From contig BQJN01000002.1 in the NCBI GenBank assembly GCA_021604725.1, positions 1 to 64,000 of the forward strand: 64,000 bases of DNA, in the 5' to 3' direction. Below the pieces are notes generated by a model. It was not told where the DNA came from. It saw nothing but the letters and a program-made list of their open reading frames with translations, and made no database searches. Position numbers and translations under genes: made by a program. Below, piece after piece: positions 1-64,000 of the stretch. This stretch comes from Lysobacteraceae bacterium. GTDB taxonomy: Bacteria; Pseudomonadota; Gammaproteobacteria; Xanthomonadales; BQJN01. The first letter of the stretch is position 1; every line of letters starts with the position of its first letter.

Positions 1-1641
1 TACGTTTATGGTCGTAACGACCTGAACCAGGTGACAGAAGGTCTGGTTAACCTGCAGCGCGTTAGCGATGCACTGAGCGACGGTTGTATCACTGGTGCAA
101 TCGCTGGTTGTGTACCGTTGAACGTATTCGGTGGCGCCAACCTTGGTACCAACCTGGGTGGAACCATCACTCAGCCGATGCTCGACTACATCCTGTTCAC
201 CGCACAAGATTCCGGTGGCAATGATCTGCGCAACTATACCGGTAACATCACCTCTGAGTTGTTTGACCTGCCAGCCGGCCCTGTTGGCTTTGCTGCGGGA
301 TACGAGTGGCGGCAGACCACCGGTTTCGATCGGCCCGACGCAATTATCCAAACAGGCCAAACTTCGGGCAATGCTCGACAGCCGACCAATGGCAAGATCA
401 AGGTCAAGGAGTTCTACGCCGAAATAGCCGTGCCTATTCTCTCCGGCATGACCGGTGCTGAGCGTCTTGATCTAAGTATCTCTAGCCGTCGTTCGGACTA
501 TGACACATTCGGTACCACCACCAACTCTAAAGTTGGTCTGGAATGGCAACCGTTTGGTGACTTGTTGGTACGTGGTACGGTTGCTGAAGGCTTTCGGGCG
601 CCGTCAATTATCCAGGCATTTAGGGGTCAGGCAGACTCCTTCCCAACCCTCACCGATCCATGCAACGGCGGCGCGGCAGCGAACCCGAACCTGCCAGGTT
701 GTGCCGGCGTACCGGCGGGTTATCAGCAAGCCAATCCGCAGATTCGCATCACGGTAGGTTCGAACCCCAACCTGATTCCCGAGACATCCGATTCATACAC
801 GTTTGGATTCATCTACAGCCCGAGCTGGGTTGATGGTTTGGACCTGACAGTTGATCTTTATCAGATTGAGCTAGACAACACGATTGGTGCCATTGGTGCC
901 AATGTTATTCTGCAAGGTTGCGCCTCTTCCCTGGTGTTTTGCAACCTGATTCAACGTGGCCCTGCCGGCCAGGTCCTCGACCTGCTGAACGGCGGCGTGA
1001 ACGCCGGTTCTGCCAAGGTCAAGGGTGTTGACTTCCTGTTGAGCTACACCTTCCCGGAAACCGACTTTGGCTACTTTAAAGCCGTTTGGGATGGGGCCTA
1101 TCAGGATGAGAACTCGGTAGTCAATTTCGGCGTTGATGCAAACGGTAATCTCGCTGGTGTCTACCAGAATTTCATCGGCACCAACCAGGGTGATTTCGCT
1201 CTGGCACGCTGGAAGTCGAACATGGATCTGAACTGGAGCTATGGCGATTGGGACGCTACCTGGGGCATGCGTTACATTCACGGTCAACGTGAAGCTTGTG
1301 ATGCACAAAGCTACGGTCAGTACACCTTGCCGCCGGGCGCTGCCAACGGCACTCCGTACTGTAACCTCGGCCCGGATAACACCGGTGGCACCGACGCGAC
1401 CCTGCCTGGCGGTGGTCCGGACGGCGTCAACGATTTCCGCAAGCTTGGTTCAGTCACTTACCATGATGTTCAGCTCTCGTATCACGTCTCTGATTGGGAT
1501 ACGCGTTTCACCTTCGGCGTGAACAACATCACCGACAAGGGACCGCCAATGTCACAGACGGCGTTCGCCAACAGCTTTGACTCAACGGTTTACGAAGTAC
1601 CAGGCCGTTTCCCGTACATCCGGGTAACGACTGATTTCTAA
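1..1641 (+). CDS. TonB-dependent receptor, 3' part (5' end outside window)
   Basis: The frame is open from base 1, so the listed GTG at 31 is not a real start and this is the C-terminal part of a larger gene. The protein would import a scarce ligand through the outer membrane using TonB energy. Features seen: alternating beta-strand segments, a plug-proximal barrel motif RGTVAEGFRAPSI, the phrase NPNLIPETSDSYTFG typical of TonB receptor barrels, extracellular-loop cysteines, and a C-terminal phenylalanine (VTTDF) as expected for BAM-inserted barrels. The substrate cannot be told. It resembles the large receptors of the CirA/BtuB/IroN type common in Xanthomonadales-like bacteria. No partner gene lies downstream; an 820-bp repeat-rich gap follows. 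Confidence 0.93.
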   Translation, partial: YVYGRNDLNQVTEGLVNLQRVSDALSDGCITGAIAGCVPLNVFGGANLGTNLGGTITQPMLDYILFTAQDSGGNDLRNYTGNITSELFDLPAGPVGFAAGYEWRQTTGFDRPDAIIQTGQTSGNARQPTNGKIKVKEFYAEIAVPILSGMTGAERLDLSISSRRSDYDTFGTTTNSKVGLEWQPFGDLLVRGTVAEGFRAPSIIQAFRGQADSFPTLTDPCNGGAAANPNLPGCAGVPAGYQQANPQIRITVGSNPNLIPETSDSYTFGFIYSPSWVDGLDLTVDLYQIELDNTIGAIGANVILQGCASSLVFCNLIQRGPAGQVLDLLNGGVNAGSAKVKGVDFLLSYTFPETDFGYFKAVWDGAYQDENSVVNFGVDANGNLAGVYQNFIGTNQGDFALARWKSNMDLNWSYGDWDATWGMRYIHGQREACDAQSYGQYTLPPGAANGTPYCNLGPDNTGGTDATLPGGGPDGVNDFRKLGSVTYHDVQLSYHVSDWDTRFTFGVNNITDKGPPMSQTAFANSFDSTVYEVPGRFPYIRVTTDF

Positions 1642-2464
1642 TCGTCGGGTTGAAGGATTGAACCGCTAAGGTTCTGTTCGTCATGAAATGGGCGGTTTGA
1701 CTCTCCCAGCCATCAGGTTGGCGCTCGATATTCTGGTTGATGTCGGGCCGTCCATTTCATATTCCGGGCTTCTCGCAAACGGGACGCAGGCCGGCCCCCA
1801 AGCGACACGTTGGCCTGTTACCCCTTCCGGGGTCTATCTTCAATTCTCAAGTCGCAATCGCGACCTCATTGATCTCCTTCTCTCATTGTGCTTATTCGCA
1901 CTTGAAGCACGCGTTAGCGTGTTTTCTGTATCTGGATTCATAAGTCGCGGTTGCGACCTCTGTGCTCTCATTGTCTCGGTGGGTGAGCGGGCCATGATGT
2001 GCAGTGCCTTAACGGCACTGTGCGGCTCGCGAACGACTGCACATGGATGTGCAGGCTGGGGCTTCGTTCGAAGTTAAAAGGTCGCGCCATGGATGGCTGC
2101 TCACCCTGGCACCTACAAAGACCAATGCCGCAATCAGGTCTACGCACCAGCGTGCCAGCTCCGAAATATTGCGTTAGCAACCTCTCTGAACTCCCTGAAC
2201 TCTGTGGTTCTACTTTCTTGAAACACGCGTTAGCGTGCATTCTCGATTTGGCGCTACGCGCTTCTGGATCCCGGGTCCGGGCCCGGGATGACGGTTGTGT
2301 TGGGCCTGTGGGTCAAGCCCGGAATGACGGGGGTGCAGGAGCTGCCAACCATTGTTTTTGGGCCGTATAGAACTCAACGGCATACCGCCGTCAATCGTGC
2401 GCATTTATGGGGCAGCACACTAGTCCAGAACGGGTTAATGCAACACTCTCCAAGGGAAAGGTTG
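1642..2464. repeat. 820-bp gene-free gap packed with dispersed hairpin repeats
   Basis: No convincing gene is seen; the short ORFs here overlap each other in several frames. The gap holds a right end of the CACAATGAG family (CTCATTGTG ending near 1890), two copies of the small hairpin CACGCGTTAGCGTG with its flank CTTGAA (near 1910 and 2225), a full GGTGAGC/CATGGATG composite hairpin (about 1980-2063), and a GGATCCCGGG...CCCGGGATGACG repeat near 2267-2300. The flanking genes point toward each other, so this is also the region where both transcripts must end. Confidence 0.75.
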
Positions 2465-3244
2465 TTATCGTTGACCGTTCGAGCTGCCCTTCAATGTCTT
2501 GGCCAGAATGCCTCGAAGAATATCAATCTCGCTTTTGGTCGGTCTGGCTCGACCATAAAGGCGACGCAACCTTTGCATCAAGGCCACAGGTTGTTTGGGA
2601 TCAAGGAATTCGATGGCCAGCAATGTTTGCTCCAGGTGCTGGTAGAACCCCTCCATCATGTCAGCGGTGGCTGGTATTTCATCCTGCTCGCTCTTCGGCT
2701 CAGCCGGTCGAGCCTTGCCGCCCCCGCACATGGCCCACTCGTAACAGATCACCTGGACAGCGGCACCGAGGTTGAGGGATGAATAGTCTGGATTGGATGG
2801 AATGTTGATCAGCGCATGGCAGCGGCCAATTTCGTCGTTGGTCAAACCTGAGCGTTCCTGCCCAAACAGCAAGGCGACACGCCCGCCACCGGTCAACTCC
2901 TGTTGAGCCCGTGCTATGGCCTGGCGAGGATTGAGCTGTGGCATCGGAATACTGCGTAAGCGCGCACTGGTGCCCATCACCAATGTGGCTTCGGACAGCG
3001 CCTGGTCCAGCGTTTCGCAGACATTTGCCGCTGCCAGCACGTCGTCGGCGCCGGAAGCGCGTGATGTTGCCTCAGCCGATGGGAAACCATTTGGTTCGAC
3101 CAAGGTCAGTTTGTGCAGCCCCATGGTTTTCATGGCGCGGGCGGCGGCACCGATATTTCCTGGGTGGGTGGTGCGAACCAGTACCACCTGCAGCGCGTCG
3201 TCCAATGTAGAATGCGTTTCTTGCATGACCTTGGTCAGTCTCAT
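2465..3244 (-). CDS. trmJ: tRNA (cytidine/uridine-2'-O-)-methyltransferase TrmJ
   Basis: SPOUT-class enzyme that transfers a methyl group from AdoMet to the 2'-O of nucleotide 32 in tRNA anticodon loops. The three SPOUT motifs are visible: NIGAAARAMKTMG near the N-terminus, LLFGQERSGLTNDEIGRCH in the middle and SSLNLGAAVQVICYEW after it, which form the trefoil-knot cofactor pocket. I choose the ATG at 3244 (about 259 aa, normal for TrmJ) because AAGG lies about 8 bases upstream; the ORF-track start at 3325 would run into the divergent gene at 3318. In many Gammaproteobacteria trmJ is divergent from suhB; here a TPR gene sits between them. Confidence 0.93.
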   Translation of the reverse strand: MRLTKVMQETHSTLDDALQVVLVRTTHPGNIGAAARAMKTMGLHKLTLVEPNGFPSAEATSRASGADDVLAAANVCETLDQALSEATLVMGTSARLRSIPMPQLNPRQAIARAQQELTGGGRVALLFGQERSGLTNDEIGRCHALINIPSNPDYSSLNLGAAVQVICYEWAMCGGGKARPAEPKSEQDEIPATADMMEGFYQHLEQTLLAIEFLDPKQPVALMQRLRRLYGRARPTKSEIDILRGILAKTLKGSSNGQR

Positions 3245-3317
3245 CGTGGGCCTTGGGTCGTATATGATAGTCACTACACAGGGAAGTGGGTGATGTGAAT
3301 GTGGAGTTGAGTGACAG

Positions 3318-5687
3318 ATGTTCAAGAACCTGTTGCGGCGACGAGTGTTTCAGGTAGTCGGGATTTATCTCGGTGCCTTGTTCGCGCTGCTCGAATTTAC
3401 CGGCCTGATTGTTGAGCGCTACGGCCTCACTGACAACCTGATCGATTTGGTATTGATTGGACTGCTGTCAATGCTGCCCACCGTCATTATGGTCGCTTAC
3501 TACCACGGGGCACCTGGCAAGGACGAGTTCAATCGTGTTGAGAAGGTCGGCATTCCGGTTAATGCCTTGGCCACGGTTGCCTTGTTGGCGGTGCTCACTC
3601 AAGGGCAGCAGGTCAGCGCCACCTCTGAAACCAGGACGGTCACCGATGAGCATGGTCAACAATTGGTCATGGAGGTGGCCAAGGAAAGTTTCATCCAGTC
3701 GGTCAATATTTACTTCCTGGACAATCAAAACCTGGATGAAGATGAGGCCTGGCTCAGTTACGCATTGCCCACCTTGATTGGTGAAAGCCTGGGTCGCGAC
3801 TCCTTTGTAGACAGCAAAACAATTTATGGGCACTTCAATGATGGCCCGTACTGGCGTATTCGGCGGGCCGGCTACGCCGATGCCTTGAATTTGCCATTGA
3901 CGCTGCAGCGACAACTGTCAGAGGAGTATCACTCAGACTATTTCGTTCGTGGGCACGTCGGTCAGGACAATGATCAGTACGTCGTCGCAATCGAACTTTA
4001 CGAGACCGAAACTCTGGATGCCGTTGGCCAGGCCGAGTTTCGAGGAAGCGATATTTTTGCTCTGGTCGATGAAGCGATTCCGTACCTGAAAAACCTGGTC
4101 AATGTTCAGCGCGCATCGTCGCTGAGCGTTGACAAACTGAAGAGTTCCGAATTGGTGACAGCGTCGCTGCCAGCGCTCCACGCGTTAATCGAAGGTCGCA
4201 ATGCGCTGTTGTTTTACAACGACGCCGATGCGGCCATTGCCCATTGGCAAACAGCCATCGAATTGGATCCACAGTTGGTGCAGGCGCATATGGACTTGTC
4301 ACGTACCTACGCACAGCAGGGCGACTTTCAGGGTGCTTTGACGTCTTTGCAGCATGCGCTGCAGCATGCGCACAAGATGACCGATCAGCAGCAGATTATG
4401 GCCCGTGCATTTCGCTATGAATTGCAGGAAGAGCCCGAGATGGCCCTGGGTGTTTATGAAATGTGGGTTCAGTTGTACCCGGATCGCCCTGAGCCACACT
4501 TTGCACTAGGTTGGCACTTGATGCAGCGTGGCGGTATGGAGGATTTTGGCGCTGCGGTCGAGTCTTTTGAAACGTCACTGCAACTGGACCCGACTCAGGA
4601 ATGGGCGGTGCTGCAAATCGCCAATCTATTGCTGGCCATGGGCAGGGAAGAGGAGGCCACTGAACGTTTCAAGCAATACCATGAGCTAAGGCCCAATCAG
4701 TACTTGCCGTTGGTGGCGATTGGTGACATCAAGTTGTCGCGAGGCGATTTCGAAGGGGCCAGAGTAGAGTATGAGAAAGGGGCAGTGGCCGAAAGTCAGA
4801 TGGTGACACCGGTGCTCCGATTGGCGCAGTTGGCGCTGCGCCAGGGCAATGTCAGAGGCAGTCGCAACCGCATCGACGACGCCAGTTTCGTTGCCCAGGC
4901 TCCCCGACAGCAGGCATCGTTGCTGCACCAGAAAATTCTCTTCTTGCGACAGATGGGCCGACCGAAGGAAGCCTGGGATCTGGTGGCGCAATTGATTGAG
5001 ACTCGACGTCAATACGGCTCAGCGGTCGATCTGACCATCGAGGTCATTGCCGAATATGTGGATCTAGCCGTTGAAGCGGGCAAAACCGAAGAAGCGTTCG
5101 CATTGCTTGAGACCGACTCGCAGCAGTATCAAGGCCCGCTTGCGGCGATTGGACAAGTCGGGTACATCTCCTTGTACCTTACGCTGGAGCAGCCTGAACA
5201 AGCGGCCCCTCATATCGACGCGGTCGAAGCACTGCTAAATTCAACCGCGGAAAATGCCTTCATGTATCGCGTCAAACTGGCGCGTGGCATGCAGGCCAGG
5301 TTGCATGGTGAGTTTGATCTGGCAATAGACTACCTGGAGCAGGCGAAAAACCTGGTGACGCGGTCAATGTACGCAGTCAACCATATCCAGGACCGAGCCT
5401 GGATCGAAACCCTGTTGGCCGACACGTTATTGGCCGCGGGAGAACCACAACGAGCAAAAGAGGTCGCGGCAGGGGTCATGGTTTCCTGGCCTTACCACAC
5501 CCAGGCCAACCTGGTTTATGCACGGGCTTCTGAGCAATTGAGCCAGTTTGAAGATATGGCGATGGCGATGCAGCGTCTCGATGCCATGTGGGTTGACGCC
5601 GAGCCGGACCACCCGTTGTCCACTCAGTTGGCAGCATTGAAGTCTCGGCATAGCAGTGTCGCGGGCGCTGCGACGATGAGTCACTAA
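3318..5687 (+). CDS. Membrane-anchored TolB-like/TPR protein
   Basis: 789-aa protein. The N-terminus (MFKNLLRRRVFQVVGIYLG) leads into two or three membrane helices over residues ~10-65 and ~75-95. Residues ~115-260 resemble the TolB/FlgO-like domain of TPR signalling proteins (YFVRGHVGQDNDQYVVAIELY). From ~290 to 780 there are many TPR-type helical pairs, for example AIAHWQTAIELDPQLVQAHMDLSRTY. This N-terminal layout is known from proteobacterial proteins that sit beside or fuse to adenylate cyclase or kinase domains; no catalytic domain is seen, so a scaffold or sensor role is inferred. ATG 3318 has a weak GGAG upstream. It lies between trmJ and suhB, which are usually direct neighbours. Confidence 0.75.
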   Translation: MFKNLLRRRVFQVVGIYLGALFALLEFTGLIVERYGLTDNLIDLVLIGLLSMLPTVIMVAYYHGAPGKDEFNRVEKVGIPVNALATVALLAVLTQGQQVSATSETRTVTDEHGQQLVMEVAKESFIQSVNIYFLDNQNLDEDEAWLSYALPTLIGESLGRDSFVDSKTIYGHFNDGPYWRIRRAGYADALNLPLTLQRQLSEEYHSDYFVRGHVGQDNDQYVVAIELYETETLDAVGQAEFRGSDIFALVDEAIPYLKNLVNVQRASSLSVDKLKSSELVTASLPALHALIEGRNALLFYNDADAAIAHWQTAIELDPQLVQAHMDLSRTYAQQGDFQGALTSLQHALQHAHKMTDQQQIMARAFRYELQEEPEMALGVYEMWVQLYPDRPEPHFALGWHLMQRGGMEDFGAAVESFETSLQLDPTQEWAVLQIANLLLAMGREEEATERFKQYHELRPNQYLPLVAIGDIKLSRGDFEGARVEYEKGAVAESQMVTPVLRLAQLALRQGNVRGSRNRIDDASFVAQAPRQQASLLHQKILFLRQMGRPKEAWDLVAQLIETRRQYGSAVDLTIEVIAEYVDLAVEAGKTEEAFALLETDSQQYQGPLAAIGQVGYISLYLTLEQPEQAAPHIDAVEALLNSTAENAFMYRVKLARGMQARLHGEFDLAIDYLEQAKNLVTRSMYAVNHIQDRAWIETLLADTLLAAGEPQRAKEVAAGVMVSWPYHTQANLVYARASEQLSQFEDMAMAMQRLDAMWVDAEPDHPLSTQLAALKSRHSSVAGAATMSH

Positions 5688-5764
5688 GGAACTGGGATAA
5701 CAGTCCACAATCGAAGCAAAGCGCCCAAATACGTGTTTTCGCTGGCTTTCGGCTGGCCAGTGGC

Positions 5765-5770
5765 TATAAT
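5765..5770 (+). promoter_or_regulatory. Consensus -10 box for suhB
   Basis: A perfect TATAAT lies 44 bases before the suhB ATG in the 126-bp gap after the TPR gene. At a 17-bp spacer the -35 position reads CTGGCT, a weak match. The site implies suhB has its own promoter and does not depend on read-through. Confidence 0.6.
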
Positions 5771-5813
5771 CGGCACCCCTTCGCAACAATCGAATCTTTA
5801 GGGTACAGACACC

Positions 5814-6596
5814 ATGCGCGATCCGGCCGTCAATATCGCCGTCAGTGCGGCACGCAAAGCCGGGCGCACGATACTTCGCCTGATGAATCGGCGCGACAGT
5901 TTGTCGGTAGCCGAGAAGCAGCGTCACGATTACGTATCAGAGGCCGATCGAGCCGCTGAGGCGGAGATCATCTACGAGATTCAACGCCATTTCCCAGACC
6001 ATGGGTTTTTGGCGGAAGAGAGCGGCGCGCAAGGCAATGACCAGTATCAGTGGATTATCGACCCACTGGACGGTACCGCAAACTTTCTTTACGGCATTCC
6101 GCATTTCTCAATTTCGCTGGCCCTTCGGGCGGAAGGACGAATGGTGGTGGCGGTGATCTATGACCCGGTCAAGGAAGAGTTGTTTACGGCAACGCGAGGC
6201 AGTGGTGCATTCCTCAACGACCATCGGATCCGAGTAGGCCGTTGTACTGGTGTCAATGGCGCAATACTGGCTACCGGCTTTCCGTTTCGAAACCCCGACG
6301 GTATGTCAGATTACCTGGCTCGTTTCGGAAGGCTGTTTGACGCCGGATGTCAGGACATGCGCCGGGCCGGCTCAGCAGCACTTGATCTGGCCTACGTCGC
6401 CGCTGGAAGAGTGGACGGTTTCTGGGAATCCGGGCTCAAGCCATGGGATATTGCAGCTGGGTCCCTTCTGGTCAGAGAAGCGGGCGGTACGGTGATGGAC
6501 TACTCCGGTGGAACGGGCTATCTGGACAACGGCGACATCGTTGCCGGAAACCTTAAAGTCGCCACCAATATCGTGCGTTGTCTAGGGAAGCTCTGA
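5814..6596 (+). CDS. suhB: Inositol-1-monophosphatase family protein SuhB
   Basis: Mg2+-dependent phosphatase of the IMPase family; in E. coli the protein also acts in rRNA transcription antitermination. Signature residues are present: metal-site ADRAAEAEI and EESG (about residues 43-70), the DPLDGTANF motif near residue 83, and WDIAAGSLLVREAGG near residue 215. Length 260 aa is typical. The last codons and the stop (GGG AAG CTC TGA) belong to the inverted-repeat end of a MITE that begins at 6585, so the native C-terminus has been replaced. Without the element the frame would read on to a TAA at 7130, giving about nine further residues. The core fold is complete, so the protein is probably still functional. 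Confidence 0.93.
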   Translation: MRDPAVNIAVSAARKAGRTILRLMNRRDSLSVAEKQRHDYVSEADRAAEAEIIYEIQRHFPDHGFLAEESGAQGNDQYQWIIDPLDGTANFLYGIPHFSISLALRAEGRMVVAVIYDPVKEELFTATRGSGAFLNDHRIRVGRCTGVNGAILATGFPFRNPDGMSDYLARFGRLFDAGCQDMRRAGSAALDLAYVAAGRVDGFWESGLKPWDIAAGSLLVREAGGTVMDYSGGTGYLDNGDIVAGNLKVATNIVRCLGKL

Positions 6597-7100
6597 TTAA
6601 TTCGAATATGACTCTGGCCTACAGAGCAGTTCGCAATCGAGGCTTTACTTCGAAAGCATGCTCACTGCCTGGTGAGAAGGAATAACGAAGAGTGCGGGCT
6701 ACTCTGCAGGCCCCGTAGGGCTTGGCCTGAAGCGCACATCTGCGTTGTTCCATCCCTTGCCAAGGGTGAGCCGGATTCCGAGCGAGTGCGCCAAGGCACT
6801 CGATCCCGGCGAACGACCCATCAGGGAGGGTGGGGCTGGGGGTGCTACGGAGCGATAACGTTGCGCCATGGATGGCAACTCCGAGCATTCCAATGAAATT
6901 CCCACTTGGGTAACGAGCGACTGCAGCTGCCGTCCATGGCGAAGTGATCGAGCCTCAATGTAACCCCGGCCCAGCCATCCCTGGCTGGTCGTTCGCCACC
7001 TGCAGCGTGCCAAAGGGCACCCTGCATTGACGGTGGCTCACCCTAGCAGCTGCACGCTTCAGGTCAAGCAGAGCCGCATTCGAATTAATCAGAGCTTCCC
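6585..7100 (+). mobile_element. MITE copy 1 (long form, 516 bp) ending suhB
   Basis: Begins GGGAAGCTCTGAT and ends with its inverse, ATCAGAGCTTCCC; the terminal inverted repeats extend over about 32 bp and include ATTCGAAT. Its outer parts match MITE copies 2 and 3 almost base for base. It carries an internal block (about 6764-7043, with ends GGGTGAGCC and GGCTCACCC) made of two facing hairpin repeats, which replaces about 25 bp found in the shorter copies. No transposase is encoded. Flanks are TA on the left and TT on the right, so a 2-bp target duplication is plausible but diverged here. Confidence 0.88.
6764..7043. repeat. Composite inverted hairpin repeat nested in MITE copy 1
   Basis: Two units of the GGTGAGC family face each other. 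The left unit has a GAGTGC...GCACTC stem followed by CCCGGCGAACGAC; the right unit, on the other strand, has GGTGCC-CTTT-GGCAC followed by GGCGAACGACC and a CAGCCA-GGGA-TGGCTG hairpin. The ends are perfect 9-bp inverted repeats. The arrangement resembles the paired REP/BIME form of palindromic repeats. It is absent from the two short MITE copies, so it was inserted into, or lost from, the MITE lineage. Confidence 0.7.
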
Positions 7101-7192
7101 TTGCCACGCCGCCCAAGCCTGCCGACGCGTAACAATCTGTGAAATCCGTGCTGGCAGCGGCACGTGCCAGGGAGGCGCGTTACAATGCTGTC

Positions 7193-8161
7193 ATGACGCA
7201 GGAGATTCATGCGCAATGGAGTCTGCTGATTGACCGTTCGGTAATCGGCTGCTGCCTTGCGCGCGTCCTTAATGTCTTCATCATCGCCGCTTCGGCATTG
7301 TTGCTTCCTGCCCCTGGCCTGGCCGGCGACTCACTGGTCATCGGACGTGTCTCCAGCGATCCTGCGCGTGATGTGCAACGTATGCAGCCCATGGTCGACT
7401 ACGTCGCCAGCAAGTTGCAGCGTTTCGGAATCGAAAAGGGCGAGGTTCTGGTCGCTCAAGACGTTGACCAATTGCACCAGTATCTCGAGCAGGGTCGGAT
7501 TGACTGGATCACCGAAACTGCGGCCATCGCTTTGGAGTTGGCTGAGGGGCGGAAGTGTCAGGTGATGTTGCAACGAGCCAGGGAAGGGGCTTTGCAGTAC
7601 CACGGCGTTATCGTCGTTCGCGAACACAGTGAAATTCATTCGCTAGCCGATTTGGTCGGTCACCGTATTGCTTTCGAAGATCCTGGCTCCACCTCCGCTT
7701 ATCATTTGCCTGCTGCGCTCATCGTCAATGAAGGGTTGCAGCTGGAATTGTTGTCGACACCTCGAGAGGCGGTTCCTGCCGGCAGGATAGGCGCTGTGTT
7801 CTCCAGTGGAGAGCTCAATTCATCAATCTGGCTGGAACGCGGCCTGGTTGACGCAGCAGCCTTCAGCAATCTGGACTGGAGTGATCCTTGGGATGTTCCA
7901 AAGGCTCACCGTAGCGAGTTTCGGATTCTAGCCAGAACCAAGCCTGTACCACGCAATCTGGAGCTGTTTAGAACTGACCTGGGTCCAGATGTCGTGGCGG
8001 CCATGCAGCAAGTGTTACTGCAGGCGGCCAACGATCCTGCCGCAAAGGAGGCTATGGATCGCTTTAACCGCACTACCGAGTTTGCATTGCTAACGGATCA
8101 AGACTGGAACCTGTTGAACACACTGCGCCAGGAAATGGTCAAGGCAGGTACCGCACCGTGA
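7193..8161 (+). CDS. PhnD/SsuA-like periplasmic binding protein
   Basis: Phosphate/phosphonate-type solute-binding protein. After a signal segment (VLNVFIIAASALLLPAPGLAG) it has the family's opening LVIGRVSSDPARDVQRMQPMVDYVASKL, the hinge phrase YHGVIVVREHSEIHSLADLVGHRIAFEDPGSTSAYHLPA, and GAVFSSGELNSS. No ABC permease or ATPase is nearby. Instead its stop overlaps the start of a membrane GGDEF-EAL protein by 4 bases (GTGA), so it more likely serves as a ligand sensor for that protein than as a transporter part. I prefer ATG 7193 over the track start 7139. A TACAAT box at 7181 would place the transcript start almost on this ATG, so a leaderless message or a later start is possible. Confidence 0.8.
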   Translation: MTQEIHAQWSLLIDRSVIGCCLARVLNVFIIAASALLLPAPGLAGDSLVIGRVSSDPARDVQRMQPMVDYVASKLQRFGIEKGEVLVAQDVDQLHQYLEQGRIDWITETAAIALELAEGRKCQVMLQRAREGALQYHGVIVVREHSEIHSLADLVGHRIAFEDPGSTSAYHLPAALIVNEGLQLELLSTPREAVPAGRIGAVFSSGELNSSIWLERGLVDAAAFSNLDWSDPWDVPKAHRSEFRILARTKPVPRNLELFRTDLGPDVVAAMQQVLLQAANDPAAKEAMDRFNRTTEFALLTDQDWNLLNTLRQEMVKAGTAP

Positions 8162-10320
8162 GGTTCGGATTGACAGCCAAGTTTGCGTTGACGCTGGTTG
8201 CGCTGGTGATCGCCACGGCGTTGTCGATTAGCGCGCTTTGGTACAACCAGAGCCGGACCGCGTCCACCGACCTTGCCAACATCGGCCTCAACGCGCTGGA
8301 ACAGCAGTCCATGGAGCAAGCCATGGGTGAAGCTCAGATGCTGATCGCGATGCTGGCTGATGCCTTGGTCAACGAAGTCTACTACTACGATATGCAGCAT
8401 ATCGCCGAGTTGGTGACAGCCGTTGATTCCCTGCCAAACGTATCGTATGTGCTGGTATTCGACAGTGAGGGCAAGATCCTGCACGACGGGCAGGAACGCA
8501 TCCCATCGTTTGGTCAGCCGATGACCGATCCATTTGGCGAGACTGCTGCAAACGCTGAGGAAACGGTTCATCAGTGGTCGAGCGACACATTGGATATCGC
8601 CGCGCCGTTGATGCTCGGTAATGAGCGGATTGGCGGTGTGCGTCTAGGTGTTTCACTGCTGCCGTTGGTTCAGGGTGTTCGCGAGGCGCGACTGCAAGTT
8701 GAGCAAGAGACCGCTGCGGGCTTCGAGCGTCACTTCGAATCAGCCATGTTCATGTTGGTGGTGCTGGTGGTGTTGGCCTGCGTTGTCGCTGTCGTTGGAG
8801 CCAGGCAAATGCAACGCCCAATCGCCCGTCTGGTCGAATACGTTTCGCAACTGCAAGCCGGTCATCTGGGCGTCAAGATCGACTCACAACGCAGTGATGA
8901 GATTGGTGACTTGATTCGAGCCTTTTCTTCGATGAGCCAGAACTTGCGGCGAAAGAACCGAAGCATCAGGCACATGGCCTACCACGATAGCTTGACCGGT
9001 TTGCCGAATCGTTTGATGTTCAGGGAACTGCTCGACGAGACCATCGCTGCCGATCGCCTGCGCCGCAGCAATATAAGTTTGCTGTTCATTGACCTGGATG
9101 ATTTCAAGAGGGTAAACGACACACTCGGTCATGACGCCGGGGATGAGATGCTCAAGCAATTCTCTGAACGACTGAAATCTACGGTACTGGGTCGTTTTGT
9201 CGAAGAGAATCCCGAAAACGAGTGTCAGTCCGCAGTGGCACGGCTCGGCGGCGATGAGTTTATTGTGATGCTGGCGGCACCCGATGCACGTGAGTCTGCG
9301 GCCAATTTGGCCAGGCTGTTGCTTTCAGAGTCCAGTGACCCCTACGTCGTTGGCGGCAAAAGTGTATTCATGTCAGCGAGCATTGGAATTACCGTCTATC
9401 CAGATGACTCGGTCACGGCCGATTTCCTGTTGAAAAACGCAGACATCGCCATGTACCACGCCAAGATTCGTGGCAAGAACAGCTTTGCATACTTTAGCTA
9501 TTCAATGACCGCGCAGGCTGACGAACGCTTGTCTCTGGAAAACGATCTACGTGACGCGCTTGACCAGAACCAACTGGAACTGCACTTTCAGCCTATCGTT
9601 AGCATGGAGAGCGGCAAGATTGCGGGCGTTGAGGCCCTGGTGCGATGGCAACACGCAATTCGCGGCGAAGTGCCACCCGATATTTTCGTCCCGATTGCCG
9701 AAGAGTCCGGGCTGATCGATCGGCTTGGCGAATGGGTGCTGGATCGAGCTTGCAACACCTGCAAAGACCTGATCGATGCAGTAGCACCTGATTTCTACTT
9801 TGCGGTGAACCTTTCAGGGCGCCAACTGCGTCGCGCCGATGTCCCAACGATGGTGGCAACAACGCTTGAGCGCTACGACCTCAACCCGAGTCAATTGGTG
9901 TTGGAACTGACAGAGAGTACCCTGCTGGAGGATGAGGAAGCGGCATCAGTCACGCTGCGTGATATACGAGCCACCGGTGCTCGGGTCTTCCTGGATGACT
10001 TTGGTACCGGCTTTTCTGGCTTGAGTCATCTGCGACAGGTGCCTGTTGATGGGGTCAAGATCGATCGCTCTTTCGTCTCTGGTCTGCCCGCTGACCCCGA
10101 TGATGTGGCGATCGTCGCCGCGATCATAGCGATGGCCCACTCCCTGGGCATGACGGTGACAGCCGAGGGCGTAGAAAGAACCGAACAACGTGCCATGTTG
10201 CGTGATCGAGGTTGTGACAGCGCTCAAGGCTTCCTGTTTGGAGAAGCCATGTCGGTCGTCGATTTGCGTCAATGGCTGACCCATAGCGCGCAGCGACAAC
10301 CCGGGGCTGAGATCGCCTGA
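8158..10320 (+). CDS. Membrane HAMP-GGDEF-EAL cyclic-di-GMP protein
   Basis: 720 aa. One membrane helix at ~5-27, a periplasmic sensor segment, a second helix at ~197-217, then a HAMP linker ending in DEIGDLIRAFSSM. The diguanylate cyclase domain has an intact LGGDEF active site (residues 364-368) but no obvious RxxD inhibitory site just before it. The EAL phosphodiesterase domain has EALVRW (~492), VNLSGRQL, LELTES, LDDFGTGFSGL, KIDRSF and AEGVE, that is, all main metal and substrate residues. Both activities may therefore be present. The GTG start overlaps the PhnD-like gene, pointing to a two-gene sensing unit in which the periplasmic protein reports ligand to the membrane enzyme. Confidence 0.92.
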   Translation: MRFGLTAKFALTLVALVIATALSISALWYNQSRTASTDLANIGLNALEQQSMEQAMGEAQMLIAMLADALVNEVYYYDMQHIAELVTAVDSLPNVSYVLVFDSEGKILHDGQERIPSFGQPMTDPFGETAANAEETVHQWSSDTLDIAAPLMLGNERIGGVRLGVSLLPLVQGVREARLQVEQETAAGFERHFESAMFMLVVLVVLACVVAVVGARQMQRPIARLVEYVSQLQAGHLGVKIDSQRSDEIGDLIRAFSSMSQNLRRKNRSIRHMAYHDSLTGLPNRLMFRELLDETIAADRLRRSNISLLFIDLDDFKRVNDTLGHDAGDEMLKQFSERLKSTVLGRFVEENPENECQSAVARLGGDEFIVMLAAPDARESAANLARLLLSESSDPYVVGGKSVFMSASIGITVYPDDSVTADFLLKNADIAMYHAKIRGKNSFAYFSYSMTAQADERLSLENDLRDALDQNQLELHFQPIVSMESGKIAGVEALVRWQHAIRGEVPPDIFVPIAEESGLIDRLGEWVLDRACNTCKDLIDAVAPDFYFAVNLSGRQLRRADVPTMVATTLERYDLNPSQLVLELTESTLLEDEEAASVTLRDIRATGARVFLDDFGTGFSGLSHLRQVPVDGVKIDRSFVSGLPADPDDVAIVAAIIAMAHSLGMTVTAEGVERTEQRAMLRDRGCDSAQGFLFGEAMSVVDLRQWLTHSAQRQPGAEIA

Positions 10321-10484
10321 CAGCGGCTTTTGCGGGCACTATGATCTTGGGCATGAGCGTGACGCCTTTGGCGTGCGTTGCGACCAAACGTGACTTTGCG
10401 CACTCGTCAATTCCGCCCAATTGGCACAACATATCCCTTTGTTAAAGTTCAATATCGGATCATTCGATGCGACGGGAGACGTTC

Positions 10485-11126
10485 ATGCTACGCCGACTAA
10501 TCATTCTCATTACCACGGCCTTGTTTCTCGGTAATGTCAATGCCCAAGAGCCTTATCCGGATCAGGTCTTGATGGCCAAAGCGGTCAAGTCCTACCAGGA
10601 CGGATTCCCGCGTGACACCAGAGACAAGATGCAGCAGGCCGCGCGGTGGGGCAACAAGGATGCGCAACTTACTCTGGCCACCATGTACTACACCGGCGAT
10701 GGGGCCAAAAAGGACCTGAAGACGGCCTATGCCTGGGCTGCACTGGCTGCCGAGCGTGGTGCCAGCAGACCAATGGCTGTCCGCGAGCAGATCGGGTCCG
10801 AGCTTTCGGCTAAAGACCTTGACAAGGCCAAAGCCCTGCACGCCGAAATGCGCGAAGAATACGGTGATCATGCTGCCTTGGTTCGCCGGGAAAGATGGGC
10901 GCGTAACAAGAGAAACAGCGTGACCGGTTCACGCGTTGGTTCGGGCGCCAACACGGTACGAATCTATGAAAAGAGCGACCAGGGCGGTGTTGGCAATACG
11001 CCGGAGGCCACCGGCACTAGTTATCGCGAACATCTGGACTCCTACGTGCAGGAGCTCCGCGATGTAGTCACTGAAATTGACTACGGCGATCTGGAAGTGA
11101 TTGAGCCGGAGAGTAATTCTCAATAG
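10485..11126 (+). CDS. Secreted Sel1-repeat protein
   Basis: About 213 aa. A signal peptide (MLRRLIILITTALFLGNVNA) is followed by a short helical stretch and one clear Sel1-like repeat (GNKDAQLTLATMYYTGDGAKKDLKTAYAWAALAAERG). The C-terminal third is polar and low in recognisable structure. Sel1 repeats form alpha solenoids that bind other proteins; the partner is not evident. ATG 10485 is chosen because GGGAG lies just upstream; the track start 10467 would add six residues. It stands alone after the GGDEF-EAL gene, 164 bp away, and converges on the gene at 11234. Confidence 0.75.
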   Translation: MLRRLIILITTALFLGNVNAQEPYPDQVLMAKAVKSYQDGFPRDTRDKMQQAARWGNKDAQLTLATMYYTGDGAKKDLKTAYAWAALAAERGASRPMAVREQIGSELSAKDLDKAKALHAEMREEYGDHAALVRRERWARNKRNSVTGSRVGSGANTVRIYEKSDQGGVGNTPEATGTSYREHLDSYVQELRDVVTEIDYGDLEVIEPESNSQ

Positions 11127-11233
11127 CCGATGGTGGCTATCCGAAGCCTGTCGGGATACAAGGACGTATCACTTGATTGAAGATGCGCAGTTTTCAGATC
11201 AGGGTGACACGAGGTCGCCTTGATCTTGCCGAT

Positions 11234-13405
11234 TCACGGCTCGGCGCTATCGTTGAAGATCAAGTCAAACTCGCCCAACCAGTGTTGCAATAAATTGCTG
11301 AGCGCTTGTGGTGCTTGTGTTGTCGCGCCGCCGCCGGCCTGATTGACTGTGTTTACGCCATGGCAACCGTCGCAAACACGTATCTCACCGGCCTGGAATG
11401 TAATCCAATAGCGCTCTCGAACGACCGGCTCACCATCCGCGGCGGTGGTTTGCCATGCCATTGCGCGGCGCGCTGGTACAAACAGCGCAACAGAGCCATC
11501 CGCAGCGACCGGCTGACTGCCCAGCGGGGCTGACGGGTCAACAGGAGGGTTATGCATGGTCGCCACCGGGTCATGCAATTCGTGTGCGATGACACGACGG
11601 CCAGGGCTGGGGTCATCTACGCCACCGATGCCGCGCGTCTGGTCGCCCTGGAAAACCTGCATATCAGATACGGTGTAAACCGTGCCGCCAGCGCCGATAG
11701 TGCTGTGGCTACTGCCAGCAACCTGCAAATTAAAGGGCTGTTGGCGATCGGCGTCATCGCGGGCAGTAACATCTCGTACCGCTAAAACGCCCAGCTGGTT
11801 GGCGCGCAGCCAGTTGCTAAAGCTCACCGGGTCGATGCCGAGGTCAGCGAACAGTTGTTGATCCTGCGGCTCGATCTGATCCTGCGTATCGGGTGCGATC
11901 GATCGGGCAACGACTTCGACCGGGCTCAGTTCCCACAATGGACCGGTGTAGCTGACCAGAACATCTGGATCGTAGTAAGAGATGGTCTCAACGATGCCAC
12001 TGGTCAGTTCAGTGCCTGGAACACGATAGCCACCGGATTGATCCAGCCAACGCAAGCGGAAATCGTACCTGGGATCAGGGTTTGCACGCGTGCCATCATT
12101 GTTCGCGCCTCGAGTCTCGGCGGTATGGGCTGCCAGCCAGTGTCCTGTGCTCAACACCAGAGGGTCGCGAAAATGTCCCGGGTGTCCTGGCGGTGGCGTA
12201 TCACCGTCACCTACCACGGTGTTGGAAAGGGGGTCGGTAATGTAGGTAACGACGGCATCATCAGGGTTGGCACCGAGCTCGCCATTCAAGCCGATAATCA
12301 TTCCTGATGCATGTGTGTTGAACTCGGGGGCGTCAACGCCAATAAAGTAGCCAGGTTGCGCCGGGTGTTCCTGAATTTGAAACATGTTCAAGATCGAGTT
12401 CGGGTTGGTGCGGCCGGAAACAGAGGCGATGAATTCCGTCAAATTGTTGTCGTCGTTCAATGACCGGTTGAAATAGGTATGCAGCTCGTGGCGACCCAAA
12501 TGGTTTAGCACCTCCTCGGCTGTACCATTTTGATTCAACTGCCAAGGGAAGAAATGGTTGATGGTATGGCCTTCGAGGTTGGTGCCAGCCAGGGCGCCTG
12601 TTTCGGATGGCCGAGGCTCAGGAAATACCTCGTAGGTGGTTTCGCTCACCGCGGCGTCAGCTTCCTCGGAAGCATAGTCAAACGTGCCATAGGGATTGCC
12701 GTCATAAGCCTGCTGGTCGCGCTGCAGATGATCCCAGCGCGTAAAAATCACGCGTCCAACGCTATCGATGATTGGATCGAAGGAGCCTGATGGCGAATGC
12801 TGCAACAAGAACAGGTCGCCGGACTGCGGATCGAGGCTCCAAAGCCCGGTGTTGGTCTGCGTTGATTCGTACTCATCGTGTTGAGGGTACAAATGGCGAC
12901 GCCCGTCCCGAGGGCGGTCAGAGACAAAGATGATGCGGCCATCGGAGGCATAGACAGGGGCAACGTTGTTGTAGTCGCTTGGCTGGTTGGCGACCGGCGT
13001 GATCGATACGGTCTCGCCTTGTCCAAAGCCGGTGATTTCGTAAATTTGCCAGTAGTATTGTTCCCACTCAAACTGTTCCGGTGCGCCGGTGACCATGGAA
13101 AACAGTGCTTTTGTTCCCGACCAGTGCACTGCCGGGTCGCGAACCGCAATGGCATTGTCATCCTGGTGGCCGACCACGCCGAAGCCCGCTTCAGCCGTCA
13201 GATTTCTGGTGGTGCCGTCGCCATAGCGAATCCACAGATCTCCGCCTCGGCCAACCGCGCCCATGGCTCCCGAATGGTTTGCAAAGGTCGAGCCAATGGT
13301 GGCGAAGTCATCGGCGATAGGGAACTGGGTCACGAACATCACCGGGTTCGGTTGCCCCGATCCCGCCAGTAAGGCACTGGCCAGCAAGCAGGTGGAAATC
13401 ATCAT
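11234..13405 (-). CDS. Exported beta-propeller protein with heme-c motif
   Basis: About 723 aa. A signal peptide (MMISTCLLASALLAGSG) is followed by TolB/WD-like blades such as NVAPVYASDGRIIFVSDRPRDG and IDSVGRVIFTRWDHL, and close to the C-terminus by CDGCHG, a CxxCH site for covalent heme c. The layout resembles the propeller-plus-heme proteins annotated as hydrazine-synthase-alpha-like in many non-anammox bacteria. That name does not imply hydrazine chemistry here. Periplasmic redox or binding work is inferred. I place the start at 13405/13402, where the signal peptide begins, since the longer ORF (13480) has no signal at its N-terminus. No partner oxidase is adjacent. Confidence 0.75.
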   Translation of the reverse strand: MMISTCLLASALLAGSGQPNPVMFVTQFPIADDFATIGSTFANHSGAMGAVGRGGDLWIRYGDGTTRNLTAEAGFGVVGHQDDNAIAVRDPAVHWSGTKALFSMVTGAPEQFEWEQYYWQIYEITGFGQGETVSITPVANQPSDYNNVAPVYASDGRIIFVSDRPRDGRRHLYPQHDEYESTQTNTGLWSLDPQSGDLFLLQHSPSGSFDPIIDSVGRVIFTRWDHLQRDQQAYDGNPYGTFDYASEEADAAVSETTYEVFPEPRPSETGALAGTNLEGHTINHFFPWQLNQNGTAEEVLNHLGRHELHTYFNRSLNDDNNLTEFIASVSGRTNPNSILNMFQIQEHPAQPGYFIGVDAPEFNTHASGMIIGLNGELGANPDDAVVTYITDPLSNTVVGDGDTPPPGHPGHFRDPLVLSTGHWLAAHTAETRGANNDGTRANPDPRYDFRLRWLDQSGGYRVPGTELTSGIVETISYYDPDVLVSYTGPLWELSPVEVVARSIAPDTQDQIEPQDQQLFADLGIDPVSFSNWLRANQLGVLAVRDVTARDDADRQQPFNLQVAGSSHSTIGAGGTVYTVSDMQVFQGDQTRGIGGVDDPSPGRRVIAHELHDPVATMHNPPVDPSAPLGSQPVAADGSVALFVPARRAMAWQTTAADGEPVVRERYWITFQAGEIRVCDGCHGVNTVNQAGGGATTQAPQALSNLLQHWLGEFDLIFNDSAEP

Positions 13406-13540
13406 AGTCAACAATCCGTGCTGGAATCTGCGTTCAAGGCTAATGCCGTGATGACACTGGTATCGTGATGTGCCCCGCAAAAATCAAACAAGTACACATG
13501 TGCGAATTGCCTTCGCCTTCGAATGTGGCCATAACGCTCC

Positions 13541-13990
13541 ATGTCATCCGGGCCGTTCCACTACAGTGATCCCGGACCGTTCCAATACTTTCATCCTTGG
13601 GCCGTTCTAGTTCGTCATCCCGGGCCTGACCCGGGATCCAGAAGCGCGTTGCGCCTTGAATTGGATAGAGCGCGTCCACAGTTTACGTTTCTGGACCAGC
13701 TCGACCGGTCCACGGATGGACCGGCATTTTCAAGCCATTGAAAATGAAGAACTTTCATAACCACGCTTCTGAAAGTTCGTGTCCGCGTTAGCCATGGATG
13801 GCTAATCGTGGACGACCTCTAGATAAGCACAATGAGAATATGAGGTATATGAGGTCGCGTTGCGACTTCTAAGATAAGAACGATTTAGGGAATTTTACCT
13901 TTCGGTTTCCAAAGCAGCCCAGGGGGCTGCCTCATCCCCCTCCTTCTCTCATTGTTCATCCTTCTTCTCGCGACAGCGGGCTTTCAGATG
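13541..13990. repeat. Repeat block left of the DUF3313 gene
   Basis: This gene-free stretch (part of the 13406-14118 gap) holds, in order: copies of the CCCGGG...CCCGGGATCCAGAAGCGC repeat (13541-13660), a two-hairpin element whose first stem is AACTTTCA/TGAAAGTT around the loop TAACCACGCTTC (about 13745-13775) and whose second is TTAGCCAT-GG-ATGGCTAA (about 13787-13806), and a CACAATGAG-family element (13828-13955). The same CCCGGG and CACAATGAG units recur in the same order on the other side of the next gene. Confidence 0.8.
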
Positions 13991-14118
13991 CGTCAGCAAT
14001 ACTGGCTCCCAAAGATGGATTCCCGGTCAAGGCGGGGTGAAGCGAACCAAGGGCGAATGCCCAATTGCGAAGTATTCTGTACTATCTGTCTTTGTCGATG
14101 AACCTGCGGAGTCTGTTT

Positions 14119-14796
14119 ATGAACGCCAATGTTTTTAAGCCAGCGACGGCATTGCTGGTGGTAGCTGCCTTGAGTACGTCTGTCTGGGCGTCATCGCCGA
14201 ATCTGCCGCAAACCACGGCAGAAGGGCTGGTGCGTGTCGATAGCCAGCGAATCGAAGCGCTCTATCACGATCCGGACGCTGACCTGACCCACTACACCGC
14301 CATTCGCGCGCTGGCGCCTCAGGTCAAATTTAAAAAGAACTGGTTGCGGGACACTAACCGTGGCTCCTTGCGTCGGGTCACCCATAGCGACATGGAACAG
14401 ATACGGGCTGACGTCGAGGCTGTTTTAGCCGAAGTGTTCACCGCCGAGCTTGAGAATCAGGATCGCTTCGAAGTGGTGACGGAGCCGGGTGACAACGTGC
14501 TGGATCTGCAAGTGGCAGTGATCGATCTGGATGTGAATGCGCCGGATGTGAACACCATCAGCAACATTCGTACGTTTACCAAATCTGCAGGAACGGCAAC
14601 GTTGATCATCGAAATGGAGGACTCAACGTCGGGAGATCTATTGGTGGTTGCCGCCGATCGTCGTGAGGCGCGTGATAATTTGCACATGGAGTGGGCAACC
14701 AAAACCTCGATTTCGGCTGAAGCTCGCCGCTTGTTCAAGCGCTGGGCAGACCTGCTGATTGCGGCATTGCGCGAAGTGCCATCAGCGACCGACTGA
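14119..14796 (+). CDS. DUF3313-family exported protein
   Basis: About 225 aa with a signal peptide (ATALLVVAALSTSVWAS). The body matches the DUF3313 pattern: GLVRVDSQRIEALYHDPDADLTHYTAI, VKFKKNWLRD, a central VLDLQVAVIDLDVNAPDVNT, and a helical C-terminus with RRLFKRWADLL. Members are periplasmic or lipoprotein-like and of unknown role; no lipobox cysteine is seen here. ATG 14119 is preceded by GGAG at a good distance, unlike the track start 14065. The gene stands alone, between two blocks of the same dispersed repeats in the same order, which could mean it moved as a cassette. Confidence 0.8.
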   Translation: MNANVFKPATALLVVAALSTSVWASSPNLPQTTAEGLVRVDSQRIEALYHDPDADLTHYTAIRALAPQVKFKKNWLRDTNRGSLRRVTHSDMEQIRADVEAVLAEVFTAELENQDRFEVVTEPGDNVLDLQVAVIDLDVNAPDVNTISNIRTFTKSAGTATLIIEMEDSTSGDLLVVAADRREARDNLHMEWATKTSISAEARRLFKRWADLLIAALREVPSATD

Positions 14797-14859
14797 GCCA
14801 GCGCTCACCAAACGAAAGATAGATTCTCGGTCAAGCCGGGAATGACGGTGTTGACACGT

Positions 14860-15120
14860 CGTCCCGGGCCGTTCCAATACTTTCATCTTGGGCCGCTCTA
14901 GTTCGTCATCCCGGGCTTGACCCGGGATCCAGAAGCGCACTGCGCCCCAAAACTAAATAAGCACAATGAGGATATGAGGTTAATGAGGTCGCGTTGCGAC
15001 TTCTAAGACAAGTTCCTCGGAAGAAAGAACTAGAGTCCGGTTGGTTTCCAAGCAGCCCAGCCGGGCTGCCTCATCCCCCTCCTTCTCTCATTGTTCATCC
15101 TTCTTCTCGCGACAGCGGAT
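14860..15120. repeat. Repeat block right of the DUF3313 gene
   Basis: Most of the 14797-15122 gap. It holds a CCCGGG...CCCGGGATCCAGAAGCGC repeat (about 14868-14945) followed by a CACAATGAG-family element (14962-15094). This is the same order and orientation as in the left block. Within the CACAATGAG element, TCGCGTTGCGA and a CAGCCC...GGGCTG hairpin sit at matching places, while the sequence between them has diverged. Nothing coding is seen. Confidence 0.8.
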
Positions 15121-15122
15121 GT

Positions 15123-15515
15123 TCAGTCCGGGAACTGCTCACAATGGCCGTAAATCGAAAACGTGTAACCGTCACCGGTAATCGACATGGTCAAGTTTCC
15201 ATCCTCAGCAGCGATCGCGCCGGACCAGGATAGAACGCCGTCAGCGCCGGCGATCAGCCATCCACCTTCCGGGCTCTCCGAATATTCGATTGGCGTGACC
15301 CTATCAATGCCAAGCGCGGTGATCTTCTTGGCTTTGAGATCGACCTTGGCGAAGCTGGCCAGGCCAATTTCCTTGGGCAAAGCGGCGTCACAGCCGTCGA
15401 TCTCGTCACATTCGAAGACATGACGCGGAGCGCAAATAAATGGCTCATCGCCGTTCAAGGCAGCGAGGCTGGTCATCGGCAAGGCAAAGGCAAGTAGCAA
15501 TACGGGGAATTTCAT
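15123..15515 (-). CDS. Small exported protein of unknown function
   Basis: About 130 aa. Signal peptide MKFPVLLLAFALPMTSLAA, then a compact mature part with four cysteines (FICAPRHVFECDEIDGCDA near the start and GHCEQF at the end) that could form disulfides in the periplasm. I do not recognise the family. AAAGGAG lies 6-7 bases before ATG 15515, deciding against the ATG two codons earlier. It starts only 11 bases after the stop of the gene at 15527, so the two form an operon on the minus strand. Confidence 0.72.
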   Translation of the reverse strand: MKFPVLLLAFALPMTSLAALNGDEPFICAPRHVFECDEIDGCDAALPKEIGLASFAKVDLKAKKITALGIDRVTPIEYSESPEGGWLIAGADGVLSWSGAIAAEDGNLTMSITGDGYTFSIYGHCEQFPD

Positions 15516-15526
15516 CGACATCTCCT

Positions 15527-15994
15527 TTAGCTAACGGTGTAGCCACGACCTTCGAGACAAACCTTGTTGGCTGCGTCGAATGACGATTGCATTTGTTGAT
15601 ACCAGGCCCCTGTTTGTTGGTTGTACTGGTTTTGCTGGGCGCTTTTGGCCGCGTATTCACGTTGGCGCCGAACGCCGCCAACCAAGCCGCCGATGGCTGC
15701 GCCTTTCCAAGCGCCGTCACTACCGTCCACGATGCCGCCGATGATGGCGCCACCAACTGCGCCACCTCCCGCACCGGCGGTCTGCGGTGGGCCACCGGTG
15801 GAAGGACCAGGCGGGGCGGGTGGTGGGTTATGCGGGTCGTAGCCGGACTGGCTTACCGCCCAACCATGACATTGTGCTTGATCTTGTGCTTGTTGTTCGG
15901 GCGATTGACCGTTGGCCGGGTAGACATAGACGGCGGCGAAACTAGCCGACGCTGTGGCCAACAACAATACAGAAACTAATGCGAGCTTGTTCAT
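15527..15994 (-). CDS. Exported glycine-zipper protein
   Basis: About 155 aa. Signal peptide MNKLALVSVLLLATASASFA, a proline-rich linker (NPPPAPPGPSTGGPP), a glycine-zipper stretch (GGGAVGGAIIGGIVDGSDGAWKGAAIGGLVGG, residues ~74-105) that can insert in or pack against a membrane, then a Gln/Tyr-rich C-terminus. This resembles YMGG-type or Gly-zipper proteins of the cell envelope. The longer ORF from 16078 has no signal, so the start at 15994 is used. It is the first gene of the two-gene operon with the 15123 gene. Confidence 0.78.
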   Translation of the reverse strand: MNKLALVSVLLLATASASFAAVYVYPANGQSPEQQAQDQAQCHGWAVSQSGYDPHNPPPAPPGPSTGGPPQTAGAGGGAVGGAIIGGIVDGSDGAWKGAAIGGLVGGVRRQREYAAKSAQQNQYNQQTGAWYQQMQSSFDAANKVCLEGRGYTVS

Positions 15995-16112
15995 ATCGAT
16001 GTCCCCAAGAATGGAAGGAAACGCGAAAAAGGCGGTGCGAATCCGCCCTATTATTTCAGCTGTTACACTTGTCCCCACACATACTAACTAATGGTCTACG
16101 GAGACGCCAATA

Positions 16113-16898
16113 ATGAAAAGATTGATCGTTAGCGTGTTGTTCCTCAGCGCAACACAGCTGTCAGCGCAAACGGTTTATGACACCACGTTCGGTATTAGTG
16201 GGGGCGTTTTCTTCCCGGAATTGGACACCGTGCTGCGTGTTGATGACGGCGATTCCGACCTTGGCACCGAGGTATCGCTTGAGGGTGATCTGAGGTTTGA
16301 TAGCAGCGACCAGATTGCGCGTTTCGAACTGTTTTGGCGACCCGCGCAGAAACACCGAATCAGTATGGAGTACTACGCAATCAATCGAGACACCAGCTGG
16401 GTGCTGGATGCCGACTTGGAGATTGGCGAAACAGCTTACCCGGTCGGCACGCAAGTGAGCTCCAATTTTGATACCAGAATCATTCCATTTATTTATGAGT
16501 ATTCGGTCTATCAGACAGCAGATACAGAAGTGGGTCTTGGCGGCGGGTTTCATTGGATCGATCTGGAGTTCGGGATTCGCGCATCGGGCACGTCATTGGA
16601 AGAGTTTTCTAGTGTCAGTGGCCCACTGCCCCTGGTGGGATTCAGCGTTGATCATCGGTTTGCCGAGCGCTGGATGTTTCGCGGAACACTGCAGGCGTTT
16701 AGCGCATCGGTCAACAAGATCGATGGAACCATCGTCTCTGCCAGAGCCGGCGTAGACTATCAATTCACTCCGACGTTTTCGCTGGGTCTGGGGTATGATT
16801 TGTTCGACCTTGACGTCGAACTGCGAAAGAACAGCTGGAAGGGTCGGGTCAGCTACGATTACAACGGCTTTAACCTTAGAGCGGCACTAACTTGGTAG
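16113..16898 (+). CDS. Outer-membrane beta-barrel protein
   Basis: 261 aa. Signal peptide MKRLIVSVLFLSATQLSAQ and then regularly spaced amphipathic strands ending in an aromatic residue (LRAALTW), as in small 8- to 10-strand barrels of the OmpW/OmpA-barrel type. FRGTLQAFSASVNKIDGTIVSARAGVDYQFTPTFSLGLGYDLF shows the alternating pattern well. No periplasmic domain is attached. Its role is unknown; no transport partner lies beside it. It is divergent from the glycine-zipper operon, with a ~118-bp gap that must hold both promoters. Confidence 0.8.
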   Translation: MKRLIVSVLFLSATQLSAQTVYDTTFGISGGVFFPELDTVLRVDDGDSDLGTEVSLEGDLRFDSSDQIARFELFWRPAQKHRISMEYYAINRDTSWVLDADLEIGETAYPVGTQVSSNFDTRIIPFIYEYSVYQTADTEVGLGGGFHWIDLEFGIRASGTSLEEFSSVSGPLPLVGFSVDHRFAERWMFRGTLQAFSASVNKIDGTIVSARAGVDYQFTPTFSLGLGYDLFDLDVELRKNSWKGRVSYDYNGFNLRAALTW

Positions 16899-16965
16899 AG
16901 CGGACTCCGTCTAGCTTCCCTTGCTATGATTGAGTCTCGTTCGATTGGCTAAATTCGCGAAACCC

Positions 16966-18618
16966 ATGATCTGTCGTCGTCTATGTCTTTGTCTGTTGTT
17001 GTGGATGCCCCTAGGTGCGCACGCCTTTGAGCAGGACTCGCACTACTATTTGCGTTTTGGCTTGTCGCTGGCTGCCTGCTTCAATTGGGATGAAGCACAC
17101 CTGATCGCCAGCGGCGACTGGGGGATGGATGAAAACGGCTCTACTCACGCCGAAATGAACCCTGTGCAGACCACCAACAAGACCCAGTTCCACGCCTTCG
17201 GCCATTCAGATGCCAGATTCCGAGAGCTGTGGTTGAGGTCGCTGGATGAACAGGATCCACAACTTCGGTTGGTCAAGCTCGGCCAGTTCATGCATTTTCT
17301 CGAGGACTGGGAGTCGCATGCCGGCTATGGCATTCGCATGGGGCATGCCAGAGATACCTTCGCTGGCCGTGACCCGGATTCGTTGGGCAACAACCTGGCA
17401 AAGAACTATCGCATGGTGCAGTCCGCTTTGGACCACCTGCTGGCGACCTGTGAAGACCTCGGTCGAACCGAGAATCGCGATCGGGTGCTGGTCGAACTGA
17501 TGCTGGCACTGGTTGAGGATGGCTTGATCGAAGACCTGTACGAAAACAGTGAGGCGGACTGGAAAAAAGGCAAGCTGGGTGGGTTTCGGCCCGATGGCCC
17601 GGAAATCAAGAATACAAACAAGGCGCGAATCGAGCAGATGATTGCCGAGCGCGTAAGTGGCAGGGATGACAAGGGCGTTCCAGGGCACTTCCAGCCGGGA
17701 AGTGAGGATCGCGGCATACCGCCTTCGTTGGCGATTCCCTTCAACGAAAAGGGCGAGGTGATCACGCGCACCCGAGTGGCACAGGCGATGAATCGCTGGG
17801 CCAACTCGTCAGATCCAGCGCCGGATGTGGTGTTGAGCCTGGACGATGCCCGAGGCTATTACCGTCGCAGCGGCACCACGCAGAAGGGTGGTTGGCGAGT
17901 CAAGATCACAGCCAGCAACAGTGGTGAGCTGCCTAGCCCGGCCGGGAATGTTGATGTGCTGGTGGTCGACTCCGATCAGGAAGTAGTGCTGGCGGAAGCT
18001 ACGACCCCATTGCCCGTGTTGTCACCCGGTGACAACACGCTGCTAACCATAGATGTTCCTTACAGCGGCCCGCCCGAGCCGGATGTGATCGTCGGAACCT
18101 TTGCCAGGGTCGGCGGCTTCAGCGCCATGAACGATGAAGACTGGCTGATGCTGGGCGACGCAGAATATGACGACCCTGATGTACCAATCACCACTGATCT
18201 GGACCCACCGGTCACTGATGGCGACTATGACGTCAATCTGGTGGCCGACCCCGAGTTCCACTTCATTGGCGATATGGCTTGTCTCGTGGTTCAGGTCATG
18301 GTCGAGGGTGGTGACTCCACTGAGCACCTGGACCAGGCCATGTACGAGCTGGTCGCCGGTGAAGATCGATTGGTGCCCTACGCCGATGTTGAGAGCTACT
18401 GGAGTGCATTTTCTACACCTGCCAACCTGGTGGCAGGCAAAGCCATCAGTTGTTACCGACCGGGCGAAGATACACGTCAATTGCTTGACGGCAAAGCACT
18501 TGATCAGGTGAGCGTTTCTTTGCACATCGAGGTCGATGGTGAAGCCCCCACCGTCCTTGAACAGCCCATTTCACCAGAGGCGGCCCAGCGATTGTTTTCG
18601 ATGGCACAGGAAGACTGA
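16966..18618 (+). CDS. Large exported protein with His-rich helical N-domain
   Basis: About 550 aa. Signal peptide MICRRLCLCLLLWMPLGAHA. Residues ~20-180 are helical with conserved-looking metal-ligand candidates (DSHYYL, HAFGHSD, FMHFLEDWESHAGYG), an arrangement like the zinc-dependent phospholipase C / S1-P1 / DUF6765 fold. The remainder (~290-540) looks like two beta-sandwich domains (VKITASNSGELPSPAG; YDVNLVADPEFHF). A metal-dependent hydrolase or binding protein on the cell surface is the best inference; catalysis is not proven. The track start 16930 is a TTG with no ribosome site; 16966 gives a clean signal peptide. Confidence 0.65.
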   Translation: MICRRLCLCLLLWMPLGAHAFEQDSHYYLRFGLSLAACFNWDEAHLIASGDWGMDENGSTHAEMNPVQTTNKTQFHAFGHSDARFRELWLRSLDEQDPQLRLVKLGQFMHFLEDWESHAGYGIRMGHARDTFAGRDPDSLGNNLAKNYRMVQSALDHLLATCEDLGRTENRDRVLVELMLALVEDGLIEDLYENSEADWKKGKLGGFRPDGPEIKNTNKARIEQMIAERVSGRDDKGVPGHFQPGSEDRGIPPSLAIPFNEKGEVITRTRVAQAMNRWANSSDPAPDVVLSLDDARGYYRRSGTTQKGGWRVKITASNSGELPSPAGNVDVLVVDSDQEVVLAEATTPLPVLSPGDNTLLTIDVPYSGPPEPDVIVGTFARVGGFSAMNDEDWLMLGDAEYDDPDVPITTDLDPPVTDGDYDVNLVADPEFHFIGDMACLVVQVMVEGGDSTEHLDQAMYELVAGEDRLVPYADVESYWSAFSTPANLVAGKAISCYRPGEDTRQLLDGKALDQVSVSLHIEVDGEAPTVLEQPISPEAAQRLFSMAQED

Positions 18619-18723
18619 GATAAATCCCCCACTCACGGAGTTGGCAAGCTCATCAAAAATCAGCGCTTCGGGGTTGACTTGTTTGGCTGCCACAGGTTTA
18701 ATACGCGGCCTTCCGACCCCAAT

Positions 18724-18799
18724 GCCCAGGTAGCTCAGTCGGTAGAGCAGTGGATTGAAAATCCTCGTGTCGGTGGTTCGATTCCGCCCCTGGGCACCA
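18724..18799 (+). tRNA. tRNA-Phe (GAA)
   Basis: A 76-nt cloverleaf: acceptor GCCCAGG pairs with CCTGGGC, D-arm GCTC...GAGC, anticodon GAA at 18757-18759 in ATTGAAAAT, T-arm with GGTTCGATTCC, and an encoded CCA end. It is on the plus strand with no other tRNA nearby. Its 3' end is repeated 2.9 kb downstream (21685), marking it as an insertion site. Confidence 0.97.
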
Positions 18800-19157
18800 T
18801 CCTTTCATCATGTGCTAGAGCCGCGACGAAACGCCAATGCTTCGTACGTAGCGCTGTGGGCGGAATCGAACTGCGTGGGGTGCTCCGCGAATTGGTTGGG
18901 TGTTGGATTGGATCCGTGGTGCCACCAACCGTCCATGGTAGCCACCCGGCCTGCACGTCCATGTGCAGGCGTTTGTCCGCCGCAGAGTGCCTTGGGGCAC
19001 ACCGCACTGATGGCGGCCAAACCCCTGGGCACCATTCCTTTGGCTCCTGATACTCATCACTTCGCAGTGGTACGTTCGTGCTTCGGCTTGTCAGGCTGTG
19101 GGTGAGCCGGATCCACCAGAACGAGTGCCTTTAAGGCACTCGGTCCCGGCGAACGAC
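18785..19157 (+). repeat. Left 373-bp direct repeat starting in the tRNA-Phe 3' end
   Basis: Near-identical to 21685-22059. It starts with the tRNA end CGCCCCTGGGCACCA and contains a second att-like motif (CCCCTGGGCACCATTCCTTT, 19022-19041), an inverted piece of the tRNA T-arm (GGGCGGAATCGAAC, 18858-18871), a minus-strand hairpin composite (TGCACGTCCATGTGCA and AGTGCC-TTGG-GGCAC), and a GAGTGCC-TTTAA-GGCACTC hairpin at its right end. No open frame here is credible. Confidence 0.88.
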
Positions 19158-19614
19158 AAGAACTATTGCGCTTTGAACCGGACAGCAAAAGTCTTGCTGT
19201 TCGAGCTCATTTGCAACCAGTACCGCGGGAAAAACAATGGGTTCCTTTGCTGTGTTTTCGGCCTAATGAAGGATCGCAATATTGGCAGCAAGAATACGGT
19301 CAATGGCCAAGTGGGATTGCTAAAAATTGCCAAAAAATAGCTAACATTGAGCGGCCGTCGCGAACACCTGAAATGAGAATGGCGGGCTAGTTGGTGACGG
19401 GCTTGGTTACACCTTTCAAGAGAAACCTGAGGGCCTTTGGGGTCGCCGGCAATCAGGTTTGGAGTCCTTGCCACAAATGGCAGCTCAGTCTTTGGGGGCG
19501 GCAGGAGACGGTTTTGGTCGTAGAATTTTCCCCGGTTCTAAGGGGTTTGTATTGGCCCCTTGATCGGGCGAATCAATCTTTCGAACTGGTGTTGCTGGCC
19601 GTTGTTTTTTCGTC
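19158..19614. other. Non-coding or unrecognised stretch inside the islet
   Basis: About 457 bp between the left direct repeat and the DUF6338 gene. Short ORFs of up to about 84 codons exist on both strands, but none has a ribosome site, a recognisable domain or compositional support. I see no transposase or integrase remnant. Confidence 0.5.
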
Positions 19615-20220
19615 TTACTCACCTTTGATTTCCTCTACTTTGTAAAACTCAATCCATCGGACGTCCTTAGCCGGAATCAGTATGTCACGGGCCCTCAACT
19701 GCGTTTCGCTACCGTCACCGCTAACCCACGCAGCCTCTGAGACGTCGAAATGTCCTTCGTCAGGTGTAGGCGGCCAATGCAACACAAAGCATAGCAGCCT
19801 TTTACCATTTTCCAAGTGAAGTAGGACATACCCATGCGAGTCCATGAAACGACCATACCAAACCGAATGGTACGACGTTTCTCTCGTAACACTTCGGCTG
19901 CGGGCAAGCCGATGAATATAGTCGTTGTTTGCAGCATGTGCGAAAAGCAGTCCTAGACAGAGCCCCCAAAGTACGGAAGAAACCAGAGTTGATGTCTCCG
20001 TCCAGGGACCAAGTATCACCCATCGACCCAAGAATAGGGCGATGCCCTCAGTAAGCTTTATGACTACCTGAACAAAGAGCGTGTAGATCAGGGCTTGGAT
20101 GACATCAGCGAATTGAGACTCTGAGCGATAGGCCGTTAATCCCCGGAAGACCCACAGCACCAGAAAACCAGGAAGAAGGTATTGAAGTATGTCGATTAGG
20201 CCTTCAGATAGGTGCGCCAT
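19615..20220 (-). CDS. DUF6338-like membrane protein
   Basis: 201 aa. Three or four hydrophobic segments over residues ~10-115 (ILQYLLPGFLVLWVFRGL; VVIKLTEGIALFLG; SSVLWGLCLGLLFAHA), then a soluble C-terminal part: SVWYGRFMDSHGYVLLHLENGKRLLCFVLHWPPTPDEGHFDVSEAAWV, followed by DILIPAKDVRWIEFYK. This order, membrane helices then an SH3-like strand-rich tail on a conserved LxDGxRxxG-type core, is what I recall for DUF6338. The function is unknown. It is divergent from the HEPN-AbiC pair across a short AT-rich gap, and all three lie within one islet, so a shared defence role is inferred, not shown. Confidence 0.65.
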   Translation of the reverse strand: MAHLSEGLIDILQYLLPGFLVLWVFRGLTAYRSESQFADVIQALIYTLFVQVVIKLTEGIALFLGRWVILGPWTETSTLVSSVLWGLCLGLLFAHAANNDYIHRLARSRSVTRETSYHSVWYGRFMDSHGYVLLHLENGKRLLCFVLHWPPTPDEGHFDVSEAAWVSGDGSETQLRARDILIPAKDVRWIEFYKVEEIKGE

Positions 20221-20309
20221 CGTAGTAGGGACTTGTTATCCAATAATCACCAACTATGCTATATGTATAACTACATTTCACGCAATTGTAGCTATAGGGT
20301 TTGGAATCG

Positions 20310-20819
20310 ATGACCCCACGTTCGACCGATGACCAGCTGCGCGCTGCCGACGCTATGGTCGGCAAAGCCATACGTGCCTTTAGCGAACTTGAGGTCGAAT
20401 TGCACTTGTGTCTTCGCGAGTTCCTGCCTCTTGAGTCATACGAACACCTCGCAAAAAAGAGGCATCTTTCCATACCGATACTGACATCCGTCGTGTACGC
20501 GATGGTCTCAATAGATGTAGCAAAGTTGGAGCCCGTCGACCGAGAGCAGTTAGAGACCGACTTACGCGCGTGCTTGGATGAAATAGAAAGCCTATCGAAA
20601 ACCCGCAACAAATTGGCTCACAGTCCAGTATCAATCTGGCAGAACTCTGGGTTATTCCCTAGGAGCCGTTACGATGGCGTCGGTATATTTCGCAGCGCAA
20701 ATGGTAAGGAGCTTCAATTGGATCTGACTAGTATAGAAACGTTCGCTTTGGCAACAGTTGAAGCGCGACGAAAGCTCCAAGTGGTCATGTCCCACATTTC
20801 GCGATCGAGGGAAGAATGA
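20310..20819 (+). CDS. HEPN-like protein with RNKLAH motif (putative RNase)
   Basis: About 169 aa, mostly helical. Residues 99-104 read RNKLAH, the Rx4H motif that marks catalytic HEPN ribonucleases in abortive-infection and toxin systems; it is preceded by a long helix (QLETDLRACLDEIESLSKT), as in that fold. No antitoxin of the MNT type is adjacent. Its stop overlaps the start of the putAbiC-like gene by 4 bases (ATGA), so the two are translationally coupled. The ATG at 20310 is preferred to the TTG at 20301. An AT-rich promoter region (TATGCTATATGTATAA) lies 35-60 bases upstream. RNA cleavage is inferred from the motif only. Confidence 0.68.
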   Translation: MTPRSTDDQLRAADAMVGKAIRAFSELEVELHLCLREFLPLESYEHLAKKRHLSIPILTSVVYAMVSIDVAKLEPVDREQLETDLRACLDEIESLSKTRNKLAHSPVSIWQNSGLFPRSRYDGVGIFRSANGKELQLDLTSIETFALATVEARRKLQVVMSHISRSREE

Positions 20820-21580
20820 AGACTGATAAGGACGCGCAAAAAGTGTCGATGTCCGTCAGGGTTCGCAAGCCAAGTAAGCACAAGACTCCGGGACGGTTTT
20901 TCGGTGTGTTGGCAGGACTAGCAGTCCTCGGCGGTTTCGTATCTTATTGGCACTGGGTAAGTGAGATTCATCCGATTGAAAGCGGGGCAGGAACTCTCGG
21001 TGACAGTTTCGGGCCGCTAACCTCACTTTTCACTGGGCTGGCATTCGTCGGTCTAGTAGTCACACTACTTCTCCAAAGGGCCGACTTAAGACACCAGATG
21101 ATGGAGCTCGAAGAGACTAGGGGCGATGCCAACCGGAGAGGGATCGAGGCGACCTATTTCCAGATGCTTCGACTGTGGAGCGAATCAGTCCATCAATTGG
21201 AAACGAAGAACCATTGCGGTAGGCAGGTAGTCTCGCTATTTTTCAACAAGATGTCTGGCACTGGCGACCTACAGATACACGAGTCATTCAACGAGGTTTG
21301 GCACAATCGAGGGTTTGACGAACTGCTCGAGCCTATTTACTCCAAGTTCTTGTTCGAAATACTACTTTTCATCGAGACTAGAACAGAAACCACAGACACT
21401 CAGTCAAAAGTTTTGTACCAAAGGCTGTTGCGGGCTCAATTATCCAAGAAGGAATTCGAGCTAGTATTGCATATCATTCGACACAAAAAATGCGATTCGG
21501 GCCTCGAGCGCCTATTCGGGTCGATTTGCGCGATTGAGATGGAGGGCGAAGGCGAGAATAGAGACTTCAACGCAAAGTGA
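20816..21580 (+). CDS. Putative phage abortive infection protein (putAbiC-like)
   Basis: 254 aa. Two membrane helices (FFGVLAGLAVLGGFVSYWHWV, ~28-48; LTSLFTGLAFVGLVVTLLLQ, ~68-88) separated by the family hallmark GAGTLGDSFGPLTSLFTGLAF. A coiled coil follows (RADLRHQMMELEETRGDANRR) and then a helical cytoplasmic domain starting ATYFQMLRLWSESVHQLE. This matches the putative phage abortive infection (putAbiC) family closely. In such proteins the membrane part is thought to anchor a sensor or effector. Here it is coupled to the HEPN gene, which could be the killing enzyme. The C-terminal domain is not otherwise recognised. Confidence 0.82.
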   Translation: MKTDKDAQKVSMSVRVRKPSKHKTPGRFFGVLAGLAVLGGFVSYWHWVSEIHPIESGAGTLGDSFGPLTSLFTGLAFVGLVVTLLLQRADLRHQMMELEETRGDANRRGIEATYFQMLRLWSESVHQLETKNHCGRQVVSLFFNKMSGTGDLQIHESFNEVWHNRGFDELLEPIYSKFLFEILLFIETRTETTDTQSKVLYQRLLRAQLSKKEFELVLHIIRHKKCDSGLERLFGSICAIEMEGEGENRDFNAK

Positions 21581-21684
21581 AGGCAAGGCAAGCAAGCAAA
21601 CCGGGGGAACTTTTGGGGGAACTGGCATTGTGTTCCGTGAGTTAAATTCATTATTTCCAAGGGCTTATGTTAACTATATGGTAG

Positions 21685-22059
21685 CGCCCCTGGCACCATT
21701 CCTTTCATACGATAGCTCCTAGCCGCGACGAAACTCCAATGCTTCGGACGTAGCGCTGTGGGCGGAATCGAACGGCGTTGGGTGCTTCGCGAAGGAGTTG
21801 GGTGTTGGGTTGGACCCGTGGTGCCACCAACCCTCCATGGTAGCCACCCGGCCTGCACGTCCATGTGCAGGCGTTTGTCCGCCGCAGAGTGCCTTGGGGC
21901 ACTCCGCACTGATGGCGGCCAAACCCCTGGGCACCATTCCTTTGGCTCCTGATACTCATCACTTCGCAGTGGTACGTTTGTGCTTCGGCTTGTCAGGCTG
22001 TGGGTGAGCCGGATCCACCAGAACGAGTGACTTAACGTCACTCGGTCCCGGCGAACGAC
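21685..22059 (+). repeat. Right 375-bp direct repeat (partial tRNA-Phe end, attR-like)
   Basis: Matches 18785-19157 with scattered substitutions and small indels. The tRNA end has lost one G (CGCCCCTGGCACCA). The second att-like motif is at 21924-21943 and the inverted T-arm piece at 21760-21773. The terminal hairpin is GAGTGAC-TTAAC-GTCACTC where the left copy has GAGTGCC/GGCACTC, so the stem changed on both arms. After the repeat the hairpin composite continues with GGTACATGGATGTACC. Confidence 0.88.
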
Positions 22060-22552
22060 GGTACATGGATGTACCGGCTGGGTGCGGTCCAGGTAGGGTT
22101 GTTGCCATCATCCTCGCCTATTGGTACAACCGAGGCAATCGGTCCCGGCGAAGGTCCTTACATGAGGGGGGCTTTCCAGGTCGCGCAACATTAGAGCGAA
22201 CGCACGGGCAAGCCCTTCTCCCAGCGAGTTGGCGAGCGACACGGGAGAAGGTGGCTGCACGTTTAGGTGCAGACGGATGAGGGGCTCATGCTGGTTGTAG
22301 CCTTTTGGATTGAGTGACGACCAGGGTGCTGCGTTGGTGGTGCCGGAGAAGCCGTCCTTGGCGAAGTGCTGAACTTTGTTGGAGTCTCGAGCCTTGCGCC
22401 CAAACGCCGACCGAATGTTTGTCGTGAGAAGGCCGGAAACTAATGGGCGTAATGAGCGTTGGACATGCAATGTTTGAGTGTCCAAACTATTGCGCTCATC
22501 TACATTTTTTGTGGGCACTGCGTGTTCTGCGATCAATTCGTGAGGAGTTTGC
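22060..22552. other. Repeat-bearing gap before the first MITE-split gene
   Basis: Contains the rest of a hairpin composite (GTACATGGATGTAC near 22063-22076), a second CGGTCCCGGCGAAGG piece, a CCCTTCTCCC...GGGAGAAGG repeat (about 22213-22252) of a type common in Xanthomonadales-like genomes, and a TTGGACA...TGTCCAA inverted repeat (about 22463-22490). No gene is credible. GAGGAG at the right end serves the GTG at 22553. Confidence 0.55.
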
Positions 22553-23591
22553 GTGAAACAACGCATCGATGTAGGAACTGATGTTGCGCGGGTTGGTGTT
22601 TGGGATGCGTCTTGTGCGGATGATCCGTTGCCGGAGCTTGGGATTGGCCAGCTTGCGGATGTGATTGCGGAGGATGCGAAGCGGGGGCGGGTGTTTCTTC
22701 TGCAGCTTGGGGGTGATTGGGGTGGTTCGGTTGATGTCTATGTAGACAGCTCTGTGTGTGACGAGCATTCCGGTGCGATGGAGCGCTTGCCGGGGAAGTT
22801 TCTGGTGTCGGCTCCAACGGGTCAAATTGTGGTTGGAGGGGCTGAGGACTATCGACGTGCAGAACCTGGGATTACGTCCGAGTCCAGCGTTGTCGAGCTG
22901 CCGGTTGGCGACTACAGTGTTGAATGCTATGAGTTGAAGAGCGGGCATCATGAGTATCCAGATGGGCCGTCTTTTGAGGAAGTTAAAAAGGATGTTGGTG
23001 CTGAGGCATACGAGTATTACGAGCGCTTCAACAAGGGAAGCTCTGATTAATTCGAATATGACTCTGGCCTACAGAGCAGTTCGCAATCGAGGCCTTCCTT
23101 CGAAAGCATGCTCACTGCCTGGTGAGAAGGAATAACGAAGAGTGCGGGCTGCTCTGCAGGCCCCGCAGGGCTTGGCCTGAAGCGCACATCTGCGTTGTTC
23201 CATCCCTTGCCAAGGGCTACGGCCATTGCCTGCGGAATGCGCCTAGCAGCTGCACGCTTCAGGTCAAGCAGAGCCGCATTCGAATTGATCAGAGCTTCCC
23301 AAGCAAACCCTCCGTGGATTTTTTCTGCCCATTCTCTTTTTTCCGCTTTGGTATTTCTTTGGGGCCTTAATCGCTGCGGTAATTACCGCTGTGTTGTTCT
23401 TCGGGTACTTTCATATTCAGGATTGGAGACAGCGGCGAGACCCCAGGTATTGCCTGGTCGACAAAGCGGCACAGTCGGCCAGGGTGCAGGCAGCAGAGAC
23501 GATGCCACCGGCTTTTGCATTGGTGTTGACACGACTGAGTTCAAAGGGGCAACTTCAGGGTGGAATCTTGGACTGCTCTCATGTTCAGTGA
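22553..23591 (+). pseudogene. Unrecognised gene split by MITE copy 2
   Basis: GTG 22553 has a strong GAGGAG site. The upstream frame (165 aa) ends inside the MITE at 23050. Deleting 23035-23300 plus one AA of the 2-bp duplication joins it in frame to an open frame running to a TGA at 23589-23591, giving 256 aa. The N-terminal ~155 residues are soluble and mixed alpha/beta (GKFLVSAPTGQIVVGGAEDYRRA). The restored part adds one or two membrane helices (GFFLPILFFPLWYFFGALIAAVITAVLFFGYF) and a cytoplasmic tail. The family is not recognised. The present product would be a soluble protein lacking its membrane anchor. Confidence 0.8.
23035..23300 (+). mobile_element. MITE copy 2 (266 bp)
   Basis: Ends GGGAAGCTCTGAT and ATCAGAGCTTCCC with ~32-bp inverted repeats, no coding capacity, and a 2-bp duplication (AA) on both sides. 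Apart from one internal segment it is almost identical to copy 1. The left end carries stop codons in two of three frames within 16 bases (CTC TGA; GAT TAA), so it ends any gene it enters from that side in those frames. Confidence 0.92.
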
Positions 23592-23715
23592 ACAGCTACA
23601 GTCAGGCTGCGCTGCAGCTATTCTATTTGATGCAAGGACAAAACCGGCAGCCGCCGGCCTCCTTGAACTCCTGATCTCCCTGTTCACTTATAAAAAAGTC
23701 GATCCGTCCCCAATC
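23592..23715. repeat. Partial CACAATGAG-family element
   Basis: The stretch GGCTGCGCTGCAGCTATTCT followed by GCCGGCAGCCGCCGGC and CTCCTTGAACTCCTGATCTCC matches the element near 26387-26500 closely. The left CACAATGAG end is missing. It fills the gap between the two MITE-split genes. Confidence 0.7.
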
Positions 23716-24479
23716 ATGTCCAAAAAGCGAAAGTCCAAATACAAAGCCTACGTTCCGCATCCTCGCTACGGAGACAAGCCGGTTTACTCCGGGGAGAGCT
23801 TTACGCTTGAAGAGATCCATTCGGCGTTCTGGCGGTACCGAGGTGAGGCGGTGTTTCCAGAGTCGGCGGTGGCGGCGGATGTGGACAAGCAGAATTACTC
23901 GATCTTTCCGCGCAAGGTGTATGTGGACATTGAGAAAGCGTGCAGGGAATGCGGTAGGCACTTTCTTTTTTACGCTCTGGAACAGCGGTACTGGTTTGAA
24001 GAGTTGGGAAGCTCTGATCCATTGGAATACGGCTCTGCTTGACCTGAAGCGTGCAGCTGCTAGGCGCATTCCGCAGGTAATGGCCGTAGCCCTTGGCAAG
24101 GGATGGAACAACGCAGATGTGCGCTTCAGGCCAAGCCCTGCGGGGCCGGCAGAGCAGCCCGCACTCTATCGTCATGCCTCCTCACCAGGCAGTGAGCATG
24201 CTTTCGGAGGAAGGCCTCGATTGCGAACTGCTCTGTAGGCCAGAGTCATATTCGAATGGGTCAGAGCTTCCCTTGGGATTCTACGTTGATGCGGACTGTG
24301 TGAAGTGTGTTGAGTGCAGGAAGGCGGAGCAGCAGGTGAAGCTGTTGATGCTGGAGTATGAGGCTTTACTGAAGCTAGACAAGCGAGACGGTCAGGAGTC
24401 GGCCAGGTTGAAGGAGGTTGCCGAGGAGCTGTTCCGGGTAGGCTACATCAAGAATCCGGACAAGGCTCGAGGGAAGTAG
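23716..24479 (+). pseudogene. Zinc-ribbon protein gene split by MITE copy 3
   Basis: Removing 24006-24272 plus one TT of the 2-bp duplication rebuilds a 164-aa protein from ATG 23716. Its core reads CRECGRHFLFYALEQRYWFEELG then FYVDADCVKCVECRK, two CxxC knuckles flanking a YW-E-L segment, as in the small probable zinc-ribbon family (zf-trcl). A Lys-rich N-terminus (MSKKRKSKYKAY) suggests nucleic-acid contact. A helical tail follows. The element separates the two CxxC pairs, so the present gene cannot form the zinc site. No ribosome site is evident before 23716. Confidence 0.85.
24006..24272 (-). mobile_element. MITE copy 3 (267 bp), inverted relative to copy 2
   Basis: Same inverted-repeat ends (GGGAAGCTCTGAT / TCAGAGCTTCCC), but its interior is the reverse complement of copy 2: CTTGACCTGAAGCGTGCAGCTGC appears first and the GGCCAGAGTCATATTCGAAT end last. 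A TT target duplication flanks it. Copies 2 and 3 therefore face each other about 700 bp apart and could form a large cruciform or invert the segment between them. Confidence 0.92.
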
Positions 24480-24614
24480 TCCAGTCCGGTTGAATTCCTC
24501 CGTGTTAACACCACGATCCGCCCGTTTCACCCCATTTTGACACTGGCTTCATTGCAAGGGCCTCAGGGTCGACTTATTAATGATTGCACTTAAGACCAAT
24601 GAGGCTGAGTGATC

Positions 24615-26060
24615 ATGAACATGCATACCCAAGGTTGTACGAGGGGTATCGCAGTGAGGTGTGTTTCGGTTCTTGCCATAGTATCTGTGCTCGCCTTTCG
24701 TTCAGAGGCGGGGATTGATGTTGGGTCGACACCATTGCGGCCGCCACTCGATGCCGATATCGCTTTGTCAGGGGTCTGGGCCGATTCTTGCGTGCCGGAG
24801 AATCTGGCCAAGGTCAACTATCGGCCGAACGAGATCGAACTGGTCGTTGGTTTTCATACCTCGCATTATTTCGCCTGCGGCTTCGCCTTTACTCCGTACT
24901 CGTTTGATGTTCAGTCGTTAAACATACCGGCAGTGGCGCCGATTGATTCGGGCACGGTAGTCCTAAGAAAAGAGCAGCTACTGCATGCATCGATGTCTGA
25001 ATCAGTACAAGTTGAGGTGTCGTTGCCTCCCGCAGTTTCACAGTTCGCATACCTGATTACCACAAATTCCGACATCGCGATTTATCGAGTCGATGACTGG
25101 ACCAAGGTGGCGACGATCCAGACAAACTATGCGGAGCGGCTTTTTTCGAATCAAAACAACTATTTCATGCTCACGGGCGAAACAACGCCAGGGACCACGT
25201 CGGAATCCCTGGGCTATTTGGACTCTGATCTCAATCAAGTGCTTGCGGTCAGGAGAGGGGCCACTGTTATGGACATCGTGATGATTGACACTGGGTCGCC
25301 ATGGTTTACTGACGGCGCCTACATGGTCAGCGAAAGCGACCCCCGTACTGTTCGTTCCGACTCGTTTCAGACCTACTTGCTCGGTGTTGTTGGTGGCCTG
25401 GCGTACTCGGACCGCTATCTGTTTGCCTCGCAGCCCGAGATCAACAAGGTTGTTGCCCTGGATCTGACCGATGGAAACATTGTCGAAGAAATCGTCGTCG
25501 GGGCAGGGCCGACACTCGCCCATCAAAGCACGGAGCTGGATCGCATCATCGTGGCAAATCAGGGCGACCAAAGCATTGGCCTGATAGATGCTGTGACTCG
25601 TCAGTTGGTGGCAACATCAGACGTTGATTCACAGATTGCACAGTTTACCTTTGCCGACAGTTCGAATCGGTTCTACGCGGTGTTGCGAAATGGCACCATC
25701 CAAGGGGTCTCCGCGACAGATGGGCTTGTTACAGATGCTATGGCGTTTGTGCAGCCCGCGATTGGGGTGGCAATGAATCAACAGCGCAATGAGCTTTACG
25801 TCGTGCTATCCGGAGGGAACGGTACCGACATCGCCGTGGTCGATGCTCTTACCATGGAGCAGTTGAAGACTGTTCACCTGCCGGACATTACAACATCAAT
25901 TGCCCACTACACGTCCCGTAGCTATCGCCTACCTGCACCGCAGGGAATACCCGCTAGACAGATTCCAGTAAACGGCGCTATTTGGCTGTGCCTGCTCCTG
26001 GTTCTGGCCTCGGTGATCGGTTTACGCACGCTGCGATCGCGACAAGCGTTGCGCGATTGA
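24615..26060 (+). CDS. Exported YVTN-like propeller protein with IPTL-CTERM-like tail
   Basis: About 481 aa. Signal peptide (VSVLAIVSVLAFRSEA), then a beta-propeller-like region with repeated strand pairs (VVALDLTDGNIVEEIVVGAGPTLAHQ; IGLIDAVTRQLVATSDV; IAVVDALTMEQLKTVHLP). The C-terminus is IPVNGAIWLCLLLVLASVIGLRTLRSRQ: a short IPxxG-type motif, one membrane helix and a basic end. This is the three-part layout of IPTL-CTERM sorting tails. The protein would be exported, anchored by its tail and possibly processed. GAGG lies upstream of ATG 24615. It stands alone just after the MITE-damaged region. Confidence 0.75.
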   Translation: MNMHTQGCTRGIAVRCVSVLAIVSVLAFRSEAGIDVGSTPLRPPLDADIALSGVWADSCVPENLAKVNYRPNEIELVVGFHTSHYFACGFAFTPYSFDVQSLNIPAVAPIDSGTVVLRKEQLLHASMSESVQVEVSLPPAVSQFAYLITTNSDIAIYRVDDWTKVATIQTNYAERLFSNQNNYFMLTGETTPGTTSESLGYLDSDLNQVLAVRRGATVMDIVMIDTGSPWFTDGAYMVSESDPRTVRSDSFQTYLLGVVGGLAYSDRYLFASQPEINKVVALDLTDGNIVEEIVVGAGPTLAHQSTELDRIIVANQGDQSIGLIDAVTRQLVATSDVDSQIAQFTFADSSNRFYAVLRNGTIQGVSATDGLVTDAMAFVQPAIGVAMNQQRNELYVVLSGGNGTDIAVVDALTMEQLKTVHLPDITTSIAHYTSRSYRLPAPQGIPARQIPVNGAIWLCLLLVLASVIGLRTLRSRQALRD

Positions 26061-26164
26061 CGCAGTCTCAACTCATCGGGGCACTGCATGATCGCATGGT
26101 TAGGGACCGGGACTCAGTCCTCGCTGAGATTGAAACGCGCGCTCACGCGCTCGAAGAAAATAAT

Positions 26165-26505
26165 CACAATGAGAGAAGGAGGTCAGAGAGGCTGCACTGC
26201 AGCTTCACTATTTGATTGAAGATCGAAAAATCCGGCGAACTCGCCGGTCTCCCTGACCTCCTGACCTCCTAGTTTCCTGTTTCTTTCAGAGGGACTGTGT
26301 CCGTATTCCCGGCGGCCATCGTTTTGAAACTGGCCCAGTCAATAAGCTGCCAAACCAACTTCATACGTACTTAAAAGGCAAATGATCACAATGAGAGAAG
26401 GAGGTCAATGAGGCTGCGCTGCAGCTATGCTGTTTGGTGCTAGCGTAAAGCCGGCAGCCGCCGGCCTCCTTGAACTCCTGATCTCCCTGTTTCATTTTTC
26501 TTAAG
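26165..26505. repeat. Two CACAATGAG-family elements in the 540-bp gap before the RND genes
   Basis: The 26061-26601 gap holds two elements starting CACAATGAGAGAAGGAGG at 26165 and 26387. Each is followed by a GCTGCA/CTGCAG-type hairpin and a second GC-rich hairpin (CCGGCGAACTCGCCGG in one; GCCGGCAGCCGCCGGC in the other) before CTGATCTCC or CTGACCTCC. The first is preceded by an AACGCGC...GCGCTCG stem. No gene is seen. Confidence 0.8.
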
Positions 26506-26601
26506 TTGACCTACAACCAGCAGCCGTTTCCGTAGCCCTATCCAATATCTAGTGCGCTCGGTATCATCATTGGCTTTGTTTCTTCGTTTTACTCGGCGGG
26601 A

Positions 26602-27789
26602 TTGGATTTCTTGAACTGGATTAAGACATTGGTGATTTGCGGCGCGATTGTGGCGTCGGCTGCATTGGCGTTAGCGGCGATATACACTACCGAGCCGACG
26701 GCCCAGCGTACCAGCGCATCGCGTGAAACAGCCATGCTGGTGGAGGTCACCGAGGTAAGCCATGGAACTTACACGCCGACACTTTCGGCGGTTGGGTCAG
26801 TGCGTGCAGAGAAAGAAATCATGCTCAGTTCGCGCGTGGCGGGCGAGATTATTGCAGTCGCTGATGGTTTTTCGCCGGGTGGCTTCGTCGAACAGGGCGA
26901 GGTGTTATTGCGTATTGACCCTGCCGATTACGACGCTGCGTTGACGCAACGCCTTAGCGAGTTACATCAGGCACAAGCAGATTTCGAGCTTGAACTGGGA
27001 CGCCAGGAGTTGGCCCGCGGGGATTATGAGGAGCTGAAAGGGTCGATTTCACCTCAATACGAAACCCTGGTGTTGCGACGGCCACAGCTCAATGCGGCTC
27101 GAGCCCGCGTCGAGGCCGCAGAGGCCGCGGTAAAACGTGCCGAGCTGGACCTTGAACGTACTCGTATAAGAGCGCCGTTCGCCGCGCAGGTGCTGACCCG
27201 TGAAGTCAACCTGGGCAGCCAGGTTTCGCCGGCTGAAACCCTCGGGCAATTGGTGGGTACCGATCAATACTGGGTCGAGGTGGCTTTGCCAGCTGCCGAT
27301 GTGTCCTGGATCCGCTTCCCGGATGCGCAGCAGTCAGAGGGATCTGTCACCCGAGTCCGAAATCGAACTGCCTGGCCTGAAGGGGTCTACCGCACCGGCT
27401 TCGCCAAAAGCCTGATTGGCGCATTGGACAGCCAGACACGCCTTGCACGAGTGTTGGTCGCCGTGACTGATCCGCTGTCTCAGCTATCCGAGTCCGCCGG
27501 ACAGCCGCCGCTAATGGTGGGGTCTTTTGTCGAAGCGAACATTGAAGGCCGACCCATAGAGAACGTCATACGGCTCGAACAGGATTACTTGCGCCGCAAC
27601 GATACTGTGTGGGTCAACGGCAATGGCCAACTCGAAATTCGCGACGTGGATGTGCTGTTTCGGGACAAGACGTTTGCCTACATCAGAAGCGGTCTGGCTG
27701 AGGGCGAACAGGTGGTGATGACAGATCTGGCCACTGTGATTGCCGGAGCCGCCCTTCGTTTGGACCGATCAGATAACAGCGATGAGTAA
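26602..27789 (+). CDS. RND efflux periplasmic adaptor (membrane fusion protein)
   Basis: 395 aa. N-terminal anchor helix ([19 protein letters not shown]), a lipoyl half-motif ([39 protein letters not shown]), a coiled-coil hairpin (~120-190, [28 protein letters not shown]), the second lipoyl half ([42 protein letters not shown]), then barrel and membrane-proximal domains. It links the inner-membrane pump to an outer-membrane channel, but no TolC-like gene is in the window. The start is a TTG (26602; 26611 is possible). It overlaps the pump gene by 8 bases. Confidence 0.92.
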
Positions 27790-30700
27790 GTTTACACCCG
27801 GCAGGGATGGGTTCATTTCGTGGATGGCGCAGCACTCCATTGCAGCCAACCTGTTGATGCTTTTGCTGATTGGTGGTGGCATCTGGACCGCCATCAACAT
27901 TCAGAAAGAAGTACATCCAGAATTTGAGCTGGATATCGTCAGCGTCAGCGTGGGTTACCCGGGGGCAGCGCCAACCGAGGTTGAGCAGGGCATTCTGCGT
28001 CCGGTGGAAGAAGCCATCCGCGGCATTCAGGGTATTCGCGAGATCACCTCTACCGCACGAGAAGGGTCGGGCTCGGTGACGATCGAATTGGTCACCGGCA
28101 TTGAGCGGATGAAGGTTTTCCAGGAAATCGACCAGGCGGTGAATCGCATTCGCACATTTCCTGACGACACCGAAAAACCCGAGGTTTCCCTGCGATCACA
28201 GCAGCGAGAAGTGATGTCGCTGGCTCTGTATGGAGACGTCGACGTCTGGACGCTTCGCAAGCTCAGTGAGCAACTACGCGACCGCTTGTTGAACGATCCC
28301 TACATCACTCAGGTAGAGCTCAGCAGGGCACTGGACTACGTGACCCATGTCGAGATCCCGCAACACCGCCTGCGTGAGTATGGCCTGACGCTAGGGCAGG
28401 TGGCGCAGATGATCCGCAACTCCAGCGAGGATGTGCCGGCCGGGGTGGTCGAAACCAATGCCGGCGAAGTTTTGCTGCGAATGAAGGAGCGCAGGCAGTG
28501 GTCTGATGAATTTGCCAACATTGAAATCATTTCTTCGGGTACCGGCGCATCGGTCAAACTCGGCGACATTGCGACCATCACAGACGGCTTCGAAGAGGTT
28601 AGCTTCCACTCGCAGTTCAACCAGCAGTATTCGGCGCAGATTGAGATTTACCGCGTTGGTAGGCAATCGCCGCAGGAAATCGCAGAACGAGTCCAAGCTG
28701 TCATGGCGGATTTCGAGACCACCCTGCCCAAAGGCGTGGCCTGGCGAATTGACGGAAACGCCGCGCGCGACTACGAGCAGCGACTGAACTTGTTGCTGGA
28801 AAATGGCTTCCTGGCCATTGGCATCGTGCTGTTGATCCTGGCCCTGTTCCTGGAATTTCGCCTGGCATTCTGGGTGATGATGGGCATGACCATCTCGTTT
28901 ATTGGTGCCATCCTGTTCCTGCCGGTGGTGGGCGTGAGCATCAACATGATTTCCATGTTTGCCTTCCTGGTGGTGCTCGGTATCGTGGTTGACGATGCCA
29001 TCGTGGTCGGTGAAAACGTCTACGAGAACCGGCAAAAGGGGCTGGACCACATGACAGCGGCCATTGCAGGCACGCAGGAAATAGCCAAGCCAGTCACGGT
29101 CGCCATTATCACCACTATCGTGGCCTTTGTGCCCCTGTTGTTCATGCCCGGCACAACCGGCAAGTTCTGGTGGCCGTTGCCGGCCGTAGTCATCACGGTA
29201 CTGGCCTTGTCCTTGATTGAGGCGCTGTACATCTTGCCCGCACACCTGGCGCACAGCAGCAGCAAGCCGCGCTCCGCCGTGGGTGTGCGTTTGCATGAGC
29301 TGCAACAAAGGTTTGCGCGGGCGTTTAGCCATTTCGTCAATACACGCTACCGAAGTTTCCTCGACCTGTGCCTGAAACATCGCTACGTGACCATCACTGT
29401 GGCATTGGCCCTGTTGGTGGTCGTCGGTGGCTATGCCCGCAGCGGACACATGGGCATGATACTGATGCCACAGGTTGCCGCCGATGAAATCGAGGCGGGT
29501 ATTCGTTTGCCCGTTGGCACCACGCCCGACCAGGCGGCCCGCGTAGCGCAACAAGTCACCGATGCCACGCTGCGAATGTTTGACGAACACGATCTGTATC
29601 AAGCGGCCCACGGCGTCAAGACCAATGTTCGGGGCGGCGCATTTGTCGACGTTGAAATCGTGATGCGACCGCCGGATGAGCGAGACCTGTCGGCTGATGA
29701 TGTCATTCAACTGTGGCGAGATCAGATTGGCGATATCGAAGGGGTTGATCAGATCACCTTCGAGGCGGAGCGTGGCCCGGGTGGGCATAGAAAAGAGATT
29801 GTGATTGATCTTAGCCATTCGGACATTGAAGTACTGGAACTGGCGAGCCAGGCCCTGGTTGATCGACTTCGGGAGTTCGAAGACGCGGTCAACATCAACG
29901 ACAACAGCAGCCGCGGCAAATTGCAGTTCGACTTCACCTTGCTACCGGAAGGGCGAAACCTTGGCTTAACCCCGGCAGATGTCGGCCAACAGGTTCGCGA
30001 TGCGTTCTTCGGCGCGCTGGCCATGCGCCAGATTCGGGGCACCAACGAAGTCGAAATACGCGTCAAGCTGCCGCGAGAAGACCGCAAAGACATCCAGACC
30101 TTCTCAGACCTGGTGATTTACACACCGGATGGCACCGAAGTGCCGTTGCTGGATGTTGTGGAATTGCGTCGCGGCGAGGCTTACAGTTCGATCAGCCGTC
30201 GGGACGGCCGGCGAGTGGTCAGTGTGGGCCTGGATGTCGAGCCAAAGCGCAATGTGTCACGCGTACTGGAGGCGATAAACACTCAAACGCTGCCGGAATT
30301 GCGCGCCAATCATCCCGGCTTGACCTGGTCCTTTGAAGGCAGCCAGGCTGAAATGCGCGAATCAACCGCCACGCTTTGGGGTGGGTTCGGCCTGGCCATG
30401 GCCGTGGTGTACGCTCTGCTGGCGGTGGCATTTGGCAGCTATCTGCAGCCCATCATCGTCATGCTGGCCATTCCGTTTGGAATAATCGGTGCAGTCATCG
30501 GGCATATCCTGTTGGGTCATGACCTGTCACTGGTGAGTTTGATGGGAGTGATCGCCCTGTCAGGCGTGGTCATCAACGATGCGCTCATCATGATCGAATT
30601 GGCGAATCGTCAGCGAGGCAAAGTGTCTGCGTATGAAGCCATTCATTCGGCCGGGCTGCGACGTTTCCGCCCCATCGTGCTGACCACCTTGACGACATTT

Positions 30701-30901
30701 GGCGGTCTGACCCCCATCATCCTGGAAACATCTCGCCAGGCCGCTCACCTGGTGCCAATGGCCATATCCCTGGGGTTTGGGATCGTCTTCGCTACCGCGA
30801 TTATTCTTGTGCTCATCCCGTGTCTGTACATGATGCTGGAGGACATAAAGGAGCGTCGGGTAACAAGGCCTGAGCAGGGTGATGAGGTTGTTGTTCCTTA
30901 G
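27782..30901 (+). CDS. RND family efflux permease (AcrB/HAE1-like)
   Basis: About 1039 aa, the normal length for AcrB-type pumps. It has 12 predicted helices with two large periplasmic loops: an N-terminal helix ([12 protein letters not shown]), the porter-domain phrase [30 protein letters not shown], and TM4 with [23 protein letters not shown] carrying the paired Asp residues of the proton relay. The second half repeats this fold ([23 protein letters not shown]). It pumps substrate from membrane or periplasm using the proton gradient; the substrate is unknown. The start is ATG 27782, inside the adaptor's last codons, so the two are translationally coupled. No regulator is adjacent. Confidence 0.95.
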
Positions 30902-30984
30902 AGATTTGGACTGCGGGTTGGTTTTGGGTTCATTCAAGAGCGACAGCCAGTTGGTATCTTTGGGGGGCGGGCCAGTAGGGTAGT

Positions 30985-31200
30985 GGGGCGGCAACAACCG
31001 TCCATGGACCGCAGCCAGCCCGCACATCCATGTGCGGTCGTTCGCCGGGATCGAGTGATCAATATCACTCGTTCTGGGCCCAGCTCACCCATCCATGGCG
31101 CGGCGAACTACCTTCGAGTGAAAGCCCAGCCTCGACATCCATGTCGAGTCGTTCGGCGCTTGTGGCGTGCCTTGGGGCACCCCACTACTACAGCGCCTCA
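30985..31200 (-). repeat. Two GGTGAGC/CATGGATG hairpin composites
   Basis: Within the 307-bp gap between the RND and MFS genes, read on the minus strand. Both units carry a CACTC-type or GTGCC-type stem, then CGAACGAC, then a CATGGATG-loop hairpin and GGCTGG. Their first stems are GAGTGATATTGATCACTC and GTGCCCCAAGGCAC; their second are GCACATGGATGTGC and CGACATGGATGTCG. Stems differ on both arms while loops and joints hold. The flanking genes converge, so the units may also help end transcription. Confidence 0.8.
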
Positions 31201-31208
31201 CCCTCATC

Positions 31209-32405
31209 CTAACGTGTGGTTGAATACCGCGGCGTCATCACCAACGGTACAAAGAGCAAGAGGGCGGCGATTGCACCAATCAGCCCCACCGACACTACCG
31301 AATGGGTAATGGTCAGCGCCGTGATCGTTCCAGCGATCGCCGGGCCGCTGGCTGCTCCCAGGGCTTCGGTTCCTGGGGCCAGTGCCAGGACCTTGTTGCC
31401 ATGGCGATCCTCGGCCAGGAAGCCAAGCAAATTTGCGATGCCGAAATTCCAGCCGAAGCCCCAAAGGGCAAGGCCAATGACGAAACTTGTCTGGCCATTG
31501 GATAACGCCAATAGCAGTAGTCCAAGCAGCTGCAGTACAGCGATACTTGCCAGGCGTAGCAGCGGTCGATTTGCTGAGCCCAGGGCGATGGCTGTCAGTG
31601 AGCCGGCGGCCTGAAAGACGATGGAGAGACTCAGGTAGCCCGCAATATCTGCCGATGCTAGACCCGACTCAGCACCGACTTTGGCGGCGAAGCCCCAGAC
31701 TGCCCCCAAGTTGAGTGTGAACGCAAACAGACCCAACAGGGCCATCCAGGGCCTGCTCTGCCAGACGATCCCGGGTCGCCGGGCCTGGTCCAAATCGAGC
31801 TTCGGCAGCTGAAAGCTGGCCACTAAAGCTATCACGCCCATGCCAGCCAGCAACCCCATCAGCAGCTTCCAAAGATCAGCGCCAACCTGGTCAGGCAGGG
31901 AAGCCAGAACAGCGCCAATGATGCACATGTTGGTAAAGGAGAAGATTGCGAATGCTCGTACCGGACTTGACTGCCGACCAAGCACTACGACGGCACAGGC
32001 ATACAGCAAGCCATCGCCGGCACAGCCTATTGCAAAGCGCAGCGCCAGCAGTGTCTGGTAGTCGGTGATCGCGGCCGCTGCGAGGTTGCCCAAGGCGACT
32101 ACTGCGGCACCGGCAAGTGCCAGTTTTCTTACGCCAATACGACGCGTAAAGGCCAGTACCACTATTGAGGCGATGGCGATTCCGAACACTTCTGCGCCCA
32201 TCAGCCAGCCCAATTGTTGATCGCTCAATTGCAGCAGGTCTGCGGCGGCCGACAACACCATCGGCGATAAATTGAACATCGCGGTGCCGGCAACGCCGAT
32301 AACGATCGCGGCAAGCAGTTGGCTCAGCGGATATTTTTCTGACGAGTTGGTGTTCACATTCGACGGCGTTAACGAAAACGTTAACCTACCTGAGCACTCG
32401 CCCAT
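31209..32405 (-). CDS. MFS family transporter
   Basis: About 398 aa with 12 hydrophobic helices, starting at SQLLAAIVIGVAGTAMFNLSPMVLSAAADLL. The loop 2-3 region reads GWLMGAEVFGIAIASIVVLAFTRRIGVRKLALAG, a variant of the MFS Gx3(D/E)(R/K)xGRR signature. The start is ATG 32405, with AAGGAA upstream; the track ORF start (32759) would lie inside the divergent porin gene. It faces away from the porin and ureohydrolase genes, with only 36 bp between, so they likely share a control region. Uptake of a small organic or amino compound handled by those genes is inferred. Confidence 0.85.
   Translation of the reverse strand: MGECSGRLTFSLTPSNVNTNSSEKYPLSQLLAAIVIGVAGTAMFNLSPMVLSAAADLLQLSDQQLGWLMGAEVFGIAIASIVVLAFTRRIGVRKLALAGAAVVALGNLAAAAITDYQTLLALRFAIGCAGDGLLYACAVVVLGRQSSPVRAFAIFSFTNMCIIGAVLASLPDQVGADLWKLLMGLLAGMGVIALVASFQLPKLDLDQARRPGIVWQSRPWMALLGLFAFTLNLGAVWGFAAKVGAESGLASADIAGYLSLSIVFQAAGSLTAIALGSANRPLLRLASIAVLQLLGLLLLALSNGQTSFVIGLALWGFGWNFGIANLLGFLAEDRHGNKVLALAPGTEALGAASGPAIAGTITALTITHSVVSVGLIGAIAALLLFVPLVMTPRYSTTR
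32368..32385. promoter_or_regulatory. Perfect palindrome GTTAACG-AAAA-CGTTAAC, possible operator
   Basis: Seven-base arms around AAAA, lying about 20-37 bases inside the MFS coding start and about 60 bases before the porin start. Inverted repeats of this size with a CG at the inner edge suit a dimeric regulator of the LacI/GalR type. No such regulator is in the window, so the assignment is tentative. Confidence 0.35.
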
Positions 32406-32441
32406 TTGTAAGTATTTCCTTGGGATGGTTGGGAGTGGAGC

Positions 32442-33686
32442 TTGAAAGGCATCGTCAATATTTTTCTGGCAGCGGCGCTTGCCGGTGTCGGTGTCGCGAC
32501 GGATGCCAGCGATGGCGCAGAAAACGCCGCTTCGCTCTATGGTGAGCTTTCGATCCTGGAAGACTATGCAGACCCCACCTTGCGCAGCGGTCACGACCTG
32601 TTTCGTCCGCTCACGGACGCCATGGCGGGTTACTTCGATTTCAAGGACCGGTTGAGCGACAAGCAGGGACTGGCGTACACCATAGAGATCGCCCCGCAAT
32701 TTCAGTGGGGACTGGATGGCGGCTATACCGCCAATAACGAAACCAATTTGATCTTGCAATGGGCGGCGGTTGATACGACCGATTCCAAACGCGGCAGCCT
32801 GTTGGCCTGGTACCAGTTCGCCAATACTTTAAGTGATCTCAACACCTCGCAGTTCATGGATCGAATCGGTGTCATCAGCCCGGTAAACGGTGGAGATACC
32901 GCGCCGGGCAGCGCCAACCAGCTGTGGCAGATGCTGGCCTGGGAGCAGTGGTTTGCCGATGAGGCGCTGCGCTTTGGCGTGGGCAAGCTGACGACACGAA
33001 CATTTCTCAATCTCAATCGTTACGCCGTCAGCGACCGGGAAGATTTCTTCAGCCCGATGATCGTCAACAATCCGGTTTCGCCGTTCACTGCGCGAAATGG
33101 CATGGGGGCATTTGGTCAATACCATTTCGACACCTCCTATCTGACCACCATGCTGCGTGAGGCTGATGGCACCAGTACCGATATCAGTTTCGACTCCATT
33201 GGCAGTGGCAAGTGGGAAGGTGCGGTAGAGCTTGGTTTGACGCCTCAGGTGGCGGGGCTGGGACAGGGCTATTACCGCTTCACCGCCTATTACACCGACG
33301 ACATCGGTGCCGGTGTCGATCTGCAACCCCATGGTTGGTCTGCAGCGCTGAGTTTCGACCAGGACTTTGGTGACAAATATGCCGGGCTCGTGCGTTATGC
33401 CTGGGCCAGCGAACGCTATCGTGCGTTCAAACAGCGGATCGCTATCGGCGCACAAATCAAAGCTCCATTGCAGTTTGAAAATGACCGCATTGGGGTTGCC
33501 GCCTGGTGGGCCGAATCCAGCGCCGCTCAGTTGGGCAATGAGACCGGTCTGGAGCTGTTCTGGAAACTCCAGTTGGCGCCATACCTGGAGTTCACTCCTG
33601 ACTTGCAAGTGATCTTCAACCCGCAGCAAGACACCACGCGAGATGTGGTCTATGTCGCCAACCTTCGATTGCGCGTCGTTTTGTAG
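32442..33686 (+). CDS. OprB-like carbohydrate-selective porin
   Basis: 414 aa. A short signal peptide (IVNIFLAAALAGVGVATDA) and a beta-rich body whose end, WAESSAAQLGNETGLELFWKLQLAPYLEFTPDLQVIFNP, is the OprB signature, followed by strands up to LRLRVVL. These porins let sugars or other small solutes through the outer membrane. The start is TTG 32442 with GGGAGTGGAG just before it. The ureohydrolase gene follows after 34 bp and is probably in the same operon; the MFS gene is divergent. Together they could move one compound across both membranes, with hydrolysis in the periplasm. Confidence 0.85.
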   Translation: MKGIVNIFLAAALAGVGVATDASDGAENAASLYGELSILEDYADPTLRSGHDLFRPLTDAMAGYFDFKDRLSDKQGLAYTIEIAPQFQWGLDGGYTANNETNLILQWAAVDTTDSKRGSLLAWYQFANTLSDLNTSQFMDRIGVISPVNGGDTAPGSANQLWQMLAWEQWFADEALRFGVGKLTTRTFLNLNRYAVSDREDFFSPMIVNNPVSPFTARNGMGAFGQYHFDTSYLTTMLREADGTSTDISFDSIGSGKWEGAVELGLTPQVAGLGQGYYRFTAYYTDDIGAGVDLQPHGWSAALSFDQDFGDKYAGLVRYAWASERYRAFKQRIAIGAQIKAPLQFENDRIGVAAWWAESSAAQLGNETGLELFWKLQLAPYLEFTPDLQVIFNPQQDTTRDVVYVANLRLRVVL

Positions 33687-33720
33687 GTGGATCTATTTAT
33701 CGTTTATTGAGGACATGGAA

Positions 33721-34980
33721 ATGAATCGAAACAAACTAGTACTGGGCCTGCTGGCCAGCTTGTCATCCGGACTCTGCATGGCGCAAATGGGCGCGGCCGA
33801 TACGCCGGAAGAGATTGATCCTATCGATCCGGGTGAGGAGCCCGTGGTTCACTTGAATCCTGACGATCCCACCTATGACGTATGGAAAAAAGTCCGTGAC
33901 GATATTCAAGAGGGGCGAGACCCGGGGCCGATCAATGTGCAGCGCTTTGAAGGCCATGTGCCGTGGGTTGGCATTCCGACCTTTTTTCACTTGCCGGTTG
34001 CGCTGACAACCAAAGACCTCGAGGTCGGAAAGGTCGAAGTGGCGATCATGGGGGCCGAGTTGATTGGAGACATGCGAGCGCGTTCCTGGGGTCCACAGGA
34101 AATGCGTAACCCGCATCGATCGGAGGTCTACCACAACTGGGGCAGCATGACGATGCCGGAACTCGATTCAGGGGTGACAGCACTGCAAGAGTTGACGGTG
34201 GTCGACTACGGCGATGCGCCGATTGAGCCGATGAGCATTGAGCGCACCATTCCGCTGGTCCGGGAGTATGTTCGTGACATCGCCAGCGTTGAGATCGAAC
34301 CTGGAAAACGAACCATTCCGATCATTATTGGTGGTGGGCATGCCTTGATGTATCCCGATGCGGCCGGGTTGACAGATGTTTATGGCAAGAAGAACCTCAG
34401 CATTATTCACTTCGACGCCCATGCCGACCAGGCACCGGTGGGCTTTGGTCATTTTGTGACGCATGGGAATCCGGTACGGCAATTGGTTGAGGGCGGATTC
34501 ATCGAAGGCAACGATGTGATTCAGGTTGGCCTGCGTGGACCTAACTCGACAGACCTAAGTGGGGTGGAGTGGAACCGCACCAACAACCTTCGCTACTACA
34601 TGATGGCGGAAGTGGAGGTTCGTGGTTGGCAGGCGGTAATGGAGGATATCCTCAAAGACGTACGAGACGTTGGCAAGCCATTGTTCGTTTCATTTGATGT
34701 TGATGTGATTGATCCGGCGTTTATTCCTGGCACCTCAACGCCCGAGCCGGGTGGCATGTATATGCGAGAAGCGTTGCCGTTGATGCGCCGTCTCTGCGCA
34801 GAGAATCAGGTCGTTGGCGTGGAGATCGTCGAATTAAGACCGGACTCAGACCCTGGCTACACGACCATGCTCAATGCGAAGGCGATACTACGCCAATGCT
34901 TGAACGGGCTGGCGATGCGCAAGAAGGGTCTAACCGAGCCGGGCTATATGCACCCGCATATGGTCGACGACGGCCAATAA
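33721..34980 (+). CDS. Exported agmatinase/arginase-family ureohydrolase
   Basis: About 419 aa. A signal peptide (KLVLGLLASLSSGLCMA) and a ~90-residue acidic linker precede the ureohydrolase domain. Metal-site motifs are complete: IIIGGGHALMYPD (His), IIHFDAHADQ (the DAHAD ligands) and SFDVDVIDPAFIPGTSTPEPGGM (DVD ligands plus family signature). The enzyme would hydrolyse a guanidino compound such as agmatine to urea and an amine through a Mn2+ pair. Export is unusual, since known members are mostly cytoplasmic. GAGGA before ATG 33721 fixes the start. Which guanidino substrate is used cannot be told. Confidence 0.9.
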   Translation: MNRNKLVLGLLASLSSGLCMAQMGAADTPEEIDPIDPGEEPVVHLNPDDPTYDVWKKVRDDIQEGRDPGPINVQRFEGHVPWVGIPTFFHLPVALTTKDLEVGKVEVAIMGAELIGDMRARSWGPQEMRNPHRSEVYHNWGSMTMPELDSGVTALQELTVVDYGDAPIEPMSIERTIPLVREYVRDIASVEIEPGKRTIPIIIGGGHALMYPDAAGLTDVYGKKNLSIIHFDAHADQAPVGFGHFVTHGNPVRQLVEGGFIEGNDVIQVGLRGPNSTDLSGVEWNRTNNLRYYMMAEVEVRGWQAVMEDILKDVRDVGKPLFVSFDVDVIDPAFIPGTSTPEPGGMYMREALPLMRRLCAENQVVGVEIVELRPDSDPGYTTMLNAKAILRQCLNGLAMRKKGLTEPGYMHPHMVDDGQ

Positions 34981-35081
34981 GGTTGACGGTATCGAGCACG
35001 GCCATGGATTGGCTGGCTTGATGTTGATGGTTTGGCAACTTTCTGCAGTGGACTCACTGTGTCCAGGGTGCGCGAGCGTCG

Positions 35082-36698
35082 CTAGTCCCAGGTAGCCCTC
35101 ACTTGAAGGCCGGCTTTGCGCAGGCCGTCGATTAGATCAGCGACCAGTTCGTCTTCGGCAATGAAACAGCTGATGAAGCGCTTGCCATGGTCGACAAAGT
35201 CGGGTCGTAGCTTCAGTAGCTCCGCCAACTCAGGTTTGGCATGATCGGTCATCCCCAATTGCCCCATGCAACTGGCGCGCATCAACGGCTGCCAGAACAG
35301 TGCTGCGGGCTTGAGCTGACGGGCCAAATCCAGCGCTTCATGGTATTGACGATCGCGAACGGCCTTGAAAACCATCGGGTAGTCGAAGTAGGCCGGGTGT
35401 CCGTCCATGGTTTGCAGCAGCTCACGCAACAATCCGCAGGCACGGTCCCAATCACCAGCGAACCCCAACAACACCGCCGCGTCGGCGCGGTACGAGGCTG
35501 GGGTCGTTTGGTCGTTGATGATGGCGTCGGCAATGCCGCGCAATTGCTCCAGTTTGCGTTGCTGTAACAAGGTGAATCCGTAGGAGATACGGCAGGGCGC
35601 ACACTCGGGCGCCAACTCTAGTGCTTTTTGCTGCAGCGCCACCACCGATCGAAGCTGGCTTGCTTCGTCGGTATAGCCGAATGCCCAGGCGGCCCGTCGC
35701 AAGTCGCCCAACATGGACAATACCAGCGGGTTTTCGGGCTCTAGCTCAACGGCACGTTCCAAGGAAGCCCTGGCCTGTGCGTAGGACGGTGCCGACGTTT
35801 TGTGCAGGTAGTGGTGAAAACGCAGGATGGACTCATAGACTCGGAAATCGCTGTCGGCACTGGCCCCCAGCTCACTGCGCAAATTTCGACCGAGAACACC
35901 GGTGAAAATGTCAGCAGATTGCGAAATGACCTGCTGCGCAATCGTTGTTTGCAGGTCTAACAGGCCGGCGGTGTCTAAATCGCGGTCAAAGCGATCTGCC
36001 CAGCATTCACGGTGTAGAAAATGGTCGTACAGTCTTGCATTGACTCTCAAATTGGAGCCATCGCGCCTAACACTGCCTTCCAGAAAGAAGCGGACGCCCA
36101 TTTTGCCCATTGCGTCCAAGTCAGGGGTGGAGTCGACGTGTGGCTCGATTGCGTGACGCGAGACCACACGCAGTTCGGGAATTCGTGTCAGGATCTGGAT
36201 CAGCTCTTCTCTCAAGCCATCAGCCAGCCAGGCTTCGCTTTGATGTTCGCTATGGTCGGCAAAAGGCAATACGGCAACGCCGGTTGGCCCGGCGGCGGAC
36301 ATTGCGCTGGCTGGCGGCGCGGCTTTGCTGCGAATATGAAAACTTGGCTGGTACCGGCCTTTAGGTATGGTAATGACCACCGGGTCCAACATGCCGGCGC
36401 TCAAGTAATACGCATCAAGCGCGCGCCTGAGCTTGCCGACCTCAATGCGTACGATGGCATCGTTGGCCGGGTCGAAGTCGGCACCGCGTGCCAGCACTTC
36501 ATGTGCCAGCAAGCGTTGGGTCAGCGGCTCGGTGGGTTGCGCCCGTGCAGCATGCACCATGAAACTCAGGAGCTTGCGCGAGCGATCTGAGGCTCGGAAC
36601 GTCCGCACCTCAAGCAGCCTGGACAACTGTGCAATCACTGGATCGTCAGTTGCTGTCAACTTTTCTGAAGCGGTGTCAGGCTGATGCTGTGTGACCAT
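35082..36698 (-). CDS. Putative regulator: winged-helix-like domain, TolB-like domain, TPRs
   Basis: About 538 aa, without a membrane helix. Residues ~10-105 (LLEVRTFRASDRSRKLLSFMVHAARAQPTEPLTQRLLAHEVLARGADFDPANDAIVRIEVGKLRRALDAYY) match the DNA-binding-like N-domain of many TolB/TPR regulators. Residues ~125-275 are TolB-like (GVAVLPFADHSEHQ; FFLEGSVRRDGSNLRVNARLYD). The rest is helical TPR-type. It probably controls transcription in response to a bound peptide or protein; targets are unknown, though it lies within the porin/amidohydrolase region. The start is uncertain: 36698 lacks a ribosome site, and 36722 is an alternative. Confidence 0.75.
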   Translation of the reverse strand: MVTQHQPDTASEKLTATDDPVIAQLSRLLEVRTFRASDRSRKLLSFMVHAARAQPTEPLTQRLLAHEVLARGADFDPANDAIVRIEVGKLRRALDAYYLSAGMLDPVVITIPKGRYQPSFHIRSKAAPPASAMSAAGPTGVAVLPFADHSEHQSEAWLADGLREELIQILTRIPELRVVSRHAIEPHVDSTPDLDAMGKMGVRFFLEGSVRRDGSNLRVNARLYDHFLHRECWADRFDRDLDTAGLLDLQTTIAQQVISQSADIFTGVLGRNLRSELGASADSDFRVYESILRFHHYLHKTSAPSYAQARASLERAVELEPENPLVLSMLGDLRRAAWAFGYTDEASQLRSVVALQQKALELAPECAPCRISYGFTLLQQRKLEQLRGIADAIINDQTTPASYRADAAVLLGFAGDWDRACGLLRELLQTMDGHPAYFDYPMVFKAVRDRQYHEALDLARQLKPAALFWQPLMRASCMGQLGMTDHAKPELAELLKLRPDFVDHGKRFISCFIAEDELVADLIDGLRKAGLQVRATWD

Positions 36699-36837
36699 GT
36701 AAGTGATTGTAACCAGAACGGCCATCGAACGCGCCAGCAACCGTTGCGTGCCGATGTCTGCTTGAAGAGGTTGACCGATGCAAGCTACGAAAAGCAGCCT
36801 TTTTGGCGCACAGGACGGTGGTCTATATTGTTTCCGG

Positions 36838-37308
36838 TCAGAAGCCGTAGCCGACGCTTACGCCAAAATAGCTTGTATTGCTGCCATCCTCGATGAAATC
36901 GAAACTGGCAATGGGGCCAACCGTCCAGTCATCGAAATGCCAATCGTAGCCGAGGCTGATTTGCCAGAGGAACAATGTCTTGTTGTTCTTCAGCTTGGTT
37001 TCAGCGCCTGGCCCGGTAGCGACTTTCCAGCCGTTATCGAAAAATTTTGCGGCCGCGAACCCGTATGCGGCCAGATCGAAGTCGCCGCGCACCTGCTCGA
37101 CGAAAACCACCGCTGAATAGCCATTGTCGAAGGTATAGGCGTAATCGACACCCAAATAGACCGAACTTTCGCCGTCGTGCCACGCCGCGCCCGTCGCCAT
37201 GGCGATGTGGTGCGGATGCTTGTCATCGCCGGCCGCCAACGCGAAAGAGCCTGCGAATGCCCAGATCGCTGTGATGAGCAGGCAATATGCGAGTTGCTTT
37301 GATGGCAT
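36838..37308 (-). CDS. Small exported beta-barrel-like protein
   Basis: About 156 aa. Signal peptide (LAYCLLITAIWAFAGSFALAA) and seven or eight amphipathic strands (SSVYLGVDYAYTF; YSAVVFVEQVRG; LFLWQISLGYDWHF; WTVGPIASFDFIEDGS; YFGVSVGYGF) ending in Phe, which suits an outer-membrane barrel. I do not recognise a named family. ATG 37308 has GGA upstream and gives the signal peptide directly. It may share a transcript direction with the regulator at 35082 but is separated by ~140 bp. Confidence 0.65.
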   Translation of the reverse strand: MPSKQLAYCLLITAIWAFAGSFALAAGDDKHPHHIAMATGAAWHDGESSVYLGVDYAYTFDNGYSAVVFVEQVRGDFDLAAYGFAAAKFFDNGWKVATGPGAETKLKNNKTLFLWQISLGYDWHFDDWTVGPIASFDFIEDGSNTSYFGVSVGYGF

Positions 37309-37436
37309 ATCAGTTCCAGAGCTGAGAATCACCGAATTGCAGTTACCAGCCGTGCCCGGTGGCATGGGGTGTTCATGTCACAGCGGCTGTTCGACAGCTG
37401 TTGCCGCTCAGACCGTGGACGCTTTGGCTAACAAAC

Positions 37437-37466
37437 CCCACCCAAGTTCCGGAGAACTTGGGTGGG
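37437..37466. repeat. Perfect 13-bp stem hairpin with CGGA loop
   Basis: CCCACCCAAGTTC pairs fully with GAACTTGGGTGGG around CGGA. It has no U-tract, so it is not a classical terminator. It is one of several strong hairpins in the 37309-37690 gap between two minus-strand genes. Confidence 0.8.
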
Positions 37467-37529
37467 AGCGTGGTGTCGGTGGAGACTTCGGGTTTGATGC
37501 CCACTTCTGCAGTTTCGCGACAACCTTCT

Positions 37530-37690
37530 GTGTGGTCGAGGCTGTTGCGAAACCACAGCCGACGCGATACATGGATGTATCGCTCATTTCGATGGGCCCT
37601 AAGCCATTGAAATGTAAGGAACCCGATAACCGCGCTTCTCGGGTTCCGCGGTGTTGCTAGTCCAGGATGGACTATTGCAACACCCTCTGG
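37530..37690 (+). repeat. Multi-hairpin structured repeat
   Basis: Successive hairpins: GGCTG-TTGCGAAAC-CACAGCC, CGATACATGGATGTATCG, GGAACCCGA with TCGGGTTCC around the loop TAACCGCGCTTC, and a nested stem GTGTTGC...GCAACAC enclosing TAGTCCA-GGA-TGGACTA. The third and fourth recur in order near 13745-13815 with different stems and, reversed, near 41400-41480. No gene is present in this gap. Confidence 0.75.
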
Positions 37691-39502
37691 TCAGTGAAAG
37701 GAAATCTGTGCCGCAAAAGGCCGATCCAGCTGCGCTTGTACCTGGGCGCTTACCGCATCCCTGATGCTCACCGGTTCGCCACGGAAAATCGTGGTCAGCA
37801 CGCTGGTCTTGGCGATGTCGCTCGGGTCGATCTCAAACAGGTTCTGATCCAGGATGATGAAATCCGCTGACTTTCCGGCCTTGATGCTGCCGGTGAGGTC
37901 TTCCAGCTCCATGGCCCAGGCACCGTTAATGGTCATCATGCGAATGGCCTGGTCCAGCGAAATCGGAGTGCCCCAGGCACCTTCCATCTCACCCCACGGG
38001 TTTTCGCGGGTCACCAGGGTCTCGAAGCCGATCCAGATGCCCTCCAGCGGCGTGACCGGCCAGTCGGTGCCGACAACGCCTCGTCCACCAGCAGCCAGAA
38101 TCTCGGCGATCGGAAATGCGCCCTCGACCTGTCCATCGGTCAGAAGGGTTTTGGCCCCTTCGGCGAACTCCGAGTTGTACCAGTAGATTGGCGAAAACTC
38201 TGGAATCACGTTGAGTTCAGCAAAACGTGGTCGGTCGTCAGGGTGCACAAAGACAGTGTGCGTCATCTGGTGGCGCGGCCCATTCGGTCCATTCTTCTTT
38301 CGAGCGAACTCTACGGCATCGAGAAATTGTTGTGCCGAGCCGTCGCCATTGCAATGCGCATCGACACGGATACCCAACTGGTCCAGATAGGCGACGACGT
38401 CATTGATCTCCGGTTGCGTCAGATTGGCGTCACCGCCGCGCCAACTCTCCTCGCCGCGGTAGGGGTCGAGCATCAACGAGGAGCGCGATGGCGTGACCCC
38501 ATCGAAATGGAATTTGACGCCGTTGGGGTTAACCAGTTCGGAACGGTACATCAAGCGCTTGCCGGCGATATGGTCCCAGCGGCCGTCGACATAGCCATAG
38601 TCATCTTTCCAGGACAGGTGAGTCTCAACCCGGAGCGTGAGCTGGTCGCTTTCGTCGAGATAATGCACGGCCTCGATCATGGGTACGTTCATTTGCGAGA
38701 ACTTGGCGCCAACCACGCCGATCGCACTGAGCCGCTCGACCGCTTCCTTGTAGGCTTCTTCGTAGGCTTGCTGAGGTATCGGTGGCATGGCGGCGAAGAA
38801 GGGGGCCTGGGCACCGTCTTCGACAATACCCAGCAGATCGCCGTCCTCAGTACGCAGGAAATGGCCGTGGCGCGGATCACGTGTTTCGCGCGACAGGCCC
38901 GCCAACTCCATCGCTTTGGTGTTGAACATATTGTGCACGGTGCTGTTGTCGATCAGATACACGGGTCGGTCAGGCATGAACTCATCCAGCCACGCCCGCC
39001 CCGCGGTGATGCCGGCCTGATGGAATACCACGGGCTGCCATCCGCGCCCGACAATCCAGCCGTCGCCAGGGTTTTGCTCAGCGAACTCCCGCACCTGTTG
39101 CTTGACCTGCTCGGGTGTCGGCACCGCTTGTTCGAAATAGAACTGGCCGACCTTCTCGGGTACCAGAGCCAGGTCGGGATGAAGATGGGAGTCGTAAATT
39201 CCCGGCATCACAAAGCGGCCGTTGAGGTCGACCACAGTGGTTTCATCGCCAATCCACTCAGCGACTCCATCGTTGTCACCAACATAGGCGAATGCGCCGT
39301 CAACAATGGCGACCGCTTCGGCCCAAGGTTGGTCATTTTCAACGGTATAGATTTTGCCGTTGCGGTAGACTGTGTCGGAGGGTACTTGCGCCAAAGCCAG
39401 TATGGGGACCAGGCCAATCAATGCAGCTACCGCGCGACTCGACTGTTTGGCGACTTGCCTCGTCGGCTCGGTGGCCCCGCTGTGGAATTTATTGCATCTC
39501 AT
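37691..39502 (-). CDS. Exported amidohydrolase (Amidohydrolase_3 / YtcJ-like), paralog A
   Basis: About 603 aa. N-terminal export signal (AVAALIGLVPILALAQ), then YRNGKIYTVENDQPWAEAVAI, the metal-site YDSHLHPDLAL (HxH), RVDAHCNGDGSA (His) and VVGTDWPVTPL (Asp). These are the zinc/iron ligands of the TIM-barrel amidohydrolase superfamily. Such enzymes cleave C-N bonds in amides or cyclic imides; the substrate is unknown. The ATG at 39502 overlaps the end of paralog B by 14 bases, with GGGGAAAAC upstream, so the two are translated from one message. This is the second gene of the operon. Confidence 0.88.
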   Translation of the reverse strand: MRCNKFHSGATEPTRQVAKQSSRAVAALIGLVPILALAQVPSDTVYRNGKIYTVENDQPWAEAVAIVDGAFAYVGDNDGVAEWIGDETTVVDLNGRFVMPGIYDSHLHPDLALVPEKVGQFYFEQAVPTPEQVKQQVREFAEQNPGDGWIVGRGWQPVVFHQAGITAGRAWLDEFMPDRPVYLIDNSTVHNMFNTKAMELAGLSRETRDPRHGHFLRTEDGDLLGIVEDGAQAPFFAAMPPIPQQAYEEAYKEAVERLSAIGVVGAKFSQMNVPMIEAVHYLDESDQLTLRVETHLSWKDDYGYVDGRWDHIAGKRLMYRSELVNPNGVKFHFDGVTPSRSSLMLDPYRGEESWRGGDANLTQPEINDVVAYLDQLGIRVDAHCNGDGSAQQFLDAVEFARKKNGPNGPRHQMTHTVFVHPDDRPRFAELNVIPEFSPIYWYNSEFAEGAKTLLTDGQVEGAFPIAEILAAGGRGVVGTDWPVTPLEGIWIGFETLVTRENPWGEMEGAWGTPISLDQAIRMMTINGAWAMELEDLTGSIKAGKSADFIILDQNLFEIDPSDIAKTSVLTTIFRGEPVSIRDAVSAQVQAQLDRPFAAQISFH

Positions 39503-41171
39503 AAACAGTTTTCCCCTCAAACACGGTGCGCAAGACACTCGTCTCGCCGATTTCCTGGCGTGACGCCTCAAACAGATTTCGATCAAGCACGATGAAGTCG
39601 GCCAAGTTACCTTCGGTGATGGAGCCTGCTTCGTCTTCCAGGTACATGGCATAGGCGCCGTTGTAGGTCACGATCTTGAGAGCTGCTGAAAGATCTACGT
39701 CCTGCCACCCATACTTGCCACCCCGGTTAACCATGTCGCGAATGCCGGGGAATGGGTTGGGTTCCAGGCTGACCGGCCAGTCGCTGCTAATTACCGGCAT
39801 CGCACCGTTGTCGAGCGCACCGCGAATATTGAAGTAGTTCGACATACGTTCCTCGCCGATATACAGCGGGACCAGCTCTGCGACCTCGCCGTCTGGATTC
39901 CACATTTGCCAGCCGCCGAATTCCGGAATGATGTTCAGCTGTTCGAAACGGGCCAGATCTTCCGGGGTGGCGAAGTTCATGTGTGCGACCGAGTGCCGCA
40001 GATCGCTCATGCCATTTTTCTCACGCATGTGTTCGTAGGCATCCAGTGCCAGGCGGATTGCGCCGTCGCCAATCGCATGGGCAACCACGGTGATACCGCG
40101 CCGATCCATGTCAACGACGATGTCACGCAACTCCCACGGATTTTCATTCAATGCCCCGCGCCAGCCGTTCTTGCCCATTTCACCGGCATACGGTTCCAGC
40201 AGATAGGCGGTGCCGAAAGAGCCGTCGAGGTGGAATTTAATGTAGTTCGGGTTGACGTGTTCCGAGCGATATCGAAACCGTTCGCCAGAAAGCAATTCCG
40301 CGCGATCCGGAACAGTGAATACGATGTCGTCCTTCCAACTGATCGCAGCATCGAAACGCACCGTCAGCTCACCCTTGCGCTCCAGCATTTGTAGACCGCG
40401 CAAACGGGCTGTATTGACGTGGTTTGAACGCGCTGCAACGATGCCGAAGCCATTGAGAATAGGCAGGCTCTGGCGATACGCCTCCTCCATGATGCGCCAA
40501 TCCAGCGCCGGCATTGCATGTTCGGCCAGCGTTTGCGCACCATCTTGCAGCAAGCCGAGCAGTCGCCCTGTTTCCGGGTCCTTGTGGATAATGCCGTGGT
40601 CTGGTTCGAAAGTATTTTCATCCAGACCCGCCAATTCAAGTCCCTTGCTGTTAATCATCAGAATATGGCGAGAGTCATCAAGAATGGCGACTGGCCGATC
40701 CGGCAGGAAGCTATCTAGCCAGTCACGGCCAGGTTGTACACCCTGATCTTTGAATATCGGGTCAAACCAGGGCTCACCGACGATCCATTCCTTGTCCGGG
40801 TTGGCCTTGGCGTAGTCCAGCAGTTCTTGCTTGATCTGCTCCGGCGGTGCGTATTGGGTGAGGATCACCTGGCCGGCAACGCGCGGCCCGAACGCCAGAT
40901 CGGGGTGGATGTGCATGTCGTAGATGCCGGGCATCACAAAGCGGCCTTGCAGGTCGACTACTTCGGTTTGCGGGCCAGCCAGCTGTTGCGCATCCGATGT
41001 GCTGCCAACAAACGAGAAGCGGTTGTCGGTGACCGCGACTGCCTCAGCCCAGGGTTGATCAGGATCGACCGTGTAAATTCGACCATTAATGAAGATGCTG
41101 TCGACCTCGGCTTTGACTGCGTGCGTCAAACTCGCGCTCAAAGCAACCACAATGACAAAAATACGAAGCAT
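39489..41171 (-). CDS. Exported amidohydrolase (YtcJ-like), paralog B
   Basis: About 560 aa. Signal peptide MLRIFVIVVALSASLTHAVKA, then SIFINGRIYTVDPDQPWAEAVAVTDNRF, metal-site YDMHIHPDLAF, TVVAHAIGDGAIRLALDAYE and VISSDWPVSLEPNPFPG, closing with the family's EDEAGSITEGNLADFIVLDRNLFE. It is close to paralog A over its whole length, so the pair arose by tandem duplication. GGAGG about 9 bases before ATG 41171 supports the start. The AraC regulator at 41501 is divergent and may control the pair. Confidence 0.88.
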   Translation of the reverse strand: MLRIFVIVVALSASLTHAVKAEVDSIFINGRIYTVDPDQPWAEAVAVTDNRFSFVGSTSDAQQLAGPQTEVVDLQGRFVMPGIYDMHIHPDLAFGPRVAGQVILTQYAPPEQIKQELLDYAKANPDKEWIVGEPWFDPIFKDQGVQPGRDWLDSFLPDRPVAILDDSRHILMINSKGLELAGLDENTFEPDHGIIHKDPETGRLLGLLQDGAQTLAEHAMPALDWRIMEEAYRQSLPILNGFGIVAARSNHVNTARLRGLQMLERKGELTVRFDAAISWKDDIVFTVPDRAELLSGERFRYRSEHVNPNYIKFHLDGSFGTAYLLEPYAGEMGKNGWRGALNENPWELRDIVVDMDRRGITVVAHAIGDGAIRLALDAYEHMREKNGMSDLRHSVAHMNFATPEDLARFEQLNIIPEFGGWQMWNPDGEVAELVPLYIGEERMSNYFNIRGALDNGAMPVISSDWPVSLEPNPFPGIRDMVNRGGKYGWQDVDLSAALKIVTYNGAYAMYLEDEAGSITEGNLADFIVLDRNLFEASRQEIGETSVLRTVFEGKTVYEMQ

Positions 41172-41369
41172 AGTAAGAACCCTCCCAAGGGTGTTGCCTT
41201 CTAAAACTGCCCGCCCCAAGCACCCCAATTGAACGGCCTGTGGTTGGGCGATATACTCAAGCTACCGCGCGGTCGGGCGCACAACGCTCAGTGGGTGTGG
41301 CGTTGTGCATGCGATGGCTTTGTCCATTGCGCCTTCTCGCGTTCATGACCATCATCGGGGGCGCTGCGC

Positions 41370-41500
41370 ATGCTCGCTATCGGATTCCTGCCAACCGCTT
41401 GGGAGGGTGTTGCAATAGCCCGTCCTGGGCCAGCAACACACGGCTTCCGAAAAGCGTGGTTTTCTGGGCCAAGAGGCTGTTGCGAAACCCAGGGGGAGCT
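41370..41500 (-). repeat. Structured repeat between amidohydrolase pair and AraC gene
   Basis: In the 330-bp divergent gap (41172-41500). Read on the minus strand it contains CCACGCTTTTC and then GTGTTGC-TGGCCCAGGACGGGCTATT-GCAACACCCTC, matching the last two hairpins near 37600-37690 with changed inner stems. GAGGCTGTTGCGAAACC on the plus strand also matches 37540. Promoters of both flanking genes must lie in or around it. Confidence 0.7.
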
Positions 41501-42487
41501 ATGCATGACGGCATAACTACCGCTGACATTGACTTGCCGGATGCTTGTCTGTTGTACGGTGAGGACCAGATGTTCGAGGGTCAGGCCACTCAACTTCGGC
41601 CCGGAAACCCTCGTACACGAGCAAAGGTCATCCACTGTTTGGGGATGCAGTTGTGGCTATATGCCATCGTGCAGCCATACCGTGTCACCCACGCGTTGAC
41701 ACAGGATGCTTTTGATCTGGCCATTGCGGTGCAATTGGAGGCCCCCGCGCTACACAACGGCGTGACCTGCGAAGCCGGGGCTTGCATCGAACTGAACCCG
41801 CATCAACAGGTTGAACAGTTGGTTCAACCGGGTCTAATCCTTGAAGTCGTCACGGATCGTTGCACTGCCATCGACCGCGGATGGTCTAGCGGTCAGGGCG
41901 CGGTTGGACGTCTACATTCACAAGTGCGGCAGCGGCTAAACGCGGTGGCATCGAAAGTCTACGCCGCGCCAGCGCCGGAAACGGTTGCTATCGACAGGGC
42001 CAGCACCCCCATGGAGTGCCGGCTGTTTCGCATGGTCGAGAACCTTCTGGATGCCGGGGGCCATGCGCCGACAATGGATTCAGAAGTGGAACTGAGTCGT
42101 AACCATAGCCGACATATCGTTACCCAAGCTACCGGCTTGCTGCCAGATTGTGAGTTGGACGACACGATCTCGGTGCCTGCTTTGGCGCGTCTGGTAAACG
42201 TTTCTGAAAGAACGCTTTATCGCGCTTTTTCCAGGCACCTTGGTGTCAGCCCCTACAAATACATTCTGTGCTGGCGCCTGCATCGCCTTCGTCGACTATT
42301 GTTGTCGGCACCCGGAGATGATTTTGCGGTTACTACAGCCGCTTCACATTCCGGCTTCAATCATCTTGGGGAAATGGGTCAGCATTATCGCCGGGCGTTC
42401 GGTGAAACACCCAGCGAAACGCTGTTTAGAAGCCGCCAACAGCGAAGTTTGTTCGGTGTTCAGCATGCAGAGACATTATTCCAATGA
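41501..42487 (+). CDS. AraC-family transcriptional regulator
   Basis: About 328 aa. A poorly conserved N-terminal ligand/dimer domain is followed by a C-terminal double helix-turn-helix: ISVPALARLVNVSERTLYRAFSRHLGVSPYKYILCWRLHRLRRLL, then the second helix pair FAVTTAASHSGFNHLGEMGQHYRRAFGETPSETL, the classical AraC signature. AGGGGGAG directly precedes ATG 41501, so the 87 codons before it in the track ORF are not coding. It is divergent from the amidohydrolase pair, its likely targets, and its stop overlaps the SemiSWEET start by 4 bases. Confidence 0.9.
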   Translation: MHDGITTADIDLPDACLLYGEDQMFEGQATQLRPGNPRTRAKVIHCLGMQLWLYAIVQPYRVTHALTQDAFDLAIAVQLEAPALHNGVTCEAGACIELNPHQQVEQLVQPGLILEVVTDRCTAIDRGWSSGQGAVGRLHSQVRQRLNAVASKVYAAPAPETVAIDRASTPMECRLFRMVENLLDAGGHAPTMDSEVELSRNHSRHIVTQATGLLPDCELDDTISVPALARLVNVSERTLYRAFSRHLGVSPYKYILCWRLHRLRRLLLSAPGDDFAVTTAASHSGFNHLGEMGQHYRRAFGETPSETLFRSRQQRSLFGVQHAETLFQ

Positions 42488-42750
42488 CTGACTTTATCGG
42501 CTACGCCGCCGGTTTGATGTTGGCGCTTTGTTTTTTGCCGCAGGTGATCAAGTCGTGGCGGACCAAACAGGTTGATGATGTCTCCATGGGCATGCTGTTG
42601 TTGTCGCTCGGCTCGGCGAGCCTTTACGAAATTTATGCTTGGCAGTTAGGCCTCACACCCGTCGTCATCATGAATGCGGTTTTTGGCGTGCTGATCATGA
42701 TCGAGATTTCGCTCAAGCTGATTTACGGGCGCTCCAAAGCAAACTCGTAA
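42484..42750 (+). CDS. SemiSWEET sugar transporter (PQ-loop, MtN3-like)
   Basis: 88 aa with three membrane helices, the size of bacterial SemiSWEETs, which dimerise to move sugars down a gradient. The PQ motif is present in LALCFLPQVIKSWRTKQVDDVSMGML, followed by SLGSASLYEIYAWQLGLTPVVIMNAVFGVLIMIEISLKL. ATGA overlap with the AraC gene means it is translated with it, an unusual pairing for a transporter of this class. Substrate unknown; it converges on amidohydrolase paralog C. Confidence 0.9.
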   Translation: MTDFIGYAAGLMLALCFLPQVIKSWRTKQVDDVSMGMLLLSLGSASLYEIYAWQLGLTPVVIMNAVFGVLIMIEISLKLIYGRSKANS

Positions 42751-42785
42751 GCCGACTCGAGCCGCACCCGCCTGATCTACCGCGG

Positions 42786-44468
42786 TTACTGCGACCCCGA
42801 GTAGAAGGTGTCAGCCAGATAGGTGAGTCGGCCATTCATCACGGTAGCGCTGATACGAATGTCCTTGATCGTCTCTGGTGGTACCGCGCGTGGGTCGGCT
42901 GAAAGGACCACGAAGTCCGCTTTTTTCCCGGCCTCCAGGCTCCCGATCTGATCTTCCATTCCAAACTGCCACGCGGCGTCGCGAGTGTAGGCGGCCAGCG
43001 CTTCTTCGACGGTGAGACGCATCGTTTGATCCAGCTTGCGCCCCGAACGCGTGGTGCGGTTGACCACGGCCCAGATATTCAGCATTGGATTGGTCGGCGC
43101 TACGGGAGCGTCATCATGCATTGTAGTTTTCAATCCATGGTCGATTGACCAACGCAAGGGACTGATTTGATTGCCGCGTTCTGGACCCATCATCAAGTCC
43201 AGGTGAAGGTCACCGTAGTAGTAGATGTGCGAAGAAAAGAAGGTGCAGCTAGCGCCAAGCTCAACCATGCGTTCAAACTGCTCGGGACGCACGTATTGGC
43301 AGTGAATCAGTTGTGGACGAACGTCGTCTGCTCCTACCGTCTGGCGCAGGTTCTCAATGGCGCCCAGCGCCATGTCCAGCGCGGCATCGCCGTTGGCATG
43401 CAGGGCCGGCCAGTAACCCATCTCGTACATTGACATCACCTGGGCGTTGAAGCCCTCCTGATCGGTGGTCAGGCCTGACTCGACCGAAGTCTGCATCTTG
43501 TAGTAGCCATCCGACAAGGCACCGGTGCCGCCTTGCAGCGAGCCATCGGCCCAGGATTTGATGAACGGCAGTTTGAATAGCTCATTCTCATGGTCGCGTG
43601 CGGTCGGTGCGACGTTTTCAATACCAGGCATGGAGATGAACATGCCGCCGATCAGGCGAACCGGGAAATCGGGCTCGTTGGTCACCTGTTCAATCAGCTT
43701 AAGCATTATCGGCGAGGTGATGGCTAGCTCGGACGCAGTGGTGATGCCAACACTGGCTCGTTGCTTGGCGGCCGCGCGGGTGGATTCAGGCGTGACGGCA
43801 GGAAAGCCGCGAATCATCATCCAGGCTGGGCGACCGCGGACAAAGCCGGTTAGGTTCCCGTTCTCATCCTTGTCAAAATCGCTGCCGGGCGGCGTCTCGG
43901 TGGCCGCCGTGATGCCGGCGTCCTCAAACACGCGCGAGTTGACGTACGCCGCGTGACCACTGTTGTGATAAAGGAATACCGGAATATCCGGAAAGGCCGC
44001 ATCGAGGGTTTCGATCCACGGTTCTCGGCCTTCTTCATTGTCATAGAGCAAGGGTTCAACACCGAAGCCCAGAATCCAGCCATCATCGTCCAGCGGCTGT
44101 CGGCGCAATTTCGCTATGGCATGTTCGCGATCCCGCGTAGTTGCGGGCGACAGGTCGGCGTATCCCATGGAGACGGCACCGAACATCACCATGTGGTCAT
44201 GGGTCTCAATAAACCCGGGCACCACGGTGGCACCTCCGAGGTCATACACTTCGGCAGAATCGCCAGCAGACTGACGGACCGTGGCCTCATCGCCGACGGC
44301 CAGAAGGGTACCGTTGTCGAAGGCCATGGCGGTGGCGTTGGGTTGCGCCGAGGACATGGTCAGTATGTTGGCGTTGACCACCAGTTGTACATCGTCGCCT
44401 CGCACCTGATTTGATAGGGCAAGTGTGACCGCGGCAAATGCGATGAGGTTTTGTGTCACTTGATTCAT
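42786..44468 (-). CDS. Exported amidohydrolase (YtcJ-like), paralog C
   Basis: 560 aa. Signal peptide LIAFAAVTLALSNQVRG, then VVNANILTMSSAQPNATAMAFDNGTLLAVGDEATV, metal-site IETHDHMVMFG, WPALHANGDAALDMALGAIE, and HDDAPVAPTNPMLN near the C-terminus. It is more distant from paralogs A and B than they are from each other. AGGAG lies about 7 bases before ATG 44468. It follows the outer-membrane protein at 44500 by 31 bp on the same strand, so the two probably form an operon in which the barrel admits the substrate. Confidence 0.88.
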   Translation of the reverse strand: MNQVTQNLIAFAAVTLALSNQVRGDDVQLVVNANILTMSSAQPNATAMAFDNGTLLAVGDEATVRQSAGDSAEVYDLGGATVVPGFIETHDHMVMFGAVSMGYADLSPATTRDREHAIAKLRRQPLDDDGWILGFGVEPLLYDNEEGREPWIETLDAAFPDIPVFLYHNSGHAAYVNSRVFEDAGITAATETPPGSDFDKDENGNLTGFVRGRPAWMMIRGFPAVTPESTRAAAKQRASVGITTASELAITSPIMLKLIEQVTNEPDFPVRLIGGMFISMPGIENVAPTARDHENELFKLPFIKSWADGSLQGGTGALSDGYYKMQTSVESGLTTDQEGFNAQVMSMYEMGYWPALHANGDAALDMALGAIENLRQTVGADDVRPQLIHCQYVRPEQFERMVELGASCTFFSSHIYYYGDLHLDLMMGPERGNQISPLRWSIDHGLKTTMHDDAPVAPTNPMLNIWAVVNRTTRSGRKLDQTMRLTVEEALAAYTRDAAWQFGMEDQIGSLEAGKKADFVVLSADPRAVPPETIKDIRISATVMNGRLTYLADTFYSGSQ

Positions 44469-44499
44469 TGGTTTACTCCTGGCGCTTCGCCACTCGCAA

Positions 44500-45336
44500 C
44501 TAAAAGAAGGATCTGAAGGTCAGTCGGAAAGACTGGGTGTCGGTGTCTGGCGAGTCGCGCAAGAAGAACTGCAGCTGGTGTTTCGGGCTCAAGGTGTAGT
44601 TGAGTAGCAACTCATGGCTGAAGGTGGAGGGCAGTTTGCTGTCTGCCTTTAGATAGATGGGTGTGTAGGAGAGCCACACCTTGTCGCTGACAACGATCGG
44701 TGTGATCGCCTGGATGCTGTAGCCATGCAACGAGCCACGGCTGGCTTCTGGCACCAACAGGCTGTCGGTAGAGTCGGTATAGACATAGGAGACAATGGGG
44801 AACGTTTGAATCCACGGCGCGATCATCAAGCCGCCAGCAACAGCAGGTGCTATCACCGCGCGGTCGCTGCCGAGGCCATCATCAATGTCTCCGGTGGGCA
44901 GGACCGTATCAACAGACAAAGCGAAGGCACCGAAGAACTGCGAGTAGTCCTTCCATAGGATATTGAAGTAGCGCAGGCGCGTATCGCCTATTCCGGTCTT
45001 GCCGGTAGATTCATTGCGCAGCAGCGGAAGCTCTACCAACACCAGGTTCTCGGGGTTTGGCGCCCATTGCAGGTTCCCGCGATAGCCCCAGATGTCCGTG
45101 CCAGCGGCTTCGGTGTACTCGAGGTTGTGACCGAAGGAGCTGAATAGATTGGTTGGCTTTGAAGTGTCCGGCGCTTCGATTGGGTTACCAGCAGCATCGG
45201 TACCTACGATGTCGTATTCGTCTTCGGCATTGTCGTGATCTTGGGCAGCGGCAACCCCGGTTGGAAGTGCAGCTACAAGCAAGGCCAGCGCCAGTGCGAT
45301 GAGGCTGTTGGAAAGGCGGGTAGTGTCAAAGTCCAT
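44500..45336 (-). CDS. Outer-membrane protein, MetA/phenol-pathway channel-like
   Basis: About 278 aa. Signal peptide (SLIALALALLVAALPTGVAAA), an acidic linker, then barrel strands (GTDIWGYRGNLQWAPNPENLVLVELPLL; QFFGAFALSVDTVLPTGD; VWLSYTPIYLKAD; LNYTLSPKHQLQFFLR) ending FRSFF. The pattern resembles the family annotated as MetA-pathway phenol-degradation barrels or transporters. GGAG is well placed for ATG 45336 (45339 also possible). It is the first gene of the likely operon with amidohydrolase C. Confidence 0.72.
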   Translation of the reverse strand: MDFDTTRLSNSLIALALALLVAALPTGVAAAQDHDNAEDEYDIVGTDAAGNPIEAPDTSKPTNLFSSFGHNLEYTEAAGTDIWGYRGNLQWAPNPENLVLVELPLLRNESTGKTGIGDTRLRYFNILWKDYSQFFGAFALSVDTVLPTGDIDDGLGSDRAVIAPAVAGGLMIAPWIQTFPIVSYVYTDSTDSLLVPEASRGSLHGYSIQAITPIVVSDKVWLSYTPIYLKADSKLPSTFSHELLLNYTLSPKHQLQFFLRDSPDTDTQSFRLTFRSFF

Positions 45337-45610
45337 CATCGGCTCCGTGCGAAGAGTTGAGTACGAAGGGCCCAGCGATCGTATCTGTCTGAATCGGGTT
45401 GGATTCCAGGTGATGGTCGCTTGCACTCTCCACCATCATCGGCAATGCGGTAGCCCGCACGCTATCGGATTCCTGCCATCGTTTTTCCGGTGCACGGATG
45501 ACCGGTACAGCTGTATTCGGATACCCGTTAACACCCCTTCCTAACTGCAGCTTCGGTGTTGTACAGTGCTTGTTCGACAGGTTCGCTCAGATGAGCTTCG
45601 GGAGGCTACG

Positions 45611-45850
45611 ATGCGTTTGATTTCCATAGTGCTGGTCTTGTTTTTTGCTGGTTCACTGGCGGCTTGCGGCAACCCTCACAAGAAGGCTGCCAAGGCGCAG
45701 GCCAAGAGTTATGAGGCGCAAGGTGAGGTGGCCAAACAACGGTTGAGACTGGTTGATCAGTATCAAGAGTGTGTTATTTCGGCGAACAATGACACGATGA
45801 AAATTGAGGCCTGCGACTCCTATCTGAAGGCAGCGGAAGCCCTGAAGTAG
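45611..45850 (+). CDS. Small lipoprotein
   Basis: 79 aa. Signal peptide with lipobox (VLVLFFAGSLAAC), followed by a Lys/Ala-rich helix (NPHKKAAKAQAKSYEAQGEVAKQRLRLVDQYQEC) and a second cysteine pair (ECVISANNDTMKIEAC) that may form a disulfide hairpin. GGGAGG lies a few bases before ATG 45611. Unknown function; probably an envelope lipoprotein on the helical-hairpin plan. It precedes the envelope operon from 46098 by ~250 bp. Confidence 0.75.
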   Translation: MRLISIVLVLFFAGSLAACGNPHKKAAKAQAKSYEAQGEVAKQRLRLVDQYQECVISANNDTMKIEACDSYLKAAEALK

Positions 45851-46097
45851 GTTGCAGTCGGCAAGAAGGGTCGGACTTGAGCAAGTGGAGAGGGTGGTTC
45901 GCGCGCGGCTTGTTTTTGCCGTTGTATTTTGCCGCTGCCGTTTCTAAAGGAAGCGACTTTGCCAGGTGAGCCTCTATCGGCCTGCCGGGTGGCCTACGGT
46001 TACGAGGGCGAAGAGCAGCCTTCCATGTGAGCGGGTCGGTGTCGGCAGAGTAAACCGATTTCTGCCAAAATGTGGGCAGGCAATTGGAGGACTCAGC

Positions 46098-46727
46098 ATG
46101 TCAATCAGGTACCTTGTTTCCCTTATCTTTGGCGGTTTGCTGCTGCCAGTGGCGGTGGATGCTTCCGAGCAACCTGACATTACCGGCTTGAATGCAATCG
46201 ACTCGACGATTTCACAGGCCTCACGCGCAGTGCGCGCCATGACCGTTCGGCCCGGCAGCCAGTTTGCGGTGGCCCAGGGGCTGCTGTCAGATATCACCTA
46301 CCGCACCGCGAATTTGATCGGTCACGCCGCACCTGAACTGCGCATCACCGGTGCCGGTGCCACAGTCACCGACTCGGGCAAGGGCTTTGCGCTTGGGTGG
46401 TACGTTCGTACTGAACAAGCCATCGACCAATCACAGGCAGAGGCTTTATGCGAAGGGCTGTTGGACGGCATCCGGGAAGGTCTGGGTTACGCTGCAGACG
46501 GTACTGCCAATGGACAAGTGGTCGGTGACGACGGGATTCCGCATGGTTTGGTCTTGGCAGCGGTATTCGGCGCGCTTAATCAGTCTGTTGGCGCCAATCG
46601 GCGCGCTATTGCGTTGGCGCAGGCGCTGGCCATCGAGGCGCATTCCGGCTTGTGGGCTGCCGTCGGCTATGGTGATGACCCGGAAAACAACGCTGTCTGT
46701 ATTGAAGCGTTAAGACTGAGCGACTAA
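46098..46727 (+). CDS. Exported protein of unknown function
   Basis: About 209 aa. Signal peptide (YLVSLIFGGLLLPVAVDASEQ), then a compact, mainly helical domain with glycine-rich turns (TGAGATVTDSGKGFALGW; GLGYAADGTANGQVVGDDGIPHGLVLAAVFGALNQSVGANRRA). I do not recognise the family. GGAGG before ATG 46098 fixes the start and rejects the 44 extra codons of the track ORF. Only 7 bases separate it from the CDF-like gene, so it is the first gene of a four-gene envelope operon. Confidence 0.7.
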   Translation: MSIRYLVSLIFGGLLLPVAVDASEQPDITGLNAIDSTISQASRAVRAMTVRPGSQFAVAQGLLSDITYRTANLIGHAAPELRITGAGATVTDSGKGFALGWYVRTEQAIDQSQAEALCEGLLDGIREGLGYAADGTANGQVVGDDGIPHGLVLAAVFGALNQSVGANRRAIALAQALAIEAHSGLWAAVGYGDDPENNAVCIEALRLSD

Positions 46728-46734
46728 TTCCAAG

Positions 46735-47673
46735 GTGACATCCAAATACGAGCAGCGTTCGCTGTCCGCTGCCAAGTGGGGCAGTTTGCTAATGGCCTTG
46801 GCCGGCGTCGCCGCTGCGGTGACGTCGCATTCCGATGCATTGATGGTGGACGGCTTGTATTCGGGCGTTAACTTCTTTGCTGCCATTATTGCAGCCCGAG
46901 TCGGGCAACAGGTGATGTCAGCCCCGGATGCCACGTACCCACTGGGTCAGGATGCCGCCGAGCCCATCTATGTCACCTTTCGCGCACTGGTGCTGCTAGG
47001 GGTCATGGTGTTTGCTGCGATGTCGGCCGGTGGCAAGGTCATCACATTCTGGTCCGGCGGTGACGTCGTTGCACTGAACTATGGTCCAATCCTGATTTAC
47101 GTCGTCGCCATGGTTGCGATTTGTTTTTCGCTGTCGGCCTTTCACTTTCTCAACCTGCGACGCAGTGGTGGCAAAAACGCGATCTTGCGAACAGAAGCTC
47201 AGGCAGCCCTGTTCGATGGTTTACTGACCGCAGGCGCTGGCTCGGCTTTGCTGATGTCGCAATGGTTGGTGGGTACATTCCTGGCACCGATCATTCCGAT
47301 CGTTGACTCTCTGATTGTGCTGTTGCTGGTGGTGGTGATCCTGCCGCAGCCGATCGAGATTCTGCGACACGCCCTCAAGCAATTGATGGGCGCAGCAGCG
47401 TCGTCTGGCGAGCATCAAGCAGCGATCGGGGAGGTCATGGCCAGGCACAGCGAAAGCTTTGATTTGCTCCGCGTCGACGTTTTGCCGATGGGTCGCAGAG
47501 ACAGTGTGGTGGTGCGCGCCCGTCCGCGCCATGGGGTGACCGGCCTCGACGTTGATCAACTTCGCGATGAGATACAAATGCTCTACCAACAACGGTTCGG
47601 CTTGGCGCGAACGTTTGTGTTGATTACTGACAGGTCGGAATTTTCAGATACCGATGGTACGCCACGCAAATGA
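46735..47673 (+). CDS. Cation-diffusion-facilitator-like membrane protein
   Basis: 312 aa with about six helices. The TM1-2 part, AAVTSHSDALMVDGLYSGVNFFAAIIAARVG, and TM5, LRTEAQAALFDGLLTAGAGSALLM, align with CDF metal exporters, and a cytoplasmic C-terminal domain with a CDF-like beta-alpha pattern follows. The usual D-x3-D and H-x3-D zinc pairs appear as D-x3-S and A-x3-D, so the transport site is altered and another ion, or a non-transport role, is possible. GTG start at 46735. Its last codon overlaps the AsmA-like gene by 4 bases. Confidence 0.75.
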   Translation: MTSKYEQRSLSAAKWGSLLMALAGVAAAVTSHSDALMVDGLYSGVNFFAAIIAARVGQQVMSAPDATYPLGQDAAEPIYVTFRALVLLGVMVFAAMSAGGKVITFWSGGDVVALNYGPILIYVVAMVAICFSLSAFHFLNLRRSGGKNAILRTEAQAALFDGLLTAGAGSALLMSQWLVGTFLAPIIPIVDSLIVLLLVVVILPQPIEILRHALKQLMGAAASSGEHQAAIGEVMARHSESFDLLRVDVLPMGRRDSVVVRARPRHGVTGLDVDQLRDEIQMLYQQRFGLARTFVLITDRSEFSDTDGTPRK

Positions 47674-50600
47674 GTGGACCTCGAAGGGCTTGGAGGCGCT
47701 TTGCCGTCATCGCCACTGGCCTGGTGCTGGCGGCGTTGCTCGGTGTCGCTCTGCTGGCCAGTTTTGCAGTACCTGTTGGCTTGGGGCTGTTCAAGAACCA
47801 AATCGCCAACGCTTCTACGCAGTTACTCGGCCTGCCCATTACCTTTGATCAGGCGGTATTGCGAACCGGCCCACAGCCCAGGTTGTCGGCCACAGGACTG
47901 GTACTGGGATCTGTAGACAAACCACTGCTGCGCGTGCAGCAGTTGGAGGCGGGGCTTGAGCTGGCCGCACTGTTTTCCAGTCAAGTCGAGCTGACAGCCA
48001 TCGAGATCTCTGGGCTGGTCTATGACGCACACGCGACGCAACTGCAATTGTCGAGCGACGACAATGATGACAGCAGCGACTGGCAAGTGGTTGCACCGCC
48101 TGAGCTTATGGTCACCGACGCGGCAGTGCTGGGGGAGAATTTTCACGTCGACACCTTGCAATTGGTCACTGATCAGCAGTCGCGGATCTCCGTACAAGCC
48201 ATGTGGCAAGACTTGCCAATGACCCTGGACGCTCAATTGCCGCCGCTTCAGGCTCTGCATGCGTTGCGGTGGGATCAGGCGCTTCTGGAGCTAAAGGTGC
48301 TGGACTCGGAAGTTCGAGCCCAAGCTAGCGAGATGTCTGAGTCTGGCGGTGTCCTGCAAGTTTCAGGCGATATTGATTCGACCGCGTGGCAATTGCTGGG
48401 CTTGGCTGGTGGGCCGCAAACACTGAATCTGCAGAGCCGCGTGCAACGCGATCAACAGACCTTCTTGCTGAGCGAGCTTTCACTGTCAGCGGACTCGGAT
48501 CGATTGCAAATTGAGCGGCTTGAGATTGAATCCGGTGGTGACCGTTTGGCTGTTAAGGGGCAGATCAACGACCTGGCGATTTCGATTGACTCATGGCAGC
48601 GATGGCTGTCGACCGAAGCGGCTGATGAACCTTCTGCGTTGCAACAGTGGCCATTGGATCTGCAGCTTGAGATCGACCAGGTCAGTGCCAACTACCAGGC
48701 CCATGATGTGGTGCTGAGCAGCAGTAAATTAAGCATGAATCATAGCGTGCTGCGGCTTGTCTCCGCTCTCGATGTTGCAAGCGATGCGCAGAGCCTCGGT
48801 CATGCTCAGATCGATGCCTCTGTGCTATTGCAGCCAGACTGTATGCGCCTTTCAGGGTCATCGCAGGCTGCGCTTCAGCGGCCCTGGCAGCTCAATTCAG
48901 ATTTCGCCGTAAATCAGTTGCAGCAGGTGCTGGCGGAGTTCGATATTTGTATCGACGACATCGACAGCGCGTTGGCCAATCCAAAGCTGAAGCTGGACGT
49001 CAGTGGCCTGGCGATCGCCATGGATGAATCTGCAATGCCTGTTGATCAGCTGTCCATTGAGCTTGGCGATGGGCGTGGTGTGGCCAACATCAGGACCGTG
49101 CTTGAGGGGCGCCCTTTGACCGCAACAATCCGTGCACCAGGTTTGCCGCAAGCATTCGAGTCAGGCCAGATGCCGTTCGAGCTGGACGTGGACGACACCG
49201 AGGTGGCCTCGGCGCTCAGTGGCACGATCAGCTGGAATCAGGATGACTTTTCTGTGCTGGCCGACTTGACCGCGGCTGGACGGGGCGATGGCGAGCTGAA
49301 GTTGTCGGCAGCTGTGCAGCTCGATAATGAACAGCTGTCCATTCAGGACGTGTCGGTCGATATGGTGGGTATTGACCTGGAGGGGCAGTTTAAAGCCGAG
49401 TTTTCCGACCCGCCCCGCATGACGGTTGAGGCCAATGCCGGGCTGATCGACAAGGCAAGGCTGATGCACTATCTCGGCCGCCTGGATCGGGAGTTGGAGG
49501 AAGCTGAACAGCAGGGCGATGCGTTTGACTGGCTAGGTGCTGACTTTGAATTTATCGACCAACTGTTGGCAACGCCGCTGATTGAGTTTCGTCTTGCCAT
49601 TGAAGAGATAGCCGGTCTTGCAGTGGGCGTGTCGGATATCAAGGCACAAGGCAAGCTTGGGGCAGGACGCATAGACGACGCCCAGATTAGCGCGAATTTC
49701 GACAATGTCGATGTGGCCGGCACCCTCAAAGCCGATTTCTCCGGACACGAAGAACAACTGGCGCTGACTTTGGACGCGCAGAATGTTGATCTCGACGCGA
49801 TCTTGCGCCGGCTCAAGATCAACCCGGGTGTCGAGATTCAGGCACCGTCAGCGTCGCTTTCAGTGCAATCCAAGGGACGCAACCTGGCTGCTCTTTTGAC
49901 TCATGCTGACCTTCGTTTCGCTATCCCGCAAACAAGCTTCGACATCGGTGGAGGGGATGAATTGTGGCGTACGCTGAGCATCACCGAAATGGTCGTGGGC
50001 ACCGGTGTTGGCGATCCGGTTCGTATTGATGCCCTGGTCGATATTGACGGTGCACCGATGACCGCGGAGCTCATAGCGCCGTCCATTGATGACATGCTGA
50101 ACAAGCCTGAGGAACCTATAGCGGTGCAATTGACGCTGGGTTCCGAAGAGGATCAGCTCACCGCTGTTGGTCGTGTGTTACAGCCGGTCAGTGATGATCG
50201 ATTTGAAGCGGATATTCAGTTGAGTGGTACGCGGCTTGATCTGCTTGATGGTGCCGATGATGATCTGCAGCCTGAACTGGGACCGTATTCGATTGCTGCC
50301 AACATAAAGGCCACTCCTGAGCGCGTGGAGTTGTCACTGACTGAGGCGACCATCGGTTATAGCCGACTGCAAGGCGCGGTGACCATTGATCGATCACAGA
50401 GTCGGCAAAGGATTGATGTTGTTGTTGATGCCGAGAGAATTCGCATCGAGGACCTGGTGGATACCGAGCTGGCAGATGCGGTAGATCCAGCAGAGCAGGA
50501 TCAGGTGCCGGCAACAGTTGCCGAACAACTGGATCGGTTTTTCAATGAATTCCTTCCAGAGCTGGTGTTGGAGTCGGATCTTTCATTGACGCTACAGGCC

Positions 50601-51458
50601 GATGAGATTCGTGCCAATGAGCAGCTTTTGGGGTCGGGTGTCGTCGTCGCCACATTGATGGACAAGCGGTTGCATGTATCCCGGCTGGAAATCATTACCC
50701 CACACGGGGAGATCATGGGCTCGCTTGATCTGGCCGACACTGCCGCCGGGGCCAGTATCGACCTGGATCTGGATATCGATGGCCTGGATATGGCCGTTGT
50801 CGCCCAGCGGGTAGGGCAAGATCACGACGGCTTAGGCTTATTGTTCATGAAGGCTGATTTGCATGGCGAGGGTCAGGACATCGTGGACATGCGGCGGTCC
50901 CTGACGGGTCGCTTGGACATGTTCTTCTGGCCGGAGAATGTGTCAGCAGGGACTTACGACCTTTGGGTCTCCAACGTCTTTCTCGCCATCTTGCCGCTGT
51001 TCGGCAAAGGCGAATCAAACTTCAATTGTGCTGTCGCACGCTTCGGCATTGCCGATGGCGTTATGAACGCAGAAACCCTGATGGTCGACACCAGCAAGAT
51101 GGTGGTGCATGGGCGCGGTGAGATCAACCTGGCAGATCAAACGCTGTTGCTAGGCTTTGTGCCGCAGTCGAAAAAGGCGGCCTTCTTGTCGATGGAAACG
51201 CCGGTAACAATCAAGGGACCGATTGACGACTTTGGGGTGTCTATTGGGCCTCTGGACATGGCGTTTTCCGCCTTTCGTTTGTACTACAACTTGCTGTACG
51301 TCCCCTACCAGTGGATGCGTGGTCGCGCATTGCCTGAAGATGGCATGCCGATTTGTCTACAGGAAATGCAGTGGGAGCAGCCTGAGGACCGGCCGGCCGC
51401 GTTGCAGGATTTTCCGATTCCATTCGAAGATCAGAAAAAACCCAGGAGGTCCAGATGA
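47670..51458 (+). CDS. AsmA/YhdP-like envelope protein
   Basis: 1262 aa. One N-terminal membrane helix (FAVIATGLVLAALLGVALLASFAVPVGL) is followed by a very long, repetitive beta-rich body with DUF3971/AsmA_2-like strands. The C-terminal AsmA signature is GRLDMFFWPENVSAGTYDLWVSNVFLAILPLFGKG, with NAETLMVDTSKMVVHGRGEINLADQTLLLGFVPQSKK. Such proteins form hydrophobic bridges that carry phospholipid between inner and outer membranes. It overlaps the CDF-like gene before it and the LssY_C lipoprotein after it by 4 bases each, so the three are made together and may work in one envelope complex. Confidence 0.88.
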   Translation: MSGPRRAWRRFAVIATGLVLAALLGVALLASFAVPVGLGLFKNQIANASTQLLGLPITFDQAVLRTGPQPRLSATGLVLGSVDKPLLRVQQLEAGLELAALFSSQVELTAIEISGLVYDAHATQLQLSSDDNDDSSDWQVVAPPELMVTDAAVLGENFHVDTLQLVTDQQSRISVQAMWQDLPMTLDAQLPPLQALHALRWDQALLELKVLDSEVRAQASEMSESGGVLQVSGDIDSTAWQLLGLAGGPQTLNLQSRVQRDQQTFLLSELSLSADSDRLQIERLEIESGGDRLAVKGQINDLAISIDSWQRWLSTEAADEPSALQQWPLDLQLEIDQVSANYQAHDVVLSSSKLSMNHSVLRLVSALDVASDAQSLGHAQIDASVLLQPDCMRLSGSSQAALQRPWQLNSDFAVNQLQQVLAEFDICIDDIDSALANPKLKLDVSGLAIAMDESAMPVDQLSIELGDGRGVANIRTVLEGRPLTATIRAPGLPQAFESGQMPFELDVDDTEVASALSGTISWNQDDFSVLADLTAAGRGDGELKLSAAVQLDNEQLSIQDVSVDMVGIDLEGQFKAEFSDPPRMTVEANAGLIDKARLMHYLGRLDRELEEAEQQGDAFDWLGADFEFIDQLLATPLIEFRLAIEEIAGLAVGVSDIKAQGKLGAGRIDDAQISANFDNVDVAGTLKADFSGHEEQLALTLDAQNVDLDAILRRLKINPGVEIQAPSASLSVQSKGRNLAALLTHADLRFAIPQTSFDIGGGDELWRTLSITEMVVGTGVGDPVRIDALVDIDGAPMTAELIAPSIDDMLNKPEEPIAVQLTLGSEEDQLTAVGRVLQPVSDDRFEADIQLSGTRLDLLDGADDDLQPELGPYSIAANIKATPERVELSLTEATIGYSRLQGAVTIDRSQSRQRIDVVVDAERIRIEDLVDTELADAVDPAEQDQVPATVAEQLDRFFNEFLPELVLESDLSLTLQADEIRANEQLLGSGVVVATLMDKRLHVSRLEIITPHGEIMGSLDLADTAAGASIDLDLDIDGLDMAVVAQRVGQDHDGLGLLFMKADLHGEGQDIVDMRRSLTGRLDMFFWPENVSAGTYDLWVSNVFLAILPLFGKGESNFNCAVARFGIADGVMNAETLMVDTSKMVVHGRGEINLADQTLLLGFVPQSKKAAFLSMETPVTIKGPIDDFGVSIGPLDMAFSAFRLYYNLLYVPYQWMRGRALPEDGMPICLQEMQWEQPEDRPAALQDFPIPFEDQKKPRRSR

Positions 51459-52687
51459 GCGGCTACCGTTACCGCACGTCCATTGGCATCTTGCTTTTGG
51501 CGCTAATCTCAGCCTGTGCCTCTTTTGACCCGAAGCCGATTGAGCCCGTTATCGATGCCTACATGACCCGGGCGCTGACCGAGCGTGACCATGGTGTTTC
51601 TGTCAACGCAGTGCCACTGACCGCCGAAGAATCTGCAGCAATATTTGGCGTCAAACTGGCCAGGAAGAAGATTCAGCCGGTTTGGCTGGCTATCGACAAC
51701 CAGGAGTCTTCGGACCTTTGGCTGCTGACCTTGATGCTGGACCCCGACTACTACTCGACGCGTGAGGCGGCCTGGGCATTGGGTGCTCGTTACAAGCGCG
51801 AAATTGAAGACCACTTTGCGAGCTTCGACATGCCGATTCATGTTCCGGCTGGGCAACGGGTCGAGGGTTTTGTGTTCACTACCCTAGATGAGCACGCCAA
51901 GGCGATCAGCGTGTCGCTGGTGGGCGATGACCATTTTCGGCAGGTCGATATGGTGTTTTCAATGCCGGCCAAGCGCGGGCTGGACTGGCAGAGTGTTGAC
52001 TTCGATACGCTTTACCCGTCGCTCGCCGAGTTGGATGAGGTGCAACTAAAGGCCGAGCTGGAGGCTTTGCCGTGCTGTGTGCTCAGTACCGATGAACAGC
52101 GAAATGGCGACCCCGTCAATGTGGCCTTTGTTGGTTCGGCCGATCAGCTTTACTCGGTGCTGGTGCAGGCGGGCTGGGATGAGACCCATGCTCTGACTGC
52201 TGGAACCGCGGTGAAGACTGGCGTGAAAGGTGTATTCGGAGGTGAGTACAAACATTCGCCAATCAGCCCATTGTTGCTGTTCGGTCGCCCCCAGGATGCC
52301 GGTTTTCAAATGGCGCGGTCCAACATCCATCAACGCAATCACATGCGAGTCTGGAAATCCCCCTGGAGTTATCAGGAAACGCCGGTCTGGATCGGTCAGA
52401 TCAGCCGTGACATCGGGGTCAGGTTCACCAGATATTCACCATTTCTCACCACCCACAAAATCGATCCGGACATCGATGAATCGAGATACGCATTGACGCA
52501 ACAGATGCTGCTCAGTCAGCGCGTGCGAGCCTTTGGCTATGTTGGTGGGTCTTTGCATGCGACACCGAATGAGCCGGGGTTCAATACGACCTTCGATCCG
52601 ATGTGGTCTGATGGCCAGCGCGTGGTGTTCTTTCTGACAGACAACCCAACCGCGCTGGATGAAATAGACTATATCGACTTTGATTAG
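51455..52687 (+). CDS. LssY_C-domain lipoprotein
   Basis: 410 aa. Lipobox signal (IGILLLALISAC). The N-terminal half is of uncertain fold. From ~200 the LssY_C domain is clear: NGDPVNVAFVGSADQLYSVLVQAGWDET, then SPLLLFGRPQDAGFQMARS, RNHMRVWKSPWSYQETPVWIGQISRDIGVRF, and THKIDPDIDESRYALTQQML. The domain is known from the C-terminus of LssY and related membrane proteins; its role is unclear. Here it is tied by overlap to an AsmA-like bridge protein, which suggests work on lipid or envelope assembly at the outer or inner membrane surface. Confidence 0.88.
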   Translation: MSGYRYRTSIGILLLALISACASFDPKPIEPVIDAYMTRALTERDHGVSVNAVPLTAEESAAIFGVKLARKKIQPVWLAIDNQESSDLWLLTLMLDPDYYSTREAAWALGARYKREIEDHFASFDMPIHVPAGQRVEGFVFTTLDEHAKAISVSLVGDDHFRQVDMVFSMPAKRGLDWQSVDFDTLYPSLAELDEVQLKAELEALPCCVLSTDEQRNGDPVNVAFVGSADQLYSVLVQAGWDETHALTAGTAVKTGVKGVFGGEYKHSPISPLLLFGRPQDAGFQMARSNIHQRNHMRVWKSPWSYQETPVWIGQISRDIGVRFTRYSPFLTTHKIDPDIDESRYALTQQMLLSQRVRAFGYVGGSLHATPNEPGFNTTFDPMWSDGQRVVFFLTDNPTALDEIDYIDFD

Positions 52688-52750
52688 TTTGCCGACCAGT
52701 GTCCCGCGAGTCTGTGGCGAGACCTGCTGACCTTGCTTGGCGCAAGCGGT

Positions 52751-52776
52751 TGGCCGGCTGACAAGTCAGCCGGCCA
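52751..52776. terminator. Perfect hairpin between convergent genes
   Basis: TGGCCGGCTGAC pairs with GTCAGCCGGCCA around AA, a fully matched 12-bp GC-rich stem in the 97-bp gap between the LssY_C gene (+) and the DUF4136 gene (-). It could stop transcription from both sides. There is only a weak T-run (CTTAGCCTTT) on the plus side. Confidence 0.6.
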
Positions 52777-52784
52777 CTTAGCCT

Positions 52785-53345
52785 TTAGCGGTTTGGTGCG
52801 GTGAACGGGTAGTCGGCGAAGATCGCGGTAACCGCATTGTTGATCGGCTCGCGCGGTGCCTTCAACGCTTTTTCCGTTATGCGGCCAACAGCACTGCCTT
52901 CCCAGACGATCTGCTCGCGTTGCATGTCGACCAGGTCAATGGTTAGCGTTCCTTCGGTCCATTGATCAACTCGCGTTTCGTATCGTGTTGCGCCCCAGTA
53001 GCCATAGTGACCATACCAGGGGTCGACGTACATGCTGGAGGTCGGCACGGTAGAGACCCGGGTCTTCTCATCTGAGTGAACGAAGAAGTTGACCTCAAGG
53101 TCCGGATTGCTTTCGTCGTAGTAATAGCCGCGAACAGCCATTTCCCGCTTCACCGCATCTTTCAGTATCTGCGTGATCAAGGTCGAATACTGAGCGTTGT
53201 CGGTACCCACTCGGTCAAAGAAACCGTAGGTCTTGTAGCGGCTAAAGTCGCCGGACGGGTCATAGTCTGAATAGATCTTCGGTGACGAGGTGCAGCCTGC
53301 GGCCAACACGACCAAGCCCAAAGCTAAAATTGCGATTTTTCTCAT
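52785..53345 (-). CDS. DUF4136 lipoprotein
   Basis: 186 aa. Lipobox signal (LALGLVVLAAGC), then the DUF4136 pattern: KIYSDYDPSGDFSRYKTYGFFDRVG, LKDAVKREMAVRGYYYDESNPDLEVNFFVHSDE, a Tyr/Gly/Trp-rich loop (YVDPWYGHYGYWGATRYET), and TEGTLTIDLVDMQREQIVWEGSAVGRI. These outer-membrane or periplasmic lipoproteins have unknown function. It is upstream of the peptidoglycan-binding gene's stop, on the same strand but ~57 bp away. Confidence 0.9.
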   Translation of the reverse strand: MRKIAILALGLVVLAAGCTSSPKIYSDYDPSGDFSRYKTYGFFDRVGTDNAQYSTLITQILKDAVKREMAVRGYYYDESNPDLEVNFFVHSDEKTRVSTVPTSSMYVDPWYGHYGYWGATRYETRVDQWTEGTLTIDLVDMQREQIVWEGSAVGRITEKALKAPREPINNAVTAIFADYPFTAPNR

Positions 53346-53381
53346 GAGTCAGTCCAGGTAGTAGTGTGATAAGTCAATCAT

Positions 53382-53394
53382 ATCAGAGCTTCCC
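53382..53394 (-). repeat. Solo MITE end (ATCAGAGCTTCCC)
   Basis: A 13-base match to the terminal inverted repeat of the three MITEs, in the 57-bp gap between two minus-strand genes, with no partner end nearby. It may be the scar of a lost copy or a chance match. Confidence 0.4.
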
Positions 53395-53402
53395 GTGTCG
53401 CT

Positions 53403-53900
53403 TTAGCCGCCGTTTCGGATCATGTGACGGAGCAACTCTTGCGACGGTTCGCCGGTTTCGAGCAGGCCGTGGTCAGCCTGGTATCGCATGATCGCCTCCC
53501 TTGTTCGGCTGTTCATGCTGCCGATATCGCCCGGGTCGTAGCCGAGGCGAAGCAGTGAACGCTGGATCTCCGATACGGTGCCACCTGAAGACGAAGTGTT
53601 GTAAGTGGGCGTCGAGCGATAGGATGAGCGGTACCGTTCCATTTCCGCCTGGCGTCGATAGTGCGCCGCTTCCTGCTCTGCTCGTCGCCGGGAATGCCTT
53701 TCCCGATTGACGCCGCGTGACAGTCCCCGGATACCACCCAAGGTTGCACCGATATCGGCTCCGCGGTCACCACCCAGCAAGCCGCCGATCAAGGCACCAC
53801 CAATGGCGCCGCCAATCGCTTCGCCGAATGGTCCGCTCTGTGCTGGTGAAGATAGTGCAAGGGCAGTCAACAAAATCGTAACTGTGCTAAGTCTTTTCAT
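53403..53900 (-). CDS. Exported glycine-zipper and peptidoglycan-binding-like protein
   Basis: 165 aa. Signal peptide (LLTALALSSPAQS), a glycine zipper (GEAIGGAIGGALIGGLLGGDRGADIGATLGG), an Arg-rich coiled stretch (HSRRRAEQEAAHYRRQAEMERYR), and a C-terminal PG_binding_1-like three-helix domain (VSEIQRSLLRLGYDPGDIGSMNSRTREAIMRYQADHGL). It probably sits between membrane and cell wall. Its ATG overlaps the stop of the MORN gene by 4 bases (ATGA), so it is translated with it. Confidence 0.85.
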   Translation of the reverse strand: MKRLSTVTILLTALALSSPAQSGPFGEAIGGAIGGALIGGLLGGDRGADIGATLGGIRGLSRGVNRERHSRRRAEQEAAHYRRQAEMERYRSSYRSTPTYNTSSSGGTVSEIQRSLLRLGYDPGDIGSMNSRTREAIMRYQADHGLLETGEPSQELLRHMIRNGG

Positions 53901-54706
53901 TGCTGTTTCTCCCCTTTGATCCAGATCTCACTTTCAATTGCGCCGTCGGCAAGTGTCACAACGAAAGTACCATTGGGTTGCCCGTCCTGGAACGGTCCCT
54001 CGTATACGTTGCCGTCAAGATCTGTGAATTTGCCGTCTCCTTCCGGTTCGCCTTCACTGAAAGGGCCCTCGTAGCGCCCTTCGGAAAATTCAGCAACCCC
54101 GGTACCATGGGGCTCATCGTTGAGCCATTTTCCTTTGTAGTAGACACCATCGGTGGTCAGGATTTCGCCTTCGCCGCTGCGCTGACCGTTGAGCCACTGG
54201 CCACGGTACATGTCGCCGTTGGCGAAAGTCATGAAACCCTGACCATGAGGTTCCAGGTTCAGAAATTCGCCTTCGTACTCAGCGCCATCTGGAGTCGACG
54301 CGCGACCCGCGCCTGCACCTGAATTTCCATCCAGTATGCCCTCGAAATATGAGCCATCCGGGCCAAAGTACTCCGCTTGCCCGTCGATAATGCCGTCAAC
54401 GAATTGGCCGACAATTCTGTGTACGCCATCATCGGTATGTTCGAAGTAAACGCCGTGGCCGTGCGCTCGGCCATCGTTGGCGGGGCCGTCATAACGGTAT
54501 TGGACCTCGCCATCGTCGGTTACGACTATCGAGCCCTCTCCGTTGGCAAGACCTTGAGCGCAATCGCCGGTCCAGAGCACTTCGTAGTCGGCCGGGAGAT
54601 CAAGAACTTCAATCATGCAACCGGTTGTGGGGTCTTCATACCAACCCTCCAGCGCCGCAGCGATGGGGGCGGCAATCAACGCTGAGGCCATAAACAGTGT
54701 TCTCAT
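53897..54706 (-). CDS. Exported MORN-repeat protein
   Basis: About 269 aa. Signal peptide (RTLFMASALIAAPIAAALEG), then nine or ten MORN repeats of about 23 residues (YEGEFLNLEPHGQGFMTFANG; YRGQWLNGQRSGEGEILTTDG; YKGKWLNDEPHGTGVAEFSEG). MORN repeats form an elongated beta-sheet that binds lipids or proteins. In bacteria they occur in envelope proteins of unclear role. The repeated DNA accounts for the many shadow ORFs here. It is the first gene of a two-gene operon with the glycine-zipper protein. Confidence 0.88.
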   Translation of the reverse strand: MRTLFMASALIAAPIAAALEGWYEDPTTGCMIEVLDLPADYEVLWTGDCAQGLANGEGSIVVTDDGEVQYRYDGPANDGRAHGHGVYFEHTDDGVHRIVGQFVDGIIDGQAEYFGPDGSYFEGILDGNSGAGAGRASTPDGAEYEGEFLNLEPHGQGFMTFANGDMYRGQWLNGQRSGEGEILTTDGVYYKGKWLNDEPHGTGVAEFSEGRYEGPFSEGEPEGDGKFTDLDGNVYEGPFQDGQPNGTFVVTLADGAIESEIWIKGEKQQ

Positions 54707-54792
54707 CGCTTTTCCGTCCGCGCAACAAAAAAACCAAACTGCCATGCCGCTGTTATCGTCGTCAATGACTAGTTGCTGGCACTTTCGGCCAT

Positions 54793-55065
54793 TCAGCTCT
54801 CGGGAGCGACGTAACCGGCAGGTTTCTCTGAGCCCTTGCCGAAGAAGAACTTCTCCATTTCCTGCTCGAGAAACTGGCGATGTCTGGGGTCAATCGGGGT
54901 CAATCGGTTTTCGTTGATCAGCATCACTTGATGCGCCAGCCAATCTGACCAGGCTTGTTTGGAGACCCGCTCAAAGATTCGCTTGCCCAGGTCACCAGGA
55001 TAGGGTTGCCGGTCCAAGCCCTCGGCTTCTATGTCGAGTTTGATGCAGTGAACGGTGCGGGTCAT
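54793..55065 (-). CDS. yggX: Probable Fe(2+)-trafficking protein YggX
   Basis: 90 aa, the usual length. The sequence [43 protein letters not shown] with its single conserved Cys, then [32 protein letters not shown], is characteristic. YggX protects iron-sulfur enzymes from oxidation and is thought to help iron reach them. The ATG at 55065 with GGAGAG upstream overlaps the mutY stop, as in the mutY-yggX operon of enteric bacteria. The pairing makes sense because MutY carries an iron-sulfur cluster. The 64 extra codons in the track ORF are not used. Confidence 0.95.
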
Positions 55066-56105
55066 GGTCTCTCCAATACGGTGCGAACAGGGGTAGGCAA
55101 TCCGAGCTTTGTGGCTTGCTTTGGCGATAGCCAGCGACTCGAAGCATCCATTATAGCGCCGGCCTGGTAGCCCTTGACCAGCATCACTTCGGCGTGAAGG
55201 TGGTAGTGCGAAAAGCTGTGGCGGATAGTGGTCAACGCTTTGGGTGTGCTTTGGCAACCCAAGGCCATTGTTTGGATCAGCAGATCATCTTCCGAATCAA
55301 ATTCGGGGAGGCACCACAGACCGCCCCACAGTCCACTTGCCGGTCGTTGCGTTAAAAGCAGGCGGCCGGCATTGTCTTCAAGCTTTAGCCACCAGCGCTT
55401 GCGCGTCGGCAACACCTTTTTGGGTCGGGGTGTGGGCAGTTGATCGTGCAATCCCTGCGCCAGGGCCTGGCATTCATGATGCACCGGACAGCGCTGGCAA
55501 TCCGGTCGGCGGCGCGTACAAAGCGTTGCCCCAAGGTCCATGATGGCCTGGGTATAGTCGGCGACGCGTTCGGTTGGCATGTGGGCCTGCGCCAGTTCCC
55601 ATAGCCGGCGTTCAACGGCGGCCTTGCCTGGCCAGCCTTCAATACCATGCAGGCGGCACATCACGCGTTTTACGTTGCCATCAAGAATGGCGACAGGCAA
55701 TCCAAATGCCTGTGCTGCGATGGCGTTGGCGGTGGAGCGACCAATACCTGGCAGGTCTTGAAGCTGCTGTGGTGAAACAGGCAACTGGCCGTCGTGTTCT
55801 TGCATACACCGTTGCGCGGCTTTGTGCAGATTTCTGCCACGAGCGTAGTAGCCCAGCCCGGACCAGTGCGCCAGAACATCGTCCAGCGTCGCTTCGGCTA
55901 AAGTCTGCAGCTTGGGAAACGCTTCCATGAAACGCTCAAAGTAGGGAATGACCGTGGCAGCCTGTGTTTGTTGCAGCATGATTTCCGACACCCAGATGCG
56001 GTAAGGCGTGGGCGATTTCTGCCACGGCAGACTGTGCCGTCCGTGCTGATCAAACCAGTCCAGCAAGTTTTTTACAAAAAATGAGTATTGCGCGGTTGTA
56101 TACAA
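55062..56105 (-). CDS. mutY: Adenine DNA glycosylase MutY
   Basis: 347 aa. It removes adenine mispaired with 8-oxoguanine. Visible: the catalytic Glu in [20 protein letters not shown] (E41), the helix-hairpin-helix [15 protein letters not shown], the catalytic Asp in [13 protein letters not shown], the [4Fe-4S] loop [17 protein letters not shown] (C-x6-C-x2-C-x5-C), and a C-terminal NUDIX-like domain that reads 8-oxoG ([17 protein letters not shown]). The track start at 56105 is a TTG with no clear ribosome site, so the exact start is uncertain within the first ~12 codons. Confidence 0.95.
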
Positions 56106-56237
56106 TGTTTGTCTGTGTTAACTTCTGCGCTCACTGCTGGTCACACACTGAACAACGGATGTAAAGCGACACGTAGTTGACCTGTTTCCGGGTTGGTCGA
56201 ACCTGGATAGGTGGTGCCCCTCAATGGGCATCATCGT

Positions 56238-56285
56238 AAACGGAGGGCGGGCCGCCCCCAAAAACCGCCCTCCGTTTTCCTTTTT
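56238..56285 (+). terminator. Strong rho-independent terminator on the plus strand
   Basis: AACGGAGGGCGG pairs with CCGCCCTCCGTT around a 14-base loop, then TTTTCCTTTTT follows on the plus strand. Both neighbours (mutY, ftsY) are on the minus strand, where the run after the stem is only GTTTACG. The terminator therefore seems to serve an unannotated plus-strand transcript from the 56106-56237 region. Confidence 0.75.
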
Positions 56286-56311
56286 CAATGCGCTAGCCGA
56301 GCCGACTGGCC

Positions 56312-57310
56312 TCACGGCAACAAGGCGTCGACAAACTCCGCCGGATCGAAATCACGAAGGTCGTGAACCTGTTCACCGACGCCGATGTACCTCATCGGAA
56401 TCCCGAATGTGTTGGCCAGTGCAAAAAGCACACCGCCCTTGGCCGTGCCGTCGAGCTTGGTCAAGGCCAGGCCACTGACCTTTACTGCTGCGGCGAACTC
56501 CCTGGTCTGTGACAACGCGTTCTGGCCGGTGCTGCCATCGAGTACCAATAACACTTCGTGCGGTGCCGTTTCATCCTGTTTAGCGACCACTCGGCTGACT
56601 TTTGTCAACTCATCCATCAGGCCACCACGGGTGTGCAGGCGGCCAGCGGTGTCGGCGATGACAACATCAATGTTTCGTGCTTTCGCTGCGGCGACAGTGT
56701 CGAAAATCACCGAGGCCGAATCTGCCCCTTCACCTTGCGATATGACCGGGACGTCGACTCTGCGGCCCCATTCAGCCAACTGTTCGCAAGCCGCTGCCCG
56801 ATAACTATCCCCGGCCGCCAGAAGCACCGATTTGCCCTCGGCCTTGTAGCGAGCGGCCAGTTTGCCAATGGTGGTGGTCTTGCCGGCACCGTTAACACCA
56901 ACGACCAAGATGACAAATGGGCCGCCGCTGGCGGGCCGCTGGATGGTCAATGGCACGGCGACCTTGTTGGCCATGTCTGTCAGGTAATCTTTTAACGCGC
57001 CCATCAAGGCATCGAAGTCATCAAGCCGGCTGCGTTTGATGCGCAGGCGCAGCTCATCAAGAATGGTGCCAGTCGTTTGCGCACCAACATCAGCGACCAG
57101 CAAGGCAGTTTCGAGCTCTTCGAGTACATCCTCATCGATGCGTCGTCGTACATTGACCATGCCTTTGAGGCTTTGAGCGATTTGCTGACGGGTCGCCCGC
57201 ATCCGTTCGCGCAGAGGCTGCGGCGTTGGCTCTGGTGCAGTCTCGGCCGGTGCCGGTGCCTGTTCGACGGCAGCTTCGGTCTGCTTGTTTCGGTTTCGCT
57301 TAAAGATCAT
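56312..57310 (-). CDS. ftsY: Signal recognition particle receptor FtsY
   Basis: About 332 aa. It is the membrane-associated SRP receptor GTPase that docks ribosomes translating membrane proteins. A short acidic/proline-rich A-domain precedes the helical N-domain (RATRQQIAQSLKGMVNVRRRIDEDVLEELETALLVADVG) and the GTPase NG domain with GVNGAGKTTTIGKL (G1), DTAGRLHTRGGLMDEL (G3) and TKLDGTAKGGVLFAL (G4/closing loop). ATG 57310 is chosen, since the 31 codons before it overlap the divergent rsmD. It is divergent from rsmD, as in many Proteobacteria. Confidence 0.96.
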   Translation of the reverse strand: MIFKRNRNKQTEAAVEQAPAPAETAPEPTPQPLRERMRATRQQIAQSLKGMVNVRRRIDEDVLEELETALLVADVGAQTTGTILDELRLRIKRSRLDDFDALMGALKDYLTDMANKVAVPLTIQRPASGGPFVILVVGVNGAGKTTTIGKLAARYKAEGKSVLLAAGDSYRAAACEQLAEWGRRVDVPVISQGEGADSASVIFDTVAAAKARNIDVVIADTAGRLHTRGGLMDELTKVSRVVAKQDETAPHEVLLVLDGSTGQNALSQTREFAAAVKVSGLALTKLDGTAKGGVLFALANTFGIPMRYIGVGEQVHDLRDFDPAEFVDALLP

Positions 57311-57350
57311 GTGAACGAGTACAATCTGTTTTTTGCTCCAATATCTGCAA

Positions 57351-57935
57351 ATGCGGTCCAAAGGCAAACAAATCAACGCACGCATATCGGAAATCCGTGT
57401 CATCGCGGGTCAATACCGGGGCCGCAAGGTCAAGGTTCTGGACGCCGAAGGCTTGCGCCCCAGCGGTAGCCGTATTCGAGAGACGCTGTTCAATTGGCTG
57501 GCTCCCTACTTGCCCGGTGCTCGCGTGCTCGATTTGTACGCCGGCAGTGGCATTTTAGGTGTTGAGGCGGTATCCAGAGGCGCTGATCACACCGATCTGG
57601 TGGAGTTGTCAGCGCGGGCCGCGCGCACGATTCATGGCACGCTAATCGACTTTGGTATCGACAACGCGCAAGTACATACCGCGTCGGCCGAACAATTTCT
57701 GTCGCGGGACCTCGGTCCCTGGGACATCGTGTTTATCGACCCGCCTTTTGCGGAGGGTCCAAGCGCTTCGGTGCTTCGCCATTTGCAAAGCGCCAGCATG
57801 GTGACCGAAGGTGCATGGGTATATGTAGAAAGCCCAATCGAATCGCCATGGCCGATGCCGGAACGTTTTACAGAGCATCGCGGTAAGGTCGCTGGGGGCG
57901 TTGACTATCGGCTGTACCGCGTAAGTTGTAGTTAG
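57351..57935 (+). CDS. rsmD: 16S rRNA (guanine966-N2)-methyltransferase RsmD
   Basis: About 194 aa. Class I methyltransferase: RVIAGQYRGRKVKVLDAEGLRPSGSRIRETLFNWL is the family start, followed by the AdoMet motif VLDLYAGSGILGVEAVSRGA and the catalytic FIDPPF (DPPF, N2-guanine class). It methylates G966 of 16S rRNA in assembled small subunits. ATG 57351 is preferred over the TTG at 57333. The 40-bp gap to ftsY must contain both promoters. No coaD follows downstream; a repeat array does. Confidence 0.94.
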   Translation: MRSKGKQINARISEIRVIAGQYRGRKVKVLDAEGLRPSGSRIRETLFNWLAPYLPGARVLDLYAGSGILGVEAVSRGADHTDLVELSARAARTIHGTLIDFGIDNAQVHTASAEQFLSRDLGPWDIVFIDPPFAEGPSASVLRHLQSASMVTEGAWVYVESPIESPWPMPERFTEHRGKVAGGVDYRLYRVSCS

Positions 57936-57951
57936 AGGTCGTCCACGATTT

Positions 57952-58600
57952 TCTTAAGGCGGGCGCTGCCCGCTCTCTGCGCGCCGCGCTTCAAAAGCAA
58001 AGACATGCACAATGAGAGAATGAGGGAAATGAGGGCTGCGGCTGCAGCCTTGGGGTTCGACAGGGGGAAGGGGGGGCGCATTTGCCTGGGGCGCAACGCG
58101 GTTCTGGAGCCGGCACCCGGAATCCATCTTGAAAAGCGGGCCGTGCTCGCCTCACTGATCTCCTTTTCTCATTGTGATCATTTTTTTGGGCGTGCGCTGC
58201 ACGCTCTCTGCGCGCCGCGCTTCAAAAGCAAAGACATGCACAATGAGAGAATGAGGGAAATGAGGGCTGCGGCTGCAGCCTTGGGGTTCGACAGGGGGAA
58301 GGGGGCGCGCATTGCCTTGGGGCCAACGCGGTTCTGGAGCCGGCACCCGGAAGCCATCTTGAAAAGCGAGCCGTGCTCGCCTCACTGATCTCCTTTTCTC
58401 ATTGTGCTTATTTTCTTAAGGCGGGCGCTGCCCGCTCTCTGCGCGCCGCGCCTCAATAGCAAAGACGTGCACAATGAGAGAATGCGGGAAATGAGGGCTG
58501 CAGCTGCAGCCTGAGGGTTCGACAGGAGGAAGGAGGGCGCATTGCCGGGCGCGTAACGCGGTTCTGGATCCCGGTCCCGGGTCCAGGCCCGGATTTTTAA
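57952..58600 (+). repeat. Tandem array of three ~230-bp CACAATGAG-family units
   Basis: This fills the 57936-58676 gap. Each unit has a GCGGGC-GCT-GCCCGC hairpin (GCGTGC-GCT-GCACGC in unit 2), TCTCTGCGCGCCGCG, then CACAATGAGAGAATG (58008, 58239, 58470), a GGCTGCGGCTGCAGCC-type hairpin, GTTCGACAGGG, GGTTCTGGAGCCGG and, in units 1 and 2, the inverse end CTTTTCTCATTGTG (to 58175 and 58406). Unit 3 loses its right end to a GGATCCCGG...CCCGG repeat. The spacing is too long and the units too few for a CRISPR. Confidence 0.85.
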
Positions 58601-58676
58601 CTCACGTGGTCACGCCATCCGCCATTTTCGCGTACCATGTTTGGTTGCGGAATAATCAAGAAAGAGGCCCTTCTTA

Positions 58677-60074
58677 ATGCATCGGATTTGTTTGCTGCTG
58701 GCATTGTGCGGCGGTGCCCACCTCGCGCACGCTCAAACCCTCATTTCACAGGACGATCTGGACATTGCGGCGCAGCTGCGCGACCGGGCTCTAAACAGTG
58801 ACATGGCTTATCAACTGCTCGAGTCCTTGACCGTTGAAGTGGGGCCGAGAATGGCCGGGACGCCCGGTGATGCTGCAGGCGTGGCGTGGGCAAAGAAGAC
58901 TTTCGAGGCGCTTGACTACGATCAGGTCGCCTTGGAGCCGGTAACATTTCCACTTTGGCGTCGCGGCGCCGAGTCTGCCGAAGTGACGGCACCGTATCCG
59001 CAACCGCTGGCGGTGACCGCATTGGGTTTTTCTCCCGGCACCGGACCGCAGGGCGTTGAGGCCAAGGTCGTGCACTTTGGCACGCTGCACGAGCTTGCGC
59101 AGATCGAGGATGGCTCGTTAAACGGCGAAATCGTGTTTATCTCCAATCAAATGGAACGCACCAAGACCGGCGAAGGCTATGGTCCGGCCGTGGTCGCGCG
59201 ACGCGATGGCTCGACTGTTACCGCAGCCAAAGGTGGGTCTGCGGTGATGATTCGCTCAGTTGGTACTGACAACAACAGGACGCCTCATACCGGCACCATG
59301 CGAGTCGAGCCTGGGCAAGCCGCTGTTCCCGCCGCTGCATTGTCAAATCCCGATGCCGACCTGTTGGTGGCCATGCTTGAGCGTGGTGATGTCACGGTCA
59401 AGTTGTCGCTCGATGTGGGCATTGACGGTGAAGGGCTGTCGCACAACGTGATTGGCGACATCAAAGGCAGCGATAAAGCTGACGAGTTTGTGATCATCGG
59501 CGGTCACCTTGATTCATGGGACCTGGGCACCGGTGCGGTTGACGATGGCTTTGGTGTTGCCATCACTATGGCAGCGGGGCGCTTCATCGCCGAACATGCT
59601 CCACGGCCGCCATCGCGCACTATTCGTGTTGTGGCCTGGGCCAATGAAGAGCAAGGGCTGTGGGGTGCCAAAGCCTATTATGAGGCGCACAAAGACCAAT
59701 TGGAAAAACACCTGGTTGGGGCCGAGTCAGACTTTGGCGCGGGTCGCGTCTGGGCCTTTGCCTCACGCGTTAACAAGGCAGCCTTGCCGGTGATTGGACA
59801 AATCCACTCGGTACTTGAGCCGCTCGGTATTGAGTTGGGCAACAATGCCGCGTTTGGTGGGGCCGATGTATTGCCGCTTCGGGCTGCGGGCATGCCTGTA
59901 GTTTCCCTTTATCAGGACGGCAGTGACTATTTCGATTATCACCACACCGCAAACGACACACTGGACAAAGTTGATCCAGAGGTGATGCGGCAAAACTTCG
60001 CCGCCTGGGTGGCCTTCACCTGGCTGGCGGCCAACTATCCGGGCACTTTTTCGCCGGCACCGGTGATTGAGTGA
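58677..60074 (+). CDS. Exported M28-family metallopeptidase (carboxypeptidase Q-like)
   Basis: 465 aa. Signal peptide (RICLLLALCGGAHLAHAQ), an N-terminal region, a PA-like insert, and the di-zinc M28 core: GGHLDSWDLGTGAVDDGFGV (His and bridging Asp), WANEEQGLWGAKAYYE (catalytic Glu, ligand Glu), AESDFGAGRVWAF (Asp) and YHHTANDTLDKVDPEVM (His). It matches plasma glutamate carboxypeptidase / carboxypeptidase Q-type proteins. It would trim dipeptides or N-terminal residues in the periplasm. AGAGG lies before ATG 58677. The kinase gene follows after 27 bp. Confidence 0.93.
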   Translation: MHRICLLLALCGGAHLAHAQTLISQDDLDIAAQLRDRALNSDMAYQLLESLTVEVGPRMAGTPGDAAGVAWAKKTFEALDYDQVALEPVTFPLWRRGAESAEVTAPYPQPLAVTALGFSPGTGPQGVEAKVVHFGTLHELAQIEDGSLNGEIVFISNQMERTKTGEGYGPAVVARRDGSTVTAAKGGSAVMIRSVGTDNNRTPHTGTMRVEPGQAAVPAAALSNPDADLLVAMLERGDVTVKLSLDVGIDGEGLSHNVIGDIKGSDKADEFVIIGGHLDSWDLGTGAVDDGFGVAITMAAGRFIAEHAPRPPSRTIRVVAWANEEQGLWGAKAYYEAHKDQLEKHLVGAESDFGAGRVWAFASRVNKAALPVIGQIHSVLEPLGIELGNNAAFGGADVLPLRAAGMPVVSLYQDGSDYFDYHHTANDTLDKVDPEVMRQNFAAWVAFTWLAANYPGTFSPAPVIE

Positions 60075-60101
60075 TCGAGGGTTTAGCGTAGGCATTCTCA
60101 G

Positions 60102-62663
60102 GTGACTGGCAGTTCACAATTCGCGTTGCCGATTGGCACGCGCTTCGAACAGCTTGAAGTGGTTGAACTGCTTGGGTCGGGCGGCTTTGGCATCACCTAT
60201 CGCTGTCGCGACTTGCATCTGCAGGCGGATGTCGCGGTCAAGGAGTACTTTCCCAACGATATCGCCCGGCGCCGCGCTGATGCAGTCAGTGTTATTCCGA
60301 GTGGCGAGGATACCGTCGATGCCTTTGAAACAGGCAAGGAGAGGTTCCTCAACGAGGCTCGTACCCTGGCGCGGTTTCGACACGCCAATCTGGTTCGGGT
60401 CCACCAGTTTCTGGAGGCCAACGGAACCGCCTACCTGGTAATGGATTACGAGTCGGGCAAGACTCTGCTCGATCGAATCCGTCAGGGCGATTACCCCGAT
60501 GACCTGGAGATACGGCATCTTTTGACCGGTTTGCTGGACGGTTTGGAGGTCCTGCATGAACACGGCTTCCTGCATCATGACATCAAGCCGGCGAATGTTG
60601 TTTTGCGCGAAGACGGAAGCCCGGTATTGATCGATTTCGGTGCGGCGCGTCGAACTGTAGTGGAAGGGACGGCGACCATGACCCGCTTCCTGTCGCCAGG
60701 CTATGCTCCGATCGAACAGTATGGGGCAGATCAGGCTCAGGGTGCCTGGTCAGATTTGTATGCTCTGGGTGCAACGTTCTATCACCTGATCACAGCTCAT
60801 CCGCCGGTTGAATCGCCGCAAAGGGCGCTGGAGCTCGCTACCAACGACGAAGAAACCATGACGCAGGCGGTAGATGCTGCGGAAGGGCGCTACGACAAAC
60901 ACTTGCTGGCAGTGATCGATTGGATGTTGGCGGTTTATCCGCATGAGCGTCCAGAGAATGCGGCTGCTGTCCGCGTTAGCTTGTTGGGTACAGGTCTAGG
61001 CTCGGAGGCCCCGACCGTGCCTATTCGTTCCAATCCGACCACTCGCGCATGGCGACCGTGGGCGATCTCAGCGGCACTGGTAGCTGTCGCTGTTCTGGTC
61101 TTCACGTGGGTCTCTCTGGATAAACGGCCAGCTGCAACAGTGGACTCGGCCTATGTCTCGGTTGGTCCCTTCCGCGCCGTCGGGGAAGACTCGGAATACC
61201 TGGCCGAAGGGGTCACCGAGGCCCTGGTCGCCCAACTTGGCCCGACACCTGGACTTTTTCTGGTTCGGTCCAGTCCGCAGCTAAAAACCGAATGGTCCAT
61301 TGAGGGGGCCGTGCTACGGCAAGGCGACAAGCTGCGTGTCACCTATCAACTGAGCAAACTCGGGCAGCCGGCTGCCTTGCGTTCTGGCGTCGTCGATGGT
61401 GTTTTGGCTGAACTGTTTGATATCCAGGATCGGCTATCTACACAGGTTGGAGAAGGGTTGGCAGTAGATGTTGGGCTCGCTTCAGTGGTTACGTTAGATA
61501 GACCCGAGCCAGTGATTGGTGCCTACGAGGCATATCTTCGAGGCATGGTGGCCGTTCGAAAGGCATCCACCCAGTCGAACCTGCAAGAAGCGCTAGAGTG
61601 GTTTGAAGTCTCATTGAAATCAGATGAACAGTTCGCACCCGCGTTGGCGGGGATATGCAATGCTGCATGGACGCTGTTTCGGACTACTGGAGAGAGACAA
61701 CTGGTTGATCAGGCAGAGGCTACCTGTCGCCAGGCACTGACAATTGACCCGTCTTTGGTCGCTACGCGAGTAGCGTTGGGTCGATTACTCACAGGAACTG
61801 GAAGAGGCGAAGAGGCTAGGGAGATATATGATCAGGCGATCAATCAGGGTTTGGGCAACTCCAACTTGTACCTGGGGCTCGCGGCGCTGGAAGCATCGGT
61901 CGGTCAAACTGAGGCTGCTGAGCAAGCACACCTTGATGCGATAGATAGAGGTCGGGACGACTGGCGAACCCACGCCGCATATGGATCCTTTTTGATTCAT
62001 CGCGGCAGGTTGGATGTGGCGGAGCAGGTGTTACAGGATGCTTTGAGCAAGACCCCATTTAACGCAGATGTCTTGAATGACCTGGGAGTCACAGCCTTGT
62101 ATAGAGGGGACTTCGATTCGGCTGTGTCATATTTTGAACAGGCTATTGAGATTGACCCGACGCCTGAGGCCTTTTCAAATGCGGGAACAACATATTTCTA
62201 TGCGGCGGATTATGATCGAGCTGCTGACTCATACCGAGAGGCGTTGAAACTTGCACCTCAAAACTTCATTTTGGCGGGGAACTTGGCTGATGCGCTTCGT
62301 TTGGCCGGCAAGGATAACAACGAAGAGTATCTTCAAGGTGTAGAGTTAGCGAGGTCAGCAATGGAGGTCTCGGAAACGAATATGTTGGCAGCTGCTGCCG
62401 CTGGTCTGTATTTGGCGCGGGCTGGCAGATTCTCTGATGCTGTCGAGATGATCTCCAAAGTCGACATGACGCGTGATCAAAGTATCGAAGTCATTCGCAA
62501 CATGGTTGTTGCGTACTGGCTGATCGGAGACGAAGAAACCGCCATATCGACACTAGAAAAAGCAATTGAGCTCGGTTACAGCAAGGATATGATAGAAAGC
62601 GACCCTGACATGAAAGACATTCGCGCCGACCAAAGGGCAGTCGAGATACTATCGACACAGTAA
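60102..62663 (+). CDS. Membrane Ser/Thr protein kinase with TolB-like and TPR domains
   Basis: 853 aa. Kinase domain at ~15-285: LGSGGFGITYRC loop, VAVKEYFP (K47), HHDIKPANVVLRED (catalytic Asp, HHD instead of HRD), LIDFGAAR (DFG) and PGYAPIEQY, as in Hanks-type kinases of the PknB class. A membrane helix lies at ~319-337 (ISAALVAVAVLVFTWVSL). It is followed by a TolB-like domain (YVSVGPFRAVGEDSEYLAEGVTEALVAQLG) and TPRs up to the end (ADVLNDLGVTALYRGDFDSAVSYFEQAIEIDP). The C-terminal half is probably periplasmic. GTG start. It likely senses an envelope signal and phosphorylates cytoplasmic targets. Confidence 0.92.
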   Translation: MTGSSQFALPIGTRFEQLEVVELLGSGGFGITYRCRDLHLQADVAVKEYFPNDIARRRADAVSVIPSGEDTVDAFETGKERFLNEARTLARFRHANLVRVHQFLEANGTAYLVMDYESGKTLLDRIRQGDYPDDLEIRHLLTGLLDGLEVLHEHGFLHHDIKPANVVLREDGSPVLIDFGAARRTVVEGTATMTRFLSPGYAPIEQYGADQAQGAWSDLYALGATFYHLITAHPPVESPQRALELATNDEETMTQAVDAAEGRYDKHLLAVIDWMLAVYPHERPENAAAVRVSLLGTGLGSEAPTVPIRSNPTTRAWRPWAISAALVAVAVLVFTWVSLDKRPAATVDSAYVSVGPFRAVGEDSEYLAEGVTEALVAQLGPTPGLFLVRSSPQLKTEWSIEGAVLRQGDKLRVTYQLSKLGQPAALRSGVVDGVLAELFDIQDRLSTQVGEGLAVDVGLASVVTLDRPEPVIGAYEAYLRGMVAVRKASTQSNLQEALEWFEVSLKSDEQFAPALAGICNAAWTLFRTTGERQLVDQAEATCRQALTIDPSLVATRVALGRLLTGTGRGEEAREIYDQAINQGLGNSNLYLGLAALEASVGQTEAAEQAHLDAIDRGRDDWRTHAAYGSFLIHRGRLDVAEQVLQDALSKTPFNADVLNDLGVTALYRGDFDSAVSYFEQAIEIDPTPEAFSNAGTTYFYAADYDRAADSYREALKLAPQNFILAGNLADALRLAGKDNNEEYLQGVELARSAMEVSETNMLAAAAAGLYLARAGRFSDAVEMISKVDMTRDQSIEVIRNMVVAYWLIGDEETAISTLEKAIELGYSKDMIESDPDMKDIRADQRAVEILSTQ

Positions 62664-62710
62664 TGTAGTCTAGTCAGCTGAATTTGAATTGTTCACTTGA
62701 GGGAGAGGAT

Positions 62711-63205
62711 ATGAAATTTATTGGTAAAGCTATCACCATCGCATTGCTTCCAGCAGTTGGTGCCTGTGCCGTTGTTGTCGATGACCGTCAAGGAGGACGC
62801 CTTAGCGACGAAGAGGTGGCATTGATGGATGAGCGTTGCGGCAAAGGGGAGTGGGTTGACGGACGTCGAAACGAAGCGGTGTTGCGAGTTCGATTTCCTG
62901 ACGGAATTGGAATGGCTGAGGTATCGACCTCTTGCATGATCCTGGGGACATCACAATCTTTGCGAATTGAAGTAGAGGACGGGCGTCACGCTGAATTTCG
63001 ATTTCCGGATAACAGCCCGTTCGCTGCAAACTTGTTCCGTGTAGATGGCAAGAGGGGCGCAACGCTCAGGGTCGTTGAGGGAGCCGACTGTCCACTGACA
63101 CGAGACTCTTTCGGCTGCAAATATGATGTCGCTGAGGCAGAGAACTCTCGAAGAGAAGTGCTCGACCCCATCATTATCATCAAGGGCGGCGGCGGCACAC
63201 AATAG
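62711..63205 (+). CDS. Small lipoprotein of unknown function
   Basis: About 164 aa. Lipobox signal (ITIALLPAVGAC), then a region with four further cysteines (DERCGKG, STSCMI, GADCPLT, FGCKYD) that could make two disulfides, and a strand-rich body (AVLRVRFPDGIGMAEVS; SLRIEVEDGRHAEFRFPD) ending with a Gly-rich tail. No family is recognised. GGGAGAGG precedes ATG 62711. It follows the kinase gene by 47 bp and may be part of its signalling unit at the envelope. Confidence 0.7.
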   Translation: MKFIGKAITIALLPAVGACAVVVDDRQGGRLSDEEVALMDERCGKGEWVDGRRNEAVLRVRFPDGIGMAEVSTSCMILGTSQSLRIEVEDGRHAEFRFPDNSPFAANLFRVDGKRGATLRVVEGADCPLTRDSFGCKYDVAEAENSRREVLDPIIIIKGGGGTQ

Positions 63206-63266
63206 CCGCTCGACGCACATTGTTCCTTGCGCCCATGCCGACGAAGCCTGAGTAGGAGATACAACC

Positions 63267-64000
63267 TTGAGCCAGAACAATAACCCCATGTGGAAATCCC
63301 GAATGGGGTTTATTCTCGCTGCGACCGGGTCGGCCATTGGGCTCGGTAATGTCTGGAAATTCCCGTACATTGCTGGCGAGAACGGCGGTGGTGCCTTCGT
63401 TCTGGTTTATCTGTTGTGTATCGCCGCGATTGGCTTGCCGATCATGATGGCTGAGGTATTGCTGGGTCGCAGGACCCGGCAATCCCCGATGCGTGCATAT
63501 GCGACCCTGGCCAAACAAGCCGGTGCCAGTCGTTTTTGGGCACCGGTCGGCGTGATTGGCGCCACGGCGAGTTTTCTGGTGATGACCTTTTACGCGGTGG
63601 TCGCCGGTTGGACCCTGGCCTACGTGTTCGAGGTCGGCAGAGGTGCCTTTGCGGGTGCGACCGCGCAACAGGTGGGTGAGCATTTCGGTCATTTCGTTTC
63701 AAACCCATGGGTACTGGCATTCTGGACCACATTGTTGATGTGGTCGGCATTGGCAGTGCAGTCTCTGGGTGTCAACAAAGGGATCGAGCGGGCTGTTCGT
63801 ATCATGATGCCCGGTATGCTGGTCATGATCCTTGGGCTGGTGGGGTATGCCGCAGTTGAAGGTGAGTTTGCACAAGCCACGACCTTCCTGTTTCAGCCTG
63901 ACTTTTCAAAGCTGTCAGCCAACGGCGTTTTGATCGCGCTGGGTCACGCCTTTTTTACCCTTGGGGTCGCCGGCGGCATCATGTTGATCTTTGGTGCCTA
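63267..64000 (+). CDS. Sodium-dependent transporter, NSS/SNF family (5' part)
   Basis: Missing from the ORF track because it runs off the window. The frame is open from a TTG at 63267 (AGGAG nine bases upstream) to base 64000, 244 codons. It starts MSQNNNPMWKSRMGFILAATGSAIGLGNVWKFPYIAGENGGGAF, the hallmark TM1 of the neurotransmitter:sodium symporter family, with the unwound GSAIGLGNVWKFP segment that binds Na+ and substrate. Further helices follow (FVLVYLLCIAAIGLPIMMAEVLLGRR). It would import an amino acid or similar amine with Na+. The opposite-strand ORFs here are shadows. Confidence 0.93.
   Translation, partial: MSQNNNPMWKSRMGFILAATGSAIGLGNVWKFPYIAGENGGGAFVLVYLLCIAAIGLPIMMAEVLLGRRTRQSPMRAYATLAKQAGASRFWAPVGVIGATASFLVMTFYAVVAGWTLAYVFEVGRGAFAGATAQQVGEHFGHFVSNPWVLAFWTTLLMWSALAVQSLGVNKGIERAVRIMMPGMLVMILGLVGYAAVEGEFAQATTFLFQPDFSKLSANGVLIALGHAFFTLGVAGGIMLIFGA

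Follow-up and report, generated by a model that had tools for sequence, protein, structure and literature searches.

Does the small group of genes behind a tRNA-Phe gene of this Lysobacteraceae bacterium constitute an anti-phage system, and if so, which of the genes belong to it? The window, meaning the whole 64,000-nt stretch of DNA that was analysed, contains a 2.9-kb islet inserted behind tRNA-Phe, with a cargo of three genes between two direct repeats. These genes encode a putative HEPN-type ribonuclease (RNase), a membrane protein of the putAbiC family and, on the opposite strand, a membrane protein of the DUF6338 family. The original prediction, which was made from the sequence, linked all three proteins in a single defence system, with putAbiC as a proposed sensor of infection that would set free or activate the HEPN RNase, and DUF6338 as its second membrane part.

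The islet and its direct repeats

The presumed integration target is the tRNA-Phe (GAA) gene located by ARAGORN at 18724..18799 on the plus strand. The left direct repeat (18785..19159, plus strand) starts in the tRNA 3' end, and the right direct repeat (21685..22059, plus strand) is 93% identical to it over 375 bp and 96% identical over a 300-nt core. Repeat identity begins within the tRNA acceptor end at GCGCCCCTGG.CACCAT, which is the tRNA 3' end, as expected of tRNA-targeted integration. The cargo between the repeats (19160..21684) has a GC content of 49.4%, compared with 56.1% for the window. A 20-bp core, CCCCTGGGCACCATTCCTTT, which looks like the tRNA 3' end, occurs in four copies in the 4.68-Mb assembly when up to 3 mismatches are allowed (at 18787 and 19022 in the left repeat, and at 21687 and 21924 in the right repeat), all on the same strand and none outside the islet locus, and a reversed control pattern of this core is absent from the whole assembly. 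Because each repeat includes a second tRNA-end-like core (19022, 21924), the cores total four, not two. The repeat includes two segments (query positions ~133-231 and 315-373) that are dispersed genome-wide, with about 50 further partial matches, so only the remainder of the repeat is locus-specific; despite these dispersed stretches, the complete 375-bp unit is unique to the islet locus. The predicted ~375-bp direct repeats, extending from the tRNA-Phe 3' end and bracketing three genes, were thus located together with the tRNA, while their description required amendment with respect to the dispersed parts and the number of cores.

No phage-integrase domain (PF00589) was found on the islet contig, in agreement with the earlier description of an islet without an integrase; the genome, a draft of 210 contigs and 90% completeness, has four such domains, on contigs C108, C56, C11 and C25. 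Of the hallmarks of a tRNA-targeted element, the islet therefore has tRNA 3'-end direct repeats at both borders (18787, 21687) and lacks an integrase of its own. Integration may have been catalyzed by a recombinase acting in trans, or a circle with the 375-bp unit may have entered by single-crossover or homologous recombination; the layout fits both routes. Within the islet, the promoters of the two transcription units must both lie in an 89-nt divergent intergenic region (20221..20309); scans returned no consensus promoters or terminators above shuffle background.

Several other repetitive features are present in the window. The REP-like dispersed repeat at 19099-19159 and 22001-22059 contains a palindrome (GAGTGCCTTTAAGGCACTC against GAGTGACTTAACGTCACTC) in which the two copies differ by a compensatory change, and dozens of its relatives are scattered over the genome. 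A MITE-like element of 266 bp, whose terminal inverted repeats are 32 nt long, is present at 23035-23300, at 24006-24272, and at 6585-6766 with 7042-7100. The first two copies are inverted and flank a small zinc-finger (zf_Tbcl) gene in the manner of a composite element; the third copy, near 6.6 kb, is interrupted by about 275 bp of sequence that opens with a dispersed repeat. Just to the right of the islet, an ORF at 22553-23050 has sub-threshold similarity to DUF6386.

The HEPN-type protein and its homologs

The first gene of the plus-strand pair (20310..20819) encodes the HEPN-type putative RNase, whose ORF starts at TTG 20301 (172 aa) or, more likely, at ATG 20310 (169 aa). In a Pfam scan of this ORF no curated family reaches its cut-off, the best being HEPN_Cthe2314 (E=0.08), and its only PADLOC matches are Csx1 (E=0.0075) and CARF-HEPN (E=0.026), which are likewise the only PADLOC matches of one of its homologs (L167) queried on its own. 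The protein contains the sequence RNKLAH, an instance of the catalytic HEPN motif Rx4-6H with a polar residue after the R. Four distant homologs (22-24% identity) all retain R99, N100, A103 and H104 (R-N-x-x-A-H), and of the only eight columns that never vary in the five-sequence alignment, four are these motif residues. Searched against 177,635 distinct PDB sequences, the HEPN profile finds as its best match the Csm6 RNase (6tug, E=0.008), with RNKVAH aligned on the motif. In an AF2 single-sequence model (pLDDT 79), the motif ends a long penultimate helix (residues 78-106), with strands and one more helix after it. This is the position where HEPN motifs are known to sit, at the end of helix 3 in the four-helix HEPN fold, and HEPN domains with such a motif are described as RNases that need no metal and that serve in defence and stress (PMC3710099). 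Foldseek with this model returned no significant match in PDB or BFVD, the best BFVD match, also not significant, being the unnamed viral protein A0A4Y5TZQ9 (TM 0.61).

On the strength of these sequence comparisons, the protein is likely a HEPN protein and would be expected to be catalytic. The original HEPN assignment, made from RNKLAH, is strengthened by retention of the motif in the four homologs and by the Csm6 match, and the Arg/His pair is intact and conserved in its family. A skeptical reading would see in it a helical protein without catalytic activity, and in the repeats mere dispersed intergenic repeats, pointing to the lack of a curated HEPN family at cut-off and to the dispersed parts of the repeat. 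This is very unlikely, however, given a motif that is invariant in distant homologs and aligned to that of an active RNase, and given that the whole 375-bp unit and its cores are unique to the locus.

Single-protein searches, which are sensitive to close relatives only, found no relative of the HEPN protein in plasmids, phages, IMG/VR viral contigs, 84,980 genome species and ~500 whole genomes. A sweep of 399 genomes, which have only their order in common with the present one, gave one marginal match, the 163-aa homolog L167. Profile searches covered about 130 genomes, with a two-sequence profile (window plus L167) leading to L172 and L173, and a four-sequence profile leading to L182. The surroundings of these homologs were examined in the corresponding wider loci L178, L179, L180 and L183. 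The homolog in L178 is followed by an hsdM fragment and an IS3-type transposase, while two others lie in chromosomal integron cassette arrays, one with attC-like sites CCTAAC...GTTAGG (L179:6390-6866) and one with repeated CTAACACCG cassette borders (L183:7930-8430). In L180, a homolog directly behind tRNA-Thr and a multi-helix membrane protein next to it are at 5695-7550. putAbiC is found beside none of the four. These proteins add an uncurated family of stand-alone HEPN proteins, which appears to be mobile by integron cassettes and, probably, tRNA islets.

The putAbiC family and the recurrence of the gene set

The second gene of the pair (20816..21580, plus strand) encodes a 254-aa membrane protein whose predicted putAbiC identity is confirmed by a match above the gathering score (PF16872, E=2.4e-5, 25.2 bits, cut-off 22), and which also matches PHROG 8999 (E=1.3e-9). 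Its start overlaps the HEPN stop, with the HEPN TGA and the putAbiC ATG forming the ATGA noted earlier (20816-20819). The protein has N-terminal hydrophobic helices followed by a helical domain (AF2 pLDDT 82), and Foldseek with its AF2 model gave no significant PDB match. In PADLOC it has a weak match to HEC-02B (E=0.003) and no match to the AbiP model up to E=1, and its C-terminus diverges from those of its relatives. All 9 putAbiC relatives tested match AbiP (about 1e-9 to 3e-18; a tenth protein, which is a downstream neighbour and not putAbiC, was left out of the count), and some also match AbiC. Membrane anchoring is shared by the Abi proteins AbiP, which binds nucleic acids, and PdpSau, an AbiP-like protein that affects the membrane potential of infected cells (PMC10127798). 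A literature search found no papers naming putAbiC or PDC-M34.

The putAbiC comparison set consists of 98 loci, including a few near-duplicates. Candidates L011-L017 match only in the N-terminal helix region, look like a different membrane family, and were therefore dropped. Among the matches listed, the neighbours of putAbiC relatives include TIR, GmrSD, AbiEii, Mrr, Schlafen-AlbA and DNA methylases; no recurring partner gene appears among the neighbour matches listed, and many relatives have no same-strand neighbour. Judged from family lists alone, these data support PF16872 as a widespread membrane family, often beside defence genes, and the proposed link of putAbiC to abortive infection finds backing both in these neighbours and in the AbiP and AbiC matches of the relatives. 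One relative is encoded on the filamentous Vibrio phage vB_VipaK (L036:5890-6738), and another lies among Vibrio genes resembling an integron cassette array (DUF3709, DUF3024, RelE/HigA; L026:5881-6753).

A window-type HEPN homolog is present at 0/98 putAbiC loci. The neighbour families were taken from best-25 lists, from which rare neighbours may escape, but the HEPN profile scan is free of that limit, and over the 7,802 ORFs of all collected loci it found beside putAbiC only the window's own copy. The homologs of the two genes are thus nowhere adjacent in the loci searched, contrary to the co-occurrence on which the original prediction had staked a conserved system. The overlapping genes could be independent mobile passengers that landed adjacent, with ATGA coupling translation only and the proteins not cooperating. 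Such a history would agree with the count above, with the many putAbiC genes that have no same-strand neighbour, and with the HEPN homologs that travel without putAbiC (two in integron arrays, one before the hsdM fragment and one behind tRNA-Thr). Against this, a 4-bp stop/start overlap is usually a sign of selected co-translation, and a different HEPN gene precedes putAbiC in Devosia (L055:2425-4133), where the two lie 99 nt apart on the same strand. The Devosia HEPN is of the Swt1 type (PF18731, E=4e-6, just under its cut-off; PADLOC PDC-M34B, E=2e-28), and this independent pair, with a HEPN of another family, keeps the general idea of HEPN plus putAbiC alive. We regard independent passengers as a real possibility, although we rate it below even.

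The third gene (19615..20220, minus strand) encodes a 201-aa membrane protein with about three hydrophobic segments by hydropathy, and the earlier call of a DUF6338-like protein divergent from HEPN and putAbiC holds (PF19865, E=1.6e-9, 38.1 bits, gathering cut-off 26.5). Its proposed role as a further membrane part of the system draws on the common islet, on the shared 89-nt divergent promoter region, and on the membrane protein beside the L180 HEPN homolog, which has a weak likeness to DUF6338 (E=0.007, below cut-off). This last protein was rejected as a DUF6338 relative, however, by profile comparison (0.3% probability). Furthermore, DUF6338 is common, being above cut-off in 20/399 genomes, and among the matches listed its relatives adjoin housekeeping genes, including HSP70, GrpE, Dus and others. 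With 0/98 putAbiC loci, 0/4 HEPN homologs and these housekeeping neighbours, neither the pair nor the trio recurs in the loci searched, and the proposed three-gene system is not supported. We consider it extremely unlikely that there is a three-part system, or that DUF6338 belongs to a HEPN/putAbiC system; the gene probably has no part in the function of the operon, and would most likely be an unrelated passenger.

Possible function and relation to known systems

The best explanation, to which we give a slightly better than even chance, is that the islet carries an Abi-like operon, consisting of translationally coupled HEPN and putAbiC genes in an integrase-less tRNA-Phe islet, with DUF6338 as a passenger. 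The HEPN protein would most likely be a metal-independent endoribonuclease that cuts cellular or phage RNA, halting growth, and putAbiC would most likely be a membrane-anchored, helical AbiP/AbiC-like protein which either reacts to infection or keeps the RNase in check. The simplest reading is that of a co-translated Abi-like pair, in which the membrane protein may sense or gate and the RNase may stop growth; the parts of the islet plausibly have a defence role. The two genes seem to have been mobile separately and to have come together at this locus, as opposed to descending as a conserved unit. Overlap between two genes of a tRNA islet, as this case shows, need not mean that they form a conserved system.

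Two more specific forms of cooperation can be considered. The pair may be a two-component anti-phage system, in which an AbiP-like protein anchored in the membrane recognizes infection and switches on the HEPN RNase, a separate protein. We think this unlikely, but if it is true, a second and independent instance of such a design would be the Devosia Swt1-HEPN/putAbiC pair, and cooperation of the pair would provide a first function and a first partner for the widespread putAbiC membrane family. Alternatively, the pair may be a module of the toxin-antitoxin type, with HEPN as the toxin and putAbiC neutralizing it at the membrane, as MNT proteins do with HEPN toxins. The overlapping order of HEPN followed by putAbiC would suit such a module, and HEPN proteins are classic toxins that have a partner gene next to them, as described for HEPN/MNT (PMC7641770). 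A Pfam scan, however, found neither an MNT nor another antitoxin domain in putAbiC, which mostly occurs without a HEPN partner, and none of the four HEPN homologs has a putAbiC partner, leaving this option more doubtful than the two-component system.

Comparison with known systems places the presumed Abi-like operon among several precedents. Like AbiP and AbiC of Lactococcus and PdpSau (PMC10127798), the putAbiC protein has a membrane-anchored N-terminus, a cytosolic helical domain and Abi-type relatives, and its kin are often found in defence neighbourhoods or mobile elements. Unlike these proteins, it can be tied to the AbiP models only via its relatives, its C-terminus diverges, and the HEPN gene in front of it overlaps its start. 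The nearest solved match of the HEPN protein is Csm6/Csx1, with which it shares an Rx4H motif (RNKLAH), placed by the AF2 model at the end of the helix before last and ahead of beta strands; unlike Csm6/Csx1, it is a 169-aa single-domain protein, belonging to no curated family and lacking CARF and CRISPR genes. It also resembles the HEPN protein of an integron cassette (PDB 3jrt; PMC3710099) in being a small, stand-alone Rx4H protein, two of its homologs lying in cassette arrays, although 3jrt is not among the PDB matches of the HEPN profile up to E=10. Finally, the idea of an RNase tied to a membrane sensor recalls the membrane-associated HEPN proteins of the Abi2/SWT1 type (PMC3710099) and PDC-M34B, the type that is paired with putAbiC in Devosia. 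By contrast, the islet encodes its HEPN and membrane parts as two proteins, and its HEPN belongs to a different family.
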